Source: Ralstonia pickettii DTP0602 (GTDB taxonomy: Bacteria > Pseudomonadota > Gammaproteobacteria > Burkholderiales > Burkholderiaceae). From it: DNA of 64,000 nucleotides. Below, in pieces: positions 1 to 64,000 of the stretch. The translations under genes and the position numbers were made by a program. The stretch is from positions 124,001-188,000 of the forward strand of contig CP006669.1 of the NCBI GenBank assembly GCA_000471925.1, in the 5' to 3' direction. A model generated the notes under the pieces. That model was not told the DNA's origin, made no database searches, and worked only from the letters and a program-made list of their open reading frames with translations. Numbering within the stretch: the first letter of the stretch is position 1; each line of letters begins with the position of its first letter.

Positions 1-208
1 CGGAGAACTGGATGCCCGGAACGCACCGGCCCTCGGTCGACAGGAAGTTCAGGGCCATGCCGAGCAGCAAGGCAAAGAGCATCGGCGACACGTGGTAGTG
101 CCCGGCCAGGGAGATGGCGGCCACCGCCACCACCACCGACACCAGGATGCCGTGGAAGTTCGTGCGGGCGGGCTCGCGCCAGCCGGACAGCGTCAGTGAG
201 AGATTCAT
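1..208 (-). CDS. YeiH/UPF0324-type putative sulfate exporter, N-terminal part
   Basis: The gene runs off the left edge, leaving the first 69 residues starting MNLSLTLSGWREP. Two hydrophobic stretches are visible: residues about 20-33, rich in V/A, and residues about 38-50, containing the LFALLLGMALNFL motif. That motif followed by a short charged turn and PGIQF is typical of the N-terminus of the YeiH/UPF0324 family (Cons_hypoth698), inner-membrane proteins annotated as putative sulfate exporters. The start is the only ATG near the N-terminus; no good Shine-Dalgarno is seen in front of it. A decayed sequence block begins immediately upstream, so its native promoter may be lost. Family assignment is from motif resemblance only. 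Confidence 0.6.
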   Translation of the reverse strand, partial: MNLSLTLSGWREPARTNFHGILVSVVVAVAAISLAGHYHVSPMLFALLLGMALNFLSTEGRCVPGIQFS

Positions 209-274
209 GGAGGAGGACTCGCGGTAGGGAGTTGCGTCGAAGTGGTCCCGAATGCGTTCAGGCCGCCGCTTGCG

Positions 275-447
275 GCCGCGATTTCTTCCTTCGTGGCGCC
301 AATTTACAGCGCCTTCCGGATATGACGGCGCGTGCCCGGTGCGTACAGATGCGTTCACTGCGATACCGAGAAATTCAAGCACCTTTCGGCTCGAGCACGC
401 CGGGCACAGCGGGAGGCACGCCCATCACCACGAATTTCTCGGCCCAC
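275..447 (-). pseudogene. Decayed carboxymuconolactone-decarboxylase-like gene fragment
   Basis: Read on the minus strand, this segment matches the middle of the intact CMD-family gene at 11908-12327: it covers the WAEKFMVMGVHP region through the GATKEEIA region. Several small insertions and deletions break the frame (for example an extra base in the GAGCCGAAAGG stretch and lost codons at the cysteine/histidine segment). The first ~40 codons including the start are deleted. It lies in the opposite orientation to the intact copy and is followed by the matching promoter and AraC-start remnant (448-582). It is a dead duplicate. Confidence 0.8.
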
Positions 448-529
448 TCGAAGTATGGTCCATACGTGAATTTGCTTTTGACGATCCGGGAGATTGAATT
501 TACATCTTGGGAGGGTCAGGGAAAACGTG

Positions 530-582
530 ATGTCCTGTCTATTACGCAGCGCCAGCCTCACCAACTACGTCGAAGTCGCACT
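530..582 (+). pseudogene. Remnant of an AraC-family regulator start (MSCLLRSASLTNYVEVA)
   Basis: The 18 codons starting at this ATG are nearly identical to the first codons of the AraC regulator at 10775-11776 (MSYLLRSASLTNYVEVAR) and the match ends abruptly after about 582. The upstream 80 bp also match that gene's promoter, including degraded versions of its two direct repeats (GGGAGATT near 488 and TTGGGAGGGT near 507). Nothing of the ligand-binding or HTH domains is left. Positions 583-705 hold nothing I recognise. Confidence 0.8.
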
Positions 583-705
583 CGCAAACTTACTGGCCCT
601 TCCGCTGGGGAAAGCACCGGGAGGTTTCATTGCTCGTCAACATCAGTCCCCGACTTGCCGAACTGAAAGCGGCTTCGATATTGCCCGGGAGAAGAACCGA
701 TGCGC

Positions 706-1044
706 TCACGGAAGAGTCGGGAAAACGACGCCTCCCAGACAGCCCGACACGCCGGTGATGACGCCGACATGGTCGAGCAGGCGAGACCTCTTGCCTGTCG
801 GTCCGACGACTTCGGTGTTGCGCAGGAATTCAAGGACGCCGTACGAGAATGCGGCAGCGCGTGTTCCGCCGCCCGAGAAGGCCAGAATTATCAGGTTCTC
901 GTTGTCCGCCGCGTACTGTGGGCGCGTAAAAAGCCGATAGCCGGCATTGGGGTCAGCGTGGGTGATCGGAGGATTGACAGGCCGGCTGGCGCAGCCGCCC
1001 AGCAGGAGCAACAACGCAAGTATCAGCAATGCAGGCATCTGCAT
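706..1044 (-). pseudogene. Patatin-like phospholipase lipoprotein, truncated after the nucleophile elbow
   Basis: The N-terminus has a lipoprotein signal (LLLLLGGC, lipobox Cys near residue 17 of the MQMPALL form) and then a family-typical segment with the glycine-rich oxyanion motif GGGTRAAAF and the start of the GxSxG nucleophile motif (ITGVSG). Immediately after GVSG the sequence leaves the family and stops about 11 codons later. Patatin-like lipoproteins of this type normally continue for several hundred residues and need a C-terminal Asp for the Ser-Asp dyad, so this copy should be inactive. The start at 1044 was chosen because GGAGGA lies upstream; the longer ATG at 1074 precedes that site. 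Confidence 0.7.
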
Positions 1045-1205
1045 TCGTGTCGTGGATCCTCCGGATCGGCCCATGCATGCCTCGTTGTCACGAGCGAGCG
1101 TGCGAACCTGGAAATCGGTTGCGACCGCGAATTAGAATAGTCGGAAATCCGGTGTGTCTGCTAATGCATACACCAAATGGTTGGCGCTACCGCAAGGAGA
1201 ATTCG

Positions 1206-1505
1206 ATGCGATTCGGAATTGGAGGAAGCCAAACCTCGTTGGCGTCCCTCGGATATCGGATCAGTAAGTTTTTATCCGCACTCTATAGGGCTGCCCCCGG
1301 CTTTCCCCCGGTCTCGATCAGCGGAATCGCACCTTCCTTTTCCGCCAGTTCCGGCAGTTCGCGCATCGGGCCCGGGGGGCGGCCCACCAGCGAAGCGGTC
1401 AATGGGATCCTGATGTTCGGCGTCTCGACCTCGGTGATGACCGCAGCGGTGATGGATATGATCAAGCACAACATGGCCAGGCTGCCGCAGGGCGAACGGC
1501 CGTAG
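1206..1505 (+). CDS. Small hypothetical protein (99 aa) with one C-terminal hydrophobic segment
   Basis: A strong AAGGAG lies at 1194-1199, 6 bases before this ATG. Third codon positions in the second half are strongly G/C-rich, which favours this strand over the overlapping open frame on the minus strand. The protein has a basic/amphipathic N-terminus, a proline- and serine-rich centre, and a hydrophobic stretch at about residues 68-84 (GILMFGVSTSVMTAAVM), then a basic tail. I do not recognise a family. It sits among decayed genes, directly before the truncated glycosidase, so it may itself be a fragment. Confidence 0.35.
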   Translation: MRFGIGGSQTSLASLGYRISKFLSALYRAAPGFPPVSISGIAPSFSASSGSSRIGPGGRPTSEAVNGILMFGVSTSVMTAAVMDMIKHNMARLPQGERP

Positions 1506-1555
1506 GTCAGAAAGGCAGAAGCCGGGGCCAGAGAGTCTTTGTGGTTCCCTTGAGT

Positions 1556-3876
1556 TTCACCGGCGTGTTTGACGACAACCGGTATTTTGACGTCTTTGTC
1601 GAATACGCTAAGGCGGCGCCTGAAGACGTGCTGGTGCGAATCAGCGTCTTCAACCGCGGCCCGGACGCGGCACCACTGCACCTGTTGCCGACCCTGTGGT
1701 TCCGCAACACGTGGTCGCAGCCGTGGGGCGGTTCGAAGCCGATCCTCGAGCGCGTCGCTGCCTCCGGGCAGGCGGCGGTCCGCGCGCGTCACAGCGACCC
1801 GTTGTTTCAGGAATCGCTGGGCGAGTATTACCTCTACTGCGACGCCGACGTGCCGCTGCTCTTCACCGAGAATGAGACCAACAACACCCGGCTGTTCGGC
1901 ACGGGCAATGCGTCGCCCACGTGAAGGACGGCATCCACAACTTCATCGTGCACGGCGATGCCGCGGCGGTGAATCCCGCGCAGCAGGGAACCAAGGCGGC
2001 GCCCCACTATCAGCTCAACATCGGCGGTGGTGAGTCACAAGTCTTGCGGTTGCGGTTGACGACCCAGGCGCCGGGGGCGGCGTCCGCGCCCTTCCATGGC
2101 TTCGACGCGGTGTTCGCCGCCAGGCTGGAGGAGGCCGATGCCTTCTACGCGTCGATCACACCGCTCGCGATTCGCGATGACGCGGACCGTGTGAGCGTCA
2201 TGCGCCAGGCGCTGGCCGGCATGCTGTGGACGAAGCAATACTTTTACTATGACCTTGGCCTCTGGCTCGACGAGCACGGCGCGGGTGCCCGCTTGCCGCA
2301 ACTGGAACGCAAGCGAGTGCGCAACAGCGAATGGGCGCATATGTTCAACGACGACATCATCTCGATGCCGGACAAATGGGAGTATCCCTGGTACGCCGCG
2401 TGGGACCTGGCGTTCCACATGATTCCGCTGGGCATGGTCGATCCCGACTTCGCCAAGCAACAGCTCGACCTGATGCTGCGCAACGACTACCTGCACCCGA
2501 ACGGCCAGCTCCCTGCTTACGAGTGGAACTTCGGCGATGTCAACCCGCCCGTGCATGCCTGGGCGACGATGCAGCTCTACTTATTCGACAAGGAGCGCAG
2601 CGGTGGCAGCGGCGATGTCGAGTTCCTCAAGTACGCCTTCGCCAAACTGCTGGTCAATTTCACCTGGTGGGTCAATCGCAAGGACCGCGCCGGTGCCAAT
2701 GTCTTCGAGGGCGGCTTTCTCGGGCTCGACAATATCGGCGTGTTCGACCGCTCATCGCCACTGCCCACTGGCGGGTACCTGGATCAGGCCGACGGGACGG
2801 CGTGGATGGTGTTCTTCAGCGAGCAAATGCTGCGCATCGCGGTCGAGCTCGCGTTGCAGAAGCCGCTCTACGAGGAGTTCGTCGAGAAATTCTTCCAGCA
2901 CACGGTGTTCATTGCCGGCGCGCTGGACCGCGTCGGTGAGCGGAACGACGAAATGTGGGATGAGGAGGATGGCTTCTTCTACGATGTATTGCGTTTCCCG
3001 GACGGCAGCGCCACGCGACTCAAGGTGCGCTCCATCGTCGGGCTGCTGCCACTGGCCGCAGTGGCCGTGTTCGAAGAAGACATCCTCGTAAAGCTGCCGA
3101 AGTTCCGTGAGCGTGCGGGACTGTTTCTGAGTCGCCACCCCGAGCTTGCCGCCAACATGCATTTGCCTCCAAAGCCCGGCGTAGCCAATCGCCGCATGCT
3201 GGCGATCGTTGGCGAGCAGAAGCTGCGCCGCATCCTGGGGCGCATGCTGGACGAGGACGAGTTCTTCGGCCCGCATGGCATTCGCGCGCTGTCGCGCTTC
3301 CACCTCGAACACCCCTATGTCTTTCACCACGCGGGTCAGGAGCATCGGGTGGCCTATGTGCCGGGCGATTCCGACACCGGCATGTTCGGCGGCAATTCCA
3401 ACTGGCGCGGGCCGGTGTGGATGCCGATCAACTTCCTGCTTTACACCGCGCTGATACGCCTGTACGCCTATTTCGGCGAGGACTTCAAGGTTGAGTGCCC
3501 AACCGGCTCGGGGCAGATGATGACGTTGCTCGACGTGGCCAAGGAATTGGGCGAACGCCTGAGCCGGATCTTCCTGCGCGATCGCGACGGCCGCCGACCG
3601 GTGTATGGCGCGGCGAGCAAGTTCCGCGACGACCCGCACTGGCGCGACCTGGTGCTGTTTTATGAATATTTCCACGGCGACACCGGTGCCGGGATCGGCG
3701 CGAGCCACCAGACCGGCTGGACAGGCTGCGTCGCGCGTATTATCCAGGCGAATTCCGTGCTGTCGAAGGACATGCTGCTCATGCCGGGCGCGGAGGTGGC
3801 GGCCTTACGCGCCCCGCACACGCCCCCGGAGTCTGCCATCTCCGGCAATCCTGTCAATCCCGAGGAAGCTATCTAG
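1556..3876 (+). pseudogene. MGH1-like (GH63-type) glycosidase, 5'-truncated and frameshifted
   Basis: Homology to large MGH1-like glucosidases starts at TGVFDDNRYFDVFVEYAK near 1556; the N-terminal part of the family protein (I estimate ~150 residues) is absent. The first frame reads through LLFTENETNN and GNASP, then hits a stop at 1922. The second frame resumes with VKDGIHNF. The expected junction is GNASPYVKDG; the DNA reads CCC-AC-GTG around 1916-1923, so one T of a TAC codon is missing. Downstream the frame is intact for ~650 residues with the (alpha/alpha) barrel sequence, including WKYPWYAAWDLAFH-like and GNSNWRGPVWMPINFL segments. The family acts on alpha-glucosidic linkages. In this group of bacteria such genes often travel with the SDR and alpha-amylase that follow. 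Expression as two pieces is possible but not expected to be functional. Confidence 0.75.
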
Positions 3877-3932
3877 GCCACCTAGGCCGCCCAGGCCATC
3901 GAGGCGACCGAGGCGACCGAGGCCATCCCGGC
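3875..3932 (+). repeat. Low-complexity short tandem repeat after the glycosidase
   Basis: Directly after the stop of the glycosidase the sequence is built of degenerate 9-12 base units of the type CCTAGGCCGC / CATCGAGGCGACCGAGGCGACC. It looks like a slippage-prone minisatellite; no gene function is implied. Confidence 0.5.
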
Positions 3933-4002
3933 CGCGAGCGACGAAACCTGCAGAGCCCGCGCGATGCCGCGCCTGCCGGGCAACGGAACGAAGGAGTACA
4001 CC

Positions 4003-4863
4003 ATGGAAAGTTACTACGCCAGCAGAAACCTGCCCCATCCGACGATCCCGGCGCTGAAGCCCCTCGACTTGCTAAAAGGCCAGACCGCGCTGGTGACCGG
4101 CGCCAATTCCGGCATCGGTCGCGCCATCGCGGTCGCGCTCGGCAGAGCTGGCGCCAACGTGGTAGTCAACTACGTGGCTAACCCCGCAGATGCCGAGGCG
4201 GTTGCCGAAGAGATTCGCGGCGGCGGGCAGCACGCGATCATCGCACTGGCCGACGTAGCGGATGAGGCGCAAGTGCAAGCCATGTTCGCCGCGGCGGTGC
4301 AGGAGTTCGGTACCGTCGACATCCTCGTCAGCAATGCCGGCATGGAGCGCAACGCGCCGTTCCACGAGATGAGCGTGGCGCAATGGGACGCGGTGATCAG
4401 TGTCAACCTGCGCGGCGCGTTCCTGTGTGCGCGTGAGGCCGTGCGCGAGTTCCTCCGGCGCGGCGTGCGCCCGGGCATTTCAGTGGCGGCCGGCAAGATC
4501 ATCTTCACGAGTTCAGTACACGAGGTGATTCCGTGGGCTGGCCACGTCAATTACGCAGCCTCCAAGGGTGGGTTGATGCTGCTGATGAAGAGCCTGGCAC
4601 AAGAGGTCGCCGAGAAGCGCATCCGCGTCAATTCCATAGCGCCGGGCGCAATTCGGACGCCGATCAACACGGCGGCATGGTCTACGCCCGAGGCCTATGC
4701 CGAACTGATGAAGCTCGTGCCCTACAAGCGTATCGGCGAGATCGAGGAGATTGGCCATGCCGCAGTCTGGTTAGCTTCGGACTTCACCGACTACATTGTC
4801 GGCACGACGCTTTTCATCGATGGCGGGATGACGCTATATCCTGGGTTCGAAACAGGGGGTTGA
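4003..4863 (+). CDS. SDR-family oxidoreductase (glucose 1-dehydrogenase-like)
   Basis: A 286-residue classical short-chain dehydrogenase. The Rossmann dinucleotide motif TGANSGIG is at about residues 33-40, the structural NAG motif (SNAG) near 112-115, and the catalytic Ser (FTSSVHE) and YxxxK (NYAASKGG) near 170-190. The C-terminus keeps the family's IDGG segment. The start at 4003 is set by AAGGAG six bases upstream; the longer open frame from 3964 lacks one. It lies between the broken glycosidase and the broken amylase, a gene arrangement I associate with sugar/trehalose-type metabolism, but the substrate cannot be read from sequence. It is the only member of this trio that appears intact. 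Confidence 0.85.
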   Translation: MESYYASRNLPHPTIPALKPLDLLKGQTALVTGANSGIGRAIAVALGRAGANVVVNYVANPADAEAVAEEIRGGGQHAIIALADVADEAQVQAMFAAAVQEFGTVDILVSNAGMERNAPFHEMSVAQWDAVISVNLRGAFLCAREAVREFLRRGVRPGISVAAGKIIFTSSVHEVIPWAGHVNYAASKGGLMLLMKSLAQEVAEKRIRVNSIAPGAIRTPINTAAWSTPEAYAELMKLVPYKRIGEIEEIGHAAVWLASDFTDYIVGTTLFIDGGMTLYPGFETGG

Positions 4864-4868
4864 CGGCT

Positions 4869-5482
4869 GTGCTGACACCTCGCTATCCAGCGCTTTACCA
4901 GCTCAACACCCGGGTCTGGTTGAGCGAGTGTCGCTATCGCTCGGCCATGCGGCCACGCTGGATGATATCGCCGACACCGAACTGGACCGTCTGGTGGAGA
5001 TGGGTTTCGACTGGCTCTGGTTGCTGAGCGTTTGGCAGACGGGGCCAGCCGCGCAGCGCATCTCGCGCAGCAACGCGGCGTGGCGGCGCGAGTTCGTGCA
5101 AACGCTGCCTGACCTGCGGGAGGAGGATATCGCTGGCTCCGGCTTTGCGATCACGCGTTACACCGTGCGCCGCGACCTCGGAGGCGACGAAGCGCTGGCG
5201 CGCCTGCACACTCGCGCGCGACAGCGCGGGCCGCGCCTGATGCTCGATTTCGTATGGGCTTCGCACGAGTGCATGTTCGTGGCCGTGAACTACTCGCCGC
5301 AGCAAAGCCAATGCTTCATGCGAACTCCCTTCAGGGAACTGGGGGAGGGGACCGTACGACTCCAGGACTGGCTTAGCCCGGCTGCCTATGATCGGCCGGG
5401 CGATGACCTGCGCGCCCGTGGTCTTTCCCTGGACATGCCGCCCTGGGGCTACCATGCCTTTGATGTGCAATGGATTGACTGA
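4869..5482 (+). pseudogene. Alpha-amylase family (GH13) protein with frameshift and large internal deletion
   Basis: The reading starts with GTG at 4869 (VLTPRYPALYQLNTRVWLSE) but a one-base loss near 4929 shifts the frame; it resumes as SLSLGHAATLDDIADTELDR in another frame. The N-terminal part of the catalytic barrel follows (LSVWQTG, ITRYTV, RLMLDFV). At about 5253 the sequence jumps directly from the second barrel strand to a C-terminal beta-domain (MFVAVNYSPQQSQC ... WGYHAFDVQW). The loop and strands carrying the three catalytic acids of GH13 enzymes are therefore missing, which I estimate at over 300 residues. It cannot be an active amylase. Confidence 0.75.
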
Positions 5483-5578
5483 CGGGGGGAGTTTGGCCGC
5501 GGGGACTGCATCAACTAGTCTCCGAGGGCGCGCTCCGGCGCGGTCGCCCCCGCCAGGCTGCGAGGGGCCGGACACGAC

Positions 5579-5803
5579 TCACTGCTGCTTTCCTCCCTTG
5601 ATGTTGCCGGCCACGCCTCCCGCGACGGCACCTACTGCGGCGCCAGTCCACCCGCTTCCTCCCGCGATGGCGGCAATGCCTGCACCGGCTAGTGCACCCA
5701 CGCCCGCGCCGGTCACCGTCCCTTGTTGTTGCGGCGTCATGTTCGTGCAGCCGACAACGCCGGCGAGGACGAGCGCCATGCCAATCCCTTCGAGTCCTTT
5801 CAT
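5579..5803 (-). CDS. Small glycine-zipper lipoprotein (YMGG/OmpA-like zipper)
   Basis: A 74-residue protein with a lipoprotein signal ending in LAGVVGC, a short TNMTPQQQG linker and a long Gly/Ala zipper (repeats such as GAGVGALAGAG and GAAVGAVAGGVAG) of the type seen in small outer-membrane or membrane-associated glycine-zipper proteins. RBS AGGGGA lies upstream of the ATG. The next gene on the same strand ends 9 bp upstream, so the two are probably co-transcribed. Such proteins are usually linked to envelope integrity; no specific role is visible. Confidence 0.7.
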   Translation of the reverse strand: MKGLEGIGMALVLAGVVGCTNMTPQQQGTVTGAGVGALAGAGIAAIAGGSGWTGAAVGAVAGGVAGNIKGGKQQ

Positions 5804-5812
5804 GTGTGTCCC

Positions 5813-6196
5813 CTACTTGTTGCTCTGCAGTCCGGGCACGACCATTTCGAACCATATCGTTTCGATGACCGGCCGCTGCAGCCGATCCGAATGCGCGGCG
5901 TACCAGCGGTCGAGTCCTTCGCGCACCGTGTCGAGCGTCTGGCCCTTCAGCCCCCTCGCAAGACGCGGAATGACGCTTTGCGAATCGGTTGGCGGTTTGC
6001 CTGCATGAAAGGCGATATCAACCTGGGCGAGATTGGCGATGCCGATGAGGTAGGCCTTTTTCGTCTGTTCCGATGACTCGGTCCACTGCTTCCCGGTGAT
6101 CAGGGGGATTTCTTCCGCGCGGAGAGTGCCCGATACCATCGCCAGCGTCACGCATCCCACGGCCATCGCCGCGCGCAGTTTCAGTTTCATCAACAT
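5813..6196 (-). CDS. Small exported protein of unknown function, possibly Rap1a/Tai-like
   Basis: A 127-residue protein with an N-terminal signal peptide (residues 1-26, MLMKLKLRAAMAV... cleavage near LRAEE). The mature part contains AYLIGIANLAQVDIAF and a C-terminal YxxHSDRLQRPVIETIW segment. The helical YLIGI/LVQV pattern faintly resembles Rap1a-type secreted immunity proteins, but the cysteines usual in that family are missing, so this is only a suggestion. The start at 6196 is supported by GAGGAG upstream (the open frame continues to 6262 without an RBS). It is likely co-transcribed with the glycine-zipper lipoprotein gene. Confidence 0.55.
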   Translation of the reverse strand: MLMKLKLRAAMAVGCVTLAMVSGTLRAEEIPLITGKQWTESSEQTKKAYLIGIANLAQVDIAFHAGKPPTDSQSVIPRLARGLKGQTLDTVREGLDRWYAAHSDRLQRPVIETIWFEMVVPGLQSNK

Positions 6197-6344
6197 CGCG
6201 TTCTCCTCGGGACTCTGCGCTGCAATGGTCCCGTAAGCGGGCTGGACCCTGCGATACCGCAAAGCCCGGTTGCGCAGGTTCCTGGCCGCGGTGGCAAGAA
6301 ATCGCGTCCAACCGCCAGCCCCGTCGACCTTTCGTTCCGCAGGC

Positions 6345-6935
6345 TCATTTCTTCGACGCGGGCTCGACCGAGACGGCCACCGCTTCGGTATAGATCGCCT
6401 GAACTTGGTCCCCCTTCTTGATGTTTTTCAACTGGTCTGGATCCCGAACGTTCAGGTCGACCGTATTACCTTTTGGTCCGCGCAGCGTAACGAGTTGCTT
6501 TTTCGTGTCCACTGCGACGACGTTCGCAACGATTGTCACCTCGCGGGCCGCGCTCCCGCCCGGCTTCGCGCCAAGCGGAGCCCGCTCCCCCGACTCGCGC
6601 TCGGTTTGTCCGGCAATGCCACCACCACCTTTCTTGAGATCCAGCGACAGCGCCTGCTTGTATTCGGCGACGACCTTGTCGCCTACCTTGAGCTGGTCGA
6701 AGTTTCGTACTTCTTCGCCCGCCACGAGATTGGATACCCCTTTCGGTCCCTTCAATGTAATGGTCCTCGTTGCCGGGTCGATGCCCACTACGGTTGTCGT
6801 CTCTTTCACGGTCTGGGAAAAAGCGGCCTTACCGGGCGCAGTCATCGACTGGCCCGTGGTTTCCTGCGCCGGTGCGATTACCGGCTGCGTGAGCAAGGCA
6901 AGCGTGGCCAGGGTGGGAAGTATCGTCATCCTCAT
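6345..6935 (-). CDS. Periplasmic protein with two copies of a short beta domain
   Basis: A 196-residue exported protein: signal peptide at residues 1-22 (LATLALLTQPVIAPAQ), then two homologous segments. The first (about 45-98) reads VVGIDPATRTITLKGPKG ... LKVGDKVVAEYKQALSL; the second (about 133-190) reads VVAVDTKKQLVTLRGPKG ... IKKGDQVQAIYTEAVAV. The repeated pattern GPKG and (L/I)K.GD.V suggests two small beta barrels joined by a charged linker. RBS AAGGGAG precedes the ATG at 6935; the longer frame to 6971 was rejected for lacking an RBS. It is the first of three minus-strand genes for exported proteins. Function unknown. Confidence 0.7.
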   Translation of the reverse strand: MRMTILPTLATLALLTQPVIAPAQETTGQSMTAPGKAAFSQTVKETTTVVGIDPATRTITLKGPKGVSNLVAGEEVRNFDQLKVGDKVVAEYKQALSLDLKKGGGGIAGQTERESGERAPLGAKPGGSAAREVTIVANVVAVDTKKQLVTLRGPKGNTVDLNVRDPDQLKNIKKGDQVQAIYTEAVAVSVEPASKK

Positions 6936-7607
6936 TTTGTTCTCCCTTGAATGACCGAGCTCAAGCTCCACCGGCCTTCGCTTGTGGCAATGCGTTTAAG
7001 GGCGGCGAGCGCGTCATGTCCGTACGATGGCCCTGGCACACCGAGACGAGAAGCAATCTCATTGAGGTCGCACCGAATTCTAGGCCATGGGATTGATTTG
7101 CCTCGACGTTTAACTATAGGAGCCAGTCAGGCGTGGAGTTAATAAATCGCAAGGTTATAAGCACGCGGCCCCAAACCATTGATATGACGGCGACGGTACG
7201 CGGCTTCCCGATGCCGGATAAGCGCCGTACGTAATGCTTTTCGCTCGCCTGCCGAGACCGATTGAGCCTTGGTTCGGCAGCGCGCAGTGTGGGAGCCCGG
7301 CGCGGTGGATGCGCGGCGGGCGCTATGATAGCGCCCCCACGGCGTCGCGAACCTCTGAATCCAAGGCGCTTCTGTGCATCAACTTTCAGATCGCGCCATG
7401 CAAAGGACCGGACGCCTTGACGGCTGTTAGCGGCTAATCCCCCGTGATCCAACAACTGGCGCAAGACCGGTGGTTGTCATGTTCTAGACTCAAGGTATCG
7501 ATGGTCAGGCGCGGAAGGGCTGACGGGCGCGCAACGGCCTTCACGGAAGGCTGGCGGCGCTCACCGTGTGGCTGGGCGTTGCCACCATGCGCACGGAGTT
7601 CTTCGTC
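6936..7607. other. Intergenic region without a supported gene
   Basis: About 670 bp. Open frames exist on both strands, but none has a ribosome site, recognisable product or convincing codon use. An AT-richer patch near 7100-7165 (TTTAACTATAGG, GTTAATAAATCGC, TTATAAGC) may hold promoters for the flanking genes. Confidence 0.5.
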
Positions 7608-8095
7608 ATGAACGCGTCCCGGCTGGTCCATATCCTTGCTGGACTCCTGTTCATGCTGGCCTTTGCCTTACAGGGTGTCCAGGGCGCTGAACCGCAATCG
7701 CCGACAGGCGCCTCCGCTCCGGCCGCTCCCCCACCCGCACGCCAGTTCAGCCTGAATCACGCGCCCTGGCGCGGCGACTTCGACGGCATGCTTGAGCGGC
7801 GCTCAATCCGTGTGCTCGTACCCTACAGCCGCACGCTTTACACAACCGCGCGCGGTTTGCCTTCGCCAGCTACAACGCCGGCCCCGCTGATATCGCCAAG
7901 ATGCGCAAGGAGGCCGTGCAGCGCGGGCTGGACCCTGACCAGTGGCTCAACAATGTGGAGATCGTGGTCGCCGAGAAGATCGGCATCGGGACGACCACGT
8001 ACGTGCGGAACATCTACAAATACTACGCTGCCTACCGGCTCATCGTGGACGGCAAGGCAGAGCGGGACAAAGCCATCGAGAAGGTGCGCCAGTAA
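7608..8095 (+). pseudogene. MltF-like lytic transglycosylase with most of the protein deleted
   Basis: The N-terminus has a signal peptide (MNASRLVHILAGLLFML...) and a proline-rich linker, then LERRSIRVLVPYSRTLY, the first strand of the solute-binding-like domain typical of MltF-type membrane-bound murein transglycosylases. Near 7845 the sequence jumps, out of frame, to the end of the catalytic domain (FAFASYNAGPADIAKM ... GLDPDQWLNNVEIVVAEK ... TYVRNIYKYY) and stops at 8095. The binding domain and the catalytic Glu-containing part are missing (I estimate about 300 residues). GGAG lies 9 bases before the ATG. The C-terminal piece alone could be open from 7901 but has no role I can support. 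Confidence 0.7.
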
Positions 8096-8126
8096 CGTAG
8101 GCTCTTGAAGAGAAGGGGGAGTCAAG

Positions 8127-9539
8127 GTGAACGCAAAGAAGTCGCGGGGAAAAGCCAAGACGGCAATCGCCGAGGTGGAGGAGAACGCCCCGGTATTTCG
8201 CGCACGCGCAGAGCGTCTCGCCGCCGGTAAGGCTTTGCGCGATAGTGTTTCGCGCGTCAGTCACGCGGACTGGACACCGCCAGCCCATGGCCGGGACCCC
8301 ATAGAGATTCTCGAAGCATCGAGTCAGGACCGACTGCCGGAACTGGTACCAATCCGCTACGGCCGCATGCTCCGTAGCCCTTTCACGTTCCTGCGCGGCT
8401 CCGCCGCACTCATGGCGCACGATCTCGCCACGACCCCAAGCACTGGAATTCGGGTGCAAGCCTGCGGGGACTGCCACCTGCTGAATTTTGGTTTGTTTGC
8501 GACGCCGGAGCGCAATCTGGTCTTCGATCTGAACGACTTTGACGAAACCCTGCCCGCCCCCTGGGAATGGGATCTCAAACGGCTGGCAGCCAGTTTTGCG
8601 GTCGCAGCACGCGACAACAAGTTGTCAGATGCGGATGCCCGGAAAGCCGCCCTGGAGTGCGTGCGTGCGTATCGGGAGCGTCTGCGGGAGTATTCCCGGA
8701 TGGACCCTCTGGAGGTCTGGTACGCGCGCCTGGACGCGGAAACCATCATTGCGATGGCGCCCGATGAAAAGGCGAAGAAGTTCCGGGAGCAAATGGCTGC
8801 GAAAGCCCGCCAGCGTGTCGTCGAACACCTCTTTCCAAAGATTGCCGAGGAAGCGGGTGGGCGACTCCGCCTTGTCGACCAACCACCCCTTGTCTATCAC
8901 GTCACTGACGCTGACATCGAGGAAGGGTTTCGTGAGGGGCTGATCGACTACCGGCAGACGCTTTCCGACGAGCGGCGCGTCCTGCTGGATCGCTACCGCC
9001 TGGAAGACTTCGCCCTGAAAGTGGTGGGTATTGGCAGTGTGGGAACGCGCTGCTTCATGGGACTGTTTTCCGACGAAGAAGGGCATCCCCTGCTCCTCCA
9101 GATCAAGGAAGCCTGCCGGTCTGTTCTTGAGCCCTACGCGGGCAAGAGCCGCTATGACCTACAGGGGCAGCGCGTCGTCATGGGGCAACGGCTGATGCAG
9201 TCCTCCAGCGACATCTTTCTGGGATGGGCGCGGGGGCGACAAGGCAATGACTATTTTTTGCGCCAGTTGCGCGACATGAAGATGTCTTTTCCCGTCGAAG
9301 GCATGGCCCCCGTGCAGTTCAACCGCTATGCCGAGGTCTGCGGCTGGACGCTTGCTCGTGCCCACGCCAAGTCCGGGGATGCCACGACCATTAGTGGCTA
9401 TCTGGGCAAGGGCGACACGTTTGACCAGGCAATGGGCGCGTTCGCTCTTGCCTACGCGGATCAGACGGAGCATGACCACGCGGCCTTGGTGAGGGCGGTA
9501 CGCACAGGACGGGTCGAGGCTCTTATTGAGGAGGAGTAG
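8127..9539 (+). CDS. DUF2252 family protein
   Basis: A 470-residue protein starting with GTG after an AAGGGGGAG site. It matches the DUF2252 family: RYGRMLRSPFTFLRGSA near residues 77-93, VQACGDCHLLNFG near 112-124, FDLNDFDET near 133-141 and, in the C-terminal half, KVVGIGSVGTRCFMGL and QRLMQSSSDIFLGW. The fold is thought to resemble aminoglycoside phosphotransferase/kinase-like proteins (HGDxHxxN-like GDCHLLN and a later DFD acid pair), but no substrate is established. It is full length and intact, unlike its upstream neighbours. The lipoprotein gene starts 20 bp downstream, suggesting co-transcription. Confidence 0.85.
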   Translation: MNAKKSRGKAKTAIAEVEENAPVFRARAERLAAGKALRDSVSRVSHADWTPPAHGRDPIEILEASSQDRLPELVPIRYGRMLRSPFTFLRGSAALMAHDLATTPSTGIRVQACGDCHLLNFGLFATPERNLVFDLNDFDETLPAPWEWDLKRLAASFAVAARDNKLSDADARKAALECVRAYRERLREYSRMDPLEVWYARLDAETIIAMAPDEKAKKFREQMAAKARQRVVEHLFPKIAEEAGGRLRLVDQPPLVYHVTDADIEEGFREGLIDYRQTLSDERRVLLDRYRLEDFALKVVGIGSVGTRCFMGLFSDEEGHPLLLQIKEACRSVLEPYAGKSRYDLQGQRVVMGQRLMQSSSDIFLGWARGRQGNDYFLRQLRDMKMSFPVEGMAPVQFNRYAEVCGWTLARAHAKSGDATTISGYLGKGDTFDQAMGAFALAYADQTEHDHAALVRAVRTGRVEALIEEE

Positions 9540-9559
9540 AGATCAGAACGCAAGCCGCC

Positions 9560-10690
9560 ATGAAAGCCGCATCCAAAGAAGATCCTCCGGCCGCAGCGCC
9601 GCCTGGCTCCCTGACTCTTGCTGCAATGAGGCTAGGGTTGTGCATTGGGGCGGTGGCGCTGTTCACCGGTTGCGGGTCTCTCGGCCCCAAAACCATTCCC
9701 ATGGATCGTTTCGATTACAGCACGGCGGTCGCCGATTCGTGGAAGCAGCAAATGCTCTTGAACATTGTCAAGCTGCGCTACATGGATTTGCCGGTCTTTG
9801 TGGAAGTCGCGTCCGTCGTTAGCGGCTACTCGCTGCAAACCGGCGTGACCGTCGGCGGCACGCTTTCGTCGGAGCGGGCGGTTCAGGGCAACTTCTTCTC
9901 GTCGGGGGTACAGGGCATCTACACTGACCGGCCCACCATCACCTACACGCCGGCGACGGGGGAGAAGTTCTTGCGTGGACTCATCACGCCAATTGACCCA
10001 AAGAACATTTTCTTCATGCTCCAGGGAGGTTATGCGGCGGACTTCATCCTGAGTCTGACCGTCGAGTCGCTCAATGGCGTGCGTAATCGCTCGATAGCTG
10101 GCGGCGCACTGAGGGAGGCGGATCCTGAGTTCCGGCGCGCGCTCGCGTTGTTGCGCGAAGTGCAGGCCGCAGGTGCGGTCGGGATGCGGGTGGAGGAGGA
10201 CAAGACCAAAGGCTCGACCGCTGTGCTGTTCTTCCGGCGTGACGACCTGCCGCCTGACATCGTGGAAAAGACGGCTGAAATCCGGCGGTTGCTCAAGCTC
10301 CCGGCCGACGCGCAAAGGCTCACGCTCACCTATTCCCCGGCGCGTGGAGCGGCCAACGAACTGTCAGTGAACAGCCGCTCGATGCTACAAGTCATGATTG
10401 CCTTTTCGAGTTACTTGGACGTACCGGAAGCGCACTTGAAGGAACACAGCGCGCTGCCCGCGTTCGAGCACGCGTCCACGGAGAGCCGGGAGGATAGGGT
10501 TCGGATTCACAGCGGCAAGGACAGGCCGCCGGACACATTTGCCGCCGTGCACTACCGCGACTATTGGTTTTGGGTCAACCACGGCGACTTGCAAACAAAA
10601 CGCGCCCTCACGGCGGTCATGTTTTTCTTCACGCTGGTCGAAACTGGCGGCAACGAGAGGCTGCCGTTAATCACAATCCCGGCACAGTAG
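9560..10690 (+). CDS. Conserved hypothetical lipoprotein (376 aa)
   Basis: The N-terminus carries a lipoprotein signal with the lipobox LFTGC near residues 34-39 (preceded by MRLGLCIGAVA, so the ATG at 9626 is an alternative start). Conserved-looking stretches are MDRFDYSTAVADSWKQQMLLNIVKLRY, a beta-rich middle with YSLQTGVTVGGTLSSE and a C-terminal DYWFWVNHGDLQTKR segment (all quoted in part). I know similar hypothetical lipoproteins in Burkholderiales but no function. Probable operon with the DUF2252 gene. Confidence 0.6.
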   Translation: MKAASKEDPPAAAPPGSLTLAAMRLGLCIGAVALFTGCGSLGPKTIPMDRFDYSTAVADSWKQQMLLNIVKLRYMDLPVFVEVASVVSGYSLQTGVTVGGTLSSERAVQGNFFSSGVQGIYTDRPTITYTPATGEKFLRGLITPIDPKNIFFMLQGGYAADFILSLTVESLNGVRNRSIAGGALREADPEFRRALALLREVQAAGAVGMRVEEDKTKGSTAVLFFRRDDLPPDIVEKTAEIRRLLKLPADAQRLTLTYSPARGAANELSVNSRSMLQVMIAFSSYLDVPEAHLKEHSALPAFEHASTESREDRVRIHSGKDRPPDTFAAVHYRDYWFWVNHGDLQTKRALTAVMFFFTLVETGGNERLPLITIPAQ

Positions 10691-10774
10691 GAGCACATAC
10701 GGTCCCAGTGACGCAAGAAGCATGGCGATTTCATGCTGGACACCAGGGGCAGTGGCGCTCCAGCGCGGCCGGCT

Positions 10775-11776
10775 TCATCGCTCCTGCCGCGCTCGCCACT
10801 GAGAGACGCTGCAGCCAAAGTGCCCGTTAAACCAGCGCGAGAAGGCACTCAGGGACGAGAAGCCCAGCAGTGTCGCCACTTCGGAGAGCGGACGCTCGCG
10901 ATTCTCGATATACCGTGTGGCCAGGTCGACCCGCACTGCATTGACGACCTTGGAATAGTTTTCACCGTATTGCTCGAGATGATGATGCACGGTCCGACGG
11001 TCCACACCGAGTTGCTCCGCCACGCGCTCGACCGAGCAAACGCCCAGCGGGAGCATGGCAATCACCAGTTGCCGCACCTTGTCGGGCATGCTGGCGTTGG
11101 ACTGCGCAAGCATCGTGTCGAGATACCGTCGCACCTGGTTCGCCATGGCCGGTTCATAGGAGGGCAAGGGTACTTCCAGGTCAGCGGCCCGGCATACGAT
11201 GCCGTTGAAATCCTGATTGAACATGACTGGCATGCCGAACACGCGCATGTGCGTGGCGGTGCTGACTGGCGCCGCGTGCGTAAAGCAGATGCTGCGCGGC
11301 CTCCAGGACGCTCCCACGAAGGCCTGCAGCAAGCGATACAGCACGCCAACCATCAACTCAATGGACTGGCGCAACGAGCCGGGAACCCCGCTCAGCACTT
11401 CCTCCCGGATCATGACAAGGCCTTCCGCTTCCTCGATGCGCATCGCCAGCGCCTCATTGTGCAACCGTAGGTAGCGGGCCATGGATTCGACCGCCTTGCG
11501 CAAGGTGGGCTCCTCACGCACCGCGAAGGCCAGCGGGCCAAGGTTGGCAAGCTGGCGTGTCTCGGCCATGCGCAAGCCGAAGTCCTCGGCGTCCGCCGCC
11601 TGCGCGGAGGCCTCAAGCAGGCTGGCCACCGCTTCAGCCGGGATCTTGATGTCGTGGTCCAGTAACGCGTAACGGCTGATTCCGGCAGCGCTCAAGTGCT
11701 GATAGGGATCCAGGCCCACGGCGCGTGCGACCTCGACATAGTTGGTGAGGCTGGCGCTGCGTAATAGGTAGGACAT
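10775..11776 (-). CDS. AraC-family regulator (AraC1) with Arabinose_bd domain, cluster 1
   Basis: A 333-residue OruR/ArgR-type AraC regulator: N-terminal Arabinose_bd (PF12625-like) region (residues about 5-200, with FGLRMAETRQLANLGP and FNGIVC) and a C-terminal AraC HTH (about 235-330, with ERVAEQLGVDRRTVHHHL and LLGFSSLSAFSRWF). The start at 11776 is preceded by GGGA and matches the paralogues' starts (MSYLLRSASL, MNRLVRSATL, MSTLLQHASL). It is divergent from the CMD-BKACE1-MFS-acyl-CoA synthetase genes, so it probably controls them, and it may bind the repeats in the shared promoter region. Confidence 0.9.
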   Translation of the reverse strand: MSYLLRSASLTNYVEVARAVGLDPYQHLSAAGISRYALLDHDIKIPAEAVASLLEASAQAADAEDFGLRMAETRQLANLGPLAFAVREEPTLRKAVESMARYLRLHNEALAMRIEEAEGLVMIREEVLSGVPGSLRQSIELMVGVLYRLLQAFVGASWRPRSICFTHAAPVSTATHMRVFGMPVMFNQDFNGIVCRAADLEVPLPSYEPAMANQVRRYLDTMLAQSNASMPDKVRQLVIAMLPLGVCSVERVAEQLGVDRRTVHHHLEQYGENYSKVVNAVRVDLATRYIENRERPLSEVATLLGFSSLSAFSRWFNGHFGCSVSQWRARQER

Positions 11777-11789
11777 CGCGTTTTCCCTG

Positions 11790-11821
11790 AATCTCCCAAA
11801 ATGTAAATTCAATCTCCCAAA
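11790..11821 (-). promoter_or_regulatory. Two direct repeats (AATCTCCCAAA) 21 bp apart between AraC1 and CMD
   Basis: On the plus strand AATCTCCCAAAA (11790-11801) and AATCTCCCAAA (11811-11821) start exactly 21 bp apart, two helical turns, as expected for an AraC-family dimer binding direct half-sites. On the minus strand they read TTTGGGAGATT, 14 bp upstream of the araC1 start. The same architecture with related half-sites occurs before AraC3 (51416-51446), and a degraded copy lies at about 486-520. Binding is inferred. Confidence 0.6.
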
Positions 11822-11907
11822 TCGTCAAATTGGAATTGGTGGTTGGCCAATACTTCGGGTGTCGCGCCGAACCCCTTGTAGATGGCAACGATTCGAAGGA
11901 GACGATG

Positions 11908-12327
11908 ATGAGTAGTGAGAAAAGCAGCAGGGCCGAGCCCAGCCCCACGCCGGTCTGCGACCAGATGCGGGCCACGGGGAACTGGAACCCTGCCTGGGAC
12001 GCCTTTGCCGAACTCGACCCGATCTGGGCCGAGAAATTCATGGTGATGGGCGTGCATCCCATTCTCGCGGGCGTGCTCGAGCCGAAGGTGCTTGAGTTTC
12101 TTGCTATCGCAGTGGACGCGTCGTGCACCCATATGTACGCGCCGGGCACGCGCCGTCACATCCGCAAGGCGCTCGAACTTGGCGCCACCAAGGAAGAAAT
12201 CGCCGCCGTGCTCCAGGCGGTCAGCGTGCTGGGGATTCACACCAGCAGCCTGGGAGCGCCAATTCTTCTCGAAGAGTTGGCCGCCATGCAACGGGAACGC
12301 GCTGCTGACGACCGCGCAGCCGCCTGA
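11908..12327 (+). CDS. Carboxymuconolactone decarboxylase (CMD)/AhpD-fold protein
   Basis: A 139-residue all-helical CMD-domain protein. The core holds LEFLAIAVDASCTHMYAPGTRRHIRKAL (quoted in pieces): Cys followed by THM instead of a second Cys, so the CxxC of AhpD peroxidases is absent, then His, then GATKEEIAAVLQAVSVLGIH. This variant is common beside BKACE and acyl-CoA genes and its reaction is not known to me. AAGGAG at 11896-11901 suits the second of two adjacent ATGs (11908). It is the first gene of a plus-strand operon with BKACE1, 46 bp downstream. A decayed copy lies at 275-447. Confidence 0.85.
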   Translation: MSSEKSSRAEPSPTPVCDQMRATGNWNPAWDAFAELDPIWAEKFMVMGVHPILAGVLEPKVLEFLAIAVDASCTHMYAPGTRRHIRKALELGATKEEIAAVLQAVSVLGIHTSSLGAPILLEELAAMQRERAADDRAAA

Positions 12328-12373
12328 AGGCCATCCCCAGATCCAATCACATTCTCAAAGAGGAAGACAAGAC

Positions 12374-13429
12374 ATGCATTTCCTAGACGACTCCCTGCTG
12401 CCCGAAAATCAGGAAAAGCTCGTGATCCAGGTCGCGCCCTATGGCCCGCAGTGGATCCCGGGTGATTCGGATGACATTCCGGTCACCATGGACGAGCAGG
12501 TCCAGAAGGCAGTCGACTGCTACAACGCCGGCGCGACCGTGCTTCACGTGCATGTGCGCGAGGCCGATGGCAAGGGCAGCAAGCGCCTGTCCATGTTCAA
12601 CGAGATGCTGGCGCGCCTGCGCGAGGCGGTGCCGAAGATGGTGCTGCAAGTGGGTGGTTCCATCTCGTTCGCCCCCGAGGACGAAGGCCAGGCTGCCAAA
12701 TGGCTTACCGACGATACGCGCCACATGCTGGCCGAGCTGACGCCGCGTCCTGACCAGGTGACGATCGCCATCAACACCAGCCAGATGAACATCATGGAGC
12801 TGATGACGCCCGCTGACGTGGCCGGCACCTCGTTGACCAATCCGGCGATCCAGGCGGCTTACAACGACATGATCGTGCCGTCGAACCCGTCGTGGCATGT
12901 GGAGCACCTGAAGCGGCTGACCGCCGCCGGCATCCAGCCGCACTTCATGCTCGGCAGCCTGACCCAGTTGGAAACGGTTGAGCGCCTGATCCGCCGCGGC
13001 GTGTACACCGGGCCGCTGGTCCTGAACTATGTGGCGATCGGCGGCGGCCAATCCGGCCTGCATCCGGCCGACATGATCGAGTTCGTGCGCCGCACCCCGG
13101 ATGGCGCCGTGCTCACGCTGGAGACGCTTAATCGCAATGTGGTGCCGATGAACACCATGGCCATCGCCATGGGTCTGCACGTGCGGGTCGGCATTGAGGA
13201 CACGCTGTTCGGGCCGGACGGCGAGCGCGCGACTTCCGTGCAGCAGATCGAGAAGATGGTGCGCATCGCACGTGAGCTGAATCGCGAGATCGCCAGCGGC
13301 GAAGACGCACATCGCATCTATCAGACTGGTACGTACTGGAACAGCACCGACGAGACGCTGCGGCACCTCGGCATGACGCCGAACCGGGCGCCCGCACAGC
13401 GCGGCATTCCGCTGCGCAAAGCAGCCTAG
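12374..13429 (+). CDS. BKACE family (DUF849) 3-keto acid cleavage enzyme, paralogue 1
   Basis: A 351-residue protein of the beta-keto acid cleavage enzyme family, Zn-dependent TIM barrels that perform a retro-Claisen transfer: a beta-keto acid plus acetyl-CoA gives acetoacetate plus a new acyl-CoA. The metal-binding HxH is seen in TVLHVHVRE (residues about 55-63); QVGGSISFAPEDEG and GLHVRVGIEDTLFG are further conserved blocks. The start is ATG at 12374, after AGAGGAAGA; the longer open frame belongs to an overlapping reading of the CMD gene. It is flanked by a CMD protein, an MFS carrier and an acyl-CoA synthetase, which suggests uptake, activation and cleavage of an unknown acid. It is a close paralogue of 40987-42045. 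Confidence 0.85.
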   Translation: MHFLDDSLLPENQEKLVIQVAPYGPQWIPGDSDDIPVTMDEQVQKAVDCYNAGATVLHVHVREADGKGSKRLSMFNEMLARLREAVPKMVLQVGGSISFAPEDEGQAAKWLTDDTRHMLAELTPRPDQVTIAINTSQMNIMELMTPADVAGTSLTNPAIQAAYNDMIVPSNPSWHVEHLKRLTAAGIQPHFMLGSLTQLETVERLIRRGVYTGPLVLNYVAIGGGQSGLHPADMIEFVRRTPDGAVLTLETLNRNVVPMNTMAIAMGLHVRVGIEDTLFGPDGERATSVQQIEKMVRIARELNREIASGEDAHRIYQTGTYWNSTDETLRHLGMTPNRAPAQRGIPLRKAA

Positions 13430-13532
13430 CAAAAATGAATCGGGGCGGCGCGCGGCAGCGTACCGCGTCCGCCCCCGGGGCGCTGTAGAGCGCTTCTGGG
13501 CGCAACTATCAGTCCCCCTCAGGAGACAAAAG

Positions 13533-14810
13533 ATGTTCTGGAAAAAGAGTCCTTCCACCGTCCTGGCAGGCCTGCTTGTGATCCACCTGCTGGCGCACGT
13601 GGATCGCAATATGCTGCTGGGCTTCTCGCCGCAAATCATTGCGGATCTCAATATCAGCAACGCACAGTATGGTTTCCTGGTTGGCGCCGTCTGGGTCCTG
13701 AGTTTCGGATTCGTGGCCCTGTTCATGGGCTCGCTGGCCGACCGCTTCAGCCGCACGCGGGTCATCGCCGCCGGTGTATTGATCTGGAGCGCCTGCACAT
13801 GGGCCTCCGGGCATGCCCAGAGCTTTGAACAAATGGTCGTGGCGCGCTTCTTTGTCGCCAGCGGCGAAGCCGCGCTGGTACCCGCGGCAGTGGCGTTGCT
13901 TGCCGAGTTGTTCTCCGCGAAGCGCCGCAGCTCGGCCATGGGCGTCTTCTTCGTGGGCATTCCGTTGGGCGTCGGCTGCAGCTTCCTGCTCGCGGGAACG
14001 TTCGGTGCCGAGCATGGCTGGCGTACCACCTTCTATGCATTGGGCCTCATAGGCGTGGCTATCGCGGTGCTGCTCGCTTTCCTGAAGGATGACCGCAGCC
14101 AGCTCCCGCCGCACGAGCGGGGCGCGCCCTTCGGGCAGCAGGTGCGTTCGGTGCTGGGAACCATTCATGATCGTCCTGCGCTGCTGCTCATCATCATCGG
14201 CTTCGTACTCGTGCACATGATCTTTGCCGGGCTCGCCTTCACGCAACTGTGGCTGGTCAAGGAGCGCGGCATGGACGCCGCCGAAATCGCCACCCGCATC
14301 GGCATGCTGCAGCTTGCGTTCGGCGCGCTCGGCTCCCTCGTGGGCGGCGTCATCGGCGACAGCCTGGCCCGAAAGTTCCGCGGCTCCCACGCCTCGCTGA
14401 TGACTTTCCTGGTCATCCTGTGCGCGGCACCGATGATCGCCTACCGCTTTGCCGCCCCCGGCTCGGCCGTTTTCTATATCGGCATGTGCGCGGGCTTCTT
14501 CCTGCCACTTACGCTGTACGGTCCGGTCAACGCCGCCATCATGAGCATGGTGCCCCAGCAGACACGCTCGACAGTGACTGGCTTCACGATGCTGTGCATC
14601 AATGTGTTCGCGGTCGCCATCGGCAATCTGGCTGTGGGCTGGGCGATCGACTATCTCGATACGCACGGCGTGCCAGCGCCGCTCACCCAGGTGGTGCTGG
14701 TAACCGATGTGATCGCGATCAGTTCGGCGCTGTTCTTCGCGCTGGCCGCGCGCGCCGCGCGCAGTGTGCCCCTGACGGGAAACATCGTCCAAAGTGCGAG
14801 CCAGGGTTAG
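13533..14810 (+). CDS. MFS transporter, probable carboxylic acid uptake
   Basis: A 425-residue inner-membrane protein with about 12 hydrophobic segments. The MFS motif A-like loop is MGSLADRFSRTR (about residues 66-77), with HVDRNMLLGFSP in TM1, a pattern of the aromatic/organic acid carriers of the spinster/ACS type. AGGAGACAAAAG precedes the ATG. It lies between BKACE1 and the acyl-CoA synthetase on the same strand and is therefore likely to import the substrate of that pathway. Substrate not visible. Confidence 0.8.
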   Translation: MFWKKSPSTVLAGLLVIHLLAHVDRNMLLGFSPQIIADLNISNAQYGFLVGAVWVLSFGFVALFMGSLADRFSRTRVIAAGVLIWSACTWASGHAQSFEQMVVARFFVASGEAALVPAAVALLAELFSAKRRSSAMGVFFVGIPLGVGCSFLLAGTFGAEHGWRTTFYALGLIGVAIAVLLAFLKDDRSQLPPHERGAPFGQQVRSVLGTIHDRPALLLIIIGFVLVHMIFAGLAFTQLWLVKERGMDAAEIATRIGMLQLAFGALGSLVGGVIGDSLARKFRGSHASLMTFLVILCAAPMIAYRFAAPGSAVFYIGMCAGFFLPLTLYGPVNAAIMSMVPQQTRSTVTGFTMLCINVFAVAIGNLAVGWAIDYLDTHGVPAPLTQVVLVTDVIAISSALFFALAARAARSVPLTGNIVQSASQG

Positions 14811-16115
14811 GGCGCGGCATTGCAATCGCTCGTCGCTTTTGATCGGCACTCCCATCCCAATATCTCAACATCACCCGCTATTTCGAGGGGGAGGCTTACA
14901 TGCAGCAAAATCTCATCATCCCAACGCCGTCGGCGTACGCGTACCCGTTGCTCATCAAGCAATTGCTGGTCAACGCACTGAGCCTTTACGGCGATCAGGA
15001 AATTGCCTATCGCGGCGACATGCGCTACAGCTTTCGCGAGTTCCGTCAACGCATCGGCCGGCTTGCGTCGGCGCTAAGCACGCTCGGTGCGCGCCACGGC
15101 ACGACGGTGGCGGTGATGGACTGGGATAGCCATCGCTATCTGGAGGGCTACTTCGGCATTCCGATGATGGGGGCAACGCTGTTTACCGTGAACGTACGCC
15201 TGTCGCCGCAGCAGATCCTCTACACGCTGAATGACGCCGAGGCCGCGATTGTGCTGGTGCATGCGGACTTTCTCCCGGTCCTCGAGCAGATCAAGGATGG
15301 CCTCAAAGGTGTGCGCCAGGTTGTGGTGATGGCAGACGGCCAGGCCATGCCGCAGACAGAACTGCCGGTGGCGGGCGAGTACGAGGCGCTACTGGGGCAG
15401 GCCTCGCCCGGTTTCACGTTCCAAGACTTCGACGAGAATACCAAGGCGGCGACCTTCTACACGACAGGGACGACAGGCGACCCGAAGGGCGTGAGCTATA
15501 GTCACCGCGATATCGTCCTGCATGCCCTCGTCACGGCCACGAGCCTGTGTGCGCAAAAGGATGGCCAGCGCCTGCACCGCGAAGACGTCTACATGCCCAT
15601 TACGCCGATGTTCCACGTGCTTGCATGGGGCATGCCATATGTCTCCGTCATGCTTGGCCTCAAGACTGTTCTACCCGGCCGCTACGCCCCCGACCTCCTG
15701 TTGAAACTGCGCGAGTCGGAGCGGGTCACCTTCTCCCATTGCGTCCCGACTATTCTGCAGATGCTGCTGCAGGCGTCACACGATGGCACGCACGATCTGT
15801 CGGGGTGGAAACTGATCATCGGCGGCTCGGCGCTTTCACACGCCCTGTGCGAAGCGGCTCTCGCCCGAGGTATCGATGTGTTCGCCGGCTACGGCATGTC
15901 GGAGACCGGACCAGTCGTTTCGCTGGCACAGCTTCCGCCTGGCCTTACGGATGCTGATCCGCGCGACGAGGTATGGATGCGATGCTCGCCCGGCCGTCCC
16001 GTGCCGTTGGTGGACTTCCGTGTCGTTGACGACGGGATGAACGATTTGCCGCGCGACGGCAAGAGCCAGGGGGAGATCGTCCTGCGCGCACCCTTTCTCA
16101 CGCAGGGCTATATTA

Positions 16116-17216
16116 CTCAGCAGTCCCAAATATATGCGACAGATGGGGCATCAAAGAATGATCGAATGAGGGTGCGCTTTTTCTGCAGCCCACGCAGTTG
16201 TTGCTCGACGCGAATCTCCAGCTTCTCGCCGGTGCGCAGCGGATTGCGCGCCACGCCGGTGCGCTTGAGGTGACTCCATACCAGCTCGTCCGGATTGAGG
16301 TCCGGCGCGTAACCCGGCAGGAAGTGCAACGTTAATCTGCCGCCAGTGGATTCGACGTACTCGCGCACACTTGCCTTCTTATGGGCTGGCAAGCCGTCAA
16401 TGACAAGATGCACCGGCTTGCGCCTGCCCCTCATCATCTGCCTGAGCAATTCGATGAACAGCTCCGCGGTGAGCGCGCCCTTGTACGTCGCGAACCAGAA
16501 GCCGCCCCGGGCGTTGACCGCCGAGGCTGCCGAGATCGATTGGCGCTGGCCGGGGCGCTCGATCACCGGACTCTGCCCTTTGAGCGCCCAAGTCTTGCCG
16601 TGCACCGTGTCGGCTCGAAACCCGGATTCATCCCAGAAGTAGATTTCCGCCCCACTACGTCGGGCCCTTGCTGCAAGGTCGGGATAGGTCTCACGCTGCC
16701 AGCGCTCAATCGCCTGGGGATCTCGCTGATAGGCGCGCTGCAGTGGTTTTTGTGGCGTCAGGCCCAAACGGGCCAGCAACCTCCCCACTGCGGTCAGACC
16801 CATGCGCACACCAAACTTTTGCTCAATCAAGGTGGCCACGATTTGCCGCGTCCACAGCCCGAAGTCCAATCCGAATTGCCGCGGGTCCCTGCCGTTAATC
16901 CAGCGTAGAACCTGGGCCTGCTGGCGCGCTGTGAGCTTGGGCGGTCGACCGGTGGCAGGCCGCGCTGCCAGTGCCCGCTCCCCATTGCCGCGCCCGCTGG
17001 CAGCCTTGAGCCATCGGTAGATCGAGGTGCGATTCATTCCCAGGGACTTCACTACCTCCGACGGCTTCTCGCCTTCCTTCACCCGGCGCAACGCCAGCAG
17101 CCGAAATTCTTCCTGCGTCGCGCGATCCAGTTGGCGGCCATCTCGTTTCATGGCTCATGAGACTACCGTCGATCCCATTCGTTCAATTTTTGTCGCCTTA
17201 TTTTGGGACTGGTCAG
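16116..17216 (-). mobile_element. IS630-family insertion sequence, complete (1101 bp)
   Basis: The element is bounded by imperfect 15-bp inverted repeats, CTCAGCAGTCCCAAA at 16116-16130 and the complement of CTGACCAGTCCCAAA at 17202-17216 (13 of 15 match). It is flanked by TA on both sides (16114-16115 and 17217-17218), the target duplication of IS630/Tc1-mariner elements. It contains one transposase gene on the minus strand whose stop codon lies inside the left repeat. It interrupts the acyl-CoA synthetase gene. Confidence 0.9.
16117..17151 (-). CDS. IS630-family transposase
   Basis: A 344-residue DDE transposase. The N-terminal HTH (residues about 12-55, with EVVKSLGMNRTSIYRWLKA) and a second winged region (KLTARQQAQVLRWI) bind the ends. 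The catalytic triad is seen as D174 (FWDESGF), D252 (VIDGLPAH) and E289 (DLNPDEL), with the spacing D-N-E of the IS630 group. The frame is intact and full length, so the element may still be mobile. Confidence 0.92.
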   Translation of the reverse strand: MKRDGRQLDRATQEEFRLLALRRVKEGEKPSEVVKSLGMNRTSIYRWLKAASGRGNGERALAARPATGRPPKLTARQQAQVLRWINGRDPRQFGLDFGLWTRQIVATLIEQKFGVRMGLTAVGRLLARLGLTPQKPLQRAYQRDPQAIERWQRETYPDLAARARRSGAEIYFWDESGFRADTVHGKTWALKGQSPVIERPGQRQSISAASAVNARGGFWFATYKGALTAELFIELLRQMMRGRRKPVHLVIDGLPAHKKASVREYVESTGGRLTLHFLPGYAPDLNPDELVWSHLKRTGVARNPLRTGEKLEIRVEQQLRGLQKKRTLIRSFFDAPSVAYIWDC

Positions 17217-17649
17217 TAAGAAGCCCGAAGCGTCCGAGGAACTCTGGTCAGGCGGCTATTTGCACACGCAGGACATCGCGGTCATGACGCCAGACGGATT
17301 CGTTCAGATCGTCGATCGCATCAAGGACGTGATCAAGACCGGTGGCGAGTGGGTATCCTCAATCGAGGTGGAAGGCCTTATCGCCGACGTACCAGGCGTG
17401 CAAGAGTGCGCCGTGATCGGCGTGCGCGACGAGAAGTGGGGCGAGCGCCCGATGGCGTTCATCGTTTGCAAGCCTGGTATTCGGCTAGAGCCAGGGGCAA
17501 TCTGCGAACGACTGCTGGAACATGTCGAATCGAAGCGAATCAGCAAATATGCCGTCCCGGAACTGGACCGCATAGCCTTTGTTTCCGAAATTCCGCGAAC
17601 CAGTGTCGGCAAGATCAATAAGAAAGAACTACGCGAGCGCTCGGCCTGA

Positions 17650-18096
17650 TCAGGATGGGGCGGCTTTGATATACGTGGCCCCCTCAGTTTCTTCTCATCC
17701 AGCCCTCCCCTGCCGGTGAGGTGCGAAGAGCGGTCATCCAGGGGGAGGCTGGCAATCATCTCTCCCTCGGCCAAAGCGGTCGGCCTCCGGAGCGCATCAT
17801 GGAACGGCCGAGTCTGGCCGGGAAGGGACCTCCGCCATCAGGCTGCCGGTCGGCGCTTGCCGACCCGTTGCCATCATTCGGGTTTCCGCGACGGCAACGT
17901 CCGGGCATCCCGCCTCATCGGCTGAGCGAGCTGTCCGGATTTCGCTTGCTTGAGCCGTGGATTGATATCAATGCAACGCCTCACTATTATGATTTGATGC
18001 GGCTGCTCGGGCAGGAGCCTGCGAGGAGAATCGTCATGCGGATGCTATGGAAGGCTGCGTTTCGGACATTCCCAGTCTTGCTGTTCGCCTCCGAGA
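17650..18096. other. Intergenic region without a supported gene
   Basis: About 450 bp between the acyl-CoA synthetase and the next MFS gene. A long open frame exists on the plus strand from about 17721, but it has no RBS, no recognisable product and poor codon character, so I do not call it. No clear T-run terminator is visible. Confidence 0.5.
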
Positions 18097-19398
18097 ATGC
18101 CGGCTGCTTCTGATCACAATGGTTCCGAGGGCAACAACCGAATCCTGCTATATTTCGGTTGGCTGACCCTGTTCGTCCATCTGGCAACGCCGGCCGGTTA
18201 CCTGGTTGATATACAGACGTCGTACCTGCTCAAGAATCAGTTGCATGCGACGGCGACGGAGATATCGACATTCCGCCTGGTTACGGGCATACCCGTGTAC
18301 ATTGCGTTCGCTTTTGGACTCGCGCGCGACCATTGGAATCCGCTGGGATTGCGGGATCGCGGCTTCTTCCTGATTTTCGCTCCCGCAACCTCGGTGGCAT
18401 TCATCTGGATGGCGTTTTCAGGTATCTCATACACGGGACTGGTCGTCGGGATGCTACTGGCAATGCTGTCGTCCCGATTTACTGCCGCAGCCTATCAGGG
18501 GTTGATCGCTCTGGTGGGTCAGGAGAAGCTCATGTCTGGGCGCCTGAGCGCTCTGTGTAACGTGGTCAGCTCCGTCCCCGTCGTCGCGGGAGCGTTCGCT
18601 TCCGGGTACGTCTCCGATCATCTTGCCGCGAAAGAGGCCTTCTTCCTGGTGGCGATGGTCACTTTTTTGATTGCCGTGTTTGGACTCTGGAAGCCCATTT
18701 CCGTCTTCGGCGATACGTACGAGAAGCCGCAGGCCAGGGGCGCAGATTTCGTTGGGAATATCAGGCGGCTGGTGAAGCATAAGGCCGTCTATCCAGCAGT
18801 TCTCATCTGCTTTCTATGGAACTTTGCGCCAGGATCGGCCACTCCGCTGCAGTTCTATCTGACCAATGAGCTGCATGCATCGGATTCCGTTTACTCGTAC
18901 TACAACGGGATCTTTGCCGCCGCGTTCATCCCGACATTTTTCCTGTATGGCTTTCTGTGCAAGAAGGTATCGCTGAACAAGCTACTGTGGTGGGGAACGA
19001 TCGTCGCAGTGCCGCAGATGATTCCGCTGGCATTTATTCACTCAGCCAATCTCGCGCTTGTATTGGCGGCACCGATAGGGCTGATGGGCGGTCTAGCCAC
19101 GGCAGCATACTTCGATCTCGCGATGCGGTCCTGTCCGCCGGGCCTGCAAGGGACCTTGATGATGCTGGTGGAGGGCGTTCTGGCGCTCTCGGCGCGTGCC
19201 GGCGATCTATTGGGCTCATGGATCTATAGCAGCGGCGCAACGCACGGATTCACATTTTGTGTGGCCGCCACTACCGTGGTGTACGCACTGATCCTGCCCT
19301 TGATTCCGCTTACGCCGAAAGCATTGATTGCTACCAAGGATGGTGAACCAAATCCGGAGATCGAGGCCGAGGTGCTGAAACGAGATCCGGCGGATTGA
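18097..19398 (+). CDS. MFS/BT1-like membrane transporter
   Basis: A 433-residue polytopic membrane protein with about 12 hydrophobic segments (for example VHLATPAGYLVDIQ in TM1, TGLVVGMLLAMLSSRF, and MIPLAFIHSANLALVLAAPIG quoted in part). A PGLQGTLMMLVEGVLAL block in the last third recalls the folate-biopterin transporter (BT1)/MFS branch. The RBS is weak, so the exact start is uncertain. It stands alone between the interrupted synthetase and the convergent aceA. Substrate unknown. Confidence 0.7.
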   Translation: MPAASDHNGSEGNNRILLYFGWLTLFVHLATPAGYLVDIQTSYLLKNQLHATATEISTFRLVTGIPVYIAFAFGLARDHWNPLGLRDRGFFLIFAPATSVAFIWMAFSGISYTGLVVGMLLAMLSSRFTAAAYQGLIALVGQEKLMSGRLSALCNVVSSVPVVAGAFASGYVSDHLAAKEAFFLVAMVTFLIAVFGLWKPISVFGDTYEKPQARGADFVGNIRRLVKHKAVYPAVLICFLWNFAPGSATPLQFYLTNELHASDSVYSYYNGIFAAAFIPTFFLYGFLCKKVSLNKLLWWGTIVAVPQMIPLAFIHSANLALVLAAPIGLMGGLATAAYFDLAMRSCPPGLQGTLMMLVEGVLALSARAGDLLGSWIYSSGATHGFTFCVAATTVVYALILPLIPLTPKALIATKDGEPNPEIEAEVLKRDPAD

Positions 19399-19825
19399 GC
19401 CTACATAGACTTCCGCGGCTTGGGCGGGAGTAGGCCGGTTGATGGGGAAGCCGCCAAAAAAGGAGCGGAGTACGTGTAGGCCGACCCTCGAAGGGCTGGT
19501 CATAGCCGGCCTCGGCAGCTCAAAGCGGGGTGCTGGCCGTTCTGTGGCACATCGACGACCAACTTCCGGAGCCGACCCTCTCCGGACCCTTGGTCGAATT
19601 TTGCGAACGTCTCTACCCCGTTCAAAAGCGGCGGCTCCTGTCGGTACCGGCCATATTCACCAAGAATTATCCTGCTGCGGACATTTCCGGACGGATGCAT
19701 CGGCACCGCCAGGTTGTCTGCCGAGTTCGTCGTCGTTCTCTACCGAGCCACACGTACAGCTTCTGCACGGAAGCGCACAAGAAAAATGTTTGATGAGAAC
19801 CCCGCGAGCTATCTCGCCGGATAAA
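19399..19825. other. Intergenic region before the aceA terminator
   Basis: About 430 bp. Open frames of under 90 codons occur on both strands but without ribosome sites or family resemblance. I see no RNA gene or repeat. Confidence 0.45.
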
Positions 19826-19854
19826 AAAACGCCAACCCATACGGTTGGCGTTTT
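19826..19854 (-). terminator. Rho-independent terminator downstream of aceA
   Basis: A perfect 8-bp stem CGCCAACC/GGTTGGCG (19830-19837 with 19843-19850) with a CATAC loop is flanked by A-run on one side and T-run on the other, so it can work in both directions. It lies 20 bp after the aceA stop codon. Confidence 0.9.
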
Positions 19855-19873
19855 GCTTGGGGTATTACTGGTA

Positions 19874-21454
19874 TCAGAACTGGTTCATGGTGTTGTCTTT
19901 ACCCGCCGCTTTCAGAGCCGCTTCGCCGCTGAAATACTCCTTGTGGTCGTCGCCGATGTCCGAGCCGGACATGTTCTGGTGCTTGACGCAGGCGATGCCC
20001 TGACGGATTTCCTTACGCTGCACGCCAGCCACATAACCCAGCATGCCCTGGTCGCCGAAGTATTCCTTGGCCAGGTTGTCGGTCGACAGTGCGGCGGTGT
20101 GGTAGGTCGGCAGTGTAATCAGGTGGTGGAAGATACCTGCTTCGCGCGACGCGTCGGCCTGGAAGGTCCGGATCTTTTCGTCGGCAAGCATCGCCAGTTC
20201 GGTCTGATCGTATTCCACGCTCATCAGCTGGGCGCGGTCGTATGCCGACACATCCTTGCCCGCGGCCTTCATCGCGTCATACGCCTGCTGGCGGAAGTTC
20301 AGGGTCCAGTTGAACGACGGGCTGTTGTTGTACACCAGCTTGGCGTTCGGGACGACCTTGCGAATCTCGCTGACCATGCCGCCGATTTGGGCGATATGCG
20401 GCTTTTCGGTTTCGATCCACAGCAGGTCAGCGCCGTTTTGCAGTGCGGTGATGCAATCGAGTACGCAGCGCGCTTCGCCCGTGCCGGCGCGGAACTGGAA
20501 CAGGTTGCTAGGCAGGCGCTTAGGACGCAGCAGCTTGCCGTCGCGCTTGATGATGACGTCTCCATTGCCCAGTTCGTCGGCCGACAATTCGTCGCAATCG
20601 AGGAAGGAATTGTATTGGTCGCCCAAGTCGCCTGGCGTGTTGGTCACGGCGATCTGCTTGGTCAGGCCGGCACCCAGCGAGTCGGTACGGGCCACGATGA
20701 TGCCGTCGTCCACGCCCAGTTCCAGGAAGGCGTAGCGGATGGCGCGGATCTTGGCCAGGAAGTCCTCGTGCGGCACGGTGACCTTGCCATCCTGGTGGCC
20801 GCACTGCTTCTCGTCGGACACCTGGTTTTCGATCTGAATGCAGCATGCGCCCGCTTCGATAAACTGCTTGGCCAGCAGGTAGGTTGCTTCGGCGTTGCCG
20901 AAACCCGCGTCGATGTCCGCGATAATGGGCACGACGTGGGTGACGTGGTTGTCGATTTTTTCCTGGATGGCGGCCTTGGCAGGGCCTTTGGCAGCGTCCA
21001 GCTCGCGGAACAGACCGCCCAGTTCACGGGCGTCGGCCTGGCGCAGGAAGGTGTACAGCTCGCGGATCAGCGCGCTGACGGAGGTTTTTTCGTGCATCGA
21101 CTGGTCCGGCAGCGGGCCGAACTCGGAGCGCAGCGCGGCCACCATCCAGCCGGACAGGTAAAGGTAGCGACGGTCGGTGCTGTTGAAGTGCTTCTTGATG
21201 GAGATCATCTTCTGCTGGCCGATGAAGCCGTGCCAGCAGCCCAGCGACTGGGTGTACTTCGACGAGTCGGCATCGTAGGCGGCCATGTCGGCGCGCATGA
21301 TCTTGGCGGTGTACTTGGCGATGTCCAGGCCCGTTTTGAACTTGTTCTGGGCACGCATGCGGGCGGCATACTCGGGATTGATGGCATTCCACGCGCTGCC
21401 GTGGTTCTCTTTCAAACCGGCAACTGCCTTGATGTCGTCTTGATACTTGGCCAT
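19874..21454 (-). CDS. aceA: Isocitrate lyase
   Basis: A 526-residue isocitrate lyase of the long beta-proteobacterial type. It cleaves isocitrate into glyoxylate and succinate, the first step of the cytoplasmic glyoxylate bypass needed for growth on acetate or fatty acids. Visible signatures are GCWHGFIGQQ, the metal-binding DIDAGFGN (near 180-187), the catalytic loop with DEKQCGHQDGK (the family's K-K/R-C-G-H variant, Cys near 219), and SPSFNWTLNF near the C-terminal third. It is followed by a terminator and preceded by a 570-bp region with paired palindromes; no glyoxylate-pathway partner (aceB) is adjacent. Acetyl-CoA released by the nearby beta-keto acid pathways would use this enzyme. 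Confidence 0.97.
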   Translation of the reverse strand: MAKYQDDIKAVAGLKENHGSAWNAINPEYAARMRAQNKFKTGLDIAKYTAKIMRADMAAYDADSSKYTQSLGCWHGFIGQQKMISIKKHFNSTDRRYLYLSGWMVAALRSEFGPLPDQSMHEKTSVSALIRELYTFLRQADARELGGLFRELDAAKGPAKAAIQEKIDNHVTHVVPIIADIDAGFGNAEATYLLAKQFIEAGACCIQIENQVSDEKQCGHQDGKVTVPHEDFLAKIRAIRYAFLELGVDDGIIVARTDSLGAGLTKQIAVTNTPGDLGDQYNSFLDCDELSADELGNGDVIIKRDGKLLRPKRLPSNLFQFRAGTGEARCVLDCITALQNGADLLWIETEKPHIAQIGGMVSEIRKVVPNAKLVYNNSPSFNWTLNFRQQAYDAMKAAGKDVSAYDRAQLMSVEYDQTELAMLADEKIRTFQADASREAGIFHHLITLPTYHTAALSTDNLAKEYFGDQGMLGYVAGVQRKEIRQGIACVKHQNMSGSDIGDDHKEYFSGEAALKAAGKDNTMNQF

Positions 21455-21622
21455 GCGAATTTCCTAAGAATAAAGCGCGTTTGAAATAATTTGAGTGTGC
21501 CGACGGATGTCGAGGCAAGCAGCGTGACCTCATTGTAGGACCTTTTTGATGCGTCGCGGCCATGTCTTATATAAGACATAAGAGTTAATTTGTCTTTATT
21601 TTTCAATGAGATAGATGGTAAA

Positions 21623-21700
21623 TTTCGCGATGTGGAACACCTTTTCAAAAAACGAAAAATACCGCTGCGGGAAACATGGAGTGAATTCCACAATGTGAAA
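21623..21700. promoter_or_regulatory. Two 15-bp palindromes upstream of aceA
   Basis: TTTCGCGATGTGGAA (21623-21637) and TTCCACAATGTGAAA (21686-21700) share the inverted-repeat consensus TTYCRCRATGTGRAA. They start 63 bp apart, six helical turns, 170-250 bp upstream of the aceA start. Spacing and symmetry suggest a dimeric regulator, perhaps of the IclR type that often governs glyoxylate-bypass genes; the identity is inference. Outside these sites, 21455-22025 shows AT-rich promoter-like sequence and no gene. Confidence 0.55.
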
Positions 21701-22025
21701 CGCGCTTTCAGTTGTCGGCGGGAGGGGCAAGCACGGATGGCTCGAGCAACGATAGGTGGGGGATTTTGTAGACGTCTGTTCCGACGAACAGTGTCCTGAG
21801 CAGGCGCGGCAACGTGTGGCTGTGTTCGTGTCCGCTTCGGTCATTCGATCACGAGCGATGGTCGTCGGAAACTGGCCGGGAGCGGCCGGTCGCCGCGGTA
21901 TGCCGGTGTCTAGCCGCCTTCATCCAAGCCCGAGATGGAGTCCTATGGTAAGGTTGGCGGGATGAGTTCAGGACTTCAACTGGTGATGCATGGGCCGCAC
22001 CTATGTGCTGGGAGAGTGATGGAGC

Positions 22026-22457
22026 GTGAGTGATGCGAAGCAGGAAACGCGGCGCACGCTGCGGACTGAGAGAGTTTCAATCAGCAGGGCGTTGCGCCTG
22101 AGCGTGCCGCCAGAGGCCAGGCCTGCGCCGGTCAACGGGAAAGACTGGCTGCGGCAGAGGAAAGAGCAATTGCAGGCTGCCCGTGCCGCTGCCAAGCAAA
22201 GGCGCGATCTACTAAGAGCCGAAATCATGTCGGCCGTGCAAGATGTCGCCCGAGAGGAACGCACTGCTGCGCGGCTAGAAGCTGAGCGCCTGAAGGCGGA
22301 AGCCAAGACCGCGCGGACCCACACGCGGGAGGACGCACGCGCCGCCGCCAAGTTCGAGCGCGGCCAACCAACCCGCTCGGCGTCCAAACGAAAGACGCTT
22401 TCCAATGAGAAACGCAAGCTGGTTTCTTACGCTGATCTGTTGCGGATGCGTGGGTGA
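22026..22457 (+). CDS. Highly charged coiled-coil hypothetical protein
   Basis: A 143-residue protein starting with GTG, rich in Arg, Lys, Glu and Ala. Residues about 40-115 form a long predicted coiled coil (for example QLQAARAAAKQRRDLL and ARLEAERLKAEAKTAR). It ends LVSYADLLRMRG. No signal peptide or membrane segment. The ribosome site is poor (GGAG lies too close to the GTG), so the start is uncertain. The DNA-binding KfrA-like coils have a similar composition but nothing specific supports that. Confidence 0.5.
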   Translation: MSDAKQETRRTLRTERVSISRALRLSVPPEARPAPVNGKDWLRQRKEQLQAARAAAKQRRDLLRAEIMSAVQDVAREERTAARLEAERLKAEAKTARTHTREDARAAAKFERGQPTRSASKRKTLSNEKRKLVSYADLLRMRG

Positions 22458-22658
22458 TCTGGCGGAAGTTCGCCAGAGCGGACTGCCTATCGATTTCGTG
22501 GAAAGCGGCTTCGATCTCGTGCGGGGTTAGTTCGAGAAGGGAGCATTGCAGCGGCTACGAAGTGATTAACGTTCAGCGGCCTTGCCGCCACAATCGGTTA
22601 CACGGTCTCCCCGCCAGTCCCGCGCCAGCCCGCTACAGGTCAGGTAGAATCCCGCCCT

Positions 22659-23012
22659 ATGTCGCGCGTGATTGCCATCCTCCTGATGCTGATCCTGCCG
22701 CTGCAGGCCTTGGCTGCAGCGCAGCGGCAACTCGTACATTCGGCCGGCTTCCCGCCGGACCATATGGCGGCGCACGCCGAGCATATCCCCCATCACCACG
22801 ATGACGACGGGGAGATCGCGTTCGACGATTCCACAGCATCCGCGTCGCACCAACTCGACTTCGACTACGGCACCCACTTCCAGGCGCCGCTGCCAGCGGG
22901 CCTGCTGTTGCCGCTGTCGCAGCAGACGCAGCCCGAGCCGTTATTCCTCGCCGGCCGCATGCCTGATCCCCGCGGCAGTCCACCTTTACGCCCCCCTCAC
23001 GCGCCCGCCTGA
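22659..23012 (+). CDS. CzcI-like periplasmic His-rich protein, first gene of metal efflux operon
   Basis: A 117-residue protein with a signal peptide (VIAILLMLILPLQALAAA) and a His/Asp-rich segment at about residues 35-52 (DHMAAHAEHIPHHHDDDG). Proteins of this size and composition (CzcI, CnrI-like) stand first in heavy-metal RND operons of Cupriavidus and are thought to affect induction or metal buffering in the periplasm. The C-terminal part is proline-rich. It is followed 99 bp later by the outer-membrane factor gene on the same strand. Confidence 0.65.
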   Translation: MSRVIAILLMLILPLQALAAAQRQLVHSAGFPPDHMAAHAEHIPHHHDDDGEIAFDDSTASASHQLDFDYGTHFQAPLPAGLLLPLSQQTQPEPLFLAGRMPDPRGSPPLRPPHAPA

Positions 23013-23111
23013 CGGCGGGGCATTGACCTCCTGATTGCATGCCGTGGCGCAATGGCTTGCGCCGCGCCCCGCCGCATTGCCTGTGTCATCGCGATTTGCG
23101 TTGGGGATTCC

Positions 23112-24329
23112 ATGCAGAAGTTTTTCATTTCCATTGTTGCGTCTGCGCTGCTGATGCCGTCGGCCCATGGCCAGCGTGCGCCGGCGGATCTGCACGCGCT
23201 TTTTAATACCGCGTGGGAGCGGTCCGTTGCATTCCAGGCAACCGAGGGGCGGCGCCTGGAGGCGGCGGCCAGTCGGGTCCAGGCGGATTCGCTGCTCGCC
23301 GGGCCACCGACGCTCGGTCTGCTGCACCGCGACGACCGCTGGACCGAGAAGCGCGGCCTGCGCGAGAGCGAGGTCCAGCTTGGCGTCCCGGTGTGGATGC
23401 CGGGCCAGCGCGCGGCACGCGGCGACTTGGCCGACGCACAAGCGGCCGAGGCTGAAGCCGGCGCCGCATTGGCGCGGCTGAACGTTGCCGCCGAGGTGCG
23501 CGAGCGTGTCTGGCAGCTCGCGGCCGCGGAAGGGGAGCGCGATGTGCTGCGGCTTCGTGTAGGGATCGCCGTGTCGTTGCGCGACGACGTGCGGCGGCGG
23601 GTCACCGCCGGCGACCTCGCGCGCACCGACCTGCTGCTGGCGCAGCAGGACTACCTGGCGGCGCAGGGCCTGCTCGCGGACAGCGAGGCCGGCCTGGTGG
23701 ACGCCAGGGCGCGGCTGCTGCAAGCGACCGGAGTATCGGCACTGCCGCTGCGGTACGACGAAGCGGCAGCGCCTGTGAGCGATCCTGCCGCGGATGCCGT
23801 GAGCCATCCGCGGCTTGAAGCGGCGCAGCGGGCAGTGCTGCGTAGCGAGCGCCAGGTGGGCTACCTGCGCAAATCGCGCCGCGACCCGCCGGAAGTTGGC
23901 GTGATGTACCGCAACGACCGTGCGGGCGGCGGCATGCCCAGCGACCAGACTGTCGGCCTTTTCATCAGGATCCCGTTTGCCACCGACGCGCGCAACTTGC
24001 CACGCGAGACTGCTGCACAGACGGAGCTGATGACAGCCCGGGCCGAGCTCGATCGCACCGAACGCATCGTGCGCTCCGATATCGACGCGGCACAGTCGGC
24101 GCTGTCGCTCGCAGAGCTGCAACTCAAACTTATCGAAGAGCGCAGCGCCACGCTGTCTGAACGGGCAGCGCTGCTGCGCAAGACATTCAATGCCGGCGAA
24201 ATCGGCTTGCCTGAAGTGCTGCGCGCACAGAACCAGGCCCTCGAAGCCGAAGCCGACCTGGCGCGTCAGCGTGCCCGGCGTGGCATCGCCACTGCCAAGC
24301 TGAACCAGGCTCTCGGAGTCTTGCCATGA
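23112..24329 (+). CDS. Outer-membrane factor of heavy-metal RND efflux (CzcC-like)
   Basis: A 405-residue TolC/OEP-family protein with a signal peptide (FFISIVASALLMPSAHG). Two OEP repeats are visible: long helical segments such as LADAQAAEAEAGAALARLNV and DIDAAQSALSLAELQLKL, each preceded by a beta strand of the channel. It would form the outer-membrane exit duct of the pump at 26026-29130. ATG at 23112 follows GGGGA; a longer in-frame start at 23052 lacks an RBS and would add a second non-secretory N-terminus. Its stop overlaps the next start by four bases (ATGA), indicating coupled translation. Confidence 0.85.
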   Translation: MQKFFISIVASALLMPSAHGQRAPADLHALFNTAWERSVAFQATEGRRLEAAASRVQADSLLAGPPTLGLLHRDDRWTEKRGLRESEVQLGVPVWMPGQRAARGDLADAQAAEAEAGAALARLNVAAEVRERVWQLAAAEGERDVLRLRVGIAVSLRDDVRRRVTAGDLARTDLLLAQQDYLAAQGLLADSEAGLVDARARLLQATGVSALPLRYDEAAAPVSDPAADAVSHPRLEAAQRAVLRSERQVGYLRKSRRDPPEVGVMYRNDRAGGGMPSDQTVGLFIRIPFATDARNLPRETAAQTELMTARAELDRTERIVRSDIDAAQSALSLAELQLKLIEERSATLSERAALLRKTFNAGEIGLPEVLRAQNQALEAEADLARQRARRGIATAKLNQALGVLP

Positions 24330-24883
24330 TCCGCCAGCTCATTCTCACCCTGCTCTTGTCCCTTGCCTGTGCCGCGCATGCCGCGCCGGGCGCCCATGGC
24401 CCCAATGGCGAGCATCTGGATGCGCCGGCGAGCACCGGCGCCGCGGCGAATGCCCAGCCCGTCATCGAAGCCAATACGGAATCGTTCGAGCTGGTTGGCA
24501 CGCTGGCCGCTGATGAGCTCTCGGTGATGGTCGACCGCTACGCCACCAACGAGCCGGTGCTGAACGGCACGCTGGAGGTCGAGTTCAACGGCATCAAGGC
24601 ACAAGGCAAGCTGCACGCCGACTTCGGCGACTACTCCTTTACCGACGAGAAACTTCTCAAGGCGCTGCGCCAACCGGGCAACCATGCGCTCGTGTTCACG
24701 CTCGTTGCCGGCAAGGAGTCGGACCTGATCGAGGGGACCCTGAACGTTGCCGCGGACGGGCACGCCCACGGCCTCGGGGCATTCTGGCGAGCGCGCTGGC
24801 TGTGGGTCGTCCTGCTTGTAGCGGTTGTCCTGGCCGCCGCAGTCTGGGGCGTGAGGCGCCGCAATATCCAAAAGAGGAACTGA
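24326..24883 (+). CDS. Membrane-anchored periplasmic accessory protein of the efflux operon
   Basis: A 185-residue protein: signal peptide (residues 1-19), then the motif PGAHGPNGEHLDAP, a beta-rich periplasmic domain (about 45-150), HAHGLG, and a C-terminal transmembrane helix (WLWVVLLVAVVLAAAVW) with a basic tail RRRNIQKRN. The same N-terminal motif occurs in the next gene product. I know similar proteins next to a subset of heavy-metal RND operons but no defined role. It overlaps the outer-membrane factor gene (ATGA) and lies 8 bp before the adaptor gene, so it is surely part of the operon. Confidence 0.7.
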   Translation: MIRQLILTLLLSLACAAHAAPGAHGPNGEHLDAPASTGAAANAQPVIEANTESFELVGTLAADELSVMVDRYATNEPVLNGTLEVEFNGIKAQGKLHADFGDYSFTDEKLLKALRQPGNHALVFTLVAGKESDLIEGTLNVAADGHAHGLGAFWRARWLWVVLLVAVVLAAAVWGVRRRNIQKRN

Positions 24884-24891
24884 GGCCCGAC

Positions 24892-26016
24892 ATGCTGAAG
24901 ACATCCAGTTTCGCAACGATCGCCATCGCGCTGGCTGCCTGCGCAACCATGCCGGCACTGGCCGGGCCCGGTGCACACGGGCCCGGTGGCGAACACCTTG
25001 ATGCACCGGGGGTGGTGTCCGGCAGCGGCGGCCTGGCTCGGCTGCCCGACGGCAGTGTCCAGGTGCCCAAGCTCGCGCAACGCCGCATGGGCATCCGGAC
25101 CACAATGCCGCAGGAAGCCTTGCACCCCGTGACCGTAGAGCTGAATGCCGTGGTGGCGATCGACCCCAATGCGGGCGGGCGTCTGCAGGCAGGGCACCCG
25201 GGCTGGATCGAGCCGCCGCCGGACGGCTTTCCGGTGCTGGGGCAGCGTGTCAGCAAGGGCCAGGTGCTGGCCGTGCTACGGCACAAGAGCGAGCCCTTCG
25301 ATATCGGCAATCAGCAGGCGCAGTTCGCCAACCTGAGCGCCAACCTGAAGCTGGCCCGGCAACGGCTGCAGCGGTTGGAATCGCTGCAGGACAGTATTCC
25401 GCGCAAGGAGATCGAAGCTGCCCGCGCCGAGGTCCAGAGTCTTTCCGGCCAGCGCGAGGCGGTGGGCAAGAGTCTGCACCAGACCGACTCGCTGACCGCG
25501 CCGGCCAGCGGCGTCATTGCCACGGCCAATGTGCTGGCCGGTCAAGTGGTTGCCGCTGGCGACGTGCTGTACGAAGTGGTTGACCCATCCCGGATGCTGA
25601 TCGAGGCCAACACCGCGGATGCCTCGCTTGCCAACCGTATCCAGGGCGGGACCCTGGGCCGGTCGGACGGAGGCAAGCTGGAGTTCATCGGCGCCGGCCG
25701 CAGCCTGAAGAATGGCGCCGTGCCGCTGATGTTCCGGCTGACGGGCAATGCGGTGCCGCTTGCCGTCGGGCAGCCAGTGACTGTGGTTGCTACGCTAACC
25801 GATACGGTCAAGGGCATCGCATTGCCAAGCGAGGCCCTGGTCCGCAATGCCAGCAACCTGCCGGTGGTGTGGATCAAGTCCGGCACGCAGCGCTTTATCG
25901 CCCAGCCGGTTGAAGCTCGCGTGCTGGATGCGGGAACGGTTGTCGTGGTCAAGGGACTATCGCCGGAGAACCGGGTGGTGGTGTCCGGGGCGGCGCTTAT
26001 CAACCAGATCCGCTGA
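24892..26016 (+). CDS. RND efflux periplasmic adaptor (CzcB/MFP type)
   Basis: A 374-residue membrane-fusion protein. After a signal peptide (MLKTSSFATIAIALAACATMPALAG) comes PGAHGPGGEHLDAP, shared with the preceding protein. Then follow the lipoyl halves around FPVLGQRVSKGQVLAVL and LTAPASGVIATANVLAGQVVAAGD, separated by an alpha-hairpin (LKLARQRLQRLESL), a beta-barrel and a membrane-proximal domain (IALPSEALVRN). It bridges pump and outer-membrane channel. The start at 24892 is chosen because it gives a proper signal peptide; upstream in-frame sequence overlaps the previous gene. Confidence 0.88.
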   Translation: MLKTSSFATIAIALAACATMPALAGPGAHGPGGEHLDAPGVVSGSGGLARLPDGSVQVPKLAQRRMGIRTTMPQEALHPVTVELNAVVAIDPNAGGRLQAGHPGWIEPPPDGFPVLGQRVSKGQVLAVLRHKSEPFDIGNQQAQFANLSANLKLARQRLQRLESLQDSIPRKEIEAARAEVQSLSGQREAVGKSLHQTDSLTAPASGVIATANVLAGQVVAAGDVLYEVVDPSRMLIEANTADASLANRIQGGTLGRSDGGKLEFIGAGRSLKNGAVPLMFRLTGNAVPLAVGQPVTVVATLTDTVKGIALPSEALVRNASNLPVVWIKSGTQRFIAQPVEARVLDAGTVVVVKGLSPENRVVVSGAALINQIR

Positions 26017-26025
26017 GGGGCGCGC

Positions 26026-29000
26026 ATGTTCAACTGGATCGTTCGCGCGAGCCTCGGCAACCGGCTGCTGGTACTAGCCGTCGCCATAATCCTGATGGTG
26101 TACGGCGGCGTGACCGCATGGCGCACGCCGGTGGATGTTTTCCCGGACCTCAACAAGCCGCTGGTGACGGTCATCACCGAGTCCGGCGGCATGGCGCCGC
26201 AGGAAGTGGAACTGCTGGTGTCGTTCCCGATCGAGGCCGCGCTCAACGGCATGCCGGGCGTCACCCGGGTCCGCTCGGTGTCGGGCGTCGGCCTGTCGAT
26301 CGTCTACGCCGAGTTCGACTGGGGCAGCGATATCTATCGCAACCGCCAGCTTGTGTCGGAGCGGCTGGCGCTGGTGAAGGAACAGTTGCCTGGCGGGCTC
26401 ACGCCCATCCTCGGACCGGTCTCGTCGATCATGGGCGAGATCATGCTGATCGCCTTGCCGATCGACCCGACCAAAGCCAGCCCGATGCACGCGCGCGAGT
26501 ATGCCGACTTCGTGCTGCGGCCGCGCTTGCTGTCGGTGGCCGGCGTGTCGCAGGTCATTCCGATCGGCGGCGAGGTGCGCCAGCTCCGGGTGGAACCGGA
26601 CACCGCCAGGATGGCGCAGTTCGGCGTGGCGTTGCCGCAGGTGGAAAGCGCGTTGCGCGACTTCTCCGCCAATACCAGCGGCGGCTTCATCGACCTGAAC
26701 GGCCGCGAATACCTGATCCGCAACCTCGGGCGCACCAACCGGCTCGACGACCTGAAGGGGCTGGCAGTCGCCTACAAGGACGGCATCCCGGTGCTGCTGG
26801 AGCAGGTAGCCGGCGTGCGTTATGCCGCGGCGCTCAAGCGCGGCGATGCCGGATTCAACGGCAAGCCGGCAGTGATTGTCAGCGTGCAGAAGCAGCCCGC
26901 GGCCGACACGGTACGGCTGACGCGGGACCTGGAAGCAGCGCTCGGCGAACTGAAGCAGGGGCTGCCGCCGGGCCTGTCGCCGCCGCAGGTACTATTCCGG
27001 CAAGCGGACTTTATCGAGGCCTCGATCGGCAACGTAGTCGAGGCGCTGCGCGACGGCGCCATCATGGTGACCGTGATCCTCTTCGCCTTCCTGCTGAGCG
27101 CGCGCACCACCGCGATCTCGCTGGTGGCGATCCCGCTGTCGCTCGCCGTCACCGCGCTGGCTTTCCACCTGCTGGGCCAGTCGATTAACGTGATGACGCT
27201 GGGCGGCCTTGCCATCGCCATCGGCGAGTTGGTCGACGACGCAGTAGTCGACGTGGAGAACATCCAGCGCCGGCTCAGGCAGCGCGTAAGCATGGAGGAC
27301 CCGCCGTCCGTGCTGGAAACCATCTGGCGCGCCTCGGTCGAAGTCCGCTCCGGCATCGTCTATGCCACGCTGGTGGTGGTGCTGGTGTTCGTGCCGCTGT
27401 TTGCGCTGCCGGGTATCGAAGGGCGCCTGTTCGCGCCGCTGGGTATCGCCTACATCGTGTCGATCCTGGCATCGATGCTGGTGTCGATGACGGTGACGCC
27501 GGTGCTGTCGTACTACCTGCTGCCGCGGATGAAGCGGCTGGAGCATCCGGACAGCCCGCTGGTGGCGTGGCTCAAGCGGGTCGATGCCAGGATCCTGGGC
27601 TGGTCGTTCCCGCGCGCCAAAACGGTGCTTGCCGCGGCTGCGGTCGCCGTCGCGCTGGCAGCCGCCACCGTGCCTTTCATGCCGCGAGCCTTCCTGCCAG
27701 CCTTCAATGAAGGCTCGCTGGTGATGTCGCTGATGTTCAATCCGGGCACCTCGCTGGCCGAAGCCAACCGCATGGGTGCCCTGGCGGAGACGCTGATCCG
27801 GCAGGTTCCGGAGGTGACGCAGGTCGGGCGGCGCACCGGCCGTGCCGAACTGGACGAACATGCCGAAGGCGTGCATTCCTCCGAGATCGACGTCGACCTG
27901 AAGCGCTCCGACCGCAGTCGGGAGCAAGTGATGGCCGCCATCCGCGCCCAGCTTGGCAGTCTCCCTGCGTCGGTGGCGATCGGCCAGCCGATTTCCCACC
28001 GGCTGGATCACTTGCTTTCCGGTGTGCGGGCACAGATCGCGCTGAAGATCTATGGCGATGATCTCGATACGCTGCGCGGCCTGGCGGAGAACGTGCGCGG
28101 GCGGCTTGCTGCCATACCAGGACTCGTCGATATCACGGTCGAGCGCCAGGTATTGATACCGCAAGTCAATGTGCGACTCGATTACCGGAAGGCCGCGCAA
28201 TACGGCATCCCGGCGGGTGAGGCGCTGAAGGCCTTGCAGACGTTGTCGGATGGCACGCGGGTAACGCAGGTGATCGAAGGCGTGCGCCGCTACGACCTTG
28301 TGGTGCGGTTGCCCGATACCGGCCGTACGCCGCAGGACCTGTCCCGCGTCATGCTGGATTCGCCGCGTGGCGCGGTGCCGTTGTCGGCAATTGCCAACGT
28401 CGAGGATGGCGACGGCCCGAACCAGATCGGGCGCGAGAACGGCCGCCGGCGCATCGTAGTCTATGCCAATACCGACGGCTCGGATATGTCGAAGATCATC
28501 GGCGATGTGCGCAGCGCGGCCGCGCGCGCCGGGCTGCCCGGCGGCTATTTCGTCAGCATCGAGGGGCAGTTCCAGGCGCAGGAGCAGGCGACGCAACTGA
28601 TCGTGCTGCTGTCCCTCGTTTCGCTGGCGCTGATCTACCTGGTGCTTTACTCGCGCTACCGCTCTGCGACACTCACGCTGATAATCATGGCGAACATCCC
28701 GCTGGCGTTGATCGGCAGCGTGATCGCCATGTGGATCGGCGGCCTGACGCTGTCGGTGGCGTCCATGGTCGGCTTCATCACGCTGACTGGCATCGCCACC
28801 CGCAACGGCATCCTGAAAGTCAGCCACTACATCAACCTGTGCCGCTTTGAAGGGGAAACCTTTGGTATCCCGATGATCGTGCGTGGGTCGCTGGAGCGGC
28901 TGACGCCGGTACTGATGACCGCGCTGGTCGCGGCGTTCGCGCTGGTGCCGTTGCTGGTGTCAGCCGACGCGCCCGGCAAGGAAATCCTGCATCCGGTGGC

Positions 29001-29130
29001 GGTGGTGATTTTCGGCGGGTTGGTCAGTTCGACCATCCTGGATTCCTTGCTGACACCATTGGCGTTCTGGTTGTTCGGGCGCCGCCCGCTGGAGCGGATC
29101 CTGTCGCAACCGCAGGGCGACGCGTACTGA
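26026..29130 (+). CDS. Heavy-metal efflux RND pump (CzcA-like), inner membrane
   Basis: A 1034-residue RND permease with the usual two-fold repeat: TM1 near residues 12-28, a large periplasmic loop, TM2-6 (about 340-540), TM7 near 545, a second loop, TM8-12 (about 860-1010). Proton-driven export of metal cations is expected. The TM4 signature reads [15 protein letters not shown] (residues 398-412: E401, D404, D405, D409, E411), unlike the DFGxxxDGAxxxVEN of Zn/Co pumps and different from the Cu/Ag pump AxGxxxDAA pattern, so substrate prediction is uncertain. It starts 9 bp after the adaptor gene. It ends the core of a six-gene operon. Confidence 0.92.
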
Positions 29131-29182
29131 TTGCGGGCTTTGGCAGCGACGCCCGTAAGTCGCTGCACCAATGGAGTATTCG

Positions 29183-29569
29183 ATGAAGAAACAGATCTCA
29201 GTCATGTTGTTTGCCGGCAGCCTCGCACTGTCCGGCCTCTCCGGCCTGGCCATGGCCCACGGCGCCAAGCCCGCTCAGTACGGCGGCATCGTGCAGACCG
29301 CCAGCGACCTGCAGTTCGAGTTGGTCAACAAGGATGGCGCCGTCACCATTTATGTCGACGACCATGACAAGAAGCTGCCGGTGGCTGGTGCCAGCGGCAA
29401 GCTGACGGTGCTGACCGGCGCCCAGAAGACGGAAACGGCGCTGAACCCGGGGACGGACAATGCGCTCGTGGCAGCCGACAAGCTGCAGCTCAAAGCCGGC
29501 TCCAAGCTGGTCGCGACGATCAAGTTTGCCGACGGCAAGACCGTGACGGCACGCTTTGTGGCGAAGTAA
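29183..29569 (+). CDS. Small periplasmic protein, last gene of the efflux operon
   Basis: A 128-residue exported protein: signal peptide (MKKQISVMLFAGSLALSG...), then MAHGAKPAQYGGIV and a beta-rich domain (TIYVDDHDKKLPV, GKLTVLTGAQ, SKLVATIKFADGKTVTARF). The His at the mature N-terminus (AHGAKPAQYGG) and the acidic/His loop DDHDKK are possible metal ligands. GGAG six bases before the ATG. It lies 52 bp after the pump gene. Comparable small proteins occur at the end of other heavy-metal RND operons; the role is unknown to me. Confidence 0.65.
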   Translation: MKKQISVMLFAGSLALSGLSGLAMAHGAKPAQYGGIVQTASDLQFELVNKDGAVTIYVDDHDKKLPVAGASGKLTVLTGAQKTETALNPGTDNALVAADKLQLKAGSKLVATIKFADGKTVTARFVAK

Positions 29570-29635
29570 TACAAGGACCGGCCGGCTTCATAAGCCACTG
29601 TGACCATCAGATGCCGGAGCGAACGGACATGCGCG

Positions 29636-30976
29636 CTAGTGAAGGTCCGGCCATCTGGGATGGAGATCATCAATCGTGAAGGCGTGCCGGTGGCTGTGGC
29701 TGCCCGTGCGCTCGCCTTCAGACAGGTGGTCCTCGAGCGCCGTATCCGCCGGATGGCTGTGGTCGAGGATATCGTGATCTGCGGCCGGCCACATCCGCCA
29801 GGCAATCCCCACACCAAGGACTGTCAGCGCAGCGAGGACGGCAAAGGTCGGCGCCATGCCCAGCCTCGCACCAAGCTGCCCGGCCAGCGGATACGTGACC
29901 AGCCAGCACGCATGCGACAGGGAAAACTGCGCGGCGAAGATTGCCGGCCGGTCGGCCGAGCTTGCCGAGCGACGCAGCAAGCGCCCGCTGGGCGTCAGCG
30001 TCATCGAGTAACCAATGCCGATGGTGAACCAGGCTGCAAGGAATGTCGGCCATTCAGCCGGCCCTCCCAGCCCCGCGATAGCGATGCCGGCCAGCAAGCC
30101 AAGCGCCATGACCGAAGCACCGGTTAGCATGGCGGGCCTGTCGGGCCGCCTGTCGAGGTACTTCGGCAGCAGCAATGCCACGAGCATCGATCCGCATCCG
30201 AACGCAGCCAATGCAATCGGAACGTCGCTGGCGGGCCGCTGCATTTTGCTTTGCACGTAGACGACAGTATTCACGAAGACCATCGAACTCGCCGCCGCAG
30301 CGGCAAGGTTCAGCGCAAGCAAGCCCCTGAGGCGCGGCGTCCGCAGATAGATCGACATGCCATGAGATGTCTTGGCGTAGATGCTTCCCGATCGCTCCAC
30401 TGCCCGTGACTGAGGCAGGCGCACAGAAACAACCAGCGCAGCCGAAACGAGGAAGCCGATGACGGTACCGGCAAACAGCCAGTGGAAGCCGATCACCGTC
30501 AACAGCGCCGCGGCCAGCGCAGGGCTGGCAAGGCTTTCCAGGTCATACGCCAACCGCGACAATGACAATGCCCTGGTGTAGTCCTTCTCGTCGGGCAGAA
30601 CGTCGGGGATCGTCGCCTGGAACGTGGGCGTGAACGCCGCCGACGCCGACTGGAGTAGGAAAATGAGGAGATAGATTTGCCAGGCTTCAGTCACGAACGG
30701 TAGCGAGACCGCGACACCGGCACGGACCAAGTCCATCGACACCAGGAACGCGCGCCGGGGCACCCGGTTCGCGAACGCACCGACGACCGGTGCGACACCG
30801 ACATAGGCGACCATCTTGATCGCCAGCGCTGTGCCGAGGACGGTGCCGGCGTTCGCGCCAGCCAGGTCATAGGCCAGCAACCCTAGCGCAACAGTCGCCA
30901 GCCCGGTGCCAATCAGTGCGATAACCTGCGCGAGAAGCAGGTGGCGGTAGGTGCGGTTGGCCAGGGCATCCAGCAT
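29636..30976 (-). CDS. nreB: MFS exporter with His-rich C-terminus, NreB-like (nickel)
   Basis: A 446-residue MFS protein with about 12 membrane segments (TM1 YRHLLLAQVIALIGTGLATV quoted in part; motif A region AFANRVPRRAF). The cytoplasmic C-terminal tail after residue 400 is rich in His and acidic residues (DHDILDHSHPAD, SHSHRHAFTIDDLH), as in NreB nickel exporters. The preceding gene is a CsoR/RcnR-family sensor, the partner expected in nreAB modules, 11 bp upstream on the same strand. Substrate Ni(II) is inferred from family and context, and cobalt is an alternative. Confidence 0.65.
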   Translation of the reverse strand: MLDALANRTYRHLLLAQVIALIGTGLATVALGLLAYDLAGANAGTVLGTALAIKMVAYVGVAPVVGAFANRVPRRAFLVSMDLVRAGVAVSLPFVTEAWQIYLLIFLLQSASAAFTPTFQATIPDVLPDEKDYTRALSLSRLAYDLESLASPALAAALLTVIGFHWLFAGTVIGFLVSAALVVSVRLPQSRAVERSGSIYAKTSHGMSIYLRTPRLRGLLALNLAAAAASSMVFVNTVVYVQSKMQRPASDVPIALAAFGCGSMLVALLLPKYLDRRPDRPAMLTGASVMALGLLAGIAIAGLGGPAEWPTFLAAWFTIGIGYSMTLTPSGRLLRRSASSADRPAIFAAQFSLSHACWLVTYPLAGQLGARLGMAPTFAVLAALTVLGVGIAWRMWPAADHDILDHSHPADTALEDHLSEGERTGSHSHRHAFTIDDLHPRWPDLH

Positions 30977-30987
30977 AACTGTGACTC

Positions 30988-31257
30988 TTACAGATATTTG
31001 CTGATGGACTTGAACTCACGCAGCGCTTCGTCCGCCGTGCGGGTACCGGCGCGAATCGCATCGTCAAGGCAATGGTCGATATGGTCATGGACCAGCGTTT
31101 TCTTGGCATTTGCCACGGCGGATTCCACCGCCTGCAACTGCTGCGCGACCTCCACGCACGGCCGCTCTTCTTCGAGCATGCCGATGATGCGCCTCAGATG
31201 GCCTTCGGCGCGCTTCAGGCGCTTGATGATTTCGGGGTGCGTGGCGTGCGTCGACAT
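30988..31257 (-). CDS. nreA: CsoR/RcnR-family metal-sensing repressor, NreA-like
   Basis: An 89-residue all-helical DUF156 repressor. Putative ligands are C34 (ERPCVEV), H59 and C63 (HDHIDHCLDDA), spaced 25 and 4 residues as in the CsoR Cys-His-Cys set; extra histidines occur at 4, 7, 57 and 62. A His near the N-terminus with Cys-His-Cys would resemble the nickel sensor InrS more than RcnR, which uses His at the last position. It likely represses its own operon with the NreB-like exporter and is released by metal binding. The start at 31257 was chosen over longer upstream frames from alignment to the family length. Confidence 0.75.
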   Translation of the reverse strand: MSTHATHPEIIKRLKRAEGHLRRIIGMLEEERPCVEVAQQLQAVESAVANAKKTLVHDHIDHCLDDAIRAGTRTADEALREFKSISKYL

Positions 31258-31353
31258 GGTGGCTCCTATCCTGGGGGGGAGGATAGCATTGATGTCCCTC
31301 GGCTGAGGTAAGGCGGAGCTAGCCCGAAGTTCACCAGCCGCCTGGGCGAGTTT

Positions 31354-33203
31354 CCCCTTTTGCGACAACCACTTGTCGTGATTCCCGTGTTCCAGTTTCT
31401 GTCTACACGCGGATTTGCTGAAGCAATTCCAGAGCCTGCTTCTGTTTCGCGTTGGCCGTGGTGACGAGTTCGAACGTCGGCACTTCAGCGCCAGCGCTGG
31501 GTGTGCGGCAGGTGTTACGCACGATCGTGGCGAGTTCGGCCATCAAGCTCGAGAAGCTGTGCACGGGCGTGCCGTCGTCAAGTGTGTGGCGCGCCGCCTT
31601 GGCCAGCGCTGCCGCAGAGCGCACGGCAGGCGCCACCGGATCACGCGTGGCCTTGGCGGCCTGATCCGGGTCGGCGAACATCAGTTCGCGCCAAGCCTCA
31701 CGCATGTGCCATTCGACGTAGTAGGCCAGCATGCACAGCAGGATATGCGCACGCACCCGATCGGCCGTGCGGTGATGGATTGGCCGCACCTTCAGGTCCA
31801 CCGTTTTTAGCGAACGGAACGCGCGCTCCACGTTGGCCAGCGCCTTGTAGTTGCGCACGCACTCGGCCGAGTCCATCTGCGCCGCACTCACCGAAGTGCG
31901 GATGATGTAGAGGCCGTCGAGCGCCGCCTCGCGGGCGATGCCCTCGCTGTTGCGGCTGAACGTGAAGGCCGCGTCGTCGATACTCAGCGCAAAGTGCTTG
32001 GCCACCTTGTACTTGTCGATCACCTTGCCCACGCGCAGGCCGATCTGATCGCGCCCGGCAAGCTTGCCCGCCTGCACGCGGGCAACGATCGGCTGCAGGC
32101 ACGCCTCGGTGGCCGCCAGCAACTCTTCTCGCTTGTGGGCACGTAGCCTGGCCAGTTCCGGATTGCGGCACGCCACCAGCCGCTCGCCCGGATAGTCCGG
32201 TGAACTCAGCTCCAGCAGATTGCGCTCGTCGAACAGGCCAAGCTGCAGTTGCCCTTGCTCGAGCAGCGGGCGGATCGAGGCGCTCTTGAGCGCGGTGATC
32301 CAGCCCAGGTCACCGCCTTCACGCATCTGGTCGATGGCCTTGCTGGAGATCATGCCGCGATCGCCCACCATGACCAATCGGGAGAGACCAAATTCCTCTT
32401 GCAGGCGCCGCACCTCGGGCATGAAGGTCTGGCTGTCGGCCACGTTGCCCTCATGCACCGACACCGCCACTGGGCAGCCGCGCGCATCGGTGAGCAAGCC
32501 GTAGTTGACCTGTAGCAGCCCCTTCTTGCCATCGCGGCTGTAGCCAAGCTTGGCCAGCGGGCAGGTGCTGCCCTCGAAGTAGCTGGAGCTCAGGTCATAC
32601 AGCACCAGGCCACCGGCGCTCAAGTGGCGCGCGGCGAGCTTCTTCTGGATTGTGCCCTGGCGCGCGAGCAGCCAGTCCATTGCCGCGTACAGGTCGTTCT
32701 CGTTGGCCTCGGTCACGCCGAAGTCCTCCGCCAGGGTGCTGGTGTGCCACCAGCGCGTGGTGGCCAGCTTCGTGTGCGGCGCCGCGATGCGCGCGGCCAC
32801 CATCGCCAGCACCAGGTCGCGCTCGCGCGAAGGCTTGGAGGCGATCAGCGAGGCAAAGCCCAGACGCTGCATGGCCGTGGCCACCGCCTGCACGTGGCCG
32901 TGAGCGCGCGAGCGTGTCACCTCGAACGCCTCGCCCAGCGGCACGAAGGTCTCGCCCTTGAGTGAGCGGCGGATGATCTCGATCAGTGCCTCGGGCAAGT
33001 GGGACAGGTTGCCCAGCGTCTCGTTCTTGACCACGCCGTCCTCGCGGTAACTGCGCCGCAACAGGTGGGTGCGATAGATCTGGTCCTTGTACTTGCGGGT
33101 CGTCGTAACGACGTGAGCGGTTCCGTTTCGTGCTGGCATAGCCAGCAGAATAGGAGAAAACCCGCCAATGTCAAGAACTTTTAGTGACTACAAAATGAGG
33201 GCA
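31354..33203 (-). mobile_element. IS1634/IS4-superfamily-like insertion sequence (ends approximate)
   Basis: A transposase gene with short flanks. The left flank CCCCTTTTGCGACAACCACT (from 31354) and the complement of the right flank, CCCTCATTTTGTAGTCACTA (from 33203), look like imperfect inverted ends, but they match only in part and I see no clear target duplication. The element sits between the nre genes and the chromate operon. Confidence 0.5.
31403..33139 (-). CDS. IS1634-family transposase
   Basis: A 578-residue DDE transposase of the IS1634 type (IS4-like superfamily). Visible pieces: VLYDLSSSYFEGS with the first Asp, the segment LSRLVMVGDRGMISS with the second Asp, and a C-terminal YKALANVERAFRSLK with the Glu of the Y-(2)-R-(3)-E-(6)-K type signature. 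The C-terminus continues with RPIHHRTADRVRAHILLCMLA (quoted in part). The frame is intact and full length. Confidence 0.88.
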   Translation of the reverse strand: MPARNGTAHVVTTTRKYKDQIYRTHLLRRSYREDGVVKNETLGNLSHLPEALIEIIRRSLKGETFVPLGEAFEVTRSRAHGHVQAVATAMQRLGFASLIASKPSRERDLVLAMVAARIAAPHTKLATTRWWHTSTLAEDFGVTEANENDLYAAMDWLLARQGTIQKKLAARHLSAGGLVLYDLSSSYFEGSTCPLAKLGYSRDGKKGLLQVNYGLLTDARGCPVAVSVHEGNVADSQTFMPEVRRLQEEFGLSRLVMVGDRGMISSKAIDQMREGGDLGWITALKSASIRPLLEQGQLQLGLFDERNLLELSSPDYPGERLVACRNPELARLRAHKREELLAATEACLQPIVARVQAGKLAGRDQIGLRVGKVIDKYKVAKHFALSIDDAAFTFSRNSEGIAREAALDGLYIIRTSVSAAQMDSAECVRNYKALANVERAFRSLKTVDLKVRPIHHRTADRVRAHILLCMLAYYVEWHMREAWRELMFADPDQAAKATRDPVAPAVRSAAALAKAARHTLDDGTPVHSFSSLMAELATIVRNTCRTPSAGAEVPTFELVTTANAKQKQALELLQQIRV

Positions 33204-33230
33204 TCGAACGCCCCCCGATGAGCCGATTCC

Positions 33231-33413
33231 TCAATCGGGAAAAGGGCTTCGCGACGCCGCAGCCGCAGCGTCACCATGGAACTTCGGGCTAGCGCTCCTC
33301 ATCATCCGACGACTCCTCGTCGTCCCTTTCCCACCACTATGGATCGGATACTTCAGCGCTGCGACAACGACGATCGCGGCCAGCACTGCTGTGATCCAGT
33401 CCAGTAGGTCCAC
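33231..33413 (-). CDS. Possible small membrane protein (60 aa)
   Basis: GTG start with GGAG six bases upstream, 15 bp after the MFS gene's stop. Residues 6-22 form one hydrophobic segment (WITAVLAAIVVVAALKY), followed by a basic region. The open frame ends only about 28 bp from the right end of the insertion sequence, so the 3' end may be altered by that insertion. No family recognised. Confidence 0.35.
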   Translation of the reverse strand: MDLLDWITAVLAAIVVVAALKYPIHSGGKGTTRSRRMMRSASPKFHGDAAAAASRSPFPD

Positions 33414-33428
33414 ATCCGGCTCCGATGG

Positions 33429-34721
33429 TCAGTTGAGTGGCTTGACCCGACGGAACGCGCGCAGCATCGCGAGGTCGTAGAAGATCTTCAGCAGGCCGCA
33501 GGCGACCAGCGGCGTGCTGGCATAGCCGTAGGCCATCAACGCGGCGGCGAGCGCAGGACTGAGGGCCGCAGCCAGGCTGCGCGGCACTGCGGTCAGACTT
33601 GCAGCCGCCGCCCGTTCAGGCGGGGTGACAACGGCCATCACATAAGCCGTCCGGGTCGGCACATCCATTTGCGACAGCGCGCTGCGAGCCAGCAGCAAGG
33701 CCAGGCTAAGTGTCAGCGTGGGCGCGAAGGCGGCTGCAATCAGGCACAGGCTGGACGGGATATGCGTAAACACCATCGTGTTGAGCAGGCCGATCTTTCG
33801 CGCCAGCGGCACCGCAGCGAGCTGGGAGAGCGTCGTCAGCATTCCTGCCAGGAAGAAGAACTGGCCGGTCGCGGCAGGACTCAGGCCGAAACGCTGCATC
33901 AGCCACAGCGACAGCAGCGAATTGACGACCAGCCCGCCCGCGAACGCGTCCACGCTGAACAGCATGGCCAGGCGTAGTACGATCGGACGGGACGGACCCA
34001 ATGGTGTTGTCGCCGTGGTCGCCGCTGCATGCGGCTGCGTGACAGGTACGCGCGCATAGAGACGCCACAGCAGCAGCCCTATGATCCCGTAGAAGACGAA
34101 CATCAGACGCATCGCATCGAGCGAGGACAGCCAGGATTGCTCGACTAGCCATGCCGGTATCGCCGCTGCCAGTGCCCCCAAAGCGGATGAAAATGCGCCG
34201 ATCAGGCCGTAGCGGGCGAACAGCGCTGTCCGGGTGTCAGGCGATGCCGATTCCGCTAGCCGCGCGTGTTCCAACGGCAGGAAGACACTGACATCACCGG
34301 AGCCAGGGTTAAGCGTGCCGACGAAGGCAATCACCAGAAGCGGCCACAGCGTGGAGAAGCCCGCAAAGCCCAGGCCAGTCGCAAACATCAGGGCAGCCGC
34401 CAGCATCAGCAAGCGGCGTTGCGGGTAGCGGTGTCCGACGATCCCTATCAGGATCGTGGCGAGGGCAGAGCCGATCAGCGTTGCGCTGCTGATGAGCCCA
34501 ACTGCCATCGAATCGAAGCCAAGCGCCAGCAGGTAGGTCGGCAACAGCACCGCAGTATAGCCATCACAGATGCCACGCAGCGCGCGGCCGGCAAGCAGCG
34601 GCAAGGCGTCAGGGTGAACGCCGGAGGGCAGCGCGATGCGTTCGAGCCAGCTACTGTTGGCGCTCAAGGGGTGGTCCTTATCCACAAACATGACGAGCCT
34701 GACTTGCCTGTGTGGCATCAA
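33429..34721 (-). CDS. MFS transporter associated with the chromate operon
   Basis: A 430-residue membrane protein with about 12 hydrophobic segments and an MFS motif A-like loop (GIVGHRYPQRRLL, about residues 91-103). Further visible: NPGSGDVSVFLPLEHA and RSALSQMDVPTRTAYVMAV. It is the sixth gene of the minus-strand chr cluster, 60 bp after the concanavalin-like gene, and may be co-transcribed. Extended chr operons in Cupriavidus do contain an extra MFS protein; its cargo is unknown. The start is uncertain (ATG at 34691 is an alternative). Confidence 0.7.
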   Translation of the reverse strand: MMPHRQVRLVMFVDKDHPLSANSSWLERIALPSGVHPDALPLLAGRALRGICDGYTAVLLPTYLLALGFDSMAVGLISSATLIGSALATILIGIVGHRYPQRRLLMLAAALMFATGLGFAGFSTLWPLLVIAFVGTLNPGSGDVSVFLPLEHARLAESASPDTRTALFARYGLIGAFSSALGALAAAIPAWLVEQSWLSSLDAMRLMFVFYGIIGLLLWRLYARVPVTQPHAAATTATTPLGPSRPIVLRLAMLFSVDAFAGGLVVNSLLSLWLMQRFGLSPAATGQFFFLAGMLTTLSQLAAVPLARKIGLLNTMVFTHIPSSLCLIAAAFAPTLTLSLALLLARSALSQMDVPTRTAYVMAVVTPPERAAAASLTAVPRSLAAALSPALAAALMAYGYASTPLVACGLLKIFYDLAMLRAFRRVKPLN

Positions 34722-34780
34722 GGCCAGTTGGCGAGGGCGGACTGCTGCGTGGATTGCAGCCTGACATGGCGCCTGCCGCC

Positions 34781-35407
34781 TTATCTGGTGTCGTTGCTGC
34801 CAAACGAGATGGCATCAAAGAGGGTCACGCTGTCCGCCTTGGTCCAGACTCCGATGGCACCGGCGCCCGGGATATGCTCGTCCGAGGTGTCGATGTACAG
34901 CTTGCCATCGAGCGCCACCCGGATGCGCGGGCCGGTAAATTCCACGTGCAGCAAATGCCAGATGCCGGGGGCAACGGGCGCATCACGATAGCGGATCGTG
35001 TGCCTGCGGCCGCCCGTCGTGTAGTACAGCGACACATTACCCTCCAGCGCATTGGCCCGGGCGACATAGTAGTTGTTCCCATCCTTCCAGCGCCAGACGA
35101 CGCCACCCGCTTGATCCTCGCGGCCGGCGACGGGCTTGAACCGCGCCTCCACGAAGCCGTCGGCCAGGGAAACGTCCTGTTTCACACACCAGGGGAAGTC
35201 GCCGGACCCCGATTGCCTGAGCACATTGCCGAGGTTTGGGCGCGTCGTGTCGCGTTCAATGGTCCAATTCGGATTGCCGTGCCCGGTGACGCCGCACACC
35301 CAACCGGCGGGCAATACGCCGGGGCGCTGCTGACTGAACAGGATGGTCTCGCCCATGGCCGGTATGGCCATCCCCAGCAATAATGCAATGAGGAGAATCG
35401 GCTTCAT
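34781..35407 (-). CDS. Exported concanavalin-like (DUF1080/LamG-type) protein
   Basis: A 208-residue protein with a signal peptide (MKPILLIALLLGMAIPAMG) and a single beta-sandwich: WTIERDTTRPNLGNVL, FKPVAGREDQAGGVVWRW, NNYYVARANALEGNVSLYY, HLLHVEFTGPRIRVALDG and GAIGVWTKADSVTLFDAI are the strand-rich blocks of the 3-keto-disaccharide hydrolase (DUF1080)-like fold. AGGAG lies before the ATG. Similar genes occur in chr clusters, but why a laminin-like domain should help chromate resistance is unclear. Confidence 0.75.
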   Translation of the reverse strand: MKPILLIALLLGMAIPAMGETILFSQQRPGVLPAGWVCGVTGHGNPNWTIERDTTRPNLGNVLRQSGSGDFPWCVKQDVSLADGFVEARFKPVAGREDQAGGVVWRWKDGNNYYVARANALEGNVSLYYTTGGRRHTIRYRDAPVAPGIWHLLHVEFTGPRIRVALDGKLYIDTSDEHIPGAGAIGVWTKADSVTLFDAISFGSNDTR

Positions 35408-35440
35408 GTGGCAACTCCTGGCTGATGGTGGGCGCAGCGT

Positions 35441-35899
35441 TCAGGCAGGCATCTTCGGCGGCCAGCGGTGGGTCTCCGCTTGGCAGTGCTGACACCACGC
35501 ATAGAGCGCGTCGTACATCACCATGCCATGGCCGAGCATCTCGTGATCGTCGGCATACACCTGCGAGAGGCCAAGGGAAATCGCATAGAGTCCGCTGGAC
35601 TGTGGCGTCAGGTCGAGCTTCGACGTATCGGCGCCGCGCACGATCTCTGCCAGTTGCCGCAAGGCGGGATCGGGCAGGCCGTACTTGTCCAGGAAGGCAT
35701 CAAAGCTGCATAGCTCACCGGCATGCGACAGCTCCACCCCGGGGATGTCATAGGGAATGGCGCCGGTCTCGCCTGCCACGCGCAAAACGTCGCCGGCGGG
35801 CACATAGAGAAATTCCGGCGCCTCGTCGATGAACCGGGCGATGAGCCACGGGCAAGCGATGCGGTCGATCTTGGGGCGCTCCCGGGTAATCCATTTCAT
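35441..35899 (-). CDS. Stand-alone ChrB C-terminal-domain protein
   Basis: A 152-residue protein equal to the chromate-resistance domain found at the C-terminus of ChrB (PF09828-like). It contains KIDRIACPWLIARFIDEAPEFLYVP (quoted in part), SFDAFLDKYGL and DDHEMLGHGMVMYDALYAWC. Several His and Cys residues (Cys in IACPW and in AWCQHCQ, His in GHG) could bind metal. The start at 35899 follows GGAGACC; a longer frame to 36004 has no RBS. It lies 62 bp after chrC and belongs to the chr operon. Confidence 0.8.
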   Translation of the reverse strand: MKWITRERPKIDRIACPWLIARFIDEAPEFLYVPAGDVLRVAGETGAIPYDIPGVELSHAGELCSFDAFLDKYGLPDPALRQLAEIVRGADTSKLDLTPQSSGLYAISLGLSQVYADDHEMLGHGMVMYDALYAWCQHCQAETHRWPPKMPA

Positions 35900-35961
35900 G
35901 GTGGTCTCCGCTCTGGTTCGTCGAGGTGAGGCTAGGTCTAGGCGGTCGGAATTCTCCCTGA

Positions 35962-36552
35962 CTATTTGCTCACCCCTCCGAAGCGATCGGCGACCCTTGC
36001 CCAATTGATGTTCTGCATGAACGCATCGACATAGGCCGCGGCTTTCGCACCATAGTCCATGTGGTAGGAGTGCTCGTACATATCCAGCGCCAGGATCGGC
36101 GTCGCGCCAGCCAGCGTATGGGCGTGGTCAGAAGCCCACTGGTTGACCAGCCGAGCGTCGCGCGGGGAGTAAGTCAGCAGTACCCAGCCCGAGCCGCCGC
36201 CAAGTGCCTTGCCCATGGCGGTGAACTCCGCTCGCCAGCGCGCGACAGAGCCGAAATCGCGCACGAGCGCCGCTTCCAGTTCGCCGCCTAGACTGCCGCC
36301 GTCGCCGAGGCTGTCGAAGTACACCTCATGCAGGATCATGGAGTTCGTTGCAATCAGTTCTTCGCGCTTCAGGCCGTTCAGCACAAAGACCGGTGTGGCT
36401 GCAACGTCGAGTGTTGACAGCTCTGCGGTAATCGCATTCAGTCGCTTCACCGCGCCGCCATAGTTGTTTTCGTAATGGCTGACGATCAGTTTCTCCGACA
36501 GGCCCGAAAGCCGGGCGGGATCGCATGCCAGTGGTTTCATTTCGTAACTCAT
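35962..36552 (-). CDS. chrC: Iron/manganese superoxide dismutase of the chromate operon
   Basis: A 196-residue Fe/Mn superoxide dismutase. Metal ligands are H26 (VSHYENNYG), H75 (ILHEVYF), D157 and H161 (ALDMYEHSYH). No signal peptide, so it is cytoplasmic. In Cupriavidus chr operons the SOD gene is called chrC and removes superoxide made during Cr(VI) reduction. The sequence departs from housekeeping SodB (for example GDGGSLGGELEAALVRDFG), which agrees with a specialised paralogue. AGGGGA precedes the ATG. It follows chrA by 22 bp. Confidence 0.88.
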   Translation of the reverse strand: MSYEMKPLACDPARLSGLSEKLIVSHYENNYGGAVKRLNAITAELSTLDVAATPVFVLNGLKREELIATNSMILHEVYFDSLGDGGSLGGELEAALVRDFGSVARWRAEFTAMGKALGGGSGWVLLTYSPRDARLVNQWASDHAHTLAGATPILALDMYEHSYHMDYGAKAAAYVDAFMQNINWARVADRFGGVSK

Positions 36553-36574
36553 GGTGTCCCCTGGTTCGTGTGGT

Positions 36575-37777
36575 TCAGTGATGCAGCACCGGATAAATGG
36601 CAAGGCCGATCAGCGCGGCGCAGATGATGATGACTGGCTCAGGCAGCTTCTTGAATTTCAGCAGCAACGCGACCGTGCCCAGCGCCAGCAGGATGGTCGG
36701 AACGTCGACAATCGAGCGCTTGGCCAGTACGAACACTGCACCGGTGATGGCGCCAATCGCAGCCGCCGTGACGCCATCGACAAAGGCCAGGATGCCCGGC
36801 AGCTTTCCGTACTTCTTGAAGTAAGGGGCCGGCAGTACCGTGAACAGGTAGCAGGGTAGAAAGGTCGCAAGTGCCGCCACGCAGGCGCCGGGCAGCCCGG
36901 CCACCAGGTAACCGATGAAGCCGACCGTGATGACCACCGGGCCAGGCGTGATCATGGCCACGGCTACCGCATCGACGAATTGCTTGTCGTTGAGCCAGTG
37001 ATGTTCCGTCACGACACCGCCGTAGAGGAATGGCACGATGGCGAGTCCAGAGCCGAAGACAAAGGCGCCTGCCTTGGCAAAGAACACGCCGATCTGAGTG
37101 AGTAGCGGCCAGTCCAGCGTGCTCAGCAGGCCGCTCGCGGCCGGTACCTGCGTGACCGCGAGCGCATTGGCGCCACCCTGGCGCAGCCATTTGGGTGGGG
37201 CGCGCCAAAACCAGGCAAGCACGCCGGCTGCCACGAACAGCCAGGCGATTTCGGACTCTGTGACGATGGTCACTGCAGCCAGCACCAGGTAAATTGCCCA
37301 CAGCAGTTTGTCCTTGCCCACGCTCTTTGTCGTCAGCTTGTAGGCGCTGATGGCGATGATGCCGATGACGGCGGCGCCCACGCCATAGAACACGGATTGC
37401 ATCCAGGTCAGCCCGCCAAACCGGACATAGGCCCAGCCTAGCGCCAGCACCATCAGGAACGACGGCAGCACGAATGCCAGGCCGATCAGCGTGGCACCGA
37501 GGACTCGATAGTGGACGTAGCCGAGGTAGATCGCCAGTTGCGCTGCCATCGGCCCGGGCGCCAGTTGTGCGAGCGCTATGCCTTCCTTATAGTCGCCATC
37601 GCTGATCCAGCCTCGCCGCTCCACGAGGTCGCGGTGCATATAGCCGGCCAGCGCGACGGGCCCGCCAAAGCCGAACGTGCCCAGGCGAAGGAAATAGAGC
37701 ACGAGTTGCCAGAGGGTGTAGGCGGGCCGTTCCGAGACGTCCGGCGGAGCCATGCCGGCTTGTTGCATGCGATTCAT
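36575..37777 (-). CDS. chrA: Chromate transporter
   Basis: A 400-residue CHR-family chromate efflux protein built of two homologous halves. The first half carries FLRLGTFGFGGPVALAG near residues 29-45; the second carries the weaker equivalent FFAKAGAFVFGSGLAIVPFL near 229-248, followed by FVDAVAVAMITPGPVVITVGF. About ten membrane segments. It exports chromate from the cytoplasm, driven by the membrane potential. Start ATG 26 bp after chrB, no obvious Shine-Dalgarno, so coupling to chrB translation is likely. Confidence 0.95.
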   Translation of the reverse strand: MNRMQQAGMAPPDVSERPAYTLWQLVLYFLRLGTFGFGGPVALAGYMHRDLVERRGWISDGDYKEGIALAQLAPGPMAAQLAIYLGYVHYRVLGATLIGLAFVLPSFLMVLALGWAYVRFGGLTWMQSVFYGVGAAVIGIIAISAYKLTTKSVGKDKLLWAIYLVLAAVTIVTESEIAWLFVAAGVLAWFWRAPPKWLRQGGANALAVTQVPAASGLLSTLDWPLLTQIGVFFAKAGAFVFGSGLAIVPFLYGGVVTEHHWLNDKQFVDAVAVAMITPGPVVITVGFIGYLVAGLPGACVAALATFLPCYLFTVLPAPYFKKYGKLPGILAFVDGVTAAAIGAITGAVFVLAKRSIVDVPTILLALGTVALLLKFKKLPEPVIIICAALIGLAIYPVLHH

Positions 37778-37803
37778 AACGGGATCTTGGACGAAGGTTG
37801 AAG

Positions 37804-38766
37804 TCAGGGCTTTTTGTTGGTGGAGAAGTGTGCGTAAAGCGAATCCAGCACCGTGCCGATTTCCGCCAGCAGCGCGTCGTCGTCCGCCAGGCGCGCTCGT
37901 GCGCCGGCCAGCATGGCTTCAAAGCCGCTGGCTTCCGGTACCGAAATGCCGCCAATGTCCAGCGCATGGACCATGGTGCCGAGCCGGCTAAGCCCGCGGT
38001 CGGACTCGAGGCCGAAGCTCGACAGCAGCACTTCAAATGAAACGCGCTCGCCCACATGCGTGAAGGTCGCGTCGTCGAAATCGAAGCCCAGCGCATCGTC
38101 AGGGCAATCGGCGGGGCTTCCCAGCCACAGGAACCGGGCGTGGGGATCGATGAAGCGCTGGATCAGCCAGGCGCTTGCCACGCGATCCACCCAGAGGTGG
38201 CGGCGCGTGGCCCAAAGCCGCCCTTGATACTGGGCAGGATCCCTACGAGCGATTGCTCGCGTGAGCGCCTGCGGTTCGCCCGGAGACTGGATGGTCTCGA
38301 TGGCGCGGCTGAAGTCATTCCATTGGGCTTCGGCACGGGTCGACACCTCATTGGGGAAGAAGTCGATCGTGCGGATCGCTGCGTAGGCACGTCCGTGACG
38401 GCGCAGCAGGCGATTGAGTTCGGCGCTGCTTTGATCGGAAAGCGACTTGCGCGCATCTGACAGGGCAGCCTGAAGTTCGGCATAGTCAGCGCTGCGGTCG
38501 AACAACGCCCGGAAAGCGGTCTCTTCCTCCGGATTGGCGGCGCGGACATTCAAAAGCCAGGCCTGGCCGTCTTCCTGGCGGGCCTCGTCGGCCAGCTCGC
38601 GCAACTGGGCGATTTGCTCATCACCTGCGGGCAAAAGGTAGGCGCCGTCACGCAGTGCGGCGCAACCAATTGTCTTGATCGCGCGCCAGATCCGCATCCG
38701 GGCGGTGGCGCCGGAGGTTGGTAGCGTGACGATCAGCAAAGCCCAGGAATCGGTGAACGCAGTCAT
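37804..38766 (-). CDS. chrB: Chromate resistance regulator ChrB
   Basis: A 320-residue ChrB with an N-terminal domain (WALLIVTLPTSGATARMRIWRAIK, about residues 8-31, winged-helix-like) and the C-terminal chromate resistance domain (about 175-315: HLWVDRVASAWLIQRFIDP, FEVLLSSFGL). ChrB proteins sense chromate and control the chr promoter. It is the first gene of the operon, with an 18-bp palindrome 38-55 bp upstream of its start. The C-terminal part is paralogous to the protein at 35441-35899. Confidence 0.93.
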   Translation of the reverse strand: MTAFTDSWALLIVTLPTSGATARMRIWRAIKTIGCAALRDGAYLLPAGDEQIAQLRELADEARQEDGQAWLLNVRAANPEEETAFRALFDRSADYAELQAALSDARKSLSDQSSAELNRLLRRHGRAYAAIRTIDFFPNEVSTRAEAQWNDFSRAIETIQSPGEPQALTRAIARRDPAQYQGRLWATRRHLWVDRVASAWLIQRFIDPHARFLWLGSPADCPDDALGFDFDDATFTHVGERVSFEVLLSSFGLESDRGLSRLGTMVHALDIGGISVPEASGFEAMLAGARARLADDDALLAEIGTVLDSLYAHFSTNKKP

Positions 38767-38803
38767 GAGCGCATGTTAGAGGGCCATAGCTCGCATTTCA
38801 ACG

Positions 38804-38821
38804 ATGTAGATATCCCTACAT
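38804..38821. promoter_or_regulatory. 18-bp palindrome upstream of chrB (ATGTAG-N6-CTACAT)
   Basis: Perfect 6-bp arms ATGTAG and CTACAT separated by ATATCC, 38-55 bp before the chrB start. Position and symmetry suit an autoregulatory ChrB operator or a core promoter element. The remaining sequence to 39118 contains no supported gene. Confidence 0.55.
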
Positions 38822-39118
38822 TAGAGACTTTTTCGCCATATTTCGGGCGGGGCTGAGAATGTAAGTACGCCCGCGGACCAGCGATGGATACGTGGACCGT
38901 CCATGGCCGCCCAGGCGGAAGCCGCTCCCCAACGACAGCCGGAAGCTGCCATTTGCGCTTGCCGCATGTAGAAAAGCAGCGGCCCCGTGCGAGAAGCATT
39001 GCGCCCTTCATCGATAGAGGGTCGGTAGTTGGTGCGCCCAGATCTGATTACCCAGCGTAAGGACGATCGCGCAAGCTCAAGTGCCCAGAAACGACCTCTA
39101 CCTGTAGTAGCCAGCCGG

Positions 39119-40222
39119 CTACCTGCCACGATCACTTACCGGCCTTGACATCCTCTCCTCCCTAAAAAGGGAGGAGATTCCCTCTGCAGGCGATCGATGT
39201 CCCGATCGGGCAAGGATATTTAGCGCAGCGTTCACATCGCGATCATGTACAGCACCGCATCGACTGCATACCCACTGCCTTATTCCAAGGTCTGCGATAC
39301 CTTTCGGCCTCTCCGGCGGCATCGTGTCACACGAAGAGCAGACCTGGGTGGTGAAACGTTCGTCGACTTCCTCGTACCACGCGCCATGCGCAATCGCCTT
39401 GTACGCGAGCATTGTGCGGAAGGACGACCAGCCTGCATCGAGGACGGACTTCGCCATGCTGGTTCTGGCGAGGCTGGCGGCATTCACATTACCCACCGCG
39501 ATGTAGTCGAAGTCCCGCACGATGCGATGCGAGAGCTTGTGCAGGAAGTCACGCCGCGCATTGGTGATGCGCGCGTGGACGTTGGTGGCCTGTCGTTTCT
39601 TGCGCGCACGCTGCGCTTTGGCAAGGGCTTGCTCAAGTTGGCCAAGGTGGCGCGGATTCCCGATCTTCTCGCCGGTGGAGAGTGTGGCAAGGTCCTTCAA
39701 GCCCAGATCGATGCCGACGCCGCGTTCCGGGCAGCGGGCCTGAGTGTCGGCAACTTCAATCACGATGTTCAGGAACCAATTGCCCCGGGCGTCGCGCGAG
39801 AAATTCGTGCCGTCCTTGATCTTGCCCTCGGGAAGGGGCCTCGAGTTGAACACGCGAAATGTGCTGCCGGCAAAGCGGAATGCGTCGCCCGAGCGCTTGA
39901 GATCCCGGCCCTTGAGCGGCACCCAGCCGAGGGATCTGCGGCCGCGATAGCGCAAATAGGCCCGGCGATGCTGGCTACGCGACTTGGCGTACTGCTCGCA
40001 AACCGCATTGACGGTACCCGAATGGATGCCGAGCTCCTTGCTGCTGCCGGTCGTCAGCACGTTCAGATCGAAGCCCGTAGGCCATTTTTTGCCCCATTTG
40101 AGCGCGTGCTTCTGCGTATCATTGCAGAAGTTCCAGACGTAGTTCACTACGCGGCTCTGCTGATTGAGCAGGCCGTTCAGCGACTTCACCCGGTAGCGAT
40201 AGACGAGAAGCATGCCGGCCAT
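39119..40222 (-). CDS. tnpB: TnpB-type RNA-guided nuclease of an IS200/IS605-family element
   Basis: A 367-residue TnpB (IS1341-type, no TnpA adjacent). RuvC-I Asp is D172 (GIDLGLKDLAT); the final RuvC Asp is D329 (HDRDVNAALNI). The zinc finger has C295, C298, C319 and C322. At the usual RuvC-II Glu position the protein reads IAVGNVNAAS (G244 instead of Glu), while WYEEVDERF (E284, E285, E288) offers alternative acids. TnpB uses an RNA from the element's 3' end to cut the excised donor site. The start at 40222 (or 40213) avoids reading through the left-end hairpin; the last ~20 residues read through the right-end hairpin. Confidence 0.82.
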   Translation of the reverse strand: MAGMLLVYRYRVKSLNGLLNQQSRVVNYVWNFCNDTQKHALKWGKKWPTGFDLNVLTTGSSKELGIHSGTVNAVCEQYAKSRSQHRRAYLRYRGRRSLGWVPLKGRDLKRSGDAFRFAGSTFRVFNSRPLPEGKIKDGTNFSRDARGNWFLNIVIEVADTQARCPERGVGIDLGLKDLATLSTGEKIGNPRHLGQLEQALAKAQRARKKRQATNVHARITNARRDFLHKLSHRIVRDFDYIAVGNVNAASLARTSMAKSVLDAGWSSFRTMLAYKAIAHGAWYEEVDERFTTQVCSSCDTMPPERPKGIADLGIRQWVCSRCGAVHDRDVNAALNILARSGHRSPAEGISSLFREERMSRPVSDRGR

Positions 40223-40310
40223 TCTAACTTGGGAATGCCGCCTGTCGGCGGCGCTCCTTTCACTCCCCGCCCTGAAGGCCCTGAAGGGCGGGGTTTCTCG
40301 GAGCAAGTCT
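39145..40310 (-). mobile_element. IS200/IS605-family (IS1341-like) element, ends approximate
   Basis: The right end (low coordinates) has a perfect 10-bp stem TCTCCTCCCT/AGGGAGGAGA with an AAAA loop at 39154-39177, followed on the minus strand by GGATGTCAA, a typical right terminus. The left end has a 9-bp stem CCCCGCCCT/AGGGCGGGG at 40265-40293. Such subterminal hairpins, no terminal inverted repeats and a lone tnpB define the group. The element has no transposase of its own, so it depends on a TnpA elsewhere. Confidence 0.7.
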
Positions 40311-40515
40311 GATGAACGGTCATCGGCCAAGCCTTCCGACCGAAATAGGACTTAGGCCAACGGTTGCTCACTGTCTTCTCGGTGCCCATAGTCGCCTTCG
40401 ACGCGAGCTCCGACGTGCGCCGCCTGCGCCTGCTAATGAGTGACTCTGAGTCGTCGCGCGTAGCAGTGATCCGCGGCGATCGCTGACCTGCGGCGGACCT
40501 CCGCCCCTCCTTCGC

Positions 40516-40647
40516 GCTGAATATGACACTACTGCGCAGGAAGGCCTGATCGGCCGCCACCCGCGCACGCCGCTGCGTGATGCGGTGAGCGAGACGTACA
40601 TGCAATTCCACAGCAATATCGCCAGCGGCGAAAATCGCGGTATTTGA
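40516..40647 (+). pseudogene. Possible 3' remnant of a protein-coding gene
   Basis: A 43-codon stretch ending in TGA reads AEYDTTAQEGLIGRHPRTPLR and continues with a helical QFHSNIASGE tail. G/C at third positions and the protein-like pattern (LIGRHPRTPLRDAV, as at the C-terminus of NmrA/SDR-type oxidoreductases) suggest a real gene end, but the upstream part is gone. The rest of 40311-40986 holds nothing I can support. Confidence 0.3.
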
Positions 40648-40986
40648 CGCTCCCCTGGGATCGTTCGGTATGGATTCAGATGCTGGGGATCCCGCCACTT
40701 CCGGCCGTCAGGGCGACGCCGCGGCGCTACTGGACCGACCTCCTTTGTCCCGCCTGCCATCCTCGCCCCGTGTACCACGAGCCGTGCTAAAGGCCCATTG
40801 CAAGGCGCCGCGTCCGCAGCCGCCTTCGTGTTTTCCCTTGCCGCCCCGAAATGTCAAGCGAACGTCCCGGCTTGTCAAATCTCCTGGCGCCATTGACGGC
40901 TATTTTTGCAGTGGAACTCGATTTCCTTGGTAGTGCAAAAGCCGCGTCACCGGTCTGCAGCAGTTAAACCGACATCTGGAACATAT

Positions 40987-42045
40987 ATGCAATTTCTCGA
41001 CGATTCCCTGCACCCCGAAAACCAGGACAAGGTGGTCATCACCGTGGCCCCGTACGGCCCCGAATGGATGCCGGAGGATTTCCCGGAAGACATTCCGGTG
41101 ACGATGGAAGAGCAGGTCCAAAAGGCCGTCGATTGCTACAACGCCGGCGCCACCGTGCTGCACCTGCACGTGCGCGAACTGGATGGAAAGGGCTCCAAGC
41201 GCCTGTCCAAGTTCAACGAGCTGATCGCGGGCGTGCGCGCCGCGGTGCCCGACATGATCATCCAGGTGGGCGGCTCGATCTCCTTCGCGCCGGAAGACGA
41301 AGGCCAGGCAGCCCAGTGGCTGTCGGACGACACCCGCCACATGCTGGCTGAGCTGGATCCGAAGCCGGACCAAGTCACCGTGGCGATCAACACCACGCAG
41401 ATGAACATCATGGAGCTGCTGTACCCGGAATACCTGAAGGGTACATCGCTCGAACTTCCGGCCTACCAGGCGGCTTACCGCGAGATGACTGTGCCGGCTG
41501 GCCCGGGCTGGGTGGAGGAGCACCTGCGCCGCCTGCAGGCTTCGGGCATCCAGCCCCACTTCCAGCTCACCGGCATCCACGCCATGGAGACGCTGGACCG
41601 CATGGTGCGCGGCGGCATCTACAAGGGCCCGCTGAACCTGACCTGGATCGGCATCGGCGGCGGCTTCGACGGCCCCAACCCGTTCAACTTCTTCAACTTC
41701 GTCCACCGCGCGCCGGACGGTTGCACGCTGACCGCGGAATCGCTGCTGAAGAACGTGCTGCCGTTCAACATGATGGCGATGTCGATGGGCCTGCACCCGC
41801 GCTGCGGCATCGAGGACACCATCATCGACCAGCACGGCAACCGCATGACCTCCGTGCAGCAGATCGAGCAGTGCGTGCGCGTGGCCAAGGAACTGGGCCG
41901 CGCGATCGCCTCGGGCAAGGAAGCCCGCGAGATCTACCGTATCGGCACCTGGTACGACAGCGCCGACGAGACGTTGGCCGCCAATGGCATGGCGCCCAAC
42001 CGGGCGACGGGGCAGAGGAACCTGCCGCTGCGCGTCGTGGCTTGA
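40987..42045 (+). CDS. BKACE family (DUF849) 3-keto acid cleavage enzyme, paralogue 2
   Basis: A 352-residue BKACE enzyme, closely similar over its whole length to the product of 12374-13429 (shared FLDDSL, VAPYGP, DIPVTM, EQVQKAVDCYNAGATVLH). The Zn-binding HxH is in TVLHLHVRE. Differences cluster around the substrate side: NIMELLYPEYLKGTSLELPA and GGFDGPNPFNFFNFVHRAP here against MTPADVAGTSLTNPA and GGQSGLHPADMIEFVRRTP there, so the two probably cleave different beta-keto acids. The start is set by family alignment; the RBS is weak. It leads a plus-strand gene group with a Bug receptor and oxidoreductases. Confidence 0.85.
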   Translation: MQFLDDSLHPENQDKVVITVAPYGPEWMPEDFPEDIPVTMEEQVQKAVDCYNAGATVLHLHVRELDGKGSKRLSKFNELIAGVRAAVPDMIIQVGGSISFAPEDEGQAAQWLSDDTRHMLAELDPKPDQVTVAINTTQMNIMELLYPEYLKGTSLELPAYQAAYREMTVPAGPGWVEEHLRRLQASGIQPHFQLTGIHAMETLDRMVRGGIYKGPLNLTWIGIGGGFDGPNPFNFFNFVHRAPDGCTLTAESLLKNVLPFNMMAMSMGLHPRCGIEDTIIDQHGNRMTSVQQIEQCVRVAKELGRAIASGKEAREIYRIGTWYDSADETLAANGMAPNRATGQRNLPLRVVA

Positions 42046-42204
42046 CGTGTAGGCCTGGCCGGGGAAGGCGTATCCGCGGTCGGGCTCGGACACGAGCACA
42101 GCTACGACGCCGCCCTGTTCCCGATCCCGTCCATGTATTGGAACTTGCCGCACATTACCGGGGCCAAGGACGTTCTACACACTGTATCGACTACGGAGTT
42201 ACTC

Positions 42205-43182
42205 ATGCAACATTGCCGCGCCTTCTCCCGGATCCGCATGGTCGCCGTCGCCGCCGTCACGGCCCTGGCCATGCCCGCTGCGATGGCATGGACCACCAAG
42301 CCAGTCAGGATCCTCGTACCGGCGCCCGCCGGCGGGTCCATGGATGTGCTGGCCCGTGTGCTGTCCGATCAACTGACGACAGACCTTGGCCAGGCCGTGG
42401 TGGTCGACAACAAGCCCGGTGCCGGAGGCGGCATTGCCATCAATACCCTGCTATCGGCGCCGGCTGACGGGCAGACCATCCTGGTTGCGACCACCAACGT
42501 GCTGACCGAGATCCCGCATGTGATGAAGGTCTCGTTCGATCCCATGCAGGACGTGAAGCCTGTCGCGGCGGTCGGCAAGGCGCGCCTGGTGCTGGTCGGT
42601 TCGACCAGCCTGCCGCCCAGGGACCTGCAGGGCCTGATCCGCTACGTGAAGGACAACCCGGGCAAGCTGAGCTTCGCCACCTACAGCGCAGGCACGGTCG
42701 CCCACTATGCCGGTGTCATCATGAACCAGAAGTCTGGCATGGACCTGCAGCACGTGCCGTTCGCCGGCTCCCCGCCGGCGCTGGCCCAGGTGATGGGCGG
42801 GCAGATCGCCGTCATGTACGACGGCATGGTGTCCTCCTTGCCGATGATCCGGGCCGGCAAGTTGCAGGCATTCGCGATCGCATCGAAGGAGCGGTCGCCC
42901 CTGCTGCCCCAGGTGCCGACCTTCACCGAACTGGGCTATTCGGACCTGGACTTCAGCAACTGGGCCGGTGTTTTCGTCTCCTCCCACGTCCCGGCAGAAC
43001 TGGTGCAGAAAATCCAGGCAGCAGTCGACAAGGCGGCGTCGACGCCCAAGGTGCGGGACCGGGTCGCCTCCCTCGGCTTCGAGCAGATGCCTGCCCAGAC
43101 TCCCGCGCAGCTTGGCCAGGGATTGCGGACCGAGTACGAGCGCAATGCCGGCATCGTCAAGACTTACCACATCCTGCCCTGA
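42205..43182 (+). CDS. Bug-family tricarboxylate-transporter receptor (TctC-like)
   Basis: A 325-residue periplasmic solute-binding protein with a signal peptide (AAVTALAMPAAMAW). Family marks are KPVRILVPAPAGGSMDVLAR, VVVDNKPGAGGGIAINTLL and FAGSPPALAQVMGGQIAVMYDG (quoted in part). It binds carboxylates or similar small molecules. No TctA or TctB gene is nearby, as is common for the expanded Bug family of Cupriavidus and Bordetella. GGAG six bases before the ATG sets the start. It lies 159 bp after BKACE2 and may supply or sense its substrate. Confidence 0.88.
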   Translation: MQHCRAFSRIRMVAVAAVTALAMPAAMAWTTKPVRILVPAPAGGSMDVLARVLSDQLTTDLGQAVVVDNKPGAGGGIAINTLLSAPADGQTILVATTNVLTEIPHVMKVSFDPMQDVKPVAAVGKARLVLVGSTSLPPRDLQGLIRYVKDNPGKLSFATYSAGTVAHYAGVIMNQKSGMDLQHVPFAGSPPALAQVMGGQIAVMYDGMVSSLPMIRAGKLQAFAIASKERSPLLPQVPTFTELGYSDLDFSNWAGVFVSSHVPAELVQKIQAAVDKAASTPKVRDRVASLGFEQMPAQTPAQLGQGLRTEYERNAGIVKTYHILP

Positions 43183-43437
43183 TGCGAGCAACGGCCCGGA
43201 CCCGGTCCGGACCGACCGTTAGCGCTCTGCGCTTTGCTGCGTCCGTCGCTGATGGCGTGCCGCAGCGCCATCCCATCCGCGTAGCGCCGGCTTTTTCCGC
43301 TGTCCCGAATGGTCAAGGCGATGACCCCGGGCATCAACCGGTCAACCCTAAGCGCTTTCTAGAATCGCCACACATCCCTAACGATGTGAGCCGCCCCACC
43401 GCAGGGCAGCGTGCATCGACGAATCAAGGAGCCTGTC

Positions 43438-44691
43438 TTGCGTTCTTCATCCTGGCCGCTGGAGCCGGCCCACTCGCCGGAAGATGTCGGGCTTTCTTCG
43501 TGCCGGCTGCAGGCGATCGCTTCGGTGCTCCATCGCGATATTGACCAGGGAATGATCCCCGGCGCGGTCGTGCTTGTGGCGAGGAAAGGGCGAGTCGCCT
43601 GGTACGAGGCGGCTGGCTTCGAGGAGCGGGACGATCCGGCGCGCATGATGCAGCGCCATTCGGTCTTCCGGATCGCGGCGATGACGCGCCCGGTCGTCAG
43701 CGTGGCGGCGCTGACGCTGGTGGAAGAGGGCCGGCTGGCGCTGTGCGATCCGGTCGAGCGGTATATCCCGGAATTTGGCGGCCTGGAGGTTGGCGTCGAG
43801 CACGTCGACACGCGTACAGGGCAACGGAGCCTGATGCTGGAGCCGCTGTCCCGCTCGATCACCGTGCATGACCTGTTCCGACACACGTCAGGCCTTACCT
43901 ACGGGCAGTTCGGCGATTCGTTGGTGCAGCGGCGGTATCGCGACAGCGATCTCATGCATCCCGGCCAGACCAATGCCGGGATGGTGGCAACGCTGGCAAC
44001 CCTGCCGCTGCAATGCCAGCCAGGGACCGCATTCGAGTACGGCATGTCCACCGATGTGCTGGGGCGCGTCATCGAGATCGTGTCCGGCATGGACCTCGAG
44101 CGCTTCATCGCCGATCGCGTGACCGGTCCGCTGCGCATGCACGCGACCGGCTTCCGGCTGGCCGCACAGGCGGGAGCGGGCCTTGCGCTGCCATTGCGGC
44201 AGCGTGGCGGCGCGCCCGCTGCCTTATTTGACTATGACGAGCGCAATCCGCCCCGTTGGCATTCCGGCGGCGCCGGCCTGTTGTCGACAGCCGGGGACTA
44301 CGCGCGCTTTTGCCAGATGCTGCTGAACGGCGGCATGCTCGACGGCGTGCGCTTGCTCTCGCGCAAGAGCGTCGAGCTGATGCTCTGTGACCACCTGCCG
44401 GCGGGCGTCGGCCACGGCGGCTCGACCCAGGGGCTGGGCATCAACGCGCCATTGCCCGAGTTGGGGCAGGGCTATGGGCTCGGCGTCGGCGTGCGGCACG
44501 CCGCAGGCCTGTGCCCCGTGCCAGGTTCGAACGGCGATTTTTTCTGGGGCGGAGCGCTCGGGACCTACTTCTGGGCCGATCCCCGGGAGGAGCTGATCGC
44601 GGTCCTGATGCTCCAGGAAAACGACATCGCCACGCGCGCCTGGTATCGGGCATTCCTGCGCAACGTCGTCTATGGGGCGGTGCAGGACTAA
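43438..44691 (+). CDS. Serine beta-lactamase-fold hydrolase relative lacking the SxxK residues
   Basis: A 417-residue class-C beta-lactamase/EstB-fold protein. The block that normally reads S-M-T-K is FRIAAMTRPV: the nucleophile Ser is A81 and the general-base Lys is R84. Other family parts are kept: YxN-like YGMSTDVLG, and the third motif region WGGALGTYFWADP. So the fold looks intact but classical acyl-serine catalysis should not work; a binding or regulatory role, or a different chemistry, is more likely. TTG at 43438 is preferred because AAGGAG stands seven bases upstream; GTG at 43411 is the alternative. No signal peptide. The next gene starts 53 bp downstream. Confidence 0.75.
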   Translation: MRSSSWPLEPAHSPEDVGLSSCRLQAIASVLHRDIDQGMIPGAVVLVARKGRVAWYEAAGFEERDDPARMMQRHSVFRIAAMTRPVVSVAALTLVEEGRLALCDPVERYIPEFGGLEVGVEHVDTRTGQRSLMLEPLSRSITVHDLFRHTSGLTYGQFGDSLVQRRYRDSDLMHPGQTNAGMVATLATLPLQCQPGTAFEYGMSTDVLGRVIEIVSGMDLERFIADRVTGPLRMHATGFRLAAQAGAGLALPLRQRGGAPAALFDYDERNPPRWHSGGAGLLSTAGDYARFCQMLLNGGMLDGVRLLSRKSVELMLCDHLPAGVGHGGSTQGLGINAPLPELGQGYGLGVGVRHAAGLCPVPGSNGDFFWGGALGTYFWADPREELIAVLMLQENDIATRAWYRAFLRNVVYGAVQD

Positions 44692-44744
44692 TTCGCCACA
44701 ATCTTGTCATTGCCGGGACGCCAGTCCCGGCCTGGAGGAATTTG

Positions 44745-45764
44745 ATGAAAACGATGAATCGACGTTGGGTACTCAGGCACCGCCCGGTCGGCGACCTCAG
44801 CGAGGGAGACCTGGAACTCGTCGAGACGCCGCTACCGGTGCCCGGCGACGGCGAGATCCTGGTGCGCAACATCTACTTGATGGTGGCGCCGACCAACCGG
44901 GTCTGGATGAGCCATATCGACCAGTACATGCCGCCGGTGGCGATCGGCGAGGTCATGCGCGGCGGCACGATGGGCGTTGTCGTCGAGTCCAACCATCCGG
45001 ACTTCAAGGCGGGAGACGTCGTCGAGGGCGGCATGGCCTGGGAAGAGTACTCGGTGAGCAGGACCGCGCGGCGCATCTCGCTGGAGTACGACCTGCCGCT
45101 GTCCGCGTTCGCGAGCGTGCTGGGCAACGCCGGCATGACCGCCTACTTCGGCATGCTCGACGTCGCCCGTCCGAAGGCCGGCGACACCGTCGTCGTCTCG
45201 GCGGCCGCGGGCGGCGTCGGCTCGATCGCCGCACAGATTGCCCGGATCGCGGGGTGCCGTGTGGTGGGCGTCGCCGGCGGGGCCGACAAGTGTCGCCTCG
45301 TCAGGGAGGAATTCGGCCTCGATGCCTGCGTCGACTACAAGGCGGGCAACGTGCTCGCCGACCTGCGGGCGGCATGCCCGGACGGCATCGACGTCGACTT
45401 CGAGAACGTTGGCGGCGACACCATGGACGCGGTGCTGACGCTGATGAACGTGGGCGCGCGCATCGCCCTATGCGGCATGATCTCCACGTACAACGCGCAA
45501 GGCGACTGGTGGAGCCCGAAGATGTTCCGCAACATCATCATGAAGCGGGCGCGGGTCGAGGGTTTCCTGGTCTCCGACTACCGTGCGCGGTTCCCGGAGG
45601 CGGTCGATGCCCTGGCGCAATGGATTCGTGCCGGGGAGCTCCGGTACAGGGTCGATATTGTCGATGGCATCGGGCAGGCGCCGGCCGCCCTGAACCGGCT
45701 GTTCAGCGGAAGAAACGTCGGCAAGCAACTCGTCCGGCTGTCTCCCGATCCGACCTTGGCATGA
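44745..45764 (+). CDS. NADP-dependent MDR-family oxidoreductase (CurA/leukotriene B4 dehydrogenase-like)
   Basis: A 339-residue medium-chain reductase without zinc ligands. Seen: N-terminal NRRWVLRHRPVG, LVRNIYLMVAPTNRVWMS, the nucleotide motif SAAAGGVGSIAAQIA (about residues 150-164) and a C-terminal NRLFSGRNVGKQLVRL. Members reduce the double bond of alpha,beta-unsaturated ketones or aldehydes with NADPH. GGAGG six bases before the ATG. Its stop overlaps the next gene's start (ATGA), so the two are translated together. Substrate presumably an intermediate of the BKACE2 pathway. Confidence 0.87.
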   Translation: MKTMNRRWVLRHRPVGDLSEGDLELVETPLPVPGDGEILVRNIYLMVAPTNRVWMSHIDQYMPPVAIGEVMRGGTMGVVVESNHPDFKAGDVVEGGMAWEEYSVSRTARRISLEYDLPLSAFASVLGNAGMTAYFGMLDVARPKAGDTVVVSAAAGGVGSIAAQIARIAGCRVVGVAGGADKCRLVREEFGLDACVDYKAGNVLADLRAACPDGIDVDFENVGGDTMDAVLTLMNVGARIALCGMISTYNAQGDWWSPKMFRNIIMKRARVEGFLVSDYRARFPEAVDALAQWIRAGELRYRVDIVDGIGQAPAALNRLFSGRNVGKQLVRLSPDPTLA

Positions 45765-46660
45765 TTCCCGCAGACAACATCGACTCGCCCATGATGCCCG
45801 AACCGACAGCCCCCCGACACGGCGAACCGCGCGCGCCCGGCGACGCGCAAGTCGCACTCGCCCGCACGGGCATCACGGATTTCCGCGGCAAGGCGGCCAT
45901 CATCACTGGCGCCGCGTCGGGCATCGGCCTGGCGCTCGCCGAAGCACTGGCGGAGCGCGGCGCTGACCTCGCTCTCGCGGATGTCGACGCGCACGGGCTG
46001 AAGGCGGCCCGTGAGCGGCTGGCCGTGACAGGCAGGCGCATCTGCACGCGCGTTCTCGACGTATCGTGTGAGGCGGACGTCCGTGCTGCGGCATCGGCCT
46101 TCGGGACTGCCCTGGGCAGGATCCATCTCGTCTTCAACAATGCCGGCATCGACATGAGCGGCGGGCTGGCGTCACTGTCGGGGAAAGACTGGCAGCGAGT
46201 CTTTGGCGTCAACGTGTTCGGCGTGATCCACGGCATCCGCCATTTCGTCCCACTGCTGCGCAGTCACGGCGAGCCCGCCCATGTCGTCAACACGGCCTCA
46301 GGCGCCGGCTTCTGGGTGAACGGCGATATCCGTATGGGCGCCTATGCGGCGACGAAGTCATGCGTGGTCGCGCTGTCCGAGGCGCTCGAGCAGGAACTCG
46401 CCGGCTCCGCCATCGGCGTTTCCGTCCTCTGCCCGGGGCCGGTCAGGACGTCGATCGCCGAGCGCTCGCGCCATGCGAGCGACCAGTTGAAGGCGGGCAT
46501 CGCCGCGGGAGAGCCGCCCGCGGCGGTTGCGCACCAGGTGCTGGAGGCGATCGTGCGCGGGGAGTTCTATGTCTTCACGCCCAATCGCATGCGCGCGGGC
46601 GTGCAAAGACGATTCGCGCGCATCCTCGATGCGCTGGACCGCATGTCTGGTGCTGCCTGA
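45761..46660 (+). CDS. SDR-family oxidoreductase
   Basis: A 299-residue classical SDR with an N-terminal extension of about 40 residues. Motifs: TGAASGIG (near 49-56), NNAG (near 126-129), catalytic Ser (NTASGAGF) and YxxxK (YAATKSC). Translationally coupled to the preceding MDR gene through ATGA. It ends the plus-strand part of cluster 2; AraC2 is convergent, 22 bp away. Confidence 0.85.
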   Translation: MIPADNIDSPMMPEPTAPRHGEPRAPGDAQVALARTGITDFRGKAAIITGAASGIGLALAEALAERGADLALADVDAHGLKAARERLAVTGRRICTRVLDVSCEADVRAAASAFGTALGRIHLVFNNAGIDMSGGLASLSGKDWQRVFGVNVFGVIHGIRHFVPLLRSHGEPAHVVNTASGAGFWVNGDIRMGAYAATKSCVVALSEALEQELAGSAIGVSVLCPGPVRTSIAERSRHASDQLKAGIAAGEPPAAVAHQVLEAIVRGEFYVFTPNRMRAGVQRRFARILDALDRMSGAA

Positions 46661-46681
46661 TCCTGCCGGCAGGCCCACGGC

Positions 46682-47737
46682 TCATCCTGGCAGGCGATCC
46701 CGGATGCCGTGGTGTTCCTGCTGCGGCAGGGCTGGCGTCGGTCCTGCCTGCGCGCGCCACACGCTCGGGCTGCAGCCAAAGCGGTCGCGAAACCAGCGGG
46801 TGAACGCGCTGTGCATGGAGAAGCCAAGCAGTTCGGCGACGTAGCTGATCGGCCGCTCCCTCTGCCCGAGATATTGCAAGGCCAGCGCGGCGCGGACCTC
46901 GTCGAGGATGGCGCTGAAGGTGATGCCTTCGAGCAGCAGCCTGCGATGGATGGTGCGGCGGTCGATGCCTAGCTGGACGGCCACCCGTTCGATGCTGCAA
47001 TTCCCGGTCCTGAGCAGCGAGAACACCATCCGCCGGACTTTTTCGGCGAGCGACTGGTTGGTTCGCGCCAGCAGCGAGTCCAGGTAATCCCGCGCATACC
47101 TGGCCAGGGTCGGGTGCGCGGCGGGCGGAACGGCATCCAGGTCCCTGCGATCGCACACGATCCCGTTGAAGTCGTGGCCAAAGGTCACCGCGCTGCCGAA
47201 GATGCGCAGATGGGTCGCCATCTGCCTGGGGGCACTGTGCGACAGGCAGATCTGCCGCGCGCGCCAGGCCGGGCCGAGCAGTTCCTGCAGCACCCGGTAC
47301 AGCGCGCCGAGCACCATCTCGTCGGCCTGCCGCGTCGGCCCGATGTCGTCGAACAACAGGTACATGCGGAGCACGAAGATGCTCTCGTTCTCCTCGAAGT
47401 CGAGGAGCGCCGCCTCGCTGTGCAGCGCGAGGTAGCGGACCATGGCGGCCAGCGCCTCACGCAGCGTGGGGGAGTCCCGCACGACCATGCCGAGCGGTCC
47501 GAGGATCGAAATCTCGCGGCTCTCGCACATGCGCAGGCCGAAGTCCTCGGCGCCAGAAGCGGCTGCCGACTTCTCAAGGAGACGGCAGGCGGCACTCGCG
47601 GAGATAAGGCTGTCGGCGAAGTCCAGCGTGCTGCGGGGGATGCCGGCTTCGGCCAGGAGCGGCAGCGGGTCGAGCCCCGCCGAGCGCGCCACCTCCTGGT
47701 AACCGGAAAGGGTTGCACTGCGCACCAGACGGTTCAT
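46682..47737 (-). CDS. AraC-family regulator (AraC2) with Arabinose_bd domain
   Basis: A 351-residue paralogue of AraC1 and AraC3: Arabinose_bd region about 5-205 (FGLRMCESREISILGP, FNGIVC) and AraC HTH about 240-330 (ERVAVQLGIDRRTIHRRL, LLGFSMHSAFTRWF). The C-terminus has a 15-residue extra tail ending EHHGIRDRLPG. The start at 47737 follows GGAG by six bases and fits the paralogues. It is the last gene of a minus-strand series and has no direct-repeat motif of its own, so it is likely expressed from the promoter upstream of qor. Confidence 0.9.
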   Translation of the reverse strand: MNRLVRSATLSGYQEVARSAGLDPLPLLAEAGIPRSTLDFADSLISASAACRLLEKSAAASGAEDFGLRMCESREISILGPLGMVVRDSPTLREALAAMVRYLALHSEAALLDFEENESIFVLRMYLLFDDIGPTRQADEMVLGALYRVLQELLGPAWRARQICLSHSAPRQMATHLRIFGSAVTFGHDFNGIVCDRRDLDAVPPAAHPTLARYARDYLDSLLARTNQSLAEKVRRMVFSLLRTGNCSIERVAVQLGIDRRTIHRRLLLEGITFSAILDEVRAALALQYLGQRERPISYVAELLGFSMHSAFTRWFRDRFGCSPSVWRAQAGPTPALPQQEHHGIRDRLPG

Positions 47738-47774
47738 AAAGCTCTCCATGAAACTGCGGCCGCGCGGTGCCGGT

Positions 47775-48647
47775 TCAGATCACCGCCCCGCCGTTAGGGC
47801 TGATGACCTGCCCGACGAAGTAGTGATCTCCCGCCAGGAACGTCGCGATCGACGCGTATTCGTCCATCGTGCCGAAGCGGCCGGCGGGGATCACCTGCCA
47901 GAAGCGGCGCTTTGCCTCCTCGCCGATGCTGTCGAGGTATTGCTCGAAGAACGGCGTCGCCACGCCCCCCGGCGCCAGCGCGTTGACGAGGATGTTGGCG
48001 CCCGCCACTTCCGCCGCGACGGACTTCGTAAAGGCGATGACTGCGCCCTTGGTGGCGCAGTAGTGTGGGCTGTGCGCACTCATGGTCGAGTACCCGGCGA
48101 TGGAAGCCAGGTTGATGACCCGGCCATATCGCTGTGCTTCCATCAGGCGCAGGGCCTGGCGGGTGCAGTAGAACATCCCGTGCACGTTCACGTCCCAGTA
48201 GCGCAGCCACTCCTCGTCGGTCAGGTTGCTGGTGAAGCCCAGGGACTGTCGCGGCACCGGCGTGGTGATATAGGCATAGTGCTTGTTGCGCCGGACTTCA
48301 TCGGCGGCCGTGGTCGGCGCGCGCGCGGCATTGTTCACTAGCACGTGCAGGGTGCCGAAGCGCTCGACGATGCGGGCGAACATGTCCGCCACTTCGCTGC
48401 TCGAGGAGATGTCGCAGCGCAGTGCCAGGCACTCCGCACCGGTTGCCTCGACGGCGGCGCGAGTGTCTTCCAGCGCGGGCATGTCGACGTCACAGATGAC
48501 GACTTTCGCGCCGGCGGTGCCGAGGTGCCGGGCGATGGCACCGCCGAGGCCGCGCCCGGCACCGGTGACCAGGGCGACCCGGCCGGCCAGCTTGCTGTGG
48601 TCCGCCGTGCCGGCCGCGTGCGCGGACGCGAGAGGTAGTTGCTGCAT
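47775..48647 (-). CDS. SDR-family oxidoreductase
   Basis: A 290-residue SDR with TGAGRGLG (near 28-35), NNAA in place of NNAG, catalytic Ser (LASIAGYST) and YxxxK (HYCATKGA). A long insertion after NNAARAPTTAADEV carries NKHYAYITTPVPRQ, unusual for the family and probably part of the substrate pocket. GAGGAG precedes the ATG. Third of five minus-strand genes running from qor to AraC2. Confidence 0.85.
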   Translation of the reverse strand: MQQLPLASAHAAGTADHSKLAGRVALVTGAGRGLGGAIARHLGTAGAKVVICDVDMPALEDTRAAVEATGAECLALRCDISSSSEVADMFARIVERFGTLHVLVNNAARAPTTAADEVRRNKHYAYITTPVPRQSLGFTSNLTDEEWLRYWDVNVHGMFYCTRQALRLMEAQRYGRVINLASIAGYSTMSAHSPHYCATKGAVIAFTKSVAAEVAGANILVNALAPGGVATPFFEQYLDSIGEEAKRRFWQVIPAGRFGTMDEYASIATFLAGDHYFVGQVISPNGGAVI

Positions 48648-48710
48648 TGCTGTGTCTCCTCGTTGGAAATGGAATGTGTGGGATGGGCGCTGTGCACTGT
48701 GTCGCGGGCC

Positions 48711-49439
48711 TCAGGCGCGGCGCATGAGGCTGTAGCTCTGCGCGCTGGGGCCGACATCGGGCATGCTGGCCAGGAACAGGGCGAGGGGAACGACGTCCTC
48801 CGGCTCCTTGACCCACTCGCCGGGCGGCATCGTGGCGTCGCGCGTGAGCTCCGTCCTGACCGGCCCGGGGATCAGTTCGTTGACGCTGATGTTGAGCTCC
48901 TGCAATTCGACAGCGAGGGACTGGGTGAGCATCCACAGGCCGCTTTTGGAGCACGAGTAGGCTGAGAAGCCCGGAGCGGGGCGGTTGCGCTGGCCGGATC
49001 CGATCATGATGATCTTGCCGGCGCGGCGCCGGCGCAGGTGGGGGATGGCCGCGTGGGCGGTGTGGTAGGCGCCCGTCAGGTTGATATCGATGGTTTTGCG
49101 CCAGAGTGCCGGATCGCTGTCGGCGATCGGTCGCAACTCCGTCGCGACGCCGGCGTTGGCGACGACGATGTCGACCCCGCCGAATTCGTCGCTGGCGCGC
49201 CGGAACAGGGCGGCCACTGCCTCGTAATCGCCAACGTCGGCGCTCTGGGCAATGGCACGGCCGCCTGCTTCGCGGATCTTGCTCGCCGTCAGGGCGATCT
49301 CTGCCTCGCCACGTGCGCTGCAAACCACGGTGGCTCCTGCGCGCGCATAGGCCAGTGCGATGGCACGGCCAATGCCGCGGCCGGCGCCGGTGATGACGGC
49401 TACCTTGTGTTTGAGCAGGATGGGATCGGTATGGCTCAC
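48711..49439 (-). CDS. SDR-family oxidoreductase
   Basis: A 242-residue SDR starting with GTG after AAGGAG. Motifs: TGAGRGIG (near 18-25), NAG (near 95), catalytic Ser (MIGSGQRNRPAPGFS) and YxxxK (YSCSKSG). The C-terminus LMRRA is short. It lies 63 bp upstream of the next SDR and 39 bp after the dioxygenase gene. Two adjacent SDRs of different type suggest two sequential or alternative redox steps. Confidence 0.85.
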   Translation of the reverse strand: MSHTDPILLKHKVAVITGAGRGIGRAIALAYARAGATVVCSARGEAEIALTASKIREAGGRAIAQSADVGDYEAVAALFRRASDEFGGVDIVVANAGVATELRPIADSDPALWRKTIDINLTGAYHTAHAAIPHLRRRRAGKIIMIGSGQRNRPAPGFSAYSCSKSGLWMLTQSLAVELQELNISVNELIPGPVRTELTRDATMPPGEWVKEPEDVVPLALFLASMPDVGPSAQSYSLMRRA

Positions 49440-49478
49440 GGTTGGTAACTCCTTGGGCTGCTACGGTGTCGGGCCCGC

Positions 49479-50327
49479 TCAATACGGGCGGTCGCCGATG
49501 ACGGTTGCGCGGTCCATCCGGCGATGGCACGGCGGATAGTCCATGACGGCGTAGTGCTGGGTCGAGCGGTTGTCCCAGATCGCCACGCTGTCCTTGGTCC
49601 AGCGCCAGCGCACCTGGTGCTCCGGGATATAGGCCTGGCTGATCAGGTAGCGCAGCAGCTCGGCCCCGCCCTGGTTGAGGTCCTGCCCGAAGCGCACGCG
49701 CTGGGGCGTATGGAAGTTGGTGAAGTGCGTGGTAAAGCCGTTGACGAAGAGCACCTTCTCGCCGGTTTCGGGATGGGTCCGCACGACCGGATGCTCGGCG
49801 TCGGGATACTGGGTCTTCAGTGCCAGGCGTTTCTCGATCGGCATGCCTGCGCCGAAGCTGGCCTCGATGCTGTGGCGTGCCCGCAGGTCCGAGATCTGTT
49901 CCTTGACGTGGGCAGGCAGGTTCTCGTAGGCGAGCACCATGTTGGCCCACATCGTGTCTCCGCCCACCGGCGGACACTCCCGGCAGCGCAGGATGCTGGC
50001 AAGCGGCGGCGCTTCGCGCCAGGTGGCATCTGTGTGCCAGGCATTCTCGTAGCGCGGACTGGGCTGGTCGGGGTTCTTGTAGATCCGGACAAGCCCGGGG
50101 TGCTCGGGATCGCTGCCTGCAACCGGATGGTCCTCCAACTCGCCGAAGCGGCGGGCAAACGCCACGTGCCCGGCGGCCGTGATGTTCTGGTCGCGCAGGA
50201 ACAGCACGCGGTGCCTGAACAACGCCTCGCGGATGGCGGCGAACATCCCGTCATCGTGGATGGCATCGGCCAGGCTGATGCCGGTCAGTTCGGCGCCGAT
50301 GGCGCAGGTGAGTGGCTCGACGCGCAT
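49479..50327 (-). CDS. TauD/TfdA-family alpha-ketoglutarate-dependent dioxygenase
   Basis: A 282-residue non-heme Fe(II) dioxygenase. Ligands of the 2-His-1-carboxylate site are H98 and D100 (AWHTDATWRE) and H258 (RSTQHYAVMDY); R269 binds the co-substrate. The family couples decarboxylation of 2-oxoglutarate to hydroxylation, often releasing sulfite from taurine or cleaving an ether as in TfdA. The substrate here is not evident. The start at 50327 was chosen from the family N-terminus; the upstream in-frame sequence overlaps the quinone reductase gene, which ends 11 bp away. Confidence 0.88.
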   Translation of the reverse strand: MRVEPLTCAIGAELTGISLADAIHDDGMFAAIREALFRHRVLFLRDQNITAAGHVAFARRFGELEDHPVAGSDPEHPGLVRIYKNPDQPSPRYENAWHTDATWREAPPLASILRCRECPPVGGDTMWANMVLAYENLPAHVKEQISDLRARHSIEASFGAGMPIEKRLALKTQYPDAEHPVVRTHPETGEKVLFVNGFTTHFTNFHTPQRVRFGQDLNQGGAELLRYLISQAYIPEHQVRWRWTKDSVAIWDNRSTQHYAVMDYPPCHRRMDRATVIGDRPY

Positions 50328-50338
50328 GGGGGCCCCCG

Positions 50339-51319
50339 TTACACGGTAAAGATCGACGAACCGGTGGTCTTGCGCGCCTCCAGGTCGCGGTGCGCCTGCG
50401 CGGCGTCCTGGAGTGCGTAGCGCTGGTTGATCTCGATCCGGATCCGGCCTGCGGCGACGTGGCCGAACAGCTCGCCCGCGAGCGCGTCGCGCTCGGCATG
50501 GTCGACGATGTAGTCGGCCAGGGCGGGACGGGTGAGGTAGGGCGAGCCCTTGGTTGCCAGGATCTGCGGGTTGAAGAGCGGGAACGGACCGGATGCAGTG
50601 CCGAGACACACCATCAGGCCGCGCCGCTTGACCGAGTCCAGCGAGGCATCGAAGGTGTCCTTGCCCACGCTGTCGAACACGACGTTGACCCCCACGCCGT
50701 CGGTAAGCGCGCGCACGCGCCTGGCCACGTCCTCGTGGCTGTAGTTGATGACATGGTCGCAGCCGTGCGTGCGCGCGATCTCGGCCTTCGCCTCGCTCGA
50801 CACGGTGCCGATCACCGTCAGGCCGAGCAGCCTGGCCCACTGGGAGACGATCAGGCCCACGCCGCCCGCCGCCGCGTGCAAGAGGATGGTGTCGCCCGGC
50901 TTGAAATTGTAGATCCGGCGCATCAGGTAGGACGACGTCAGGCCCCGCATCGTCATGGCCGCCGCGGTCTCGCAGGAGATGCCGTCCGGCAGCCGGATCA
51001 GCGGCGCGGCCGGCACGAGGCGCTCGGTGCTGTAGGCGCCGATGGTGTTGAGGAAGCCGGTGTACGTGACGCGGTCTCCAACCGTGACGTTCATGACGCC
51101 CTTCCCGACGGCCTCCACGATGCCGGCGGCTTCCACGCCCATGCCGGACGGAAGCGGCATGGGATAAAGGCCCGAGCGGAAATAGGTGTCGGCGAAGTTG
51201 AGTCCGACCGCTTCATGGCGCAGTCTCACCTCGCCCGGGCGGGGGTCGCCGACTTCAACCGTTTCCCAGCGAAGGACTTCCGGTCCACCGGTCTCGTGCA
51301 TGCGAATTGCGTGGGGCAT
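50339..51319 (-). CDS. Quinone oxidoreductase (zeta-crystallin-type MDR)
   Basis: A 326-residue NADPH:quinone reductase: RMHETGGPEVLRWETVEV at the N-terminus, LNFADTYFRSGLYP, and the nucleotide motif AAAGGVGLIVSQWARLLG (about 150-167). The classic AGGVGL signature agrees with the Qor family. GGAGA lies before the ATG at 51319. First gene of the minus-strand series towards AraC2 and divergent from AraC3, which suggests that AraC3 controls it. Confidence 0.87.
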   Translation of the reverse strand: MPHAIRMHETGGPEVLRWETVEVGDPRPGEVRLRHEAVGLNFADTYFRSGLYPMPLPSGMGVEAAGIVEAVGKGVMNVTVGDRVTYTGFLNTIGAYSTERLVPAAPLIRLPDGISCETAAAMTMRGLTSSYLMRRIYNFKPGDTILLHAAAGGVGLIVSQWARLLGLTVIGTVSSEAKAEIARTHGCDHVINYSHEDVARRVRALTDGVGVNVVFDSVGKDTFDASLDSVKRRGLMVCLGTASGPFPLFNPQILATKGSPYLTRPALADYIVDHAERDALAGELFGHVAAGRIRIEINQRYALQDAAQAHRDLEARKTTGSSIFTV

Positions 51320-51415
51320 CTCTTTCTCCGTTTCGGGTTTCCGTTGCGCGCTGCATGGGTCATGCGTCACGGCATGCGGGCCAGTATTGGAGAAGGTGTG
51401 TCCGGCTAGTTGACA

Positions 51416-51446
51416 TTCTGGGGCAGGAACTTTACCTTTTGGGGCA
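51416..51446 (+). promoter_or_regulatory. Two direct repeats (TTYTGGGGCA) 21 bp apart before AraC3
   Basis: TTCTGGGGCA (51416-51425) and TTTTGGGGCA (51437-51446) start exactly 21 bp apart in the 140-bp region between the divergent qor and AraC3 genes. The block matches the pair before AraC1: in both, TTTAC stands in the spacer and TTTTGGG begins the second half-site. The pair lies 16-46 bp upstream of the AraC3 start, so it may serve in autoregulation. Confidence 0.6.
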
Positions 51447-51461
51447 CTCCGGGTAATTCCT

Positions 51462-52472
51462 ATGTCGACGCTACTGCAACACGCAAGCCTGACGAACTTC
51501 GTCGATGTGGCCCTGAAGGCAGGCCTGGATCCCTACCGACAGCTCCGGCAGGCCGGCATCAGTCCCACGGTCCTGGTCGACCCGGATATCCGCGTCCCGA
51601 CGAAGTCGGTGATGCAGTTGCTGGAGGAGTCGGCCCGGCTGGCCGGGCTGGAGGACTTTGGCCTGCGCGTGGCGGAAGCACGGCCGCTTGCCAGCCTGGG
51701 GCCACTGTCCATCGTGATGCGCGAGGAGGCGACGCTGCGCACGGCGCTTGAAGCGATGGCGCGTTATATCCGCCTGCTGAACGAGGCGCTGGACCTGCGG
51801 ATCGAGGAAGTGGGCGAGACTGCGCTCATCCGGCTTGAGTTCCTGGTGAGCGTGCGAGGGTCCACGCGGCAATCGACGGAACTTGTTGTCTGCCTGTGGT
51901 TCCGCTTGCTACGCCTGCTGTTCGGGCCGGCATGGAAGCCGCGCAGCGTCATGTTCACCCACGAGGCACCGTCAAGCCTGGCCACCCACCGGCGCCTGTT
52001 TGGCGTGCCCGTCCGCTTCCGGCAGGATTTCAATGGCATCGTGCTGTCAGCCACCGACCTCGACGTGCCAGGCCCGGCCTATGACCCGGCGCTGGCCCGT
52101 CATGCGCGCGAATTCCTCGACGCCAAGCTGGCGCGATCAGACGACACCATGCCCGACAAAGTGAGGAAACTGGTGTATGCCCTGCTCCCGTCTGGAGAGT
52201 GCGGGGCGGAGCGCGTGGCCGAGCAACTCGGCATCGACCGGAAGACGGTGCATCGCCACCTCGCGCGCCACGGGCAGAACTACCAGTCTATCGTCGACGA
52301 AGTCAGGCTCGAACTGGTTTCACGCTATGTCAGGCAAGGCGAACGGCCCTTATCGGACGTGGCAGTCCTGCTCGGCTTTTCTTCGTTGAGCGCCTTTTCC
52401 AGATGGTTCTGCGCTCGCTTCGGCTTCAGCGTGTCGGCCTGGCGGCGGCGTGACAGGAGAGCAGAAGGGTAG
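51462..52472 (+). CDS. AraC-family regulator (AraC3) with Arabinose_bd domain
   Basis: A 336-residue paralogue of AraC1 (MSTLLQHASLTNFVDVAL start). Arabinose_bd region with FGLRVAEARPLASLGPLS and FNGIVLSATDL; C-terminal HTH with ERVAEQLGIDRKTVHRHL and LLGFSSLSAFSRWF, almost identical to AraC1 in the recognition helix. This predicts that AraC1 and AraC3 see similar half-sites, in line with the shared promoter repeats. Divergent from the qor operon. Confidence 0.9.
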   Translation: MSTLLQHASLTNFVDVALKAGLDPYRQLRQAGISPTVLVDPDIRVPTKSVMQLLEESARLAGLEDFGLRVAEARPLASLGPLSIVMREEATLRTALEAMARYIRLLNEALDLRIEEVGETALIRLEFLVSVRGSTRQSTELVVCLWFRLLRLLFGPAWKPRSVMFTHEAPSSLATHRRLFGVPVRFRQDFNGIVLSATDLDVPGPAYDPALARHAREFLDAKLARSDDTMPDKVRKLVYALLPSGECGAERVAEQLGIDRKTVHRHLARHGQNYQSIVDEVRLELVSRYVRQGERPLSDVAVLLGFSSLSAFSRWFCARFGFSVSAWRRRDRRAEG

Positions 52473-52487
52473 CAGTCAGCGTCGCTC

Positions 52488-53246
52488 TCAATAGTGAATC
52501 TCGCCCGGCAGCCCGCCACCTACCGGGATGGCAGCGCCGTTGATGGCAACGCTCAGCGGTGAGGCGAGGAATGTCACGACGTTTGCCACCTCGCCGGCAT
52601 CGACGATGCGGCCAAGGGTGTTCCACGTTGCGACGCGCGCCTCGGTGGCGGGGTCCGTCTGCTCCGTGCGGGTGGCGCCCGGATGGACGGCGGTGACGTT
52701 GATGCCCTTCGGGCCCAGTTCGTCGGCCATGCTCTTGGTGATAGCCGCGACGCCCACGTTGCGCAGGGTCGCCACGGGCCGGCCGGTGCGATAGATGGCC
52801 AGGCCACCGATGTTGATGATCCGGCCCCAGCCATTGGCGATCAGGTGCGGCGCAAGCGCGCGTGCCGTGCGCAGGTAGCCAATGACCTTGATGTTGATGT
52901 CTTCCAGCGCCTCCGCATCGACGATCTGTTCCAGCGCCGTCGCTGGTGAAATGCCGCCAGGCAGTGCCGCCGCGTTGATCAGGATATCGATGCCCCCCAA
53001 GGCACCGATGGCCTGTTCCACCATGGCGTCGACGGACGCCTGGCTGGCGGTGTCGACTGTCAGTGCCACGACGCGGCGTCCCGTCTGGGCCGCGAGTTCG
53101 GCCGCTGTCGCCTCCAGTGCTGCCTGCCCCCGTGCGGCGAGAACGAGATCTACCCCCTCCTGGGCGAGGTGGCGCGCGATTGCCTTGCCAATACCGCGGC
53201 TGCCACCGGTGACGATGGCGCGCTTGCCGGCCAATTTGAGATCCAC
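52488..53246 (-). CDS. SDR-family oxidoreductase (FabG-like)
   Basis: A 252-residue SDR starting with GTG after a strong AAGGAGG. Motifs: TGGSRGIG (near 13-20), NAA near 88, a Ser-to-Gly/Ala change at the catalytic Ser segment (INIGGLAIYRTGRP) and no clear YxxxK: the sequence is YRTGRPVATLRNVG. Hence the catalytic Tyr may be the one in IYRTG with an altered following pattern. It ends VGGGLPGEIHY. Convergent with AraC3 (15 bp apart). Confidence 0.8.
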   Translation of the reverse strand: MDLKLAGKRAIVTGGSRGIGKAIARHLAQEGVDLVLAARGQAALEATAAELAAQTGRRVVALTVDTASQASVDAMVEQAIGALGGIDILINAAALPGGISPATALEQIVDAEALEDINIKVIGYLRTARALAPHLIANGWGRIINIGGLAIYRTGRPVATLRNVGVAAITKSMADELGPKGINVTAVHPGATRTEQTDPATEARVATWNTLGRIVDAGEVANVVTFLASPLSVAINGAAIPVGGGLPGEIHY

Positions 53247-53614
53247 GATTCCTCCTTGAGTCGATACATCGTGGGACTTATTGTGAGCGGCTTTTCCATG
53301 TTGCGCTTGATCCCAGATGCCACCGGCTTGACGGATCGGGACAAAGCTGGCCGGCCGAATTGCCGGTCAGCAGCCGGGTTGCCGCCGCGGCCGGAGCGCT
53401 TCGGGTTTGCGAGCAAGCCCAACCGAAAGCAGAGTTCGAACGCCCGCGTCTGCAGGGAGTAGGACCGCGTGAGCCGAAGGCAAAGCAACGTAGCTACCGA
53501 TCATTTCAGAAGCTTACGGTTACATCAGTGCACCATTCGCGTTAGTTGTATGCAGACAGTCCATCGTCGTGACGACAGGGAGTCGGCTCCGATGAGCCAA
53601 CTCCCGCCGACCGC
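53247..53614. other. Intergenic region without a supported gene
   Basis: About 370 bp between the SDR promoter and the end of the DoxX gene. Open frames occur on both strands but without RBS or recognisable product. Confidence 0.45.
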
Positions 53615-54013
53615 TTATTGCGCCTTGACCTGCGCGCGTGCAGATTCCATCGAAAATACAACCAGCATGCCACCGAGGATGGCAATGTTCTTGAAGAAGT
53701 GATTGAACTGGTTCTGGTAGTTCGCGACGTCGGCACTCCAGAAGCCATGGAAGACCAGGCTGACGGGCACCAGGAACAGCGCCAGCACCAGGGCGCCCCA
53801 GCGTGCGTTCCAGCCGGTGATCAGGGTCAGACCGCCGCCGACCTCGACCGCGATGGTCATGACGAGCAGGACGCTTGCGAGTGGCAGACCGGCGCTGGCC
53901 ATCCAGGCGGCAACCCCGGCGAAGCCGACAATCTTGAAGATGCCGGAGAGCAGGAACAGCACGCCAAGCAGGGCACGGCCGGCGGGGTAAAGACGGGTGA
54001 TGGTCGAGTTCAT
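53615..54013 (-). CDS. DoxX-family membrane protein
   Basis: A 132-residue protein with four membrane segments: RALLGVLFLLSGIFKIVGF, PLASVLLVMTIAVEVGGGLTLI, GALVLALFLVPVSLVFHGFW and a last NIAILGGMLVVF (each quoted in part). This is the DoxX pattern with the conserved Gly/Phe in TM1 and the acidic residue in TM2 (VEVGG). The family is found with quinone- and thiosulfate-related or redox stress functions; here no partner is adjacent. Confidence 0.85.
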   Translation of the reverse strand: MNSTITRLYPAGRALLGVLFLLSGIFKIVGFAGVAAWMASAGLPLASVLLVMTIAVEVGGGLTLITGWNARWGALVLALFLVPVSLVFHGFWSADVANYQNQFNHFFKNIAILGGMLVVFSMESARAQVKAQ

Positions 54014-54134
54014 TTGTAGGGGCTCCAGGGTTGGTTAGAGGAAGATCATCAAACCGTGTGAATCTGTAATTCCTCTTGGTGGGAAGGATGATAGGTTGGA
54101 TGCCGTCGGCAAGGGGGAGCCATAATCAAGGAGA

Positions 54135-54153
54135 TGTTCGAAATTTTTGAACA
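54135..54153. promoter_or_regulatory. 19-bp palindrome upstream of the DoxX gene
   Basis: TGTTCGAAATTTTTGAACA is symmetric except for one internal pair and its centre. It lies about 120 bp upstream of the DoxX start and looks like an operator for a dimeric regulator. The regulator is not adjacent. Confidence 0.45.
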
Positions 54154-54573
54154 TATGGAGGTTGCGTGTCCGACATGCCCGGTCATGATGGTCGATGTCT
54201 ACAGTGAGGTACGCGAGGTGCCTCCGGCGCCGCAAGTAGTTGCCGACATAAGGAAAAGCTCAGTGGCAGCCAATGCCTGTCGACCAGTCGAGGACGGGCG
54301 CTAGGGTCGCGTCGCACGCATTGGAATCGGATCGAGGAGGGCTCATTAAAGTGCTTTATGCAGCATGGTTCGCGGCAGTTTGCTTCGAGACAGTCCGGCG
54401 ACGATCGGCCGGACGACGCAGTCGGTGCTGGACGAACCTGTAGCTTGGCGGCTGACACTTGACCAGGATCATGCGAGGCCTCGTCCAGCGCCGCTACACT
54501 TTGCCAGTCGTAGCCCGACGCGCGTCCGACTCATCCTGATGGGCAGCTCTCGAAGCTGCCTTCGCCCCCCGCC
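54154..54573. other. Intergenic region without a supported gene
   Basis: A 49-codon open frame starts with ATG at 54155 (MEVACPTCPVMMV...), with two Cys but no RBS and no family; it is not called. The rest shows no structure that I recognise. Confidence 0.4.
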
Positions 54574-55179
54574 ATGAAGCCTGCAATCGCCCGACACACT
54601 CCCATCGAGAACTTGCAGGCACTGCTGATAGGCACGCTGCTTGTCGCACTGGCGGTAACCATGTTCAAGCAGGCAGGTTTGCTGTCCGGCGGTACGGCTG
54701 GTCTGGCATTCCTTGCCCATTACCTCGGCGGCGTGCCATTCAGCCTGGCGTTCATCATCCTCAACTTGCCTTTCTACTGGCTTGCGTGGAAATACATGGG
54801 CAGGACGTTCACCTTCCGGACGTTTGTGGCCGTGCTGCTGCTTTCCGTCGAAGCCGACTTGCTGCCGCGCTGGCTCAGCTTCGCCACGCTCGATCCGACG
54901 CTTGCCGCGACACTGGGAGGCGCACTACTGGGCAACGGATTCCTGATCCTGTTCCGGCACAGGGCAAGCCTCGGTGGTGTGGGCATCCTTGCGCTCGTGC
55001 TTCAGGAACGGCTCAACTGGCGTGCTGGCCATATTCAGATGGCGGTGGATGCGGCGATCGTCGCAGCGGCACTGCTGACCGTTCCATGGCCGCGCGTCGC
55101 CCTCTCAATTCTCGGTGCCGTTGTCCTCAACTTCGTGCTGGCAACCAACCACCGGCCGGGACGCTACGTGGTCCAGTGA
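54574..55179 (+). CDS. YitT-family membrane protein
   Basis: A 201-residue integral membrane protein with five hydrophobic segments. The N-terminus matches YitT/DUF161 proteins: LIGTLLVALAVTMFKQAGLLSGGTAGLAFL (quoted in part; the GLLSGGTAG turn is typical), followed by GVPFSLAFIILNLPFYWLAW. Bacillus YitT-like proteins are larger, with a cytoplasmic DUF2179 domain that is absent here; short forms are usual in proteobacteria. Function not established. No clear RBS. Confidence 0.8.
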   Translation: MKPAIARHTPIENLQALLIGTLLVALAVTMFKQAGLLSGGTAGLAFLAHYLGGVPFSLAFIILNLPFYWLAWKYMGRTFTFRTFVAVLLLSVEADLLPRWLSFATLDPTLAATLGGALLGNGFLILFRHRASLGGVGILALVLQERLNWRAGHIQMAVDAAIVAAALLTVPWPRVALSILGAVVLNFVLATNHRPGRYVVQ

Positions 55180-55577
55180 CCATGGCTGGCGGATTCTCTC
55201 AGTCACCCGCCGGCGGGAGTGAGCCTTCCCACCGCTGCTCACTCCTGGTAGAGAGCGTCTGCTATCTCTTCACTGCCCGGATCCCAAGTCGCCGCTGTCG
55301 AGTGGGGCCATCTCCGGGAGGGATCCATTTGGCCGGCAAGGGACGGTGGCCGGCAGGTAGCGGCCGGCCGCTTCAACCCTTCGTTGTCATTCGCCCAGGG
55401 CTCAGTAGGCGACTTAACGCGCTCCGCTAACGACTGGTGAGCAGGTATGCGTCCGGGAGACAGGCGCCACCTCGAAAGGGTGATCGAGTTCATCGACCAT
55501 TATCGCGAGGGCTGCGAGAGGTTCGTGTCTGCGCGCAGGGAGGCGCGCGTAGGCGCCCGCGCCTTTAACCCCGCATG
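55180..55577. other. Intergenic region without a supported gene
   Basis: About 400 bp at the end of the convergent YitT gene and the truncated monooxygenase. A GC-rich inverted sequence (GTGGCCGGC ... GCGGCCGGCCGC, near 55340-55372) could fold but has no T-run. A 60-codon frame at 55447 is not supported. Confidence 0.4.
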
Positions 55578-56287
55578 TCAGCAGGACTCCGCCGCGGGCA
55601 ATTGCAGGCGTAGCGCATCCATCCGCGCGTAGAAGTCGTTCACCTGCCGCTGTGCGTTGCATCGCATCGTCTCGTTGCGCGCCCTCAGGCTGGCCGCGTC
55701 TTCCTGCGCCCCGGTCTCGCCGACTTTGCGCGAGGTGTCCTGCACGAACTTGCACAGGGGATAGCGTGCCTCACCGAAGGCTCGCAGCGTGGCCTCCACG
55801 CCGACGTCGCGCGACAGCATTTCCGCCAGCAGCACCGCGTCTTCGAGCGCCATCGCGCCGCCTTGTCCCGTGAAAGGTGTGGAGGCGTGCGCGGCGTCAC
55901 CGATCATGATCACACGGCCACGGTGCCAGGGCAGTGGGGCGGCGACCTCTTCCACGGCGGTGTAGAGCACTTTGGCGTCAGCCGAGAGCGCGTCCAGGAA
56001 CTGGCGCGCCGGGCCGCCGAACTCCGCAAAGCGGGCTTGCATCATCGCCGGCCAATCGTCGCGCTCATACCATTGCCCGGCGGGCTCGGGCAGCGTGCCG
56101 AACAGGTACAGTTGGTCGTCGCTGATCGGCATGATGCCGAGCCGCTTGCCGGTACCCATCATCATGATCTTCGCGGTGAGGTCTTTCAGTCGCGCATGCA
56201 CGCTGCGCCAGACGCCGAGTCCGGTATAGTCCGGCTCCAGCGGGCCTGCGACCAGGCGGCGGACTGACCGGCCAGTCGATGTACCTG
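55578..56287 (-). pseudogene. FAD-dependent aromatic monooxygenase, N-terminal third missing
   Basis: The remaining sequence reads RSVRRLVAGPLEPDYTGLG, then GIMPISDDQLYLF, and the FAD-binding GD motif VIMIGDAAHASTPFTGQGG followed by MALEDAVLLAEML, as in PHBH-type monooxygenases (NicC/salicylate hydroxylase-like). The N-terminal Rossmann GxGxxG part and the DG motif are absent: the homology begins between 56270 and 56290, directly after the stop of the M20 peptidase gene. The ATG at 56201 could start a 207-residue fragment, but it could not bind FAD normally. So a deletion has fused the 3' remnant to the end of the operon. Confidence 0.78.
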
Positions 56288-56302
56288 GCCGGCGTCGTCC
56301 CG

Positions 56303-57463
56303 TCAGGCCAATTCCAACACCAGGTTGCGATAGATCTCCCGCGCCCCCTCCAGTTGTTCCAGTGCGATCGATTCATCGATGGTGTGCGCATCCTCCTCGC
56401 ACCCCGGCCCCAGGCCGATGGTCGGAATACGGCGGCGTCCGGCGGACTCGGAGCCGTTTGTGCAAAACGCCCAGCTCCCGACCTGTGGTGAGCGGCCCGC
56501 CTGCGCGATCGCACGCACGGCGGCTTGCACGAGCGGGGCGCTGTCCGGCTGCTGCCATGCCGGTAGCCAGCGGGTCGGTCGCGCCGATTCGCCGGTAAAG
56601 GTTCGCACTTCGTCGGCTGACACCGCCAGCGAGAAGTTGTGCAGACCGGCGGCACGCAGGCAGGCGTCGATCTGACCGAGAACGTCCTCGCGCGTCTCGC
56701 CGTCGAGGGTACGGCGGTCGAAGCGAATGGTGGTGGAGGTCGGGATCATCGAGATCGATGGATAAGGCGACGAGACGATGTCCGTCGGCACCAGCAGCGC
56801 AGCGCCAAGCACCGGGTCGGTCGGCAGTTGCAGTCCTTCCAGCGCGGTTAGCGCGCGCGCGGCGGCGATCAGCGGATTGACACCGAGGTGGGGCGTCGCG
56901 GCATGCGCCGGTTTGCCGTGGAAAGTCAGCCCGATCTCGAGCCGGCCCTTTTGTCCCGTCTTGACCTGCAGTTTCGACGGTTCGCAGATGACCACCGCCG
57001 CGGGATCGCACCGGCCCAGCACCGACGCCAGCGCGTGCCCTTCGATGACTTCCTCCAGCACGCTGGCGGAAACCGCGATGCGCTTGCGCAGCGGCCGTGT
57101 CCGCGCTGCCGCCGCGACGCCGCAGATCGCCGCGGCGATGCCGCCCTTCATGTCGGTGCTGCCGCGCCCGTGCAGTCGACCGTCGTGGATCGTGCCGCCG
57201 AACGGGTCGAAGCGCCACTGACCGGTGACCGGCACGACGTCCATATGGCCGTCGAACAGCAGCGCCACGTCTGCATCCTCGGGGCCGATCAGCCCGAGCA
57301 CGCTGCCGTTGCGATCCATCGTCACCGACGTGAAGCCGGCTTCGGACATGCGGCGCATCAGCAGCGCGGCGAGGTCGCCCTCCTGGCCCGAGAGGCTGGG
57401 AATGCGCACCATCTCGCGCGCCAGCGTGGCGACGTCACTGATATTGCATGCTTGATCGATCAT
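56303..57463 (-). CDS. M20-family deacylase/peptidase (ArgE/DapE/YgeY-like)
   Basis: A 386-residue M20 metallo-hydrolase. Metal ligands and catalytic residues are visible in LLFDGHMDVVPV (His, and catalytic Asp two residues on), GRGSTDMKGG (bridging Asp), VLEEVIEGH (catalytic Glu pair), ICEPSKL and the C-terminal GPGCEEDAHTIDES (last His). The dimerisation lid lies in the middle (KGRLEIGLTFHGKPAHAA). These enzymes remove an acyl group from N-acyl amino acids. In E. coli the related ygeY gene stands next to the diaminopropionate lyase gene ygeX, which favours a role here in deacylating N-acyl-2,3-diaminopropionate or a similar compound. Confidence 0.85.
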   Translation of the reverse strand: MIDQACNISDVATLAREMVRIPSLSGQEGDLAALLMRRMSEAGFTSVTMDRNGSVLGLIGPEDADVALLFDGHMDVVPVTGQWRFDPFGGTIHDGRLHGRGSTDMKGGIAAAICGVAAAARTRPLRKRIAVSASVLEEVIEGHALASVLGRCDPAAVVICEPSKLQVKTGQKGRLEIGLTFHGKPAHAATPHLGVNPLIAAARALTALEGLQLPTDPVLGAALLVPTDIVSSPYPSISMIPTSTTIRFDRRTLDGETREDVLGQIDACLRAAGLHNFSLAVSADEVRTFTGESARPTRWLPAWQQPDSAPLVQAAVRAIAQAGRSPQVGSWAFCTNGSESAGRRRIPTIGLGPGCEEDAHTIDESIALEQLEGAREIYRNLVLELA

Positions 57464-57481
57464 GTCGGATTTCTCTTGTTG

Positions 57482-58831
57482 TCAGCGGTTGACCAGCGTG
57501 GCCGGCACACGGAGCACCAGCAGTGCGCCGATCACGGTGAAGGAGGCGAGGAAGTACATACCCCAGTCGGTCGAGCCGGTCAGGTCCTTGATCCAGCCGA
57601 TCGCGTAGGGGCTGGCGAAGGCGGCGAGGCCGGCGAAGGCATTGATCGCCGCGATGCCGGCCGCCGCGCTGCGGCCTTCGAGGAATGCGGTCGGCAGGCT
57701 CCAGAACAGCGGCGAGCAGACCATGCAGCCCGCCGCAGCCACCGACAGCATCGCCACCGCGAGCGTGGGGTTGTGGCTGAACAGCGTGCTGAGCGCCAGC
57801 CCGGCGCCGCCGACGAGGAAAGGCACCACCATGTGCCAGCGCCGCTCGCGCGTCCGGTCCGAGTGGCGGCACACCAGGATCATCGACACCACCGCGAACG
57901 CGTTCGGGATCGCCGTCAGCAGTCCCACGTCCAGCAGCGAGACCACGCCTGTCGAGCGGATCACCGACGGAATCCAGAACGCCAGGCCCGACAGGCTGGA
58001 GACCGTGCAGTAGCAGATCAGCGCCATGTGGATCACGCGGCGGTCCCGGAACAGCTTCAGCAGCGACACGTGTTCGACCTTGGCCGCCTTTTCTGCCGCG
58101 ATGTTGTGCGCAAGGCGGTGCTTCTCGGCTGCGCTCAGCCACTGCGCGTCGGCGATGCGGTCGTCGAGATACCACACCACGGCAAGCCCCAGCACGATCG
58201 ATGGAATCGCCTCGAGCAGGAACATCCATTGCCAGCCGGCAAAGCCGTAGTGGTTGTGCATGCTCTCCATGATCCAGCCGGACAGCGGCCCGCCGAGGAT
58301 GCCGGCCATCGGCACCGCGGTCATGAATACCGCGATGACCGCCCCGCGGCGGTGCGACGGGAACCAGTAGGTGAGGTACAGGATGATGCCGGGATAGAAG
58401 CCGGCCTCGGCGGCGCCGAGCAGGAAGCGCAGCACGTAGAACTGCGTCGGCGTTTTCGTCAGCGCCATGCAGGCCGAGATGCAGGCCCACAAGATCATGA
58501 TGCGCGCCAGCGTCTTCTTCGCGCCGATGCGGTGCATCAGAACATTGCTGGGGACCTCGAACAGGAAGTAGCCGATGAAGAAGATGCCGGCGCCAAGACC
58601 GTACACCGTGTCGCTGAACTTCAACTGGTCCAGCATCTGGAGCTTGGCGAAGCCGACGTTGACGCGATCGAGGAAGGCAGCCACGTAGCAGGCCATCAGG
58701 AAAGGCAGCAGTCTCCAGGCCACCTTGCGGTACAGCGCGTGATCGTGCGCTGCCATCGTGTCCGTGGTCCCGGTGTTCGGGGTTGTGGCCGGGGTGCGCA
58801 GCGTCTGCGCGGAGTGCAGGGAATCGCTCAC
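57482..58831 (-). CDS. MFS transporter of the anion:cation symporter (ACS) family
   Basis: A 449-residue transporter with 12 predicted helices. Family marks: CYVAAFLDRVNVGFAKLQM (TM1), LFEVPSNVLMHRIGAKK and RFLLGAAEAGFYPGIILYLTYWFP (quoted in part). ACS carriers import organic anions with protons. The GTG start at 58831 is decided by AAAGGAGG lying seven bases upstream; a longer frame to 58864 has none. It lies between the M20 and carbamoylase genes and is the natural importer of the pathway's substrate. Confidence 0.9.
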   Translation of the reverse strand: MSDSLHSAQTLRTPATTPNTGTTDTMAAHDHALYRKVAWRLLPFLMACYVAAFLDRVNVGFAKLQMLDQLKFSDTVYGLGAGIFFIGYFLFEVPSNVLMHRIGAKKTLARIMILWACISACMALTKTPTQFYVLRFLLGAAEAGFYPGIILYLTYWFPSHRRGAVIAVFMTAVPMAGILGGPLSGWIMESMHNHYGFAGWQWMFLLEAIPSIVLGLAVVWYLDDRIADAQWLSAAEKHRLAHNIAAEKAAKVEHVSLLKLFRDRRVIHMALICYCTVSSLSGLAFWIPSVIRSTGVVSLLDVGLLTAIPNAFAVVSMILVCRHSDRTRERRWHMVVPFLVGGAGLALSTLFSHNPTLAVAMLSVAAAGCMVCSPLFWSLPTAFLEGRSAAAGIAAINAFAGLAAFASPYAIGWIKDLTGSTDWGMYFLASFTVIGALLVLRVPATLVNR

Positions 58832-58940
58832 TATGTTCCTCCTTTGGATTTGGCGAGACAACAACGCCCCCTGCGGGCGCCCGGAAGCGCCTGCATCACG
58901 TTATTTTTTTATTCGCGAAGGGGGCGGGGAAGGGTGCCGG

Positions 58941-59885
58941 CTACGCGGCCACGGCTTGCGGCGGCGTGGCGCCCCGCTGGCTGGTGATGCGGCCGTAGGC
59001 CTCGGGGCGGCGGTGCCGGTCGAAGTTGAACGTCGTGGTCTTGTACGACTGGCACAGGTCAAGGTCGCAGCGCGCGATGGCCAGCTCGTCGCCCTTGGTC
59101 GAGCAGGCCGCGACGATCTCGCCGGACGGCGCGATGATGCAGGTGCCACCGATCATCTCGCAGCCTTCCTCCTTGCCGGCCTTTGCCACGCCGACCACCC
59201 ACGTGCCATTCTGGTAGGCGCCGGCCTGCATCACCAGGTGGTTGTGGAACATCGACAGGTCGTCGTGTTCCGGCGCGGGCGGGTTGTGCACGGGCGTGTT
59301 GTAGCCGAGCAGGATCATTTCGGCGCCCTGCAGGCCCATCACGCGATAAGTTTCCGACCAGCGGCGGTCGTTGCACAGCGCCATGCCCATCACGCCGCCA
59401 AACGCCTGCCAGACGCCGAAGTCGTCGCCCGGCTCGAAGTAGCGCTTCTCGAGGTGCTGGAAGGCGCGCCACGGCTCATGCTGGTCGTGGCCGGGCAGAT
59501 GCACCTTGCGGTACTTCCCGGCGATCCTGCCGTCGCGGCCGACGAGGATGGCAGTGTTGTAGCGGCGCTCGACGCCGCCCTCGACCGCCAGTTCCGCGTA
59601 GCCGAGGTAGAAGCCGATGCCGAGCCGCGCGGCGGTCTCGAACAGGATGCGGGTCTCGGGGCCGGGCATCTCGCGCTCGTAGAAGGCGTTGAGCTCCTCG
59701 GGGTCTTCCATGTACCAGCGCGGGAAGAACGTGGTCAGCGCCAGCTCGGGGAACACCACGAGGTGGCAGCCCATCTCGTGGGCGTGGTGCAGGTGGCCCA
59801 GCAAGCGGGCGACGACGTCGCGGCGCGAATCGCTGCGCTGGATGGGGCCGAGCTGGGCTGCGGCGACGTGGACGAAGCGGGACAT
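58941..59885 (-). CDS. N-carbamoyl-D-amino-acid hydrolase-like (nitrilase superfamily)
   Basis: A 314-residue nitrilase-superfamily amidase. Catalytic triad: E47 (VVFPELAL), K127 (KYRKVHLPG) and C171 (MALCNDRRW), matching the residues of D-carbamoylase from Agrobacterium. The HDQHEPWRAFQHLEKRYF segment is also typical of D-carbamoylase. It hydrolyses N-carbamoyl-D-amino acids to D-amino acid, CO2 and ammonia in the cytoplasm. Fourth gene from rpiR in the operon, 30 bp after the L-type enzyme gene. Confidence 0.88.
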   Translation of the reverse strand: MSRFVHVAAAQLGPIQRSDSRRDVVARLLGHLHHAHEMGCHLVVFPELALTTFFPRWYMEDPEELNAFYEREMPGPETRILFETAARLGIGFYLGYAELAVEGGVERRYNTAILVGRDGRIAGKYRKVHLPGHDQHEPWRAFQHLEKRYFEPGDDFGVWQAFGGVMGMALCNDRRWSETYRVMGLQGAEMILLGYNTPVHNPPAPEHDDLSMFHNHLVMQAGAYQNGTWVVGVAKAGKEEGCEMIGGTCIIAPSGEIVAACSTKGDELAIARCDLDLCQSYKTTTFNFDRHRRPEAYGRITSQRGATPPQAVAA

Positions 59886-59915
59886 GATGGGGTGTCTCCA
59901 GTTATGCGGTGAATG

Positions 59916-61163
59916 TCATGCGGCCAGCTCGAGCATCAGGTCGAGCAGCACGTCGGCGCCGGCCTGGATGTCGTGGTCGTGGGTCAGTTCGGCGACGTTG
60001 TGCGAAAGGCCGCCCACGCTCGGCACGAAGATCATGCCGGCGGGGCACATGCGGGCGAGCATCTGGGCGTCATGCCCGGCGCCGCTCGGCATGCGCCGCA
60101 CGCTGTGGCCGTGGCGGCGCGCGATGGCCTCGACGCGGGCGACCATGCCTTCGTCGAACGCCACCGGTGCGAAGTCAGCCAGCGTACGTTGGGTGAGGCG
60201 CACGCCCTCGGCCTTCGCCATGTCCTGCGCATAGGCCAGCGTGCGCTGCACGGCCCCGGCAAGCACCGCGCCGTCGGTATTGCGCAGGTCGACCGTGAAC
60301 ACCGCGCGGTTCGGAATCACGTTGACCAGATTCGGGAAGAACTGCACCTGGCCGACCGTCGCGAGCTGCGCGCTGCCAAGTTCGCGCGACAGGTCCCGCA
60401 CGAAGCAGGCGATCCGCGCGGCGACAAGGCCGGCGTCGTGGCGCAGCCGCATCGGCGTGGTGCCGGCATGGTTGGACGTGCCTTCGACGGTGAACTCGGT
60501 CCAGTGGATGCCTTGCACGCCGGTGACCGCGCCGATGGTGATGCCCTCATGCTCCAGCACCGGTCCCTGTTCCACGTGCAACTCGACAAAGGCATGGACG
60601 CGGTTGCGGCCCACCGGCGCCGGTCCGGCATAGCCGATCCGGGCGAGGTTCTCACCGACCGTGGTGCCGTCGATGCCCTTCGTATCCAACGCCTGCCGCA
60701 GCGGAAGGTCGCCCTGGAACACCAGGCTGCCCATCATGTCGGGGGCGAAGCGCGCGCCTTCCTCATTGGTGAAGAAGGCCGCTGCCAGCGGGCGACGCGT
60801 GACGATGCCGGCGTCGTCGAGCGCCGCCATGACCTCCAGGCCAGCGAGCACGCCGAGGTTGCCGTCGTAGCGGCCGCCGGTGCGGACGGTGTCGATGTGC
60901 GAGCCGGTCATCACGGGCGGGAGGTCTTCGCGGCCGGCACGTACGCCGACCACGTTGCCGATGCCGTCGATGCTGATCGACAAGCCCAGCTCGCGCATCC
61001 ACGACACCACCAGGTCGCGCCCGGCGCCGTCCTCGTCGGTCAGGGCGAGCCTGCAGACGCCGCCGCCGTCGATGGCACCGACTTCGCCGAGCGCGGCGAT
61101 CCGCCGCAGCAGGCGGGGCAGGTCGATTCGCGCCGTCTGTTCAAGGTCGAGGGTAGCGTTCAC
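59916..61163 (-). CDS. N-carbamoyl-L-amino-acid hydrolase/allantoate amidohydrolase-like (M20)
   Basis: A 415-residue binuclear-metal amidohydrolase: TGSHIDTVRTGGRYDGNLGV carries the first metal ligands, FTNEEGARF the catalytic Glu, and HVEQGPVLE, SNHAGTTPM and SGAGHDAQ are family hallmarks of the HyuC/AllC group. It removes the carbamoyl group from ureido amino acids. The start is GTG, overlapping the lyase stop by four bases. Together with the D-type enzyme it would convert both enantiomers of a carbamoyl amino acid. Confidence 0.88.
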   Translation of the reverse strand: MNATLDLEQTARIDLPRLLRRIAALGEVGAIDGGGVCRLALTDEDGAGRDLVVSWMRELGLSISIDGIGNVVGVRAGREDLPPVMTGSHIDTVRTGGRYDGNLGVLAGLEVMAALDDAGIVTRRPLAAAFFTNEEGARFAPDMMGSLVFQGDLPLRQALDTKGIDGTTVGENLARIGYAGPAPVGRNRVHAFVELHVEQGPVLEHEGITIGAVTGVQGIHWTEFTVEGTSNHAGTTPMRLRHDAGLVAARIACFVRDLSRELGSAQLATVGQVQFFPNLVNVIPNRAVFTVDLRNTDGAVLAGAVQRTLAYAQDMAKAEGVRLTQRTLADFAPVAFDEGMVARVEAIARRHGHSVRRMPSGAGHDAQMLARMCPAGMIFVPSVGGLSHNVAELTHDHDIQAGADVLLDLMLELAA

Positions 61164-62392
61164 GCTGCCTTCCTCACGTCTTCCGGCAGGCGGCCGACGA
61201 TGCGCTCGTAGAGTTCCACGTCGGTCGCGCCTTCGCTGCCGAACACCAGCACCCGGCTGGCAGCAGTCAGGCCGAGCGGTTCGCGCACGGCGGCATCGGC
61301 CATCGCGCCGAGGCAGCCGGCCAGCCCCGCGACCGCCGATTCGCCGGCCACGATGGGCGTATCGCCATAGCGGCCGTCGGCCAGGAGGCGCACGCTGTCG
61401 AGCGCGGAGGCATCGTCAATGGTCAGGAAGGCATGCGCGCCGGGATGCAGGACTTCCCACGCCAGCAGCGAGACTTCGCCGCAGGCGAGACCGGCCATCA
61501 CCGTGTCGAGGTCGCCGTGGATCGCCACCGGCTTGCCGGCGCGCGCGCTTTCATACAGGCAGGCGGCCTTGTCCGGCTCGACCACGATAAAGCGCGGGCG
61601 CTTGTCGCCGAGTACTTCCCAGAAGTGCGCGCACACGGCGGCTGCGAGTCCACCCACGCCGCCCTGCAGGAAGACATGGGTCGGAAGCTGGCCGTCCGGC
61701 AACTGATGCAGCGCCTCGTCGGCCATCACCGCGTAGCCCTGCATCACGTCCTTCGGCACCTCCATATAGCCTTCGTAGGAAGTGTCGGACACCACGAAGC
61801 GGCCCAGCCGCGCCGCATCGTCGGCCGCCTGGCGCACCGAGTCGTCGTAGTTGCCGGCTGTGCGGGCCACCTGCGCGCCGTACTGCTCGATGGCCGCCTT
61901 GCGGCCTTCGCTGACGGTGGCGTGGACATAGATCACGCACTGGCAGCCGAAGCGCTGCGCGCCCCAGGCGACCGAGCGGCCGTGGTTGCCGTCGGTGGCG
62001 CAGGTCACGGTAATGTCGCGGACCACGTCGGCATAGCGGCCCGACAGGAGATCGTCTACCGACACGTCGCTCACGCCTAGCCGGCTGGCGATCTCGCGCA
62101 GCAGCAGGCGGCTGACCGCGTAGGCACCGCCCAGTGCCTTGAAGCTGCCCAGCCCGAAGCGGCCGCCTTCGTCCTTGTAGAGGATCTGGGCGACACCGGC
62201 GGCACGCGCGAGGCCGTCGAGGGCGACCAGTGGCGTCGGCGCGTAGCCCGGCCAGCGACGGATCTGCGCGGCCGCGCGGGTGAAGGCTTCGCCGCCGAGC
62301 ACGGCTTGCTGGCGGGACCCGTAGGGGGCGCCGGGCGTGGCGGCCGGGTTCAGGGCGCACTGCAGCTTCAGGTTGGGGAGCGGATGATTCAA
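61160..62392 (-). CDS. dpaL: 2,3-Diaminopropionate ammonia-lyase
   Basis: A 410-residue fold-type II PLP enzyme. The cofactor Lys is K85 (GLGSFKALGGA); D135 lies in CATDGNHGRS; GGVGGLAAAV is the phosphate-binding glycine loop, and EGYMEVPKDVMQGY is characteristic of DpaL. It converts D- or L-2,3-diaminopropionate to pyruvate and two ammonia. In E. coli the same enzyme (ygeX) lies beside an M20 peptidase and a hydantoinase, comparable with the present operon. First structural gene after rpiR. The following gene starts within its stop codon. Confidence 0.92.
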   Translation of the reverse strand: MNHPLPNLKLQCALNPAATPGAPYGSRQQAVLGGEAFTRAAAQIRRWPGYAPTPLVALDGLARAAGVAQILYKDEGGRFGLGSFKALGGAYAVSRLLLREIASRLGVSDVSVDDLLSGRYADVVRDITVTCATDGNHGRSVAWGAQRFGCQCVIYVHATVSEGRKAAIEQYGAQVARTAGNYDDSVRQAADDAARLGRFVVSDTSYEGYMEVPKDVMQGYAVMADEALHQLPDGQLPTHVFLQGGVGGLAAAVCAHFWEVLGDKRPRFIVVEPDKAACLYESARAGKPVAIHGDLDTVMAGLACGEVSLLAWEVLHPGAHAFLTIDDASALDSVRLLADGRYGDTPIVAGESAVAGLAGCLGAMADAAVREPLGLTAASRVLVFGSEGATDVELYERIVGRLPEDVRKAA

Positions 62393-62413
62393 GACAGTCT
62401 CCTTGGTTGGGAT

Positions 62414-63262
62414 CTAGCGATGGAGGTCGCCGTAGTGGTCATGGAGTGACTCGATTTCCTCGAGCCGCTCGCGCGCCGCGTCGCCGAGGACCAGCGCGAG
62501 GCATGTGCAAAGGTGGTTGATCAGGCTGACGGCGGCGACGTAGGAGTCGAATACCGCGGCGCCGTGGTTGACGCAGCGGAGCACTACGTCGGAGCGCGCC
62601 GGCAGATCCGTCGCGCTGGGGTCGGTCAGGATCACGACCTTGGCGCCGACGCGGTTGGCGTGGGCGACCATCGGCCACAGCAGCGTCACGCGTCGGCGGA
62701 AGTCCATCACCAGCAGCACGTCGCCGGCGCCCAGGTCCGCCAGGTCTTCGGCGAGGTTCAGGCCAGCGCCCGGCGCTAGCGTCACATGCGGCCGCAACTG
62801 GGTCAGTAACGCCCACGCGTATTGCGCAAGCACGCGGCCGTTGCGAAAGCCCGCGATGAAGACCCGCCGCGCATCGGCGAATATCGCGACGGCGCGCTCG
62901 ACGTCGGCCGGATTCAGGCGGTCGAAGGTGTGGGCGAGGTTCTGCATGTCGTTGGCGAGGTGGCGCGCCAGCGGCGCCTGCTCGTCCGCTGGGGCCTGGA
63001 CGCCGGCCAACTCATACAGCGGTGAGCCGCGGTCGGATTCGTCGCGCAGAAGGGACCGGACCTCGTTGAAATTCTCGTAGCCAAGGCGGCGGAAGAACCG
63101 TCCGGCCGTCGCCTTGGAAACGCCGGCCTTCTGCGCCAGCTCGGTTGCCGAGTAAGCCGCAAGGTTGCCGATGCACTCGAGGGTGACGGCGGCCAGGCGG
63201 CGCTCGCTTTCGGTGAGCTGGTCGTGGAGCGCGAGGATCTTGTCTTGCAACGATGGGGTCAT
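62414..63262 (-). CDS. RpiR-family transcriptional regulator
   Basis: A 282-residue regulator: N-terminal HTH_6 (residues about 1-75; ELAQKAGVSKATAGRFFRRLGY) and a C-terminal SIS domain (about 125-260; RRVFIAGFRNGRVLAQ, GDVLLVMDFRRR, KVVILTDPSATDL). SIS domains normally bind phosphosugars; in this branch amino-acid-derived effectors are also found. The start at 63262 gives the right family length and leaves the three palindromes outside the coding sequence. It heads the dpaL operon, 21 bp before dpaL, and probably binds the adjacent operators. Confidence 0.9.
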   Translation of the reverse strand: MTPSLQDKILALHDQLTESERRLAAVTLECIGNLAAYSATELAQKAGVSKATAGRFFRRLGYENFNEVRSLLRDESDRGSPLYELAGVQAPADEQAPLARHLANDMQNLAHTFDRLNPADVERAVAIFADARRVFIAGFRNGRVLAQYAWALLTQLRPHVTLAPGAGLNLAEDLADLGAGDVLLVMDFRRRVTLLWPMVAHANRVGAKVVILTDPSATDLPARSDVVLRCVNHGAAVFDSYVAAVSLINHLCTCLALVLGDAARERLEEIESLHDHYGDLHR

Positions 63263-63275
63263 GATTGGGTCCGGA

Positions 63276-63351
63276 TGAAACTTCGGTTTCAGAAATATAG
63301 GTGAATGAAACTTTAGTGTCAAACAAAATTAAACGTGAAACTTTGGTTTCA
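63276..63351. promoter_or_regulatory. Three 16-bp palindromes exactly 30 bp apart before rpiR
   Basis: TGAAACTTCGGTTTCA (63276-63291), TGAAACTTTAGTGTCA (63306-63321) and TGAAACTTTGGTTTCA (63336-63351). Each is an inverted repeat TGAAAC-N4-GTTTCA (one mismatch in the middle copy). The start-to-start distance is 30 bp in both intervals, about three helical turns, so bound dimers would lie on one face. The first copy is 14 bp before the rpiR start codon. They are probable operators for the regulator. The remainder up to 63617 has no supported gene. Confidence 0.75.
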
Positions 63352-63617
63352 GAGTATGCATTTTTACGCACATGACGTTGTGGGGGCGGGCTGGTGCACA
63401 CAGCCGAGTAAGCATGTCTTAGAGAGGTTTGCACGCGCCGGTCAGGCGACCAGATCGCCGTTAGCGTCTGGGCGCAGTGCACCACGGCAAAGGTCCGGTA
63501 ACAGAGAAACCGGGTGTGCGGGGTCTTGGTGATGACCGGCGGCTGGCCGTGCGCGAGAACGTGCGTGCAGTGGGCGCGAAAGCTATAGAATCCAAGGCAT
63601 CTCTTTGGGGGAAGCCC

Positions 63618-63731
63618 ATGTCATTACCCTGCACTGCCAGCTATCGAGAGGTCTCGCTTGGTCTCCGGTCGCGAGACGAGCGCGAGTTCATTCCGAAAGG
63701 CAATGCGCAATACGGGGGCAAGCGACAATGA
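63618..63731 (+). CDS. Small protein (37 aa) coupled to the next gene
   Basis: ATG preceded by GGGGG at 63607-63611, with a stop (TGA) that overlaps the next start as ATGA (63728-63731). The product (MSLPCTASYREVSLGLRSRD...) is polar, with no membrane segment and a basic tail KRQ. Overlap and ribosome site suggest a translated leader gene, but no family is recognised. Confidence 0.4.
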   Translation: MSLPCTASYREVSLGLRSRDEREFIPKGNAQYGGKRQ

Positions 63732-64000
63732 GGGCTGAAATGCAGGGTGACTTGCTGGAGCGTACGGCCGCTTTCCACAAAGCGGCCGTCGCGTGCATCG
63801 GGAATTCGCAGCCGAGCGAAGATACGAGGGCGGTATCAGCCTATCAATGTGCGCTCATGTCGGTTGAGCATGCCACGGGGGCACTTGCCTTGCTCAGTAT
63901 CGGCCTGCCGAACGCAGCAATGGCGCTGTTTCGTCCGCAGTTTGAGACATTGGTCCGGGGCGCCTGGCTTCTGGAAGCGGCTGACGAGAAGTGGGTTCTC
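63728..64000 (+). CDS. Hypothetical protein of the DUF6988/AbiV-like helical type, 5' part
   Basis: The first 91 residues of a gene cut by the right edge. All-helical sequence: ERTAAFHKAAVACIGN, YQCALMSVEHATGALALLSIG, and AAMALFRPQFETLVRGAWLLEAADEKWV. The pattern of a His-containing helix (SVEHATG) followed by RPQFE.LVRG.WL resembles small helical proteins known as DUF6988, some of which are thought to be nucleases of HEPN type. Assignment by resemblance only. It overlaps the preceding 37-aa gene. Confidence 0.5.
   Translation, partial: MRAEMQGDLLERTAAFHKAAVACIGNSQPSEDTRAVSAYQCALMSVEHATGALALLSIGLPNAAMALFRPQFETLVRGAWLLEAADEKWVL

Follow-up and report, generated by a model that had tools for sequence, protein, structure and literature searches.

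Which compound is broken down by a transcription unit that joins a 2,3-diaminopropionate (DAP) ammonia-lyase, DpaL, to two carbamoylases of unrelated folds? We addressed this question for a locus of Ralstonia pickettii DTP0602, lying in a 64,000-nucleotide stretch of contig CP006669.1 (positions 124,001 to 188,000; hereafter the window), using open reading frame and profile analysis of the window combined with genome comparisons.

The six-gene unit and its promoter

The window carries a six-gene minus-strand unit at 56303-63262, preceded by three operators reaching 63351. An RpiR regulator, dpaL, both carbamoylase types, an ACS carrier and an M20 enzyme had been assigned to one minus-strand unit by an earlier note on this DNA, and all of them were confirmed. 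The features, in the direction of transcription, are as follows:

63336..63351, minus strand: operator O1, palindrome TGAAAC-N4-GTTTCA, upstream of the -35 box and conserved in relatives
63306..63321, minus strand: operator O2, one mismatch, overlapping the -35 box and the spacer
63294..63322, minus strand: sigma-70-like promoter (TTGACA, 17-nt spacer, TATATT; 11/12 matches)
63276..63291, minus strand: operator O3, just downstream of the -10 box
62414..63322 (ORF; probable coding part 62414..63262), minus strand: RpiR/MurR-family regulator (HTH_6 + SIS), probable start ATG at 63262, 282 aa
61160..62392, minus strand: dpaL, 2,3-diaminopropionate ammonia-lyase (NF006058, 529 bits; cut-off 276)
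59916..61163, minus strand: L-carb, M20 carbamoylase/amidohydrolase of the HyuC/AllC kind, with metal-site and carboxylate-binding residues
58941..59885, minus strand: D-carb, D-carbamoylase nitrilase (E47, K127, C171 and the CNDRRW motif)
57482..58864, minus strand: MFS transporter of the ACS type, probable importer (TIGR00893/2A0114, 337 bits, below the cut-off of 395)
56303..57463, minus strand: YgeY-family M20 hydrolase (NF009555, 390.1 bits; cut-off 321)
55578..56201, minus strand, outside the unit: C-terminal fragment of an FAD-dependent monooxygenase (PRK06847/HpxO-like, N-terminal half absent)

The L-carb gene overlaps dpaL by 4 bp. This six-gene set, with its gene order kept and 89-99% identity, occurs in 7 of the 47 other genomes of the genus that were searched; the six genes are also present in 14 loci among the best 80 of 564 DpaL relatives, two of these 14 belonging to genomes already counted in the seven. 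The interval first proposed for the operon began at 55578, with a gene that turned out to be the unrelated FAD-monooxygenase fragment, while its upper limit, 63351, falls on the outermost operator palindrome. The fragment (207 aa, covering profile positions 190-356 of 375) can be discarded as an HpxO-like urate step, since it is only a C-terminal half and has no counterpart in any of the best 80 of 564 loci.

In the RpiR frame, what looks like a TTG start codon is the first codon of the -35 box. Open reading frames of the compared loci were called with a simple GC-position score, so that some of them begin too far upstream. The promoter is the single promoter-like site between 55400 and 63700, a count that is not significant by itself (shuffle mean 0.7). 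The three operators are spaced by 30 bp. Among the best 80 of 564 DpaL relatives, an operator lies near the RpiR start in 28 of the 51 RpiR-bearing loci and was not found, at up to one mismatch, in the other 23. In all, 41 operator matches lie near RpiR starts versus 3 elsewhere in 1.41 Mb (mononucleotide shuffles expect 0.85). We propose that an RpiR repressor would sit on the three operators across the promoter, which a ligand would then free.

Families and catalytic residues of the enzymes

DpaL, 42% identical to E. coli YgeX, has K85, D134 and D203 aligned with YgeX K77, D120 and D189, which we take to be the PLP lysine and the two aspartate bases; its score against TIGR03528 is 353 bits, below the cut-off of 532.

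L-carb possesses the metal ligands and the binding-site Glu, Gln, His and Arg. Its E134, Q199, R294 and H388 match by motif the residues Glu131, Gln196, Arg291 and His385 of RrCbetaAA, as given in PMC10952681. These metal-site and carboxylate-binding residues are common to the HyuC, AllC and beta-ureidopropionase M20 enzymes. Position 142, in contrast, is Asp (P-D-M-x-G-S) in 90 of 90 module-type matches (a set that also counts three duplicate genomes and the gene of the present operon), Ala in five PDB M20 sequences and Val in E. coli AllC. The allantoate role of AllC was rejected for this enzyme, which scores 266.5 bits against the AllC equivalog TIGR03176 (cut-off 597.75).

D-carb contains E47, K127, C171, N172 and R174-R175 (CNDRRW), whose roles follow PMC11503299. 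As a close homologue of PDB 8i99 (432 bits), it shares the catalytic triad and CNDRRW with the D-carbamoylases of the D-hydantoinase process. In that process the enzyme is tied to a hydantoinase, whereas here it is tied to DpaL: in 399 genomes of the window's order, 5 of 6 D-carb matches with at least 72% identity adjoin DpaL (neighbours being DpaL matches at E <= 1e-90), versus none of the 36 with 69% identity or less.

The last M20 protein scores 390 bits with the YgeY model versus 152 with the best non-YgeY model, stays below the cut-off of the narrower YgeY model TIGR03526 (212 bits; cut-off 321.5) and is 32% identical to E. coli YgeY. Judged by its NF009555 score, it is a YgeY-family enzyme. 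The earlier note had suggested N-acyl-DAP such as ODAP as a possible substrate of this enzyme; in a rival reading, it is a deacylase for N-acyl-DAP and the carbamoylases serve hydantoin-derived amino acids. The YgeY-related M20 enzymes do include the ArgE/DapE deacylases, and ACS carriers transport organic anions, which fits such substrates (the 2A0114 group being presumably the one named ACS, for anion:cation symporter). We nevertheless regard this reading as very improbable, on three grounds. First, the protein matches YgeY far better than any other model, and E. coli YgeY and YgeX were assayed together on albizziin (PMC12507026). Second, all 17 loci with a YgeY-like M20 of at least 55% identity, among the best 80 of 564 DpaL loci, hold both carbamoylases; the L107 locus, with a 38% match, lacks the both-carbamoylase set. 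Third, the unit contains no hydantoinase gene, though the window genome has two D-hydantoinase model matches over the cut-off elsewhere (562.8 and 522.8 bits).

A conserved module and its link to urate-type genes

We scanned a public genome collection and examined the best 80 of 564 DpaL relatives, so that the proportions given here describe the nearest relatives of the window's DpaL. Both carbamoylases lie on the strand of DpaL in 50 of these 80 loci, and in 48 of the 50 L-carb starts within 200 bp 3' of DpaL. L-carb alone occurs in 6 loci, D-carb alone in 4 and neither in 20; several of the loci in these three groups are short contigs. The distance matrices of DpaL, L-carb and D-carb correlate with r = 0.87-0.91 over 69 loci, and none of 999 permutations gave values as high. 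These 69 loci, drawn from 106 sequences, are the ones in which each of the three proteins passed the length limits; the G043 and G017 loci were left out (G043 = L060, G017 = L061 and G041 = L116 are duplicate genomes), and L042 and L116 are one genome. In L139 the match to D-carb is split and in L192 it is partial; in L044 L-carb reads as two pieces. DpaL, L-carb and D-carb thus form a real conserved module, and the refuting condition set by the earlier note, a lack of co-occurrence in related genomes, failed. Its proposal of carbamoylated-DAP catabolism is supported.

The module spans Beta-, Alpha- and Gammaproteobacteria (among others Cupriavidus, Paraburkholderia, Achromobacter, Pandoraea and Rhodoferax), with varying importers and, in many cases, the RpiR operator. 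Next to cassettes with amino-acid-type ABC or TRAP importers we found no SsnA or YgfK match, and no HyuA match except in L136, where it lies 5-6 kb off on the opposite strand. Vibrio hangzhouensis holds both a classical urate cluster and, on a separate contig, the cassette with a TRAP transporter; breaking down urate inside the cell is therefore not a necessary role of the cassette. XdhA-like genes near DpaL in L075 (with PrkA, DUF444 and SpoVR in between) and in L136 (adjoining a cytochrome c gene) were judged incidental.

The importer cassettes with no SsnA or YgfK match beside them are consistent with the idea, already put forward in the earlier note, that the two carbamoylases serve two enantiomers. 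In its full form, this reading has no link to urate: D-carb and L-carb would each attack one enantiomer of a racemic mono-carbamoyl-DAP, such as albizziin or 3-amino-2-ureidopropionate, made by plants or microbes. Further points in its favour are that loci with only one of the two carbamoylases exist among the best 80 of 564; that a HyuC-family enzyme of known activity is specific for the L form and does not act on N-carbamoyl-D-amino acids (PMC10952681); and that E. coli YgeX is equally active on both DAP isomers (PMC12507026).

The following observations on Pleomorphomonas and its close relatives speak against it. The reductive urate pathway was described in 2025: E. coli YgeY and YgeX (DpaL) convert albizziin to pyruvate, the albizziin coming from the product of HyuA through YgeW or UacY, and the core of the urate clusters consists of XDH-, YgfK- and SsnA-type enzymes with DpaL (PMC12507026). 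All 12 loci fetched from the Pleomorphomonas group have the gene order DpaL-L-carb-D-carb-YgfK'-XDH with a divergently oriented RpiR gene, and an SsnA-like gene comes next after XDH in 11 of them, the L187 contig ending before it. XDH scores 879-902 bits in 4/4 scanned loci, over the TIGR03311 cut-off of 830. YgfK', which is devoid of the C-terminal FAD part, matches TIGR03315 alone in 3/3 scanned loci, with 354-395 bits for a cut-off of 835. The SsnA-like proteins have SsnA as their best model in 4/4 scanned loci, while staying under both SsnA cut-offs (258-276 of 444 and 240-259 of 455.5). Neither the YgeY model (E <= 1e-40) nor the YgeW model (E <= 1e-10) matches anything in the 13 genomes of the group. 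By the published chemistry, the removal of the two ureido groups thus falls to the two carbamoylases or to an enzyme that these models do not recognise. If 2,3-diureidopropionate (DUPA) is the intermediate, both of its ureido groups have to be removed, which favours two positions over two enantiomers. We therefore consider the two-enantiomer reading unlikely overall; in the window, where YgeY is present, both readings stand.

Among the 16 genomes with YgfK', DpaL was not found within the fetched 20 kb in three (G768, G783 and G809), nor D-carb in G768. The operon of the group carries no hydantoinase gene. Hydantoinase-like genes occur elsewhere in these genomes and likewise in YgfK'-free relatives, and were dismissed as a discriminating marker, since all 20 genomes examined gave matches (over the cut-off in 19, not in G126). 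A 226-aa gene after SsnA, considered as a hydantoin racemase, is fructose-6-phosphate aldolase-like in 3/3 scanned loci. No NCBIfam model matches, at E <= 1e-10, the 395/396-aa gene lying upstream of L-carb in L216 and L217, and the other genes beside the L216, L217 and L218 clusters are apparently unrelated or without a match. Weak palindromes, counted without a shuffle control, were seen in the group.

It is quite unlikely, in our view, that the module handles the product of another ureido- or amino-substituted heterocycle (for instance 5-substituted dihydrouracils or hydantoins), with the XDH, YgfK' and SsnA-type enzymes of the Pleomorphomonas group acting on a non-urate purine or pyrimidine. 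YgfK' and the SsnA-like protein are indeed divergent from the characterised enzymes, E. coli SsnA yields two products (PMC12507026), and in two Cupriavidus species an NCS2 permease and an amidohydrolase of the TRZ/ATZ type are encoded divergently from the six-gene operon. As the amidohydrolase scores 143 bits for SsnA versus 191 for a TRZ/ATZ model, both far under cut-off, this neighbourhood is no more than a side observation. Against this reading stands the fact that XDH-, YgfK- and SsnA-type genes assembled with DpaL are the urate cluster core.

In the window genome itself a complete urate pathway was rejected, as YgfK and SsnA were not found over cut-off (best matches 185.6 of 835.3 bits, partial, and 160.3 of 455.5, respectively), so that nothing ties this genome to urate itself. 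In addition, the YgeW model matched nothing in the genome at E <= 1e-10, and no XdhD-type dehydrogenase is present among the ORFs of the unit. The best reading of the window operon is a stand-alone scavenging operon.

Proposed pathway and its significance

Since the DpaL/L-carb/D-carb core also stands beside apparent reductive urate genes elsewhere, the operon may be an alternative ending of that pathway. We propose that it is probably an importer-coupled, hydrolytic, carbamoylase-based version of the lower reductive urate branch, its substrates and regiochemistry being deduced from the genes. The ACS-type carrier would import a ureido acid, most likely DUPA or a mono-ureido product (albizziin or 3-amino-2-ureidopropionate). 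D-carb would take the 2-ureido group off the D form, and the HyuC/AllC-type M20, the YgeY-type M20 or both would take off the 3-ureido group; alternatively, the HyuC-type enzyme may act on the 2-ureido group of the L form. DpaL would cleave the resulting DAP, in either configuration, to pyruvate and ammonia, and each carbamoyl group would yield CO2 and ammonia. In the Pleomorphomonas group, the two carbamoylases would replace YgeW/UacY and YgeY.

Similarly to the window unit, the E. coli pathway has DpaL and a YgeY-family M20 enzyme, and it ends by the route from DAP to pyruvate and ammonia. E. coli also has YgeW, YqeA, YgfK, SsnA and XdhD, none of which is in the window unit, where two carbamoylases and a carrier are found instead. 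The E. coli cluster has the putative sigma-54-dependent regulator ygeV, whereas the window unit has RpiR; and hydrolysis of the window type would give no carbamoyl phosphate, unlike the E. coli pathway. The description of the E. coli set as related but different thus holds for the combination of genes, but it understated the link, because the YgeX/YgeY pair is shared and the core joins YgfK, XDH and SsnA homologues in the Pleomorphomonas group. The Clostridioides difficile variant (UacX, UacY) also removes the 2-ureido group hydrolytically, with an enzyme of D-specific type; UacY is a D-aminoacylase homologue (PMC12507026), unrelated to the nitrilase fold of D-carb, the candidate for this step in the window. 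A published neighbourhood survey used the general M20 domain PF01546 as its YgeY marker; L-carb carries PF01546 too, so that the survey could not separate it from YgeY.

On a broader scale, we see about an even chance that there is a third, fully hydrolytic urate variant in Proteobacteria, in which D-carb and the HyuC/AllC-type enzyme replace YgeW/UacY and YgeY, and that its stand-alone, importer-coupled versions with a shared RpiR operator enable cross-feeding of soil and plant bacteria on ureido-diaminopropionates from urate degraders or plants. According to a commentary (PMC12990295), it is an open question in which order and with which stereochemistry the ureido groups are removed, and the pathway is confined to obligate or facultative anaerobes. 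A natural variant whose two carbamoylase folds are unrelated and well studied gives direct experimental access to that question, since each of the enzymes is expected to cleave at a single position, in a single enantiomer. If our proposal is true, the reductive urate pathway would reach Pleomorphomonas and its relatives, the scavenging module would extend to Cupriavidus, Paraburkholderia, Achromobacter, Pandoraea, Rhodoferax and others, and a subfamily of D-carbamoylases, known mainly as industrial catalysts, would gain a native role.

Gene content and conservation of the unit

Analysis of the open reading frames, translations and family scans bore out the gene set named in the earlier note. 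The minus strand of the window (G000:C3:124001-188000 of an 8.13 Mb genome in three contigs) encodes RpiR, DpaL, an M20 enzyme of the hydantoinase/carbamoylase family (L-carb), a D-carbamoylase nitrilase (D-carb), an MFS carrier of the ACS type, and a second M20 enzyme. The intergenic gaps do not exceed 76 bp, and dpaL and the L-carb gene overlap by 4 bp. Two details of the note have to be amended. First, the second M20, labelled a deacylase, scores over the cut-off of the NCBIfam YgeY equivalog NF009555 (390.1 bits versus 321) and under that of the narrower TIGR03526 (212 bits versus 321.5). Second, the interval was started at 55578, where positions 55578-56201 encode a 207-residue piece whose match to FAD monooxygenases is confined to their C-terminal half, with no counterpart in 80 related loci (the best 80 of 564 relatives). 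This HpxO/PRK06847-like piece, which lies immediately 3' of the operon and lacks the N-terminal half, is probably a gene remnant.

The association of DpaL with both carbamoylase families proved to be a conserved neighbourhood. In a scan of the best 80 of 564 DpaL relatives (one genome per species), both carbamoylases (at least 50% identity) occurred on the DpaL strand in 50 loci, L-carb only in six, D-carb only in four and neither in 20; restricted to the 62 loci flanked on each side by 4 kb or more, the numbers are 44, three, three and 12, respectively. In 48 of the 50 loci with both carbamoylases, L-carb starts no more than 200 bp 3' of DpaL; 44 of the 50 have an RpiR match. The importer gene clusters of the 50 loci, which we named ourselves and checked against Pfam for nine representatives, are of the ACS (14), amino-acid ABC (16, two of them also with ACS), dipeptide-type ABC (nine) or TRAP (seven) types. 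YgeY (at least 55% identity) occurs in 17 of the 80 loci, always with both carbamoylases, and is accompanied by the ACS carrier in 14 and by a dipeptide-type ABC importer instead in three Alcaligenaceae (L083, L085, L087). The distances of DpaL, L-carb and D-carb are correlated over 69 loci (0.87-0.91, reached by none of 999 permutations), to which shared species history contributes. Among 399 genomes of the order, six D-carb matches have at least 72% identity, with a DpaL match 1.2-1.4 kb away in five (not in G542), and 36 have at most 69%, none of which adjoins DpaL (E <= 1e-90).

Of 80 genomes searched with DpaL, 21, including the window's own, matched at E <= 1e-60, all of them in its genus, Cupriavidus. 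In type 1 (DpaL identity 90-96%; seven other genomes), the six genes are always present in the same order. In type 2 (59-62%; five loci), RpiR-DpaL-L-carb-D-carb is accompanied by a divergent solute-binding protein, annotated in L041 among amino-acid ABC importer parts; L-carb is in two pieces in L044. In type 3 (46-51%; 12 loci), an L-carb relative (53-55%) adjoins DpaL as its only carbamoylase-type partner in six loci (L048, L049, L050, L053, L054, L055), possibly forming an L-albizziin-type pathway, and is lacking in the other six.

In C. pinatubonensis and C. numazuensis (L039 11855-15653 and L040, whose genomes are those of L060 and L061), the operon is divergent to an NCS2 (xanthine-permease-like) gene, a small protein without NCBIfam match and a TRZ/ATZ-type amidohydrolase. 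The five remaining type-1 loci of the genus did not show the amidohydrolase. A nucleobase link is possible. In Azospirillum isscasi, DpaL is followed by a 548-residue protein (L090 11185-12831) that matches Amidohydro_3 weakly (45.5 bits); UacY of C. difficile being an Amidohydro_3 protein, this may be another ureido-removal route.

Putative operators upstream of RpiR

Three TGAAAC-N4-GTTTCA palindromes, 30 bp apart, lie 5' of the RpiR start codon (ATG 63262), with a promoter among them:

63276-63291, lowest palindrome, after the -10 box
63306-63321, middle palindrome, one mismatch, overlapping the -35 box
63336-63351, outermost palindrome
63322-63294, minus strand, promoter TTGACA-17-TATATT

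With up to two mismatches, the pattern has three matches in the window, all upstream of RpiR; by itself it is not very rare there, as eight of 100 shuffles reach three. Each of the seven other type-1 loci of the genus has three copies (the scan set shares two of these genomes). Among the best 80 of 564 relatives, 51 loci have an RpiR match, and the palindrome (at most one mismatch) lies at -150 to +400 bp of the RpiR start in 28 of them. These regions hold 41 matches, versus three elsewhere in 1.41 Mb, 0.85 being expected from mononucleotide shuffles. From the operator/promoter layout, we infer that RpiR represses the unit.

Enzymes and the reductive urate pathway

DpaL (NF006058, 529 bits) shares 42% identity with YgeX of E. 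coli in an alignment of 392 residues, and its K85, D134 and D203, taken as the PLP lysine and the two Asp bases, align with K77, D120 and D189 of YgeX. D-carb, whose best PDB match is 8i99 (432 bits), has E47, K127 and C171 and the CNDRRW motif; the D-carbamoylase triad is described as Cys172-Glu47-Lys127, plus Asn173/Arg176 (PMC11503299). The PDB matches of L-carb are hydantoinase/carbamoylase-family enzymes, and, judged by motif, its E134, Q199, R294 and H388 are the counterparts of Glu131, Gln196, Arg291 and His385 of RrCbetaAA. According to passages on the latter enzyme, its activity is highest on N-carbamoyl-beta-alanine and nil on N-carbamoyl-D-amino acids (PMC10952681).

Asp142 of L-carb occurs in 90 of 90 module-type matches (at least 52% identity; a count that takes in the gene of the window itself and three genome duplicates). 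This position is Ala in five PDB sequences, Val in E. coli AllC, Ser in the 48% match of L090 and a gap in two matches of 33-35%. Our guess is that Asp142 senses the extra nitrogen of a 2,3-diaminopropionate substrate. The P-D-M-x-G-S signature bearing this invariant residue adjoins the NEEG metal-site motif, and might be diagnostic for such substrates.

Li et al. 2025 reconstructed the pathway of E. coli: 2,3-diureidopropionate is formed through XdhD, YgfK, SsnA and HyuA, YgeW or C. difficile UacY then yields albizziin, and YgeY with YgeX yields pyruvate (PMC12507026). A commentary regards the order and stereochemistry as unsettled, R being proposed (PMC12990295). The clustering of hyuA, ygeW, ygeY, ssnA and xdh was already noted in passages of a 2013 study (PMC4016543). 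PF01546, by which the survey of PMC12507026 marks YgeY, is also present on L-carb. Among the papers listed in searches of the open-access literature, none was recognisable by its title and the opening of its abstract as a description of the DpaL-carbamoylase combination.

Operons with urate-pathway-like genes and the proposed role

In L139 (MAG CTSoil_106), D-carb is followed by a gene that the contig end truncates and that matches YgfK positions 4-403; L219 is the other half of this operon. A YgfK-like protein occurs in 13 of 120 genomes around this one (own included), five of them Pleomorphomonas. In the 12 regions fetched from Pleomorphomonas and close relatives, RpiR is always divergent to DpaL-L-carb-D-carb-YgfK'-XDH, where YgfK' is a short YgfK-like protein, and an SsnA-like gene comes next in 11 (L187 ends before). 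A related palindrome (two mismatches; no shuffle control) occurs around the RpiR/DpaL junction in all 12. XDH exceeds the TIGR03311 cut-off of 830 in 4/4 scanned loci (879-902 bits). YgfK' (about 674 residues) has TIGR03315 as sole match, over the first 410-422 positions, in 3/3 scanned (354-395 of 835); the single one run against Pfam has a 4Fe-4S domain. SsnA is the best model for the SsnA-like protein in 4/4 scanned, at 258-276 bits, under the cut-off of 444. Of 397 genomes from the same order as G131, 16 have YgfK', three of them outside the group: L216 and L217 have L-carb-D-carb-YgfK'-XDH-SsnA, L218 has L-carb-YgfK'-XDH-SsnA, and DpaL was not found in their fetched 20 kb.

The YgfK' family (L189 9324-11348 and homologues, without the FAD part) is large: of 8000 candidates scored, 7160 matched at E <= 1e-80. 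Where the 120 listed homologues carry a name, it is in most cases glutamate synthase, 4Fe-4S protein or selenate reductase; they are possibly mis-named purine reductases. Several loci of the group have, after the SsnA-like gene, a fructose-6-phosphate aldolase-like gene with no apparent role (L189 15239-15919; 3/3 scanned).

The YgeY model (E <= 1e-40) had no match in any of the group's 13 genomes or in four type-2 Cupriavidus, and the YgeW model (E <= 1e-10) matched in one of 23 genomes only, that of Vibrio hangzhouensis. In the genomes without these matches, a distant M20 or a D-aminoacylase may act in trans.

Most simply, DpaL, L-carb and D-carb would form the lower, hydrolytic half of a reductive urate pathway. 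In genomes without YgeY, removal of both ureido groups would fall to the two carbamoylases; in those that have it, such as that of the window, YgeY may take the 3-ureido group, which would leave the carbamoylases with the 2-ureido group in either configuration. Vibrio hangzhouensis, the only one of 50 scan-locus genomes with YgfK over cut-off, has the classical YgfK/SsnA/XdhD/YgeY/YgeW cluster on one contig (L186; YgeY 693 bits, YgeW 658 bits) and a TRAP-linked DpaL/L-carb/D-carb cassette on another (L118), an arrangement that fits a separate scavenging role for the cassette. Since neither YgfK nor SsnA was found over cut-off in the window genome, we read its operon as a unit that would scavenge an imported ureido acid.
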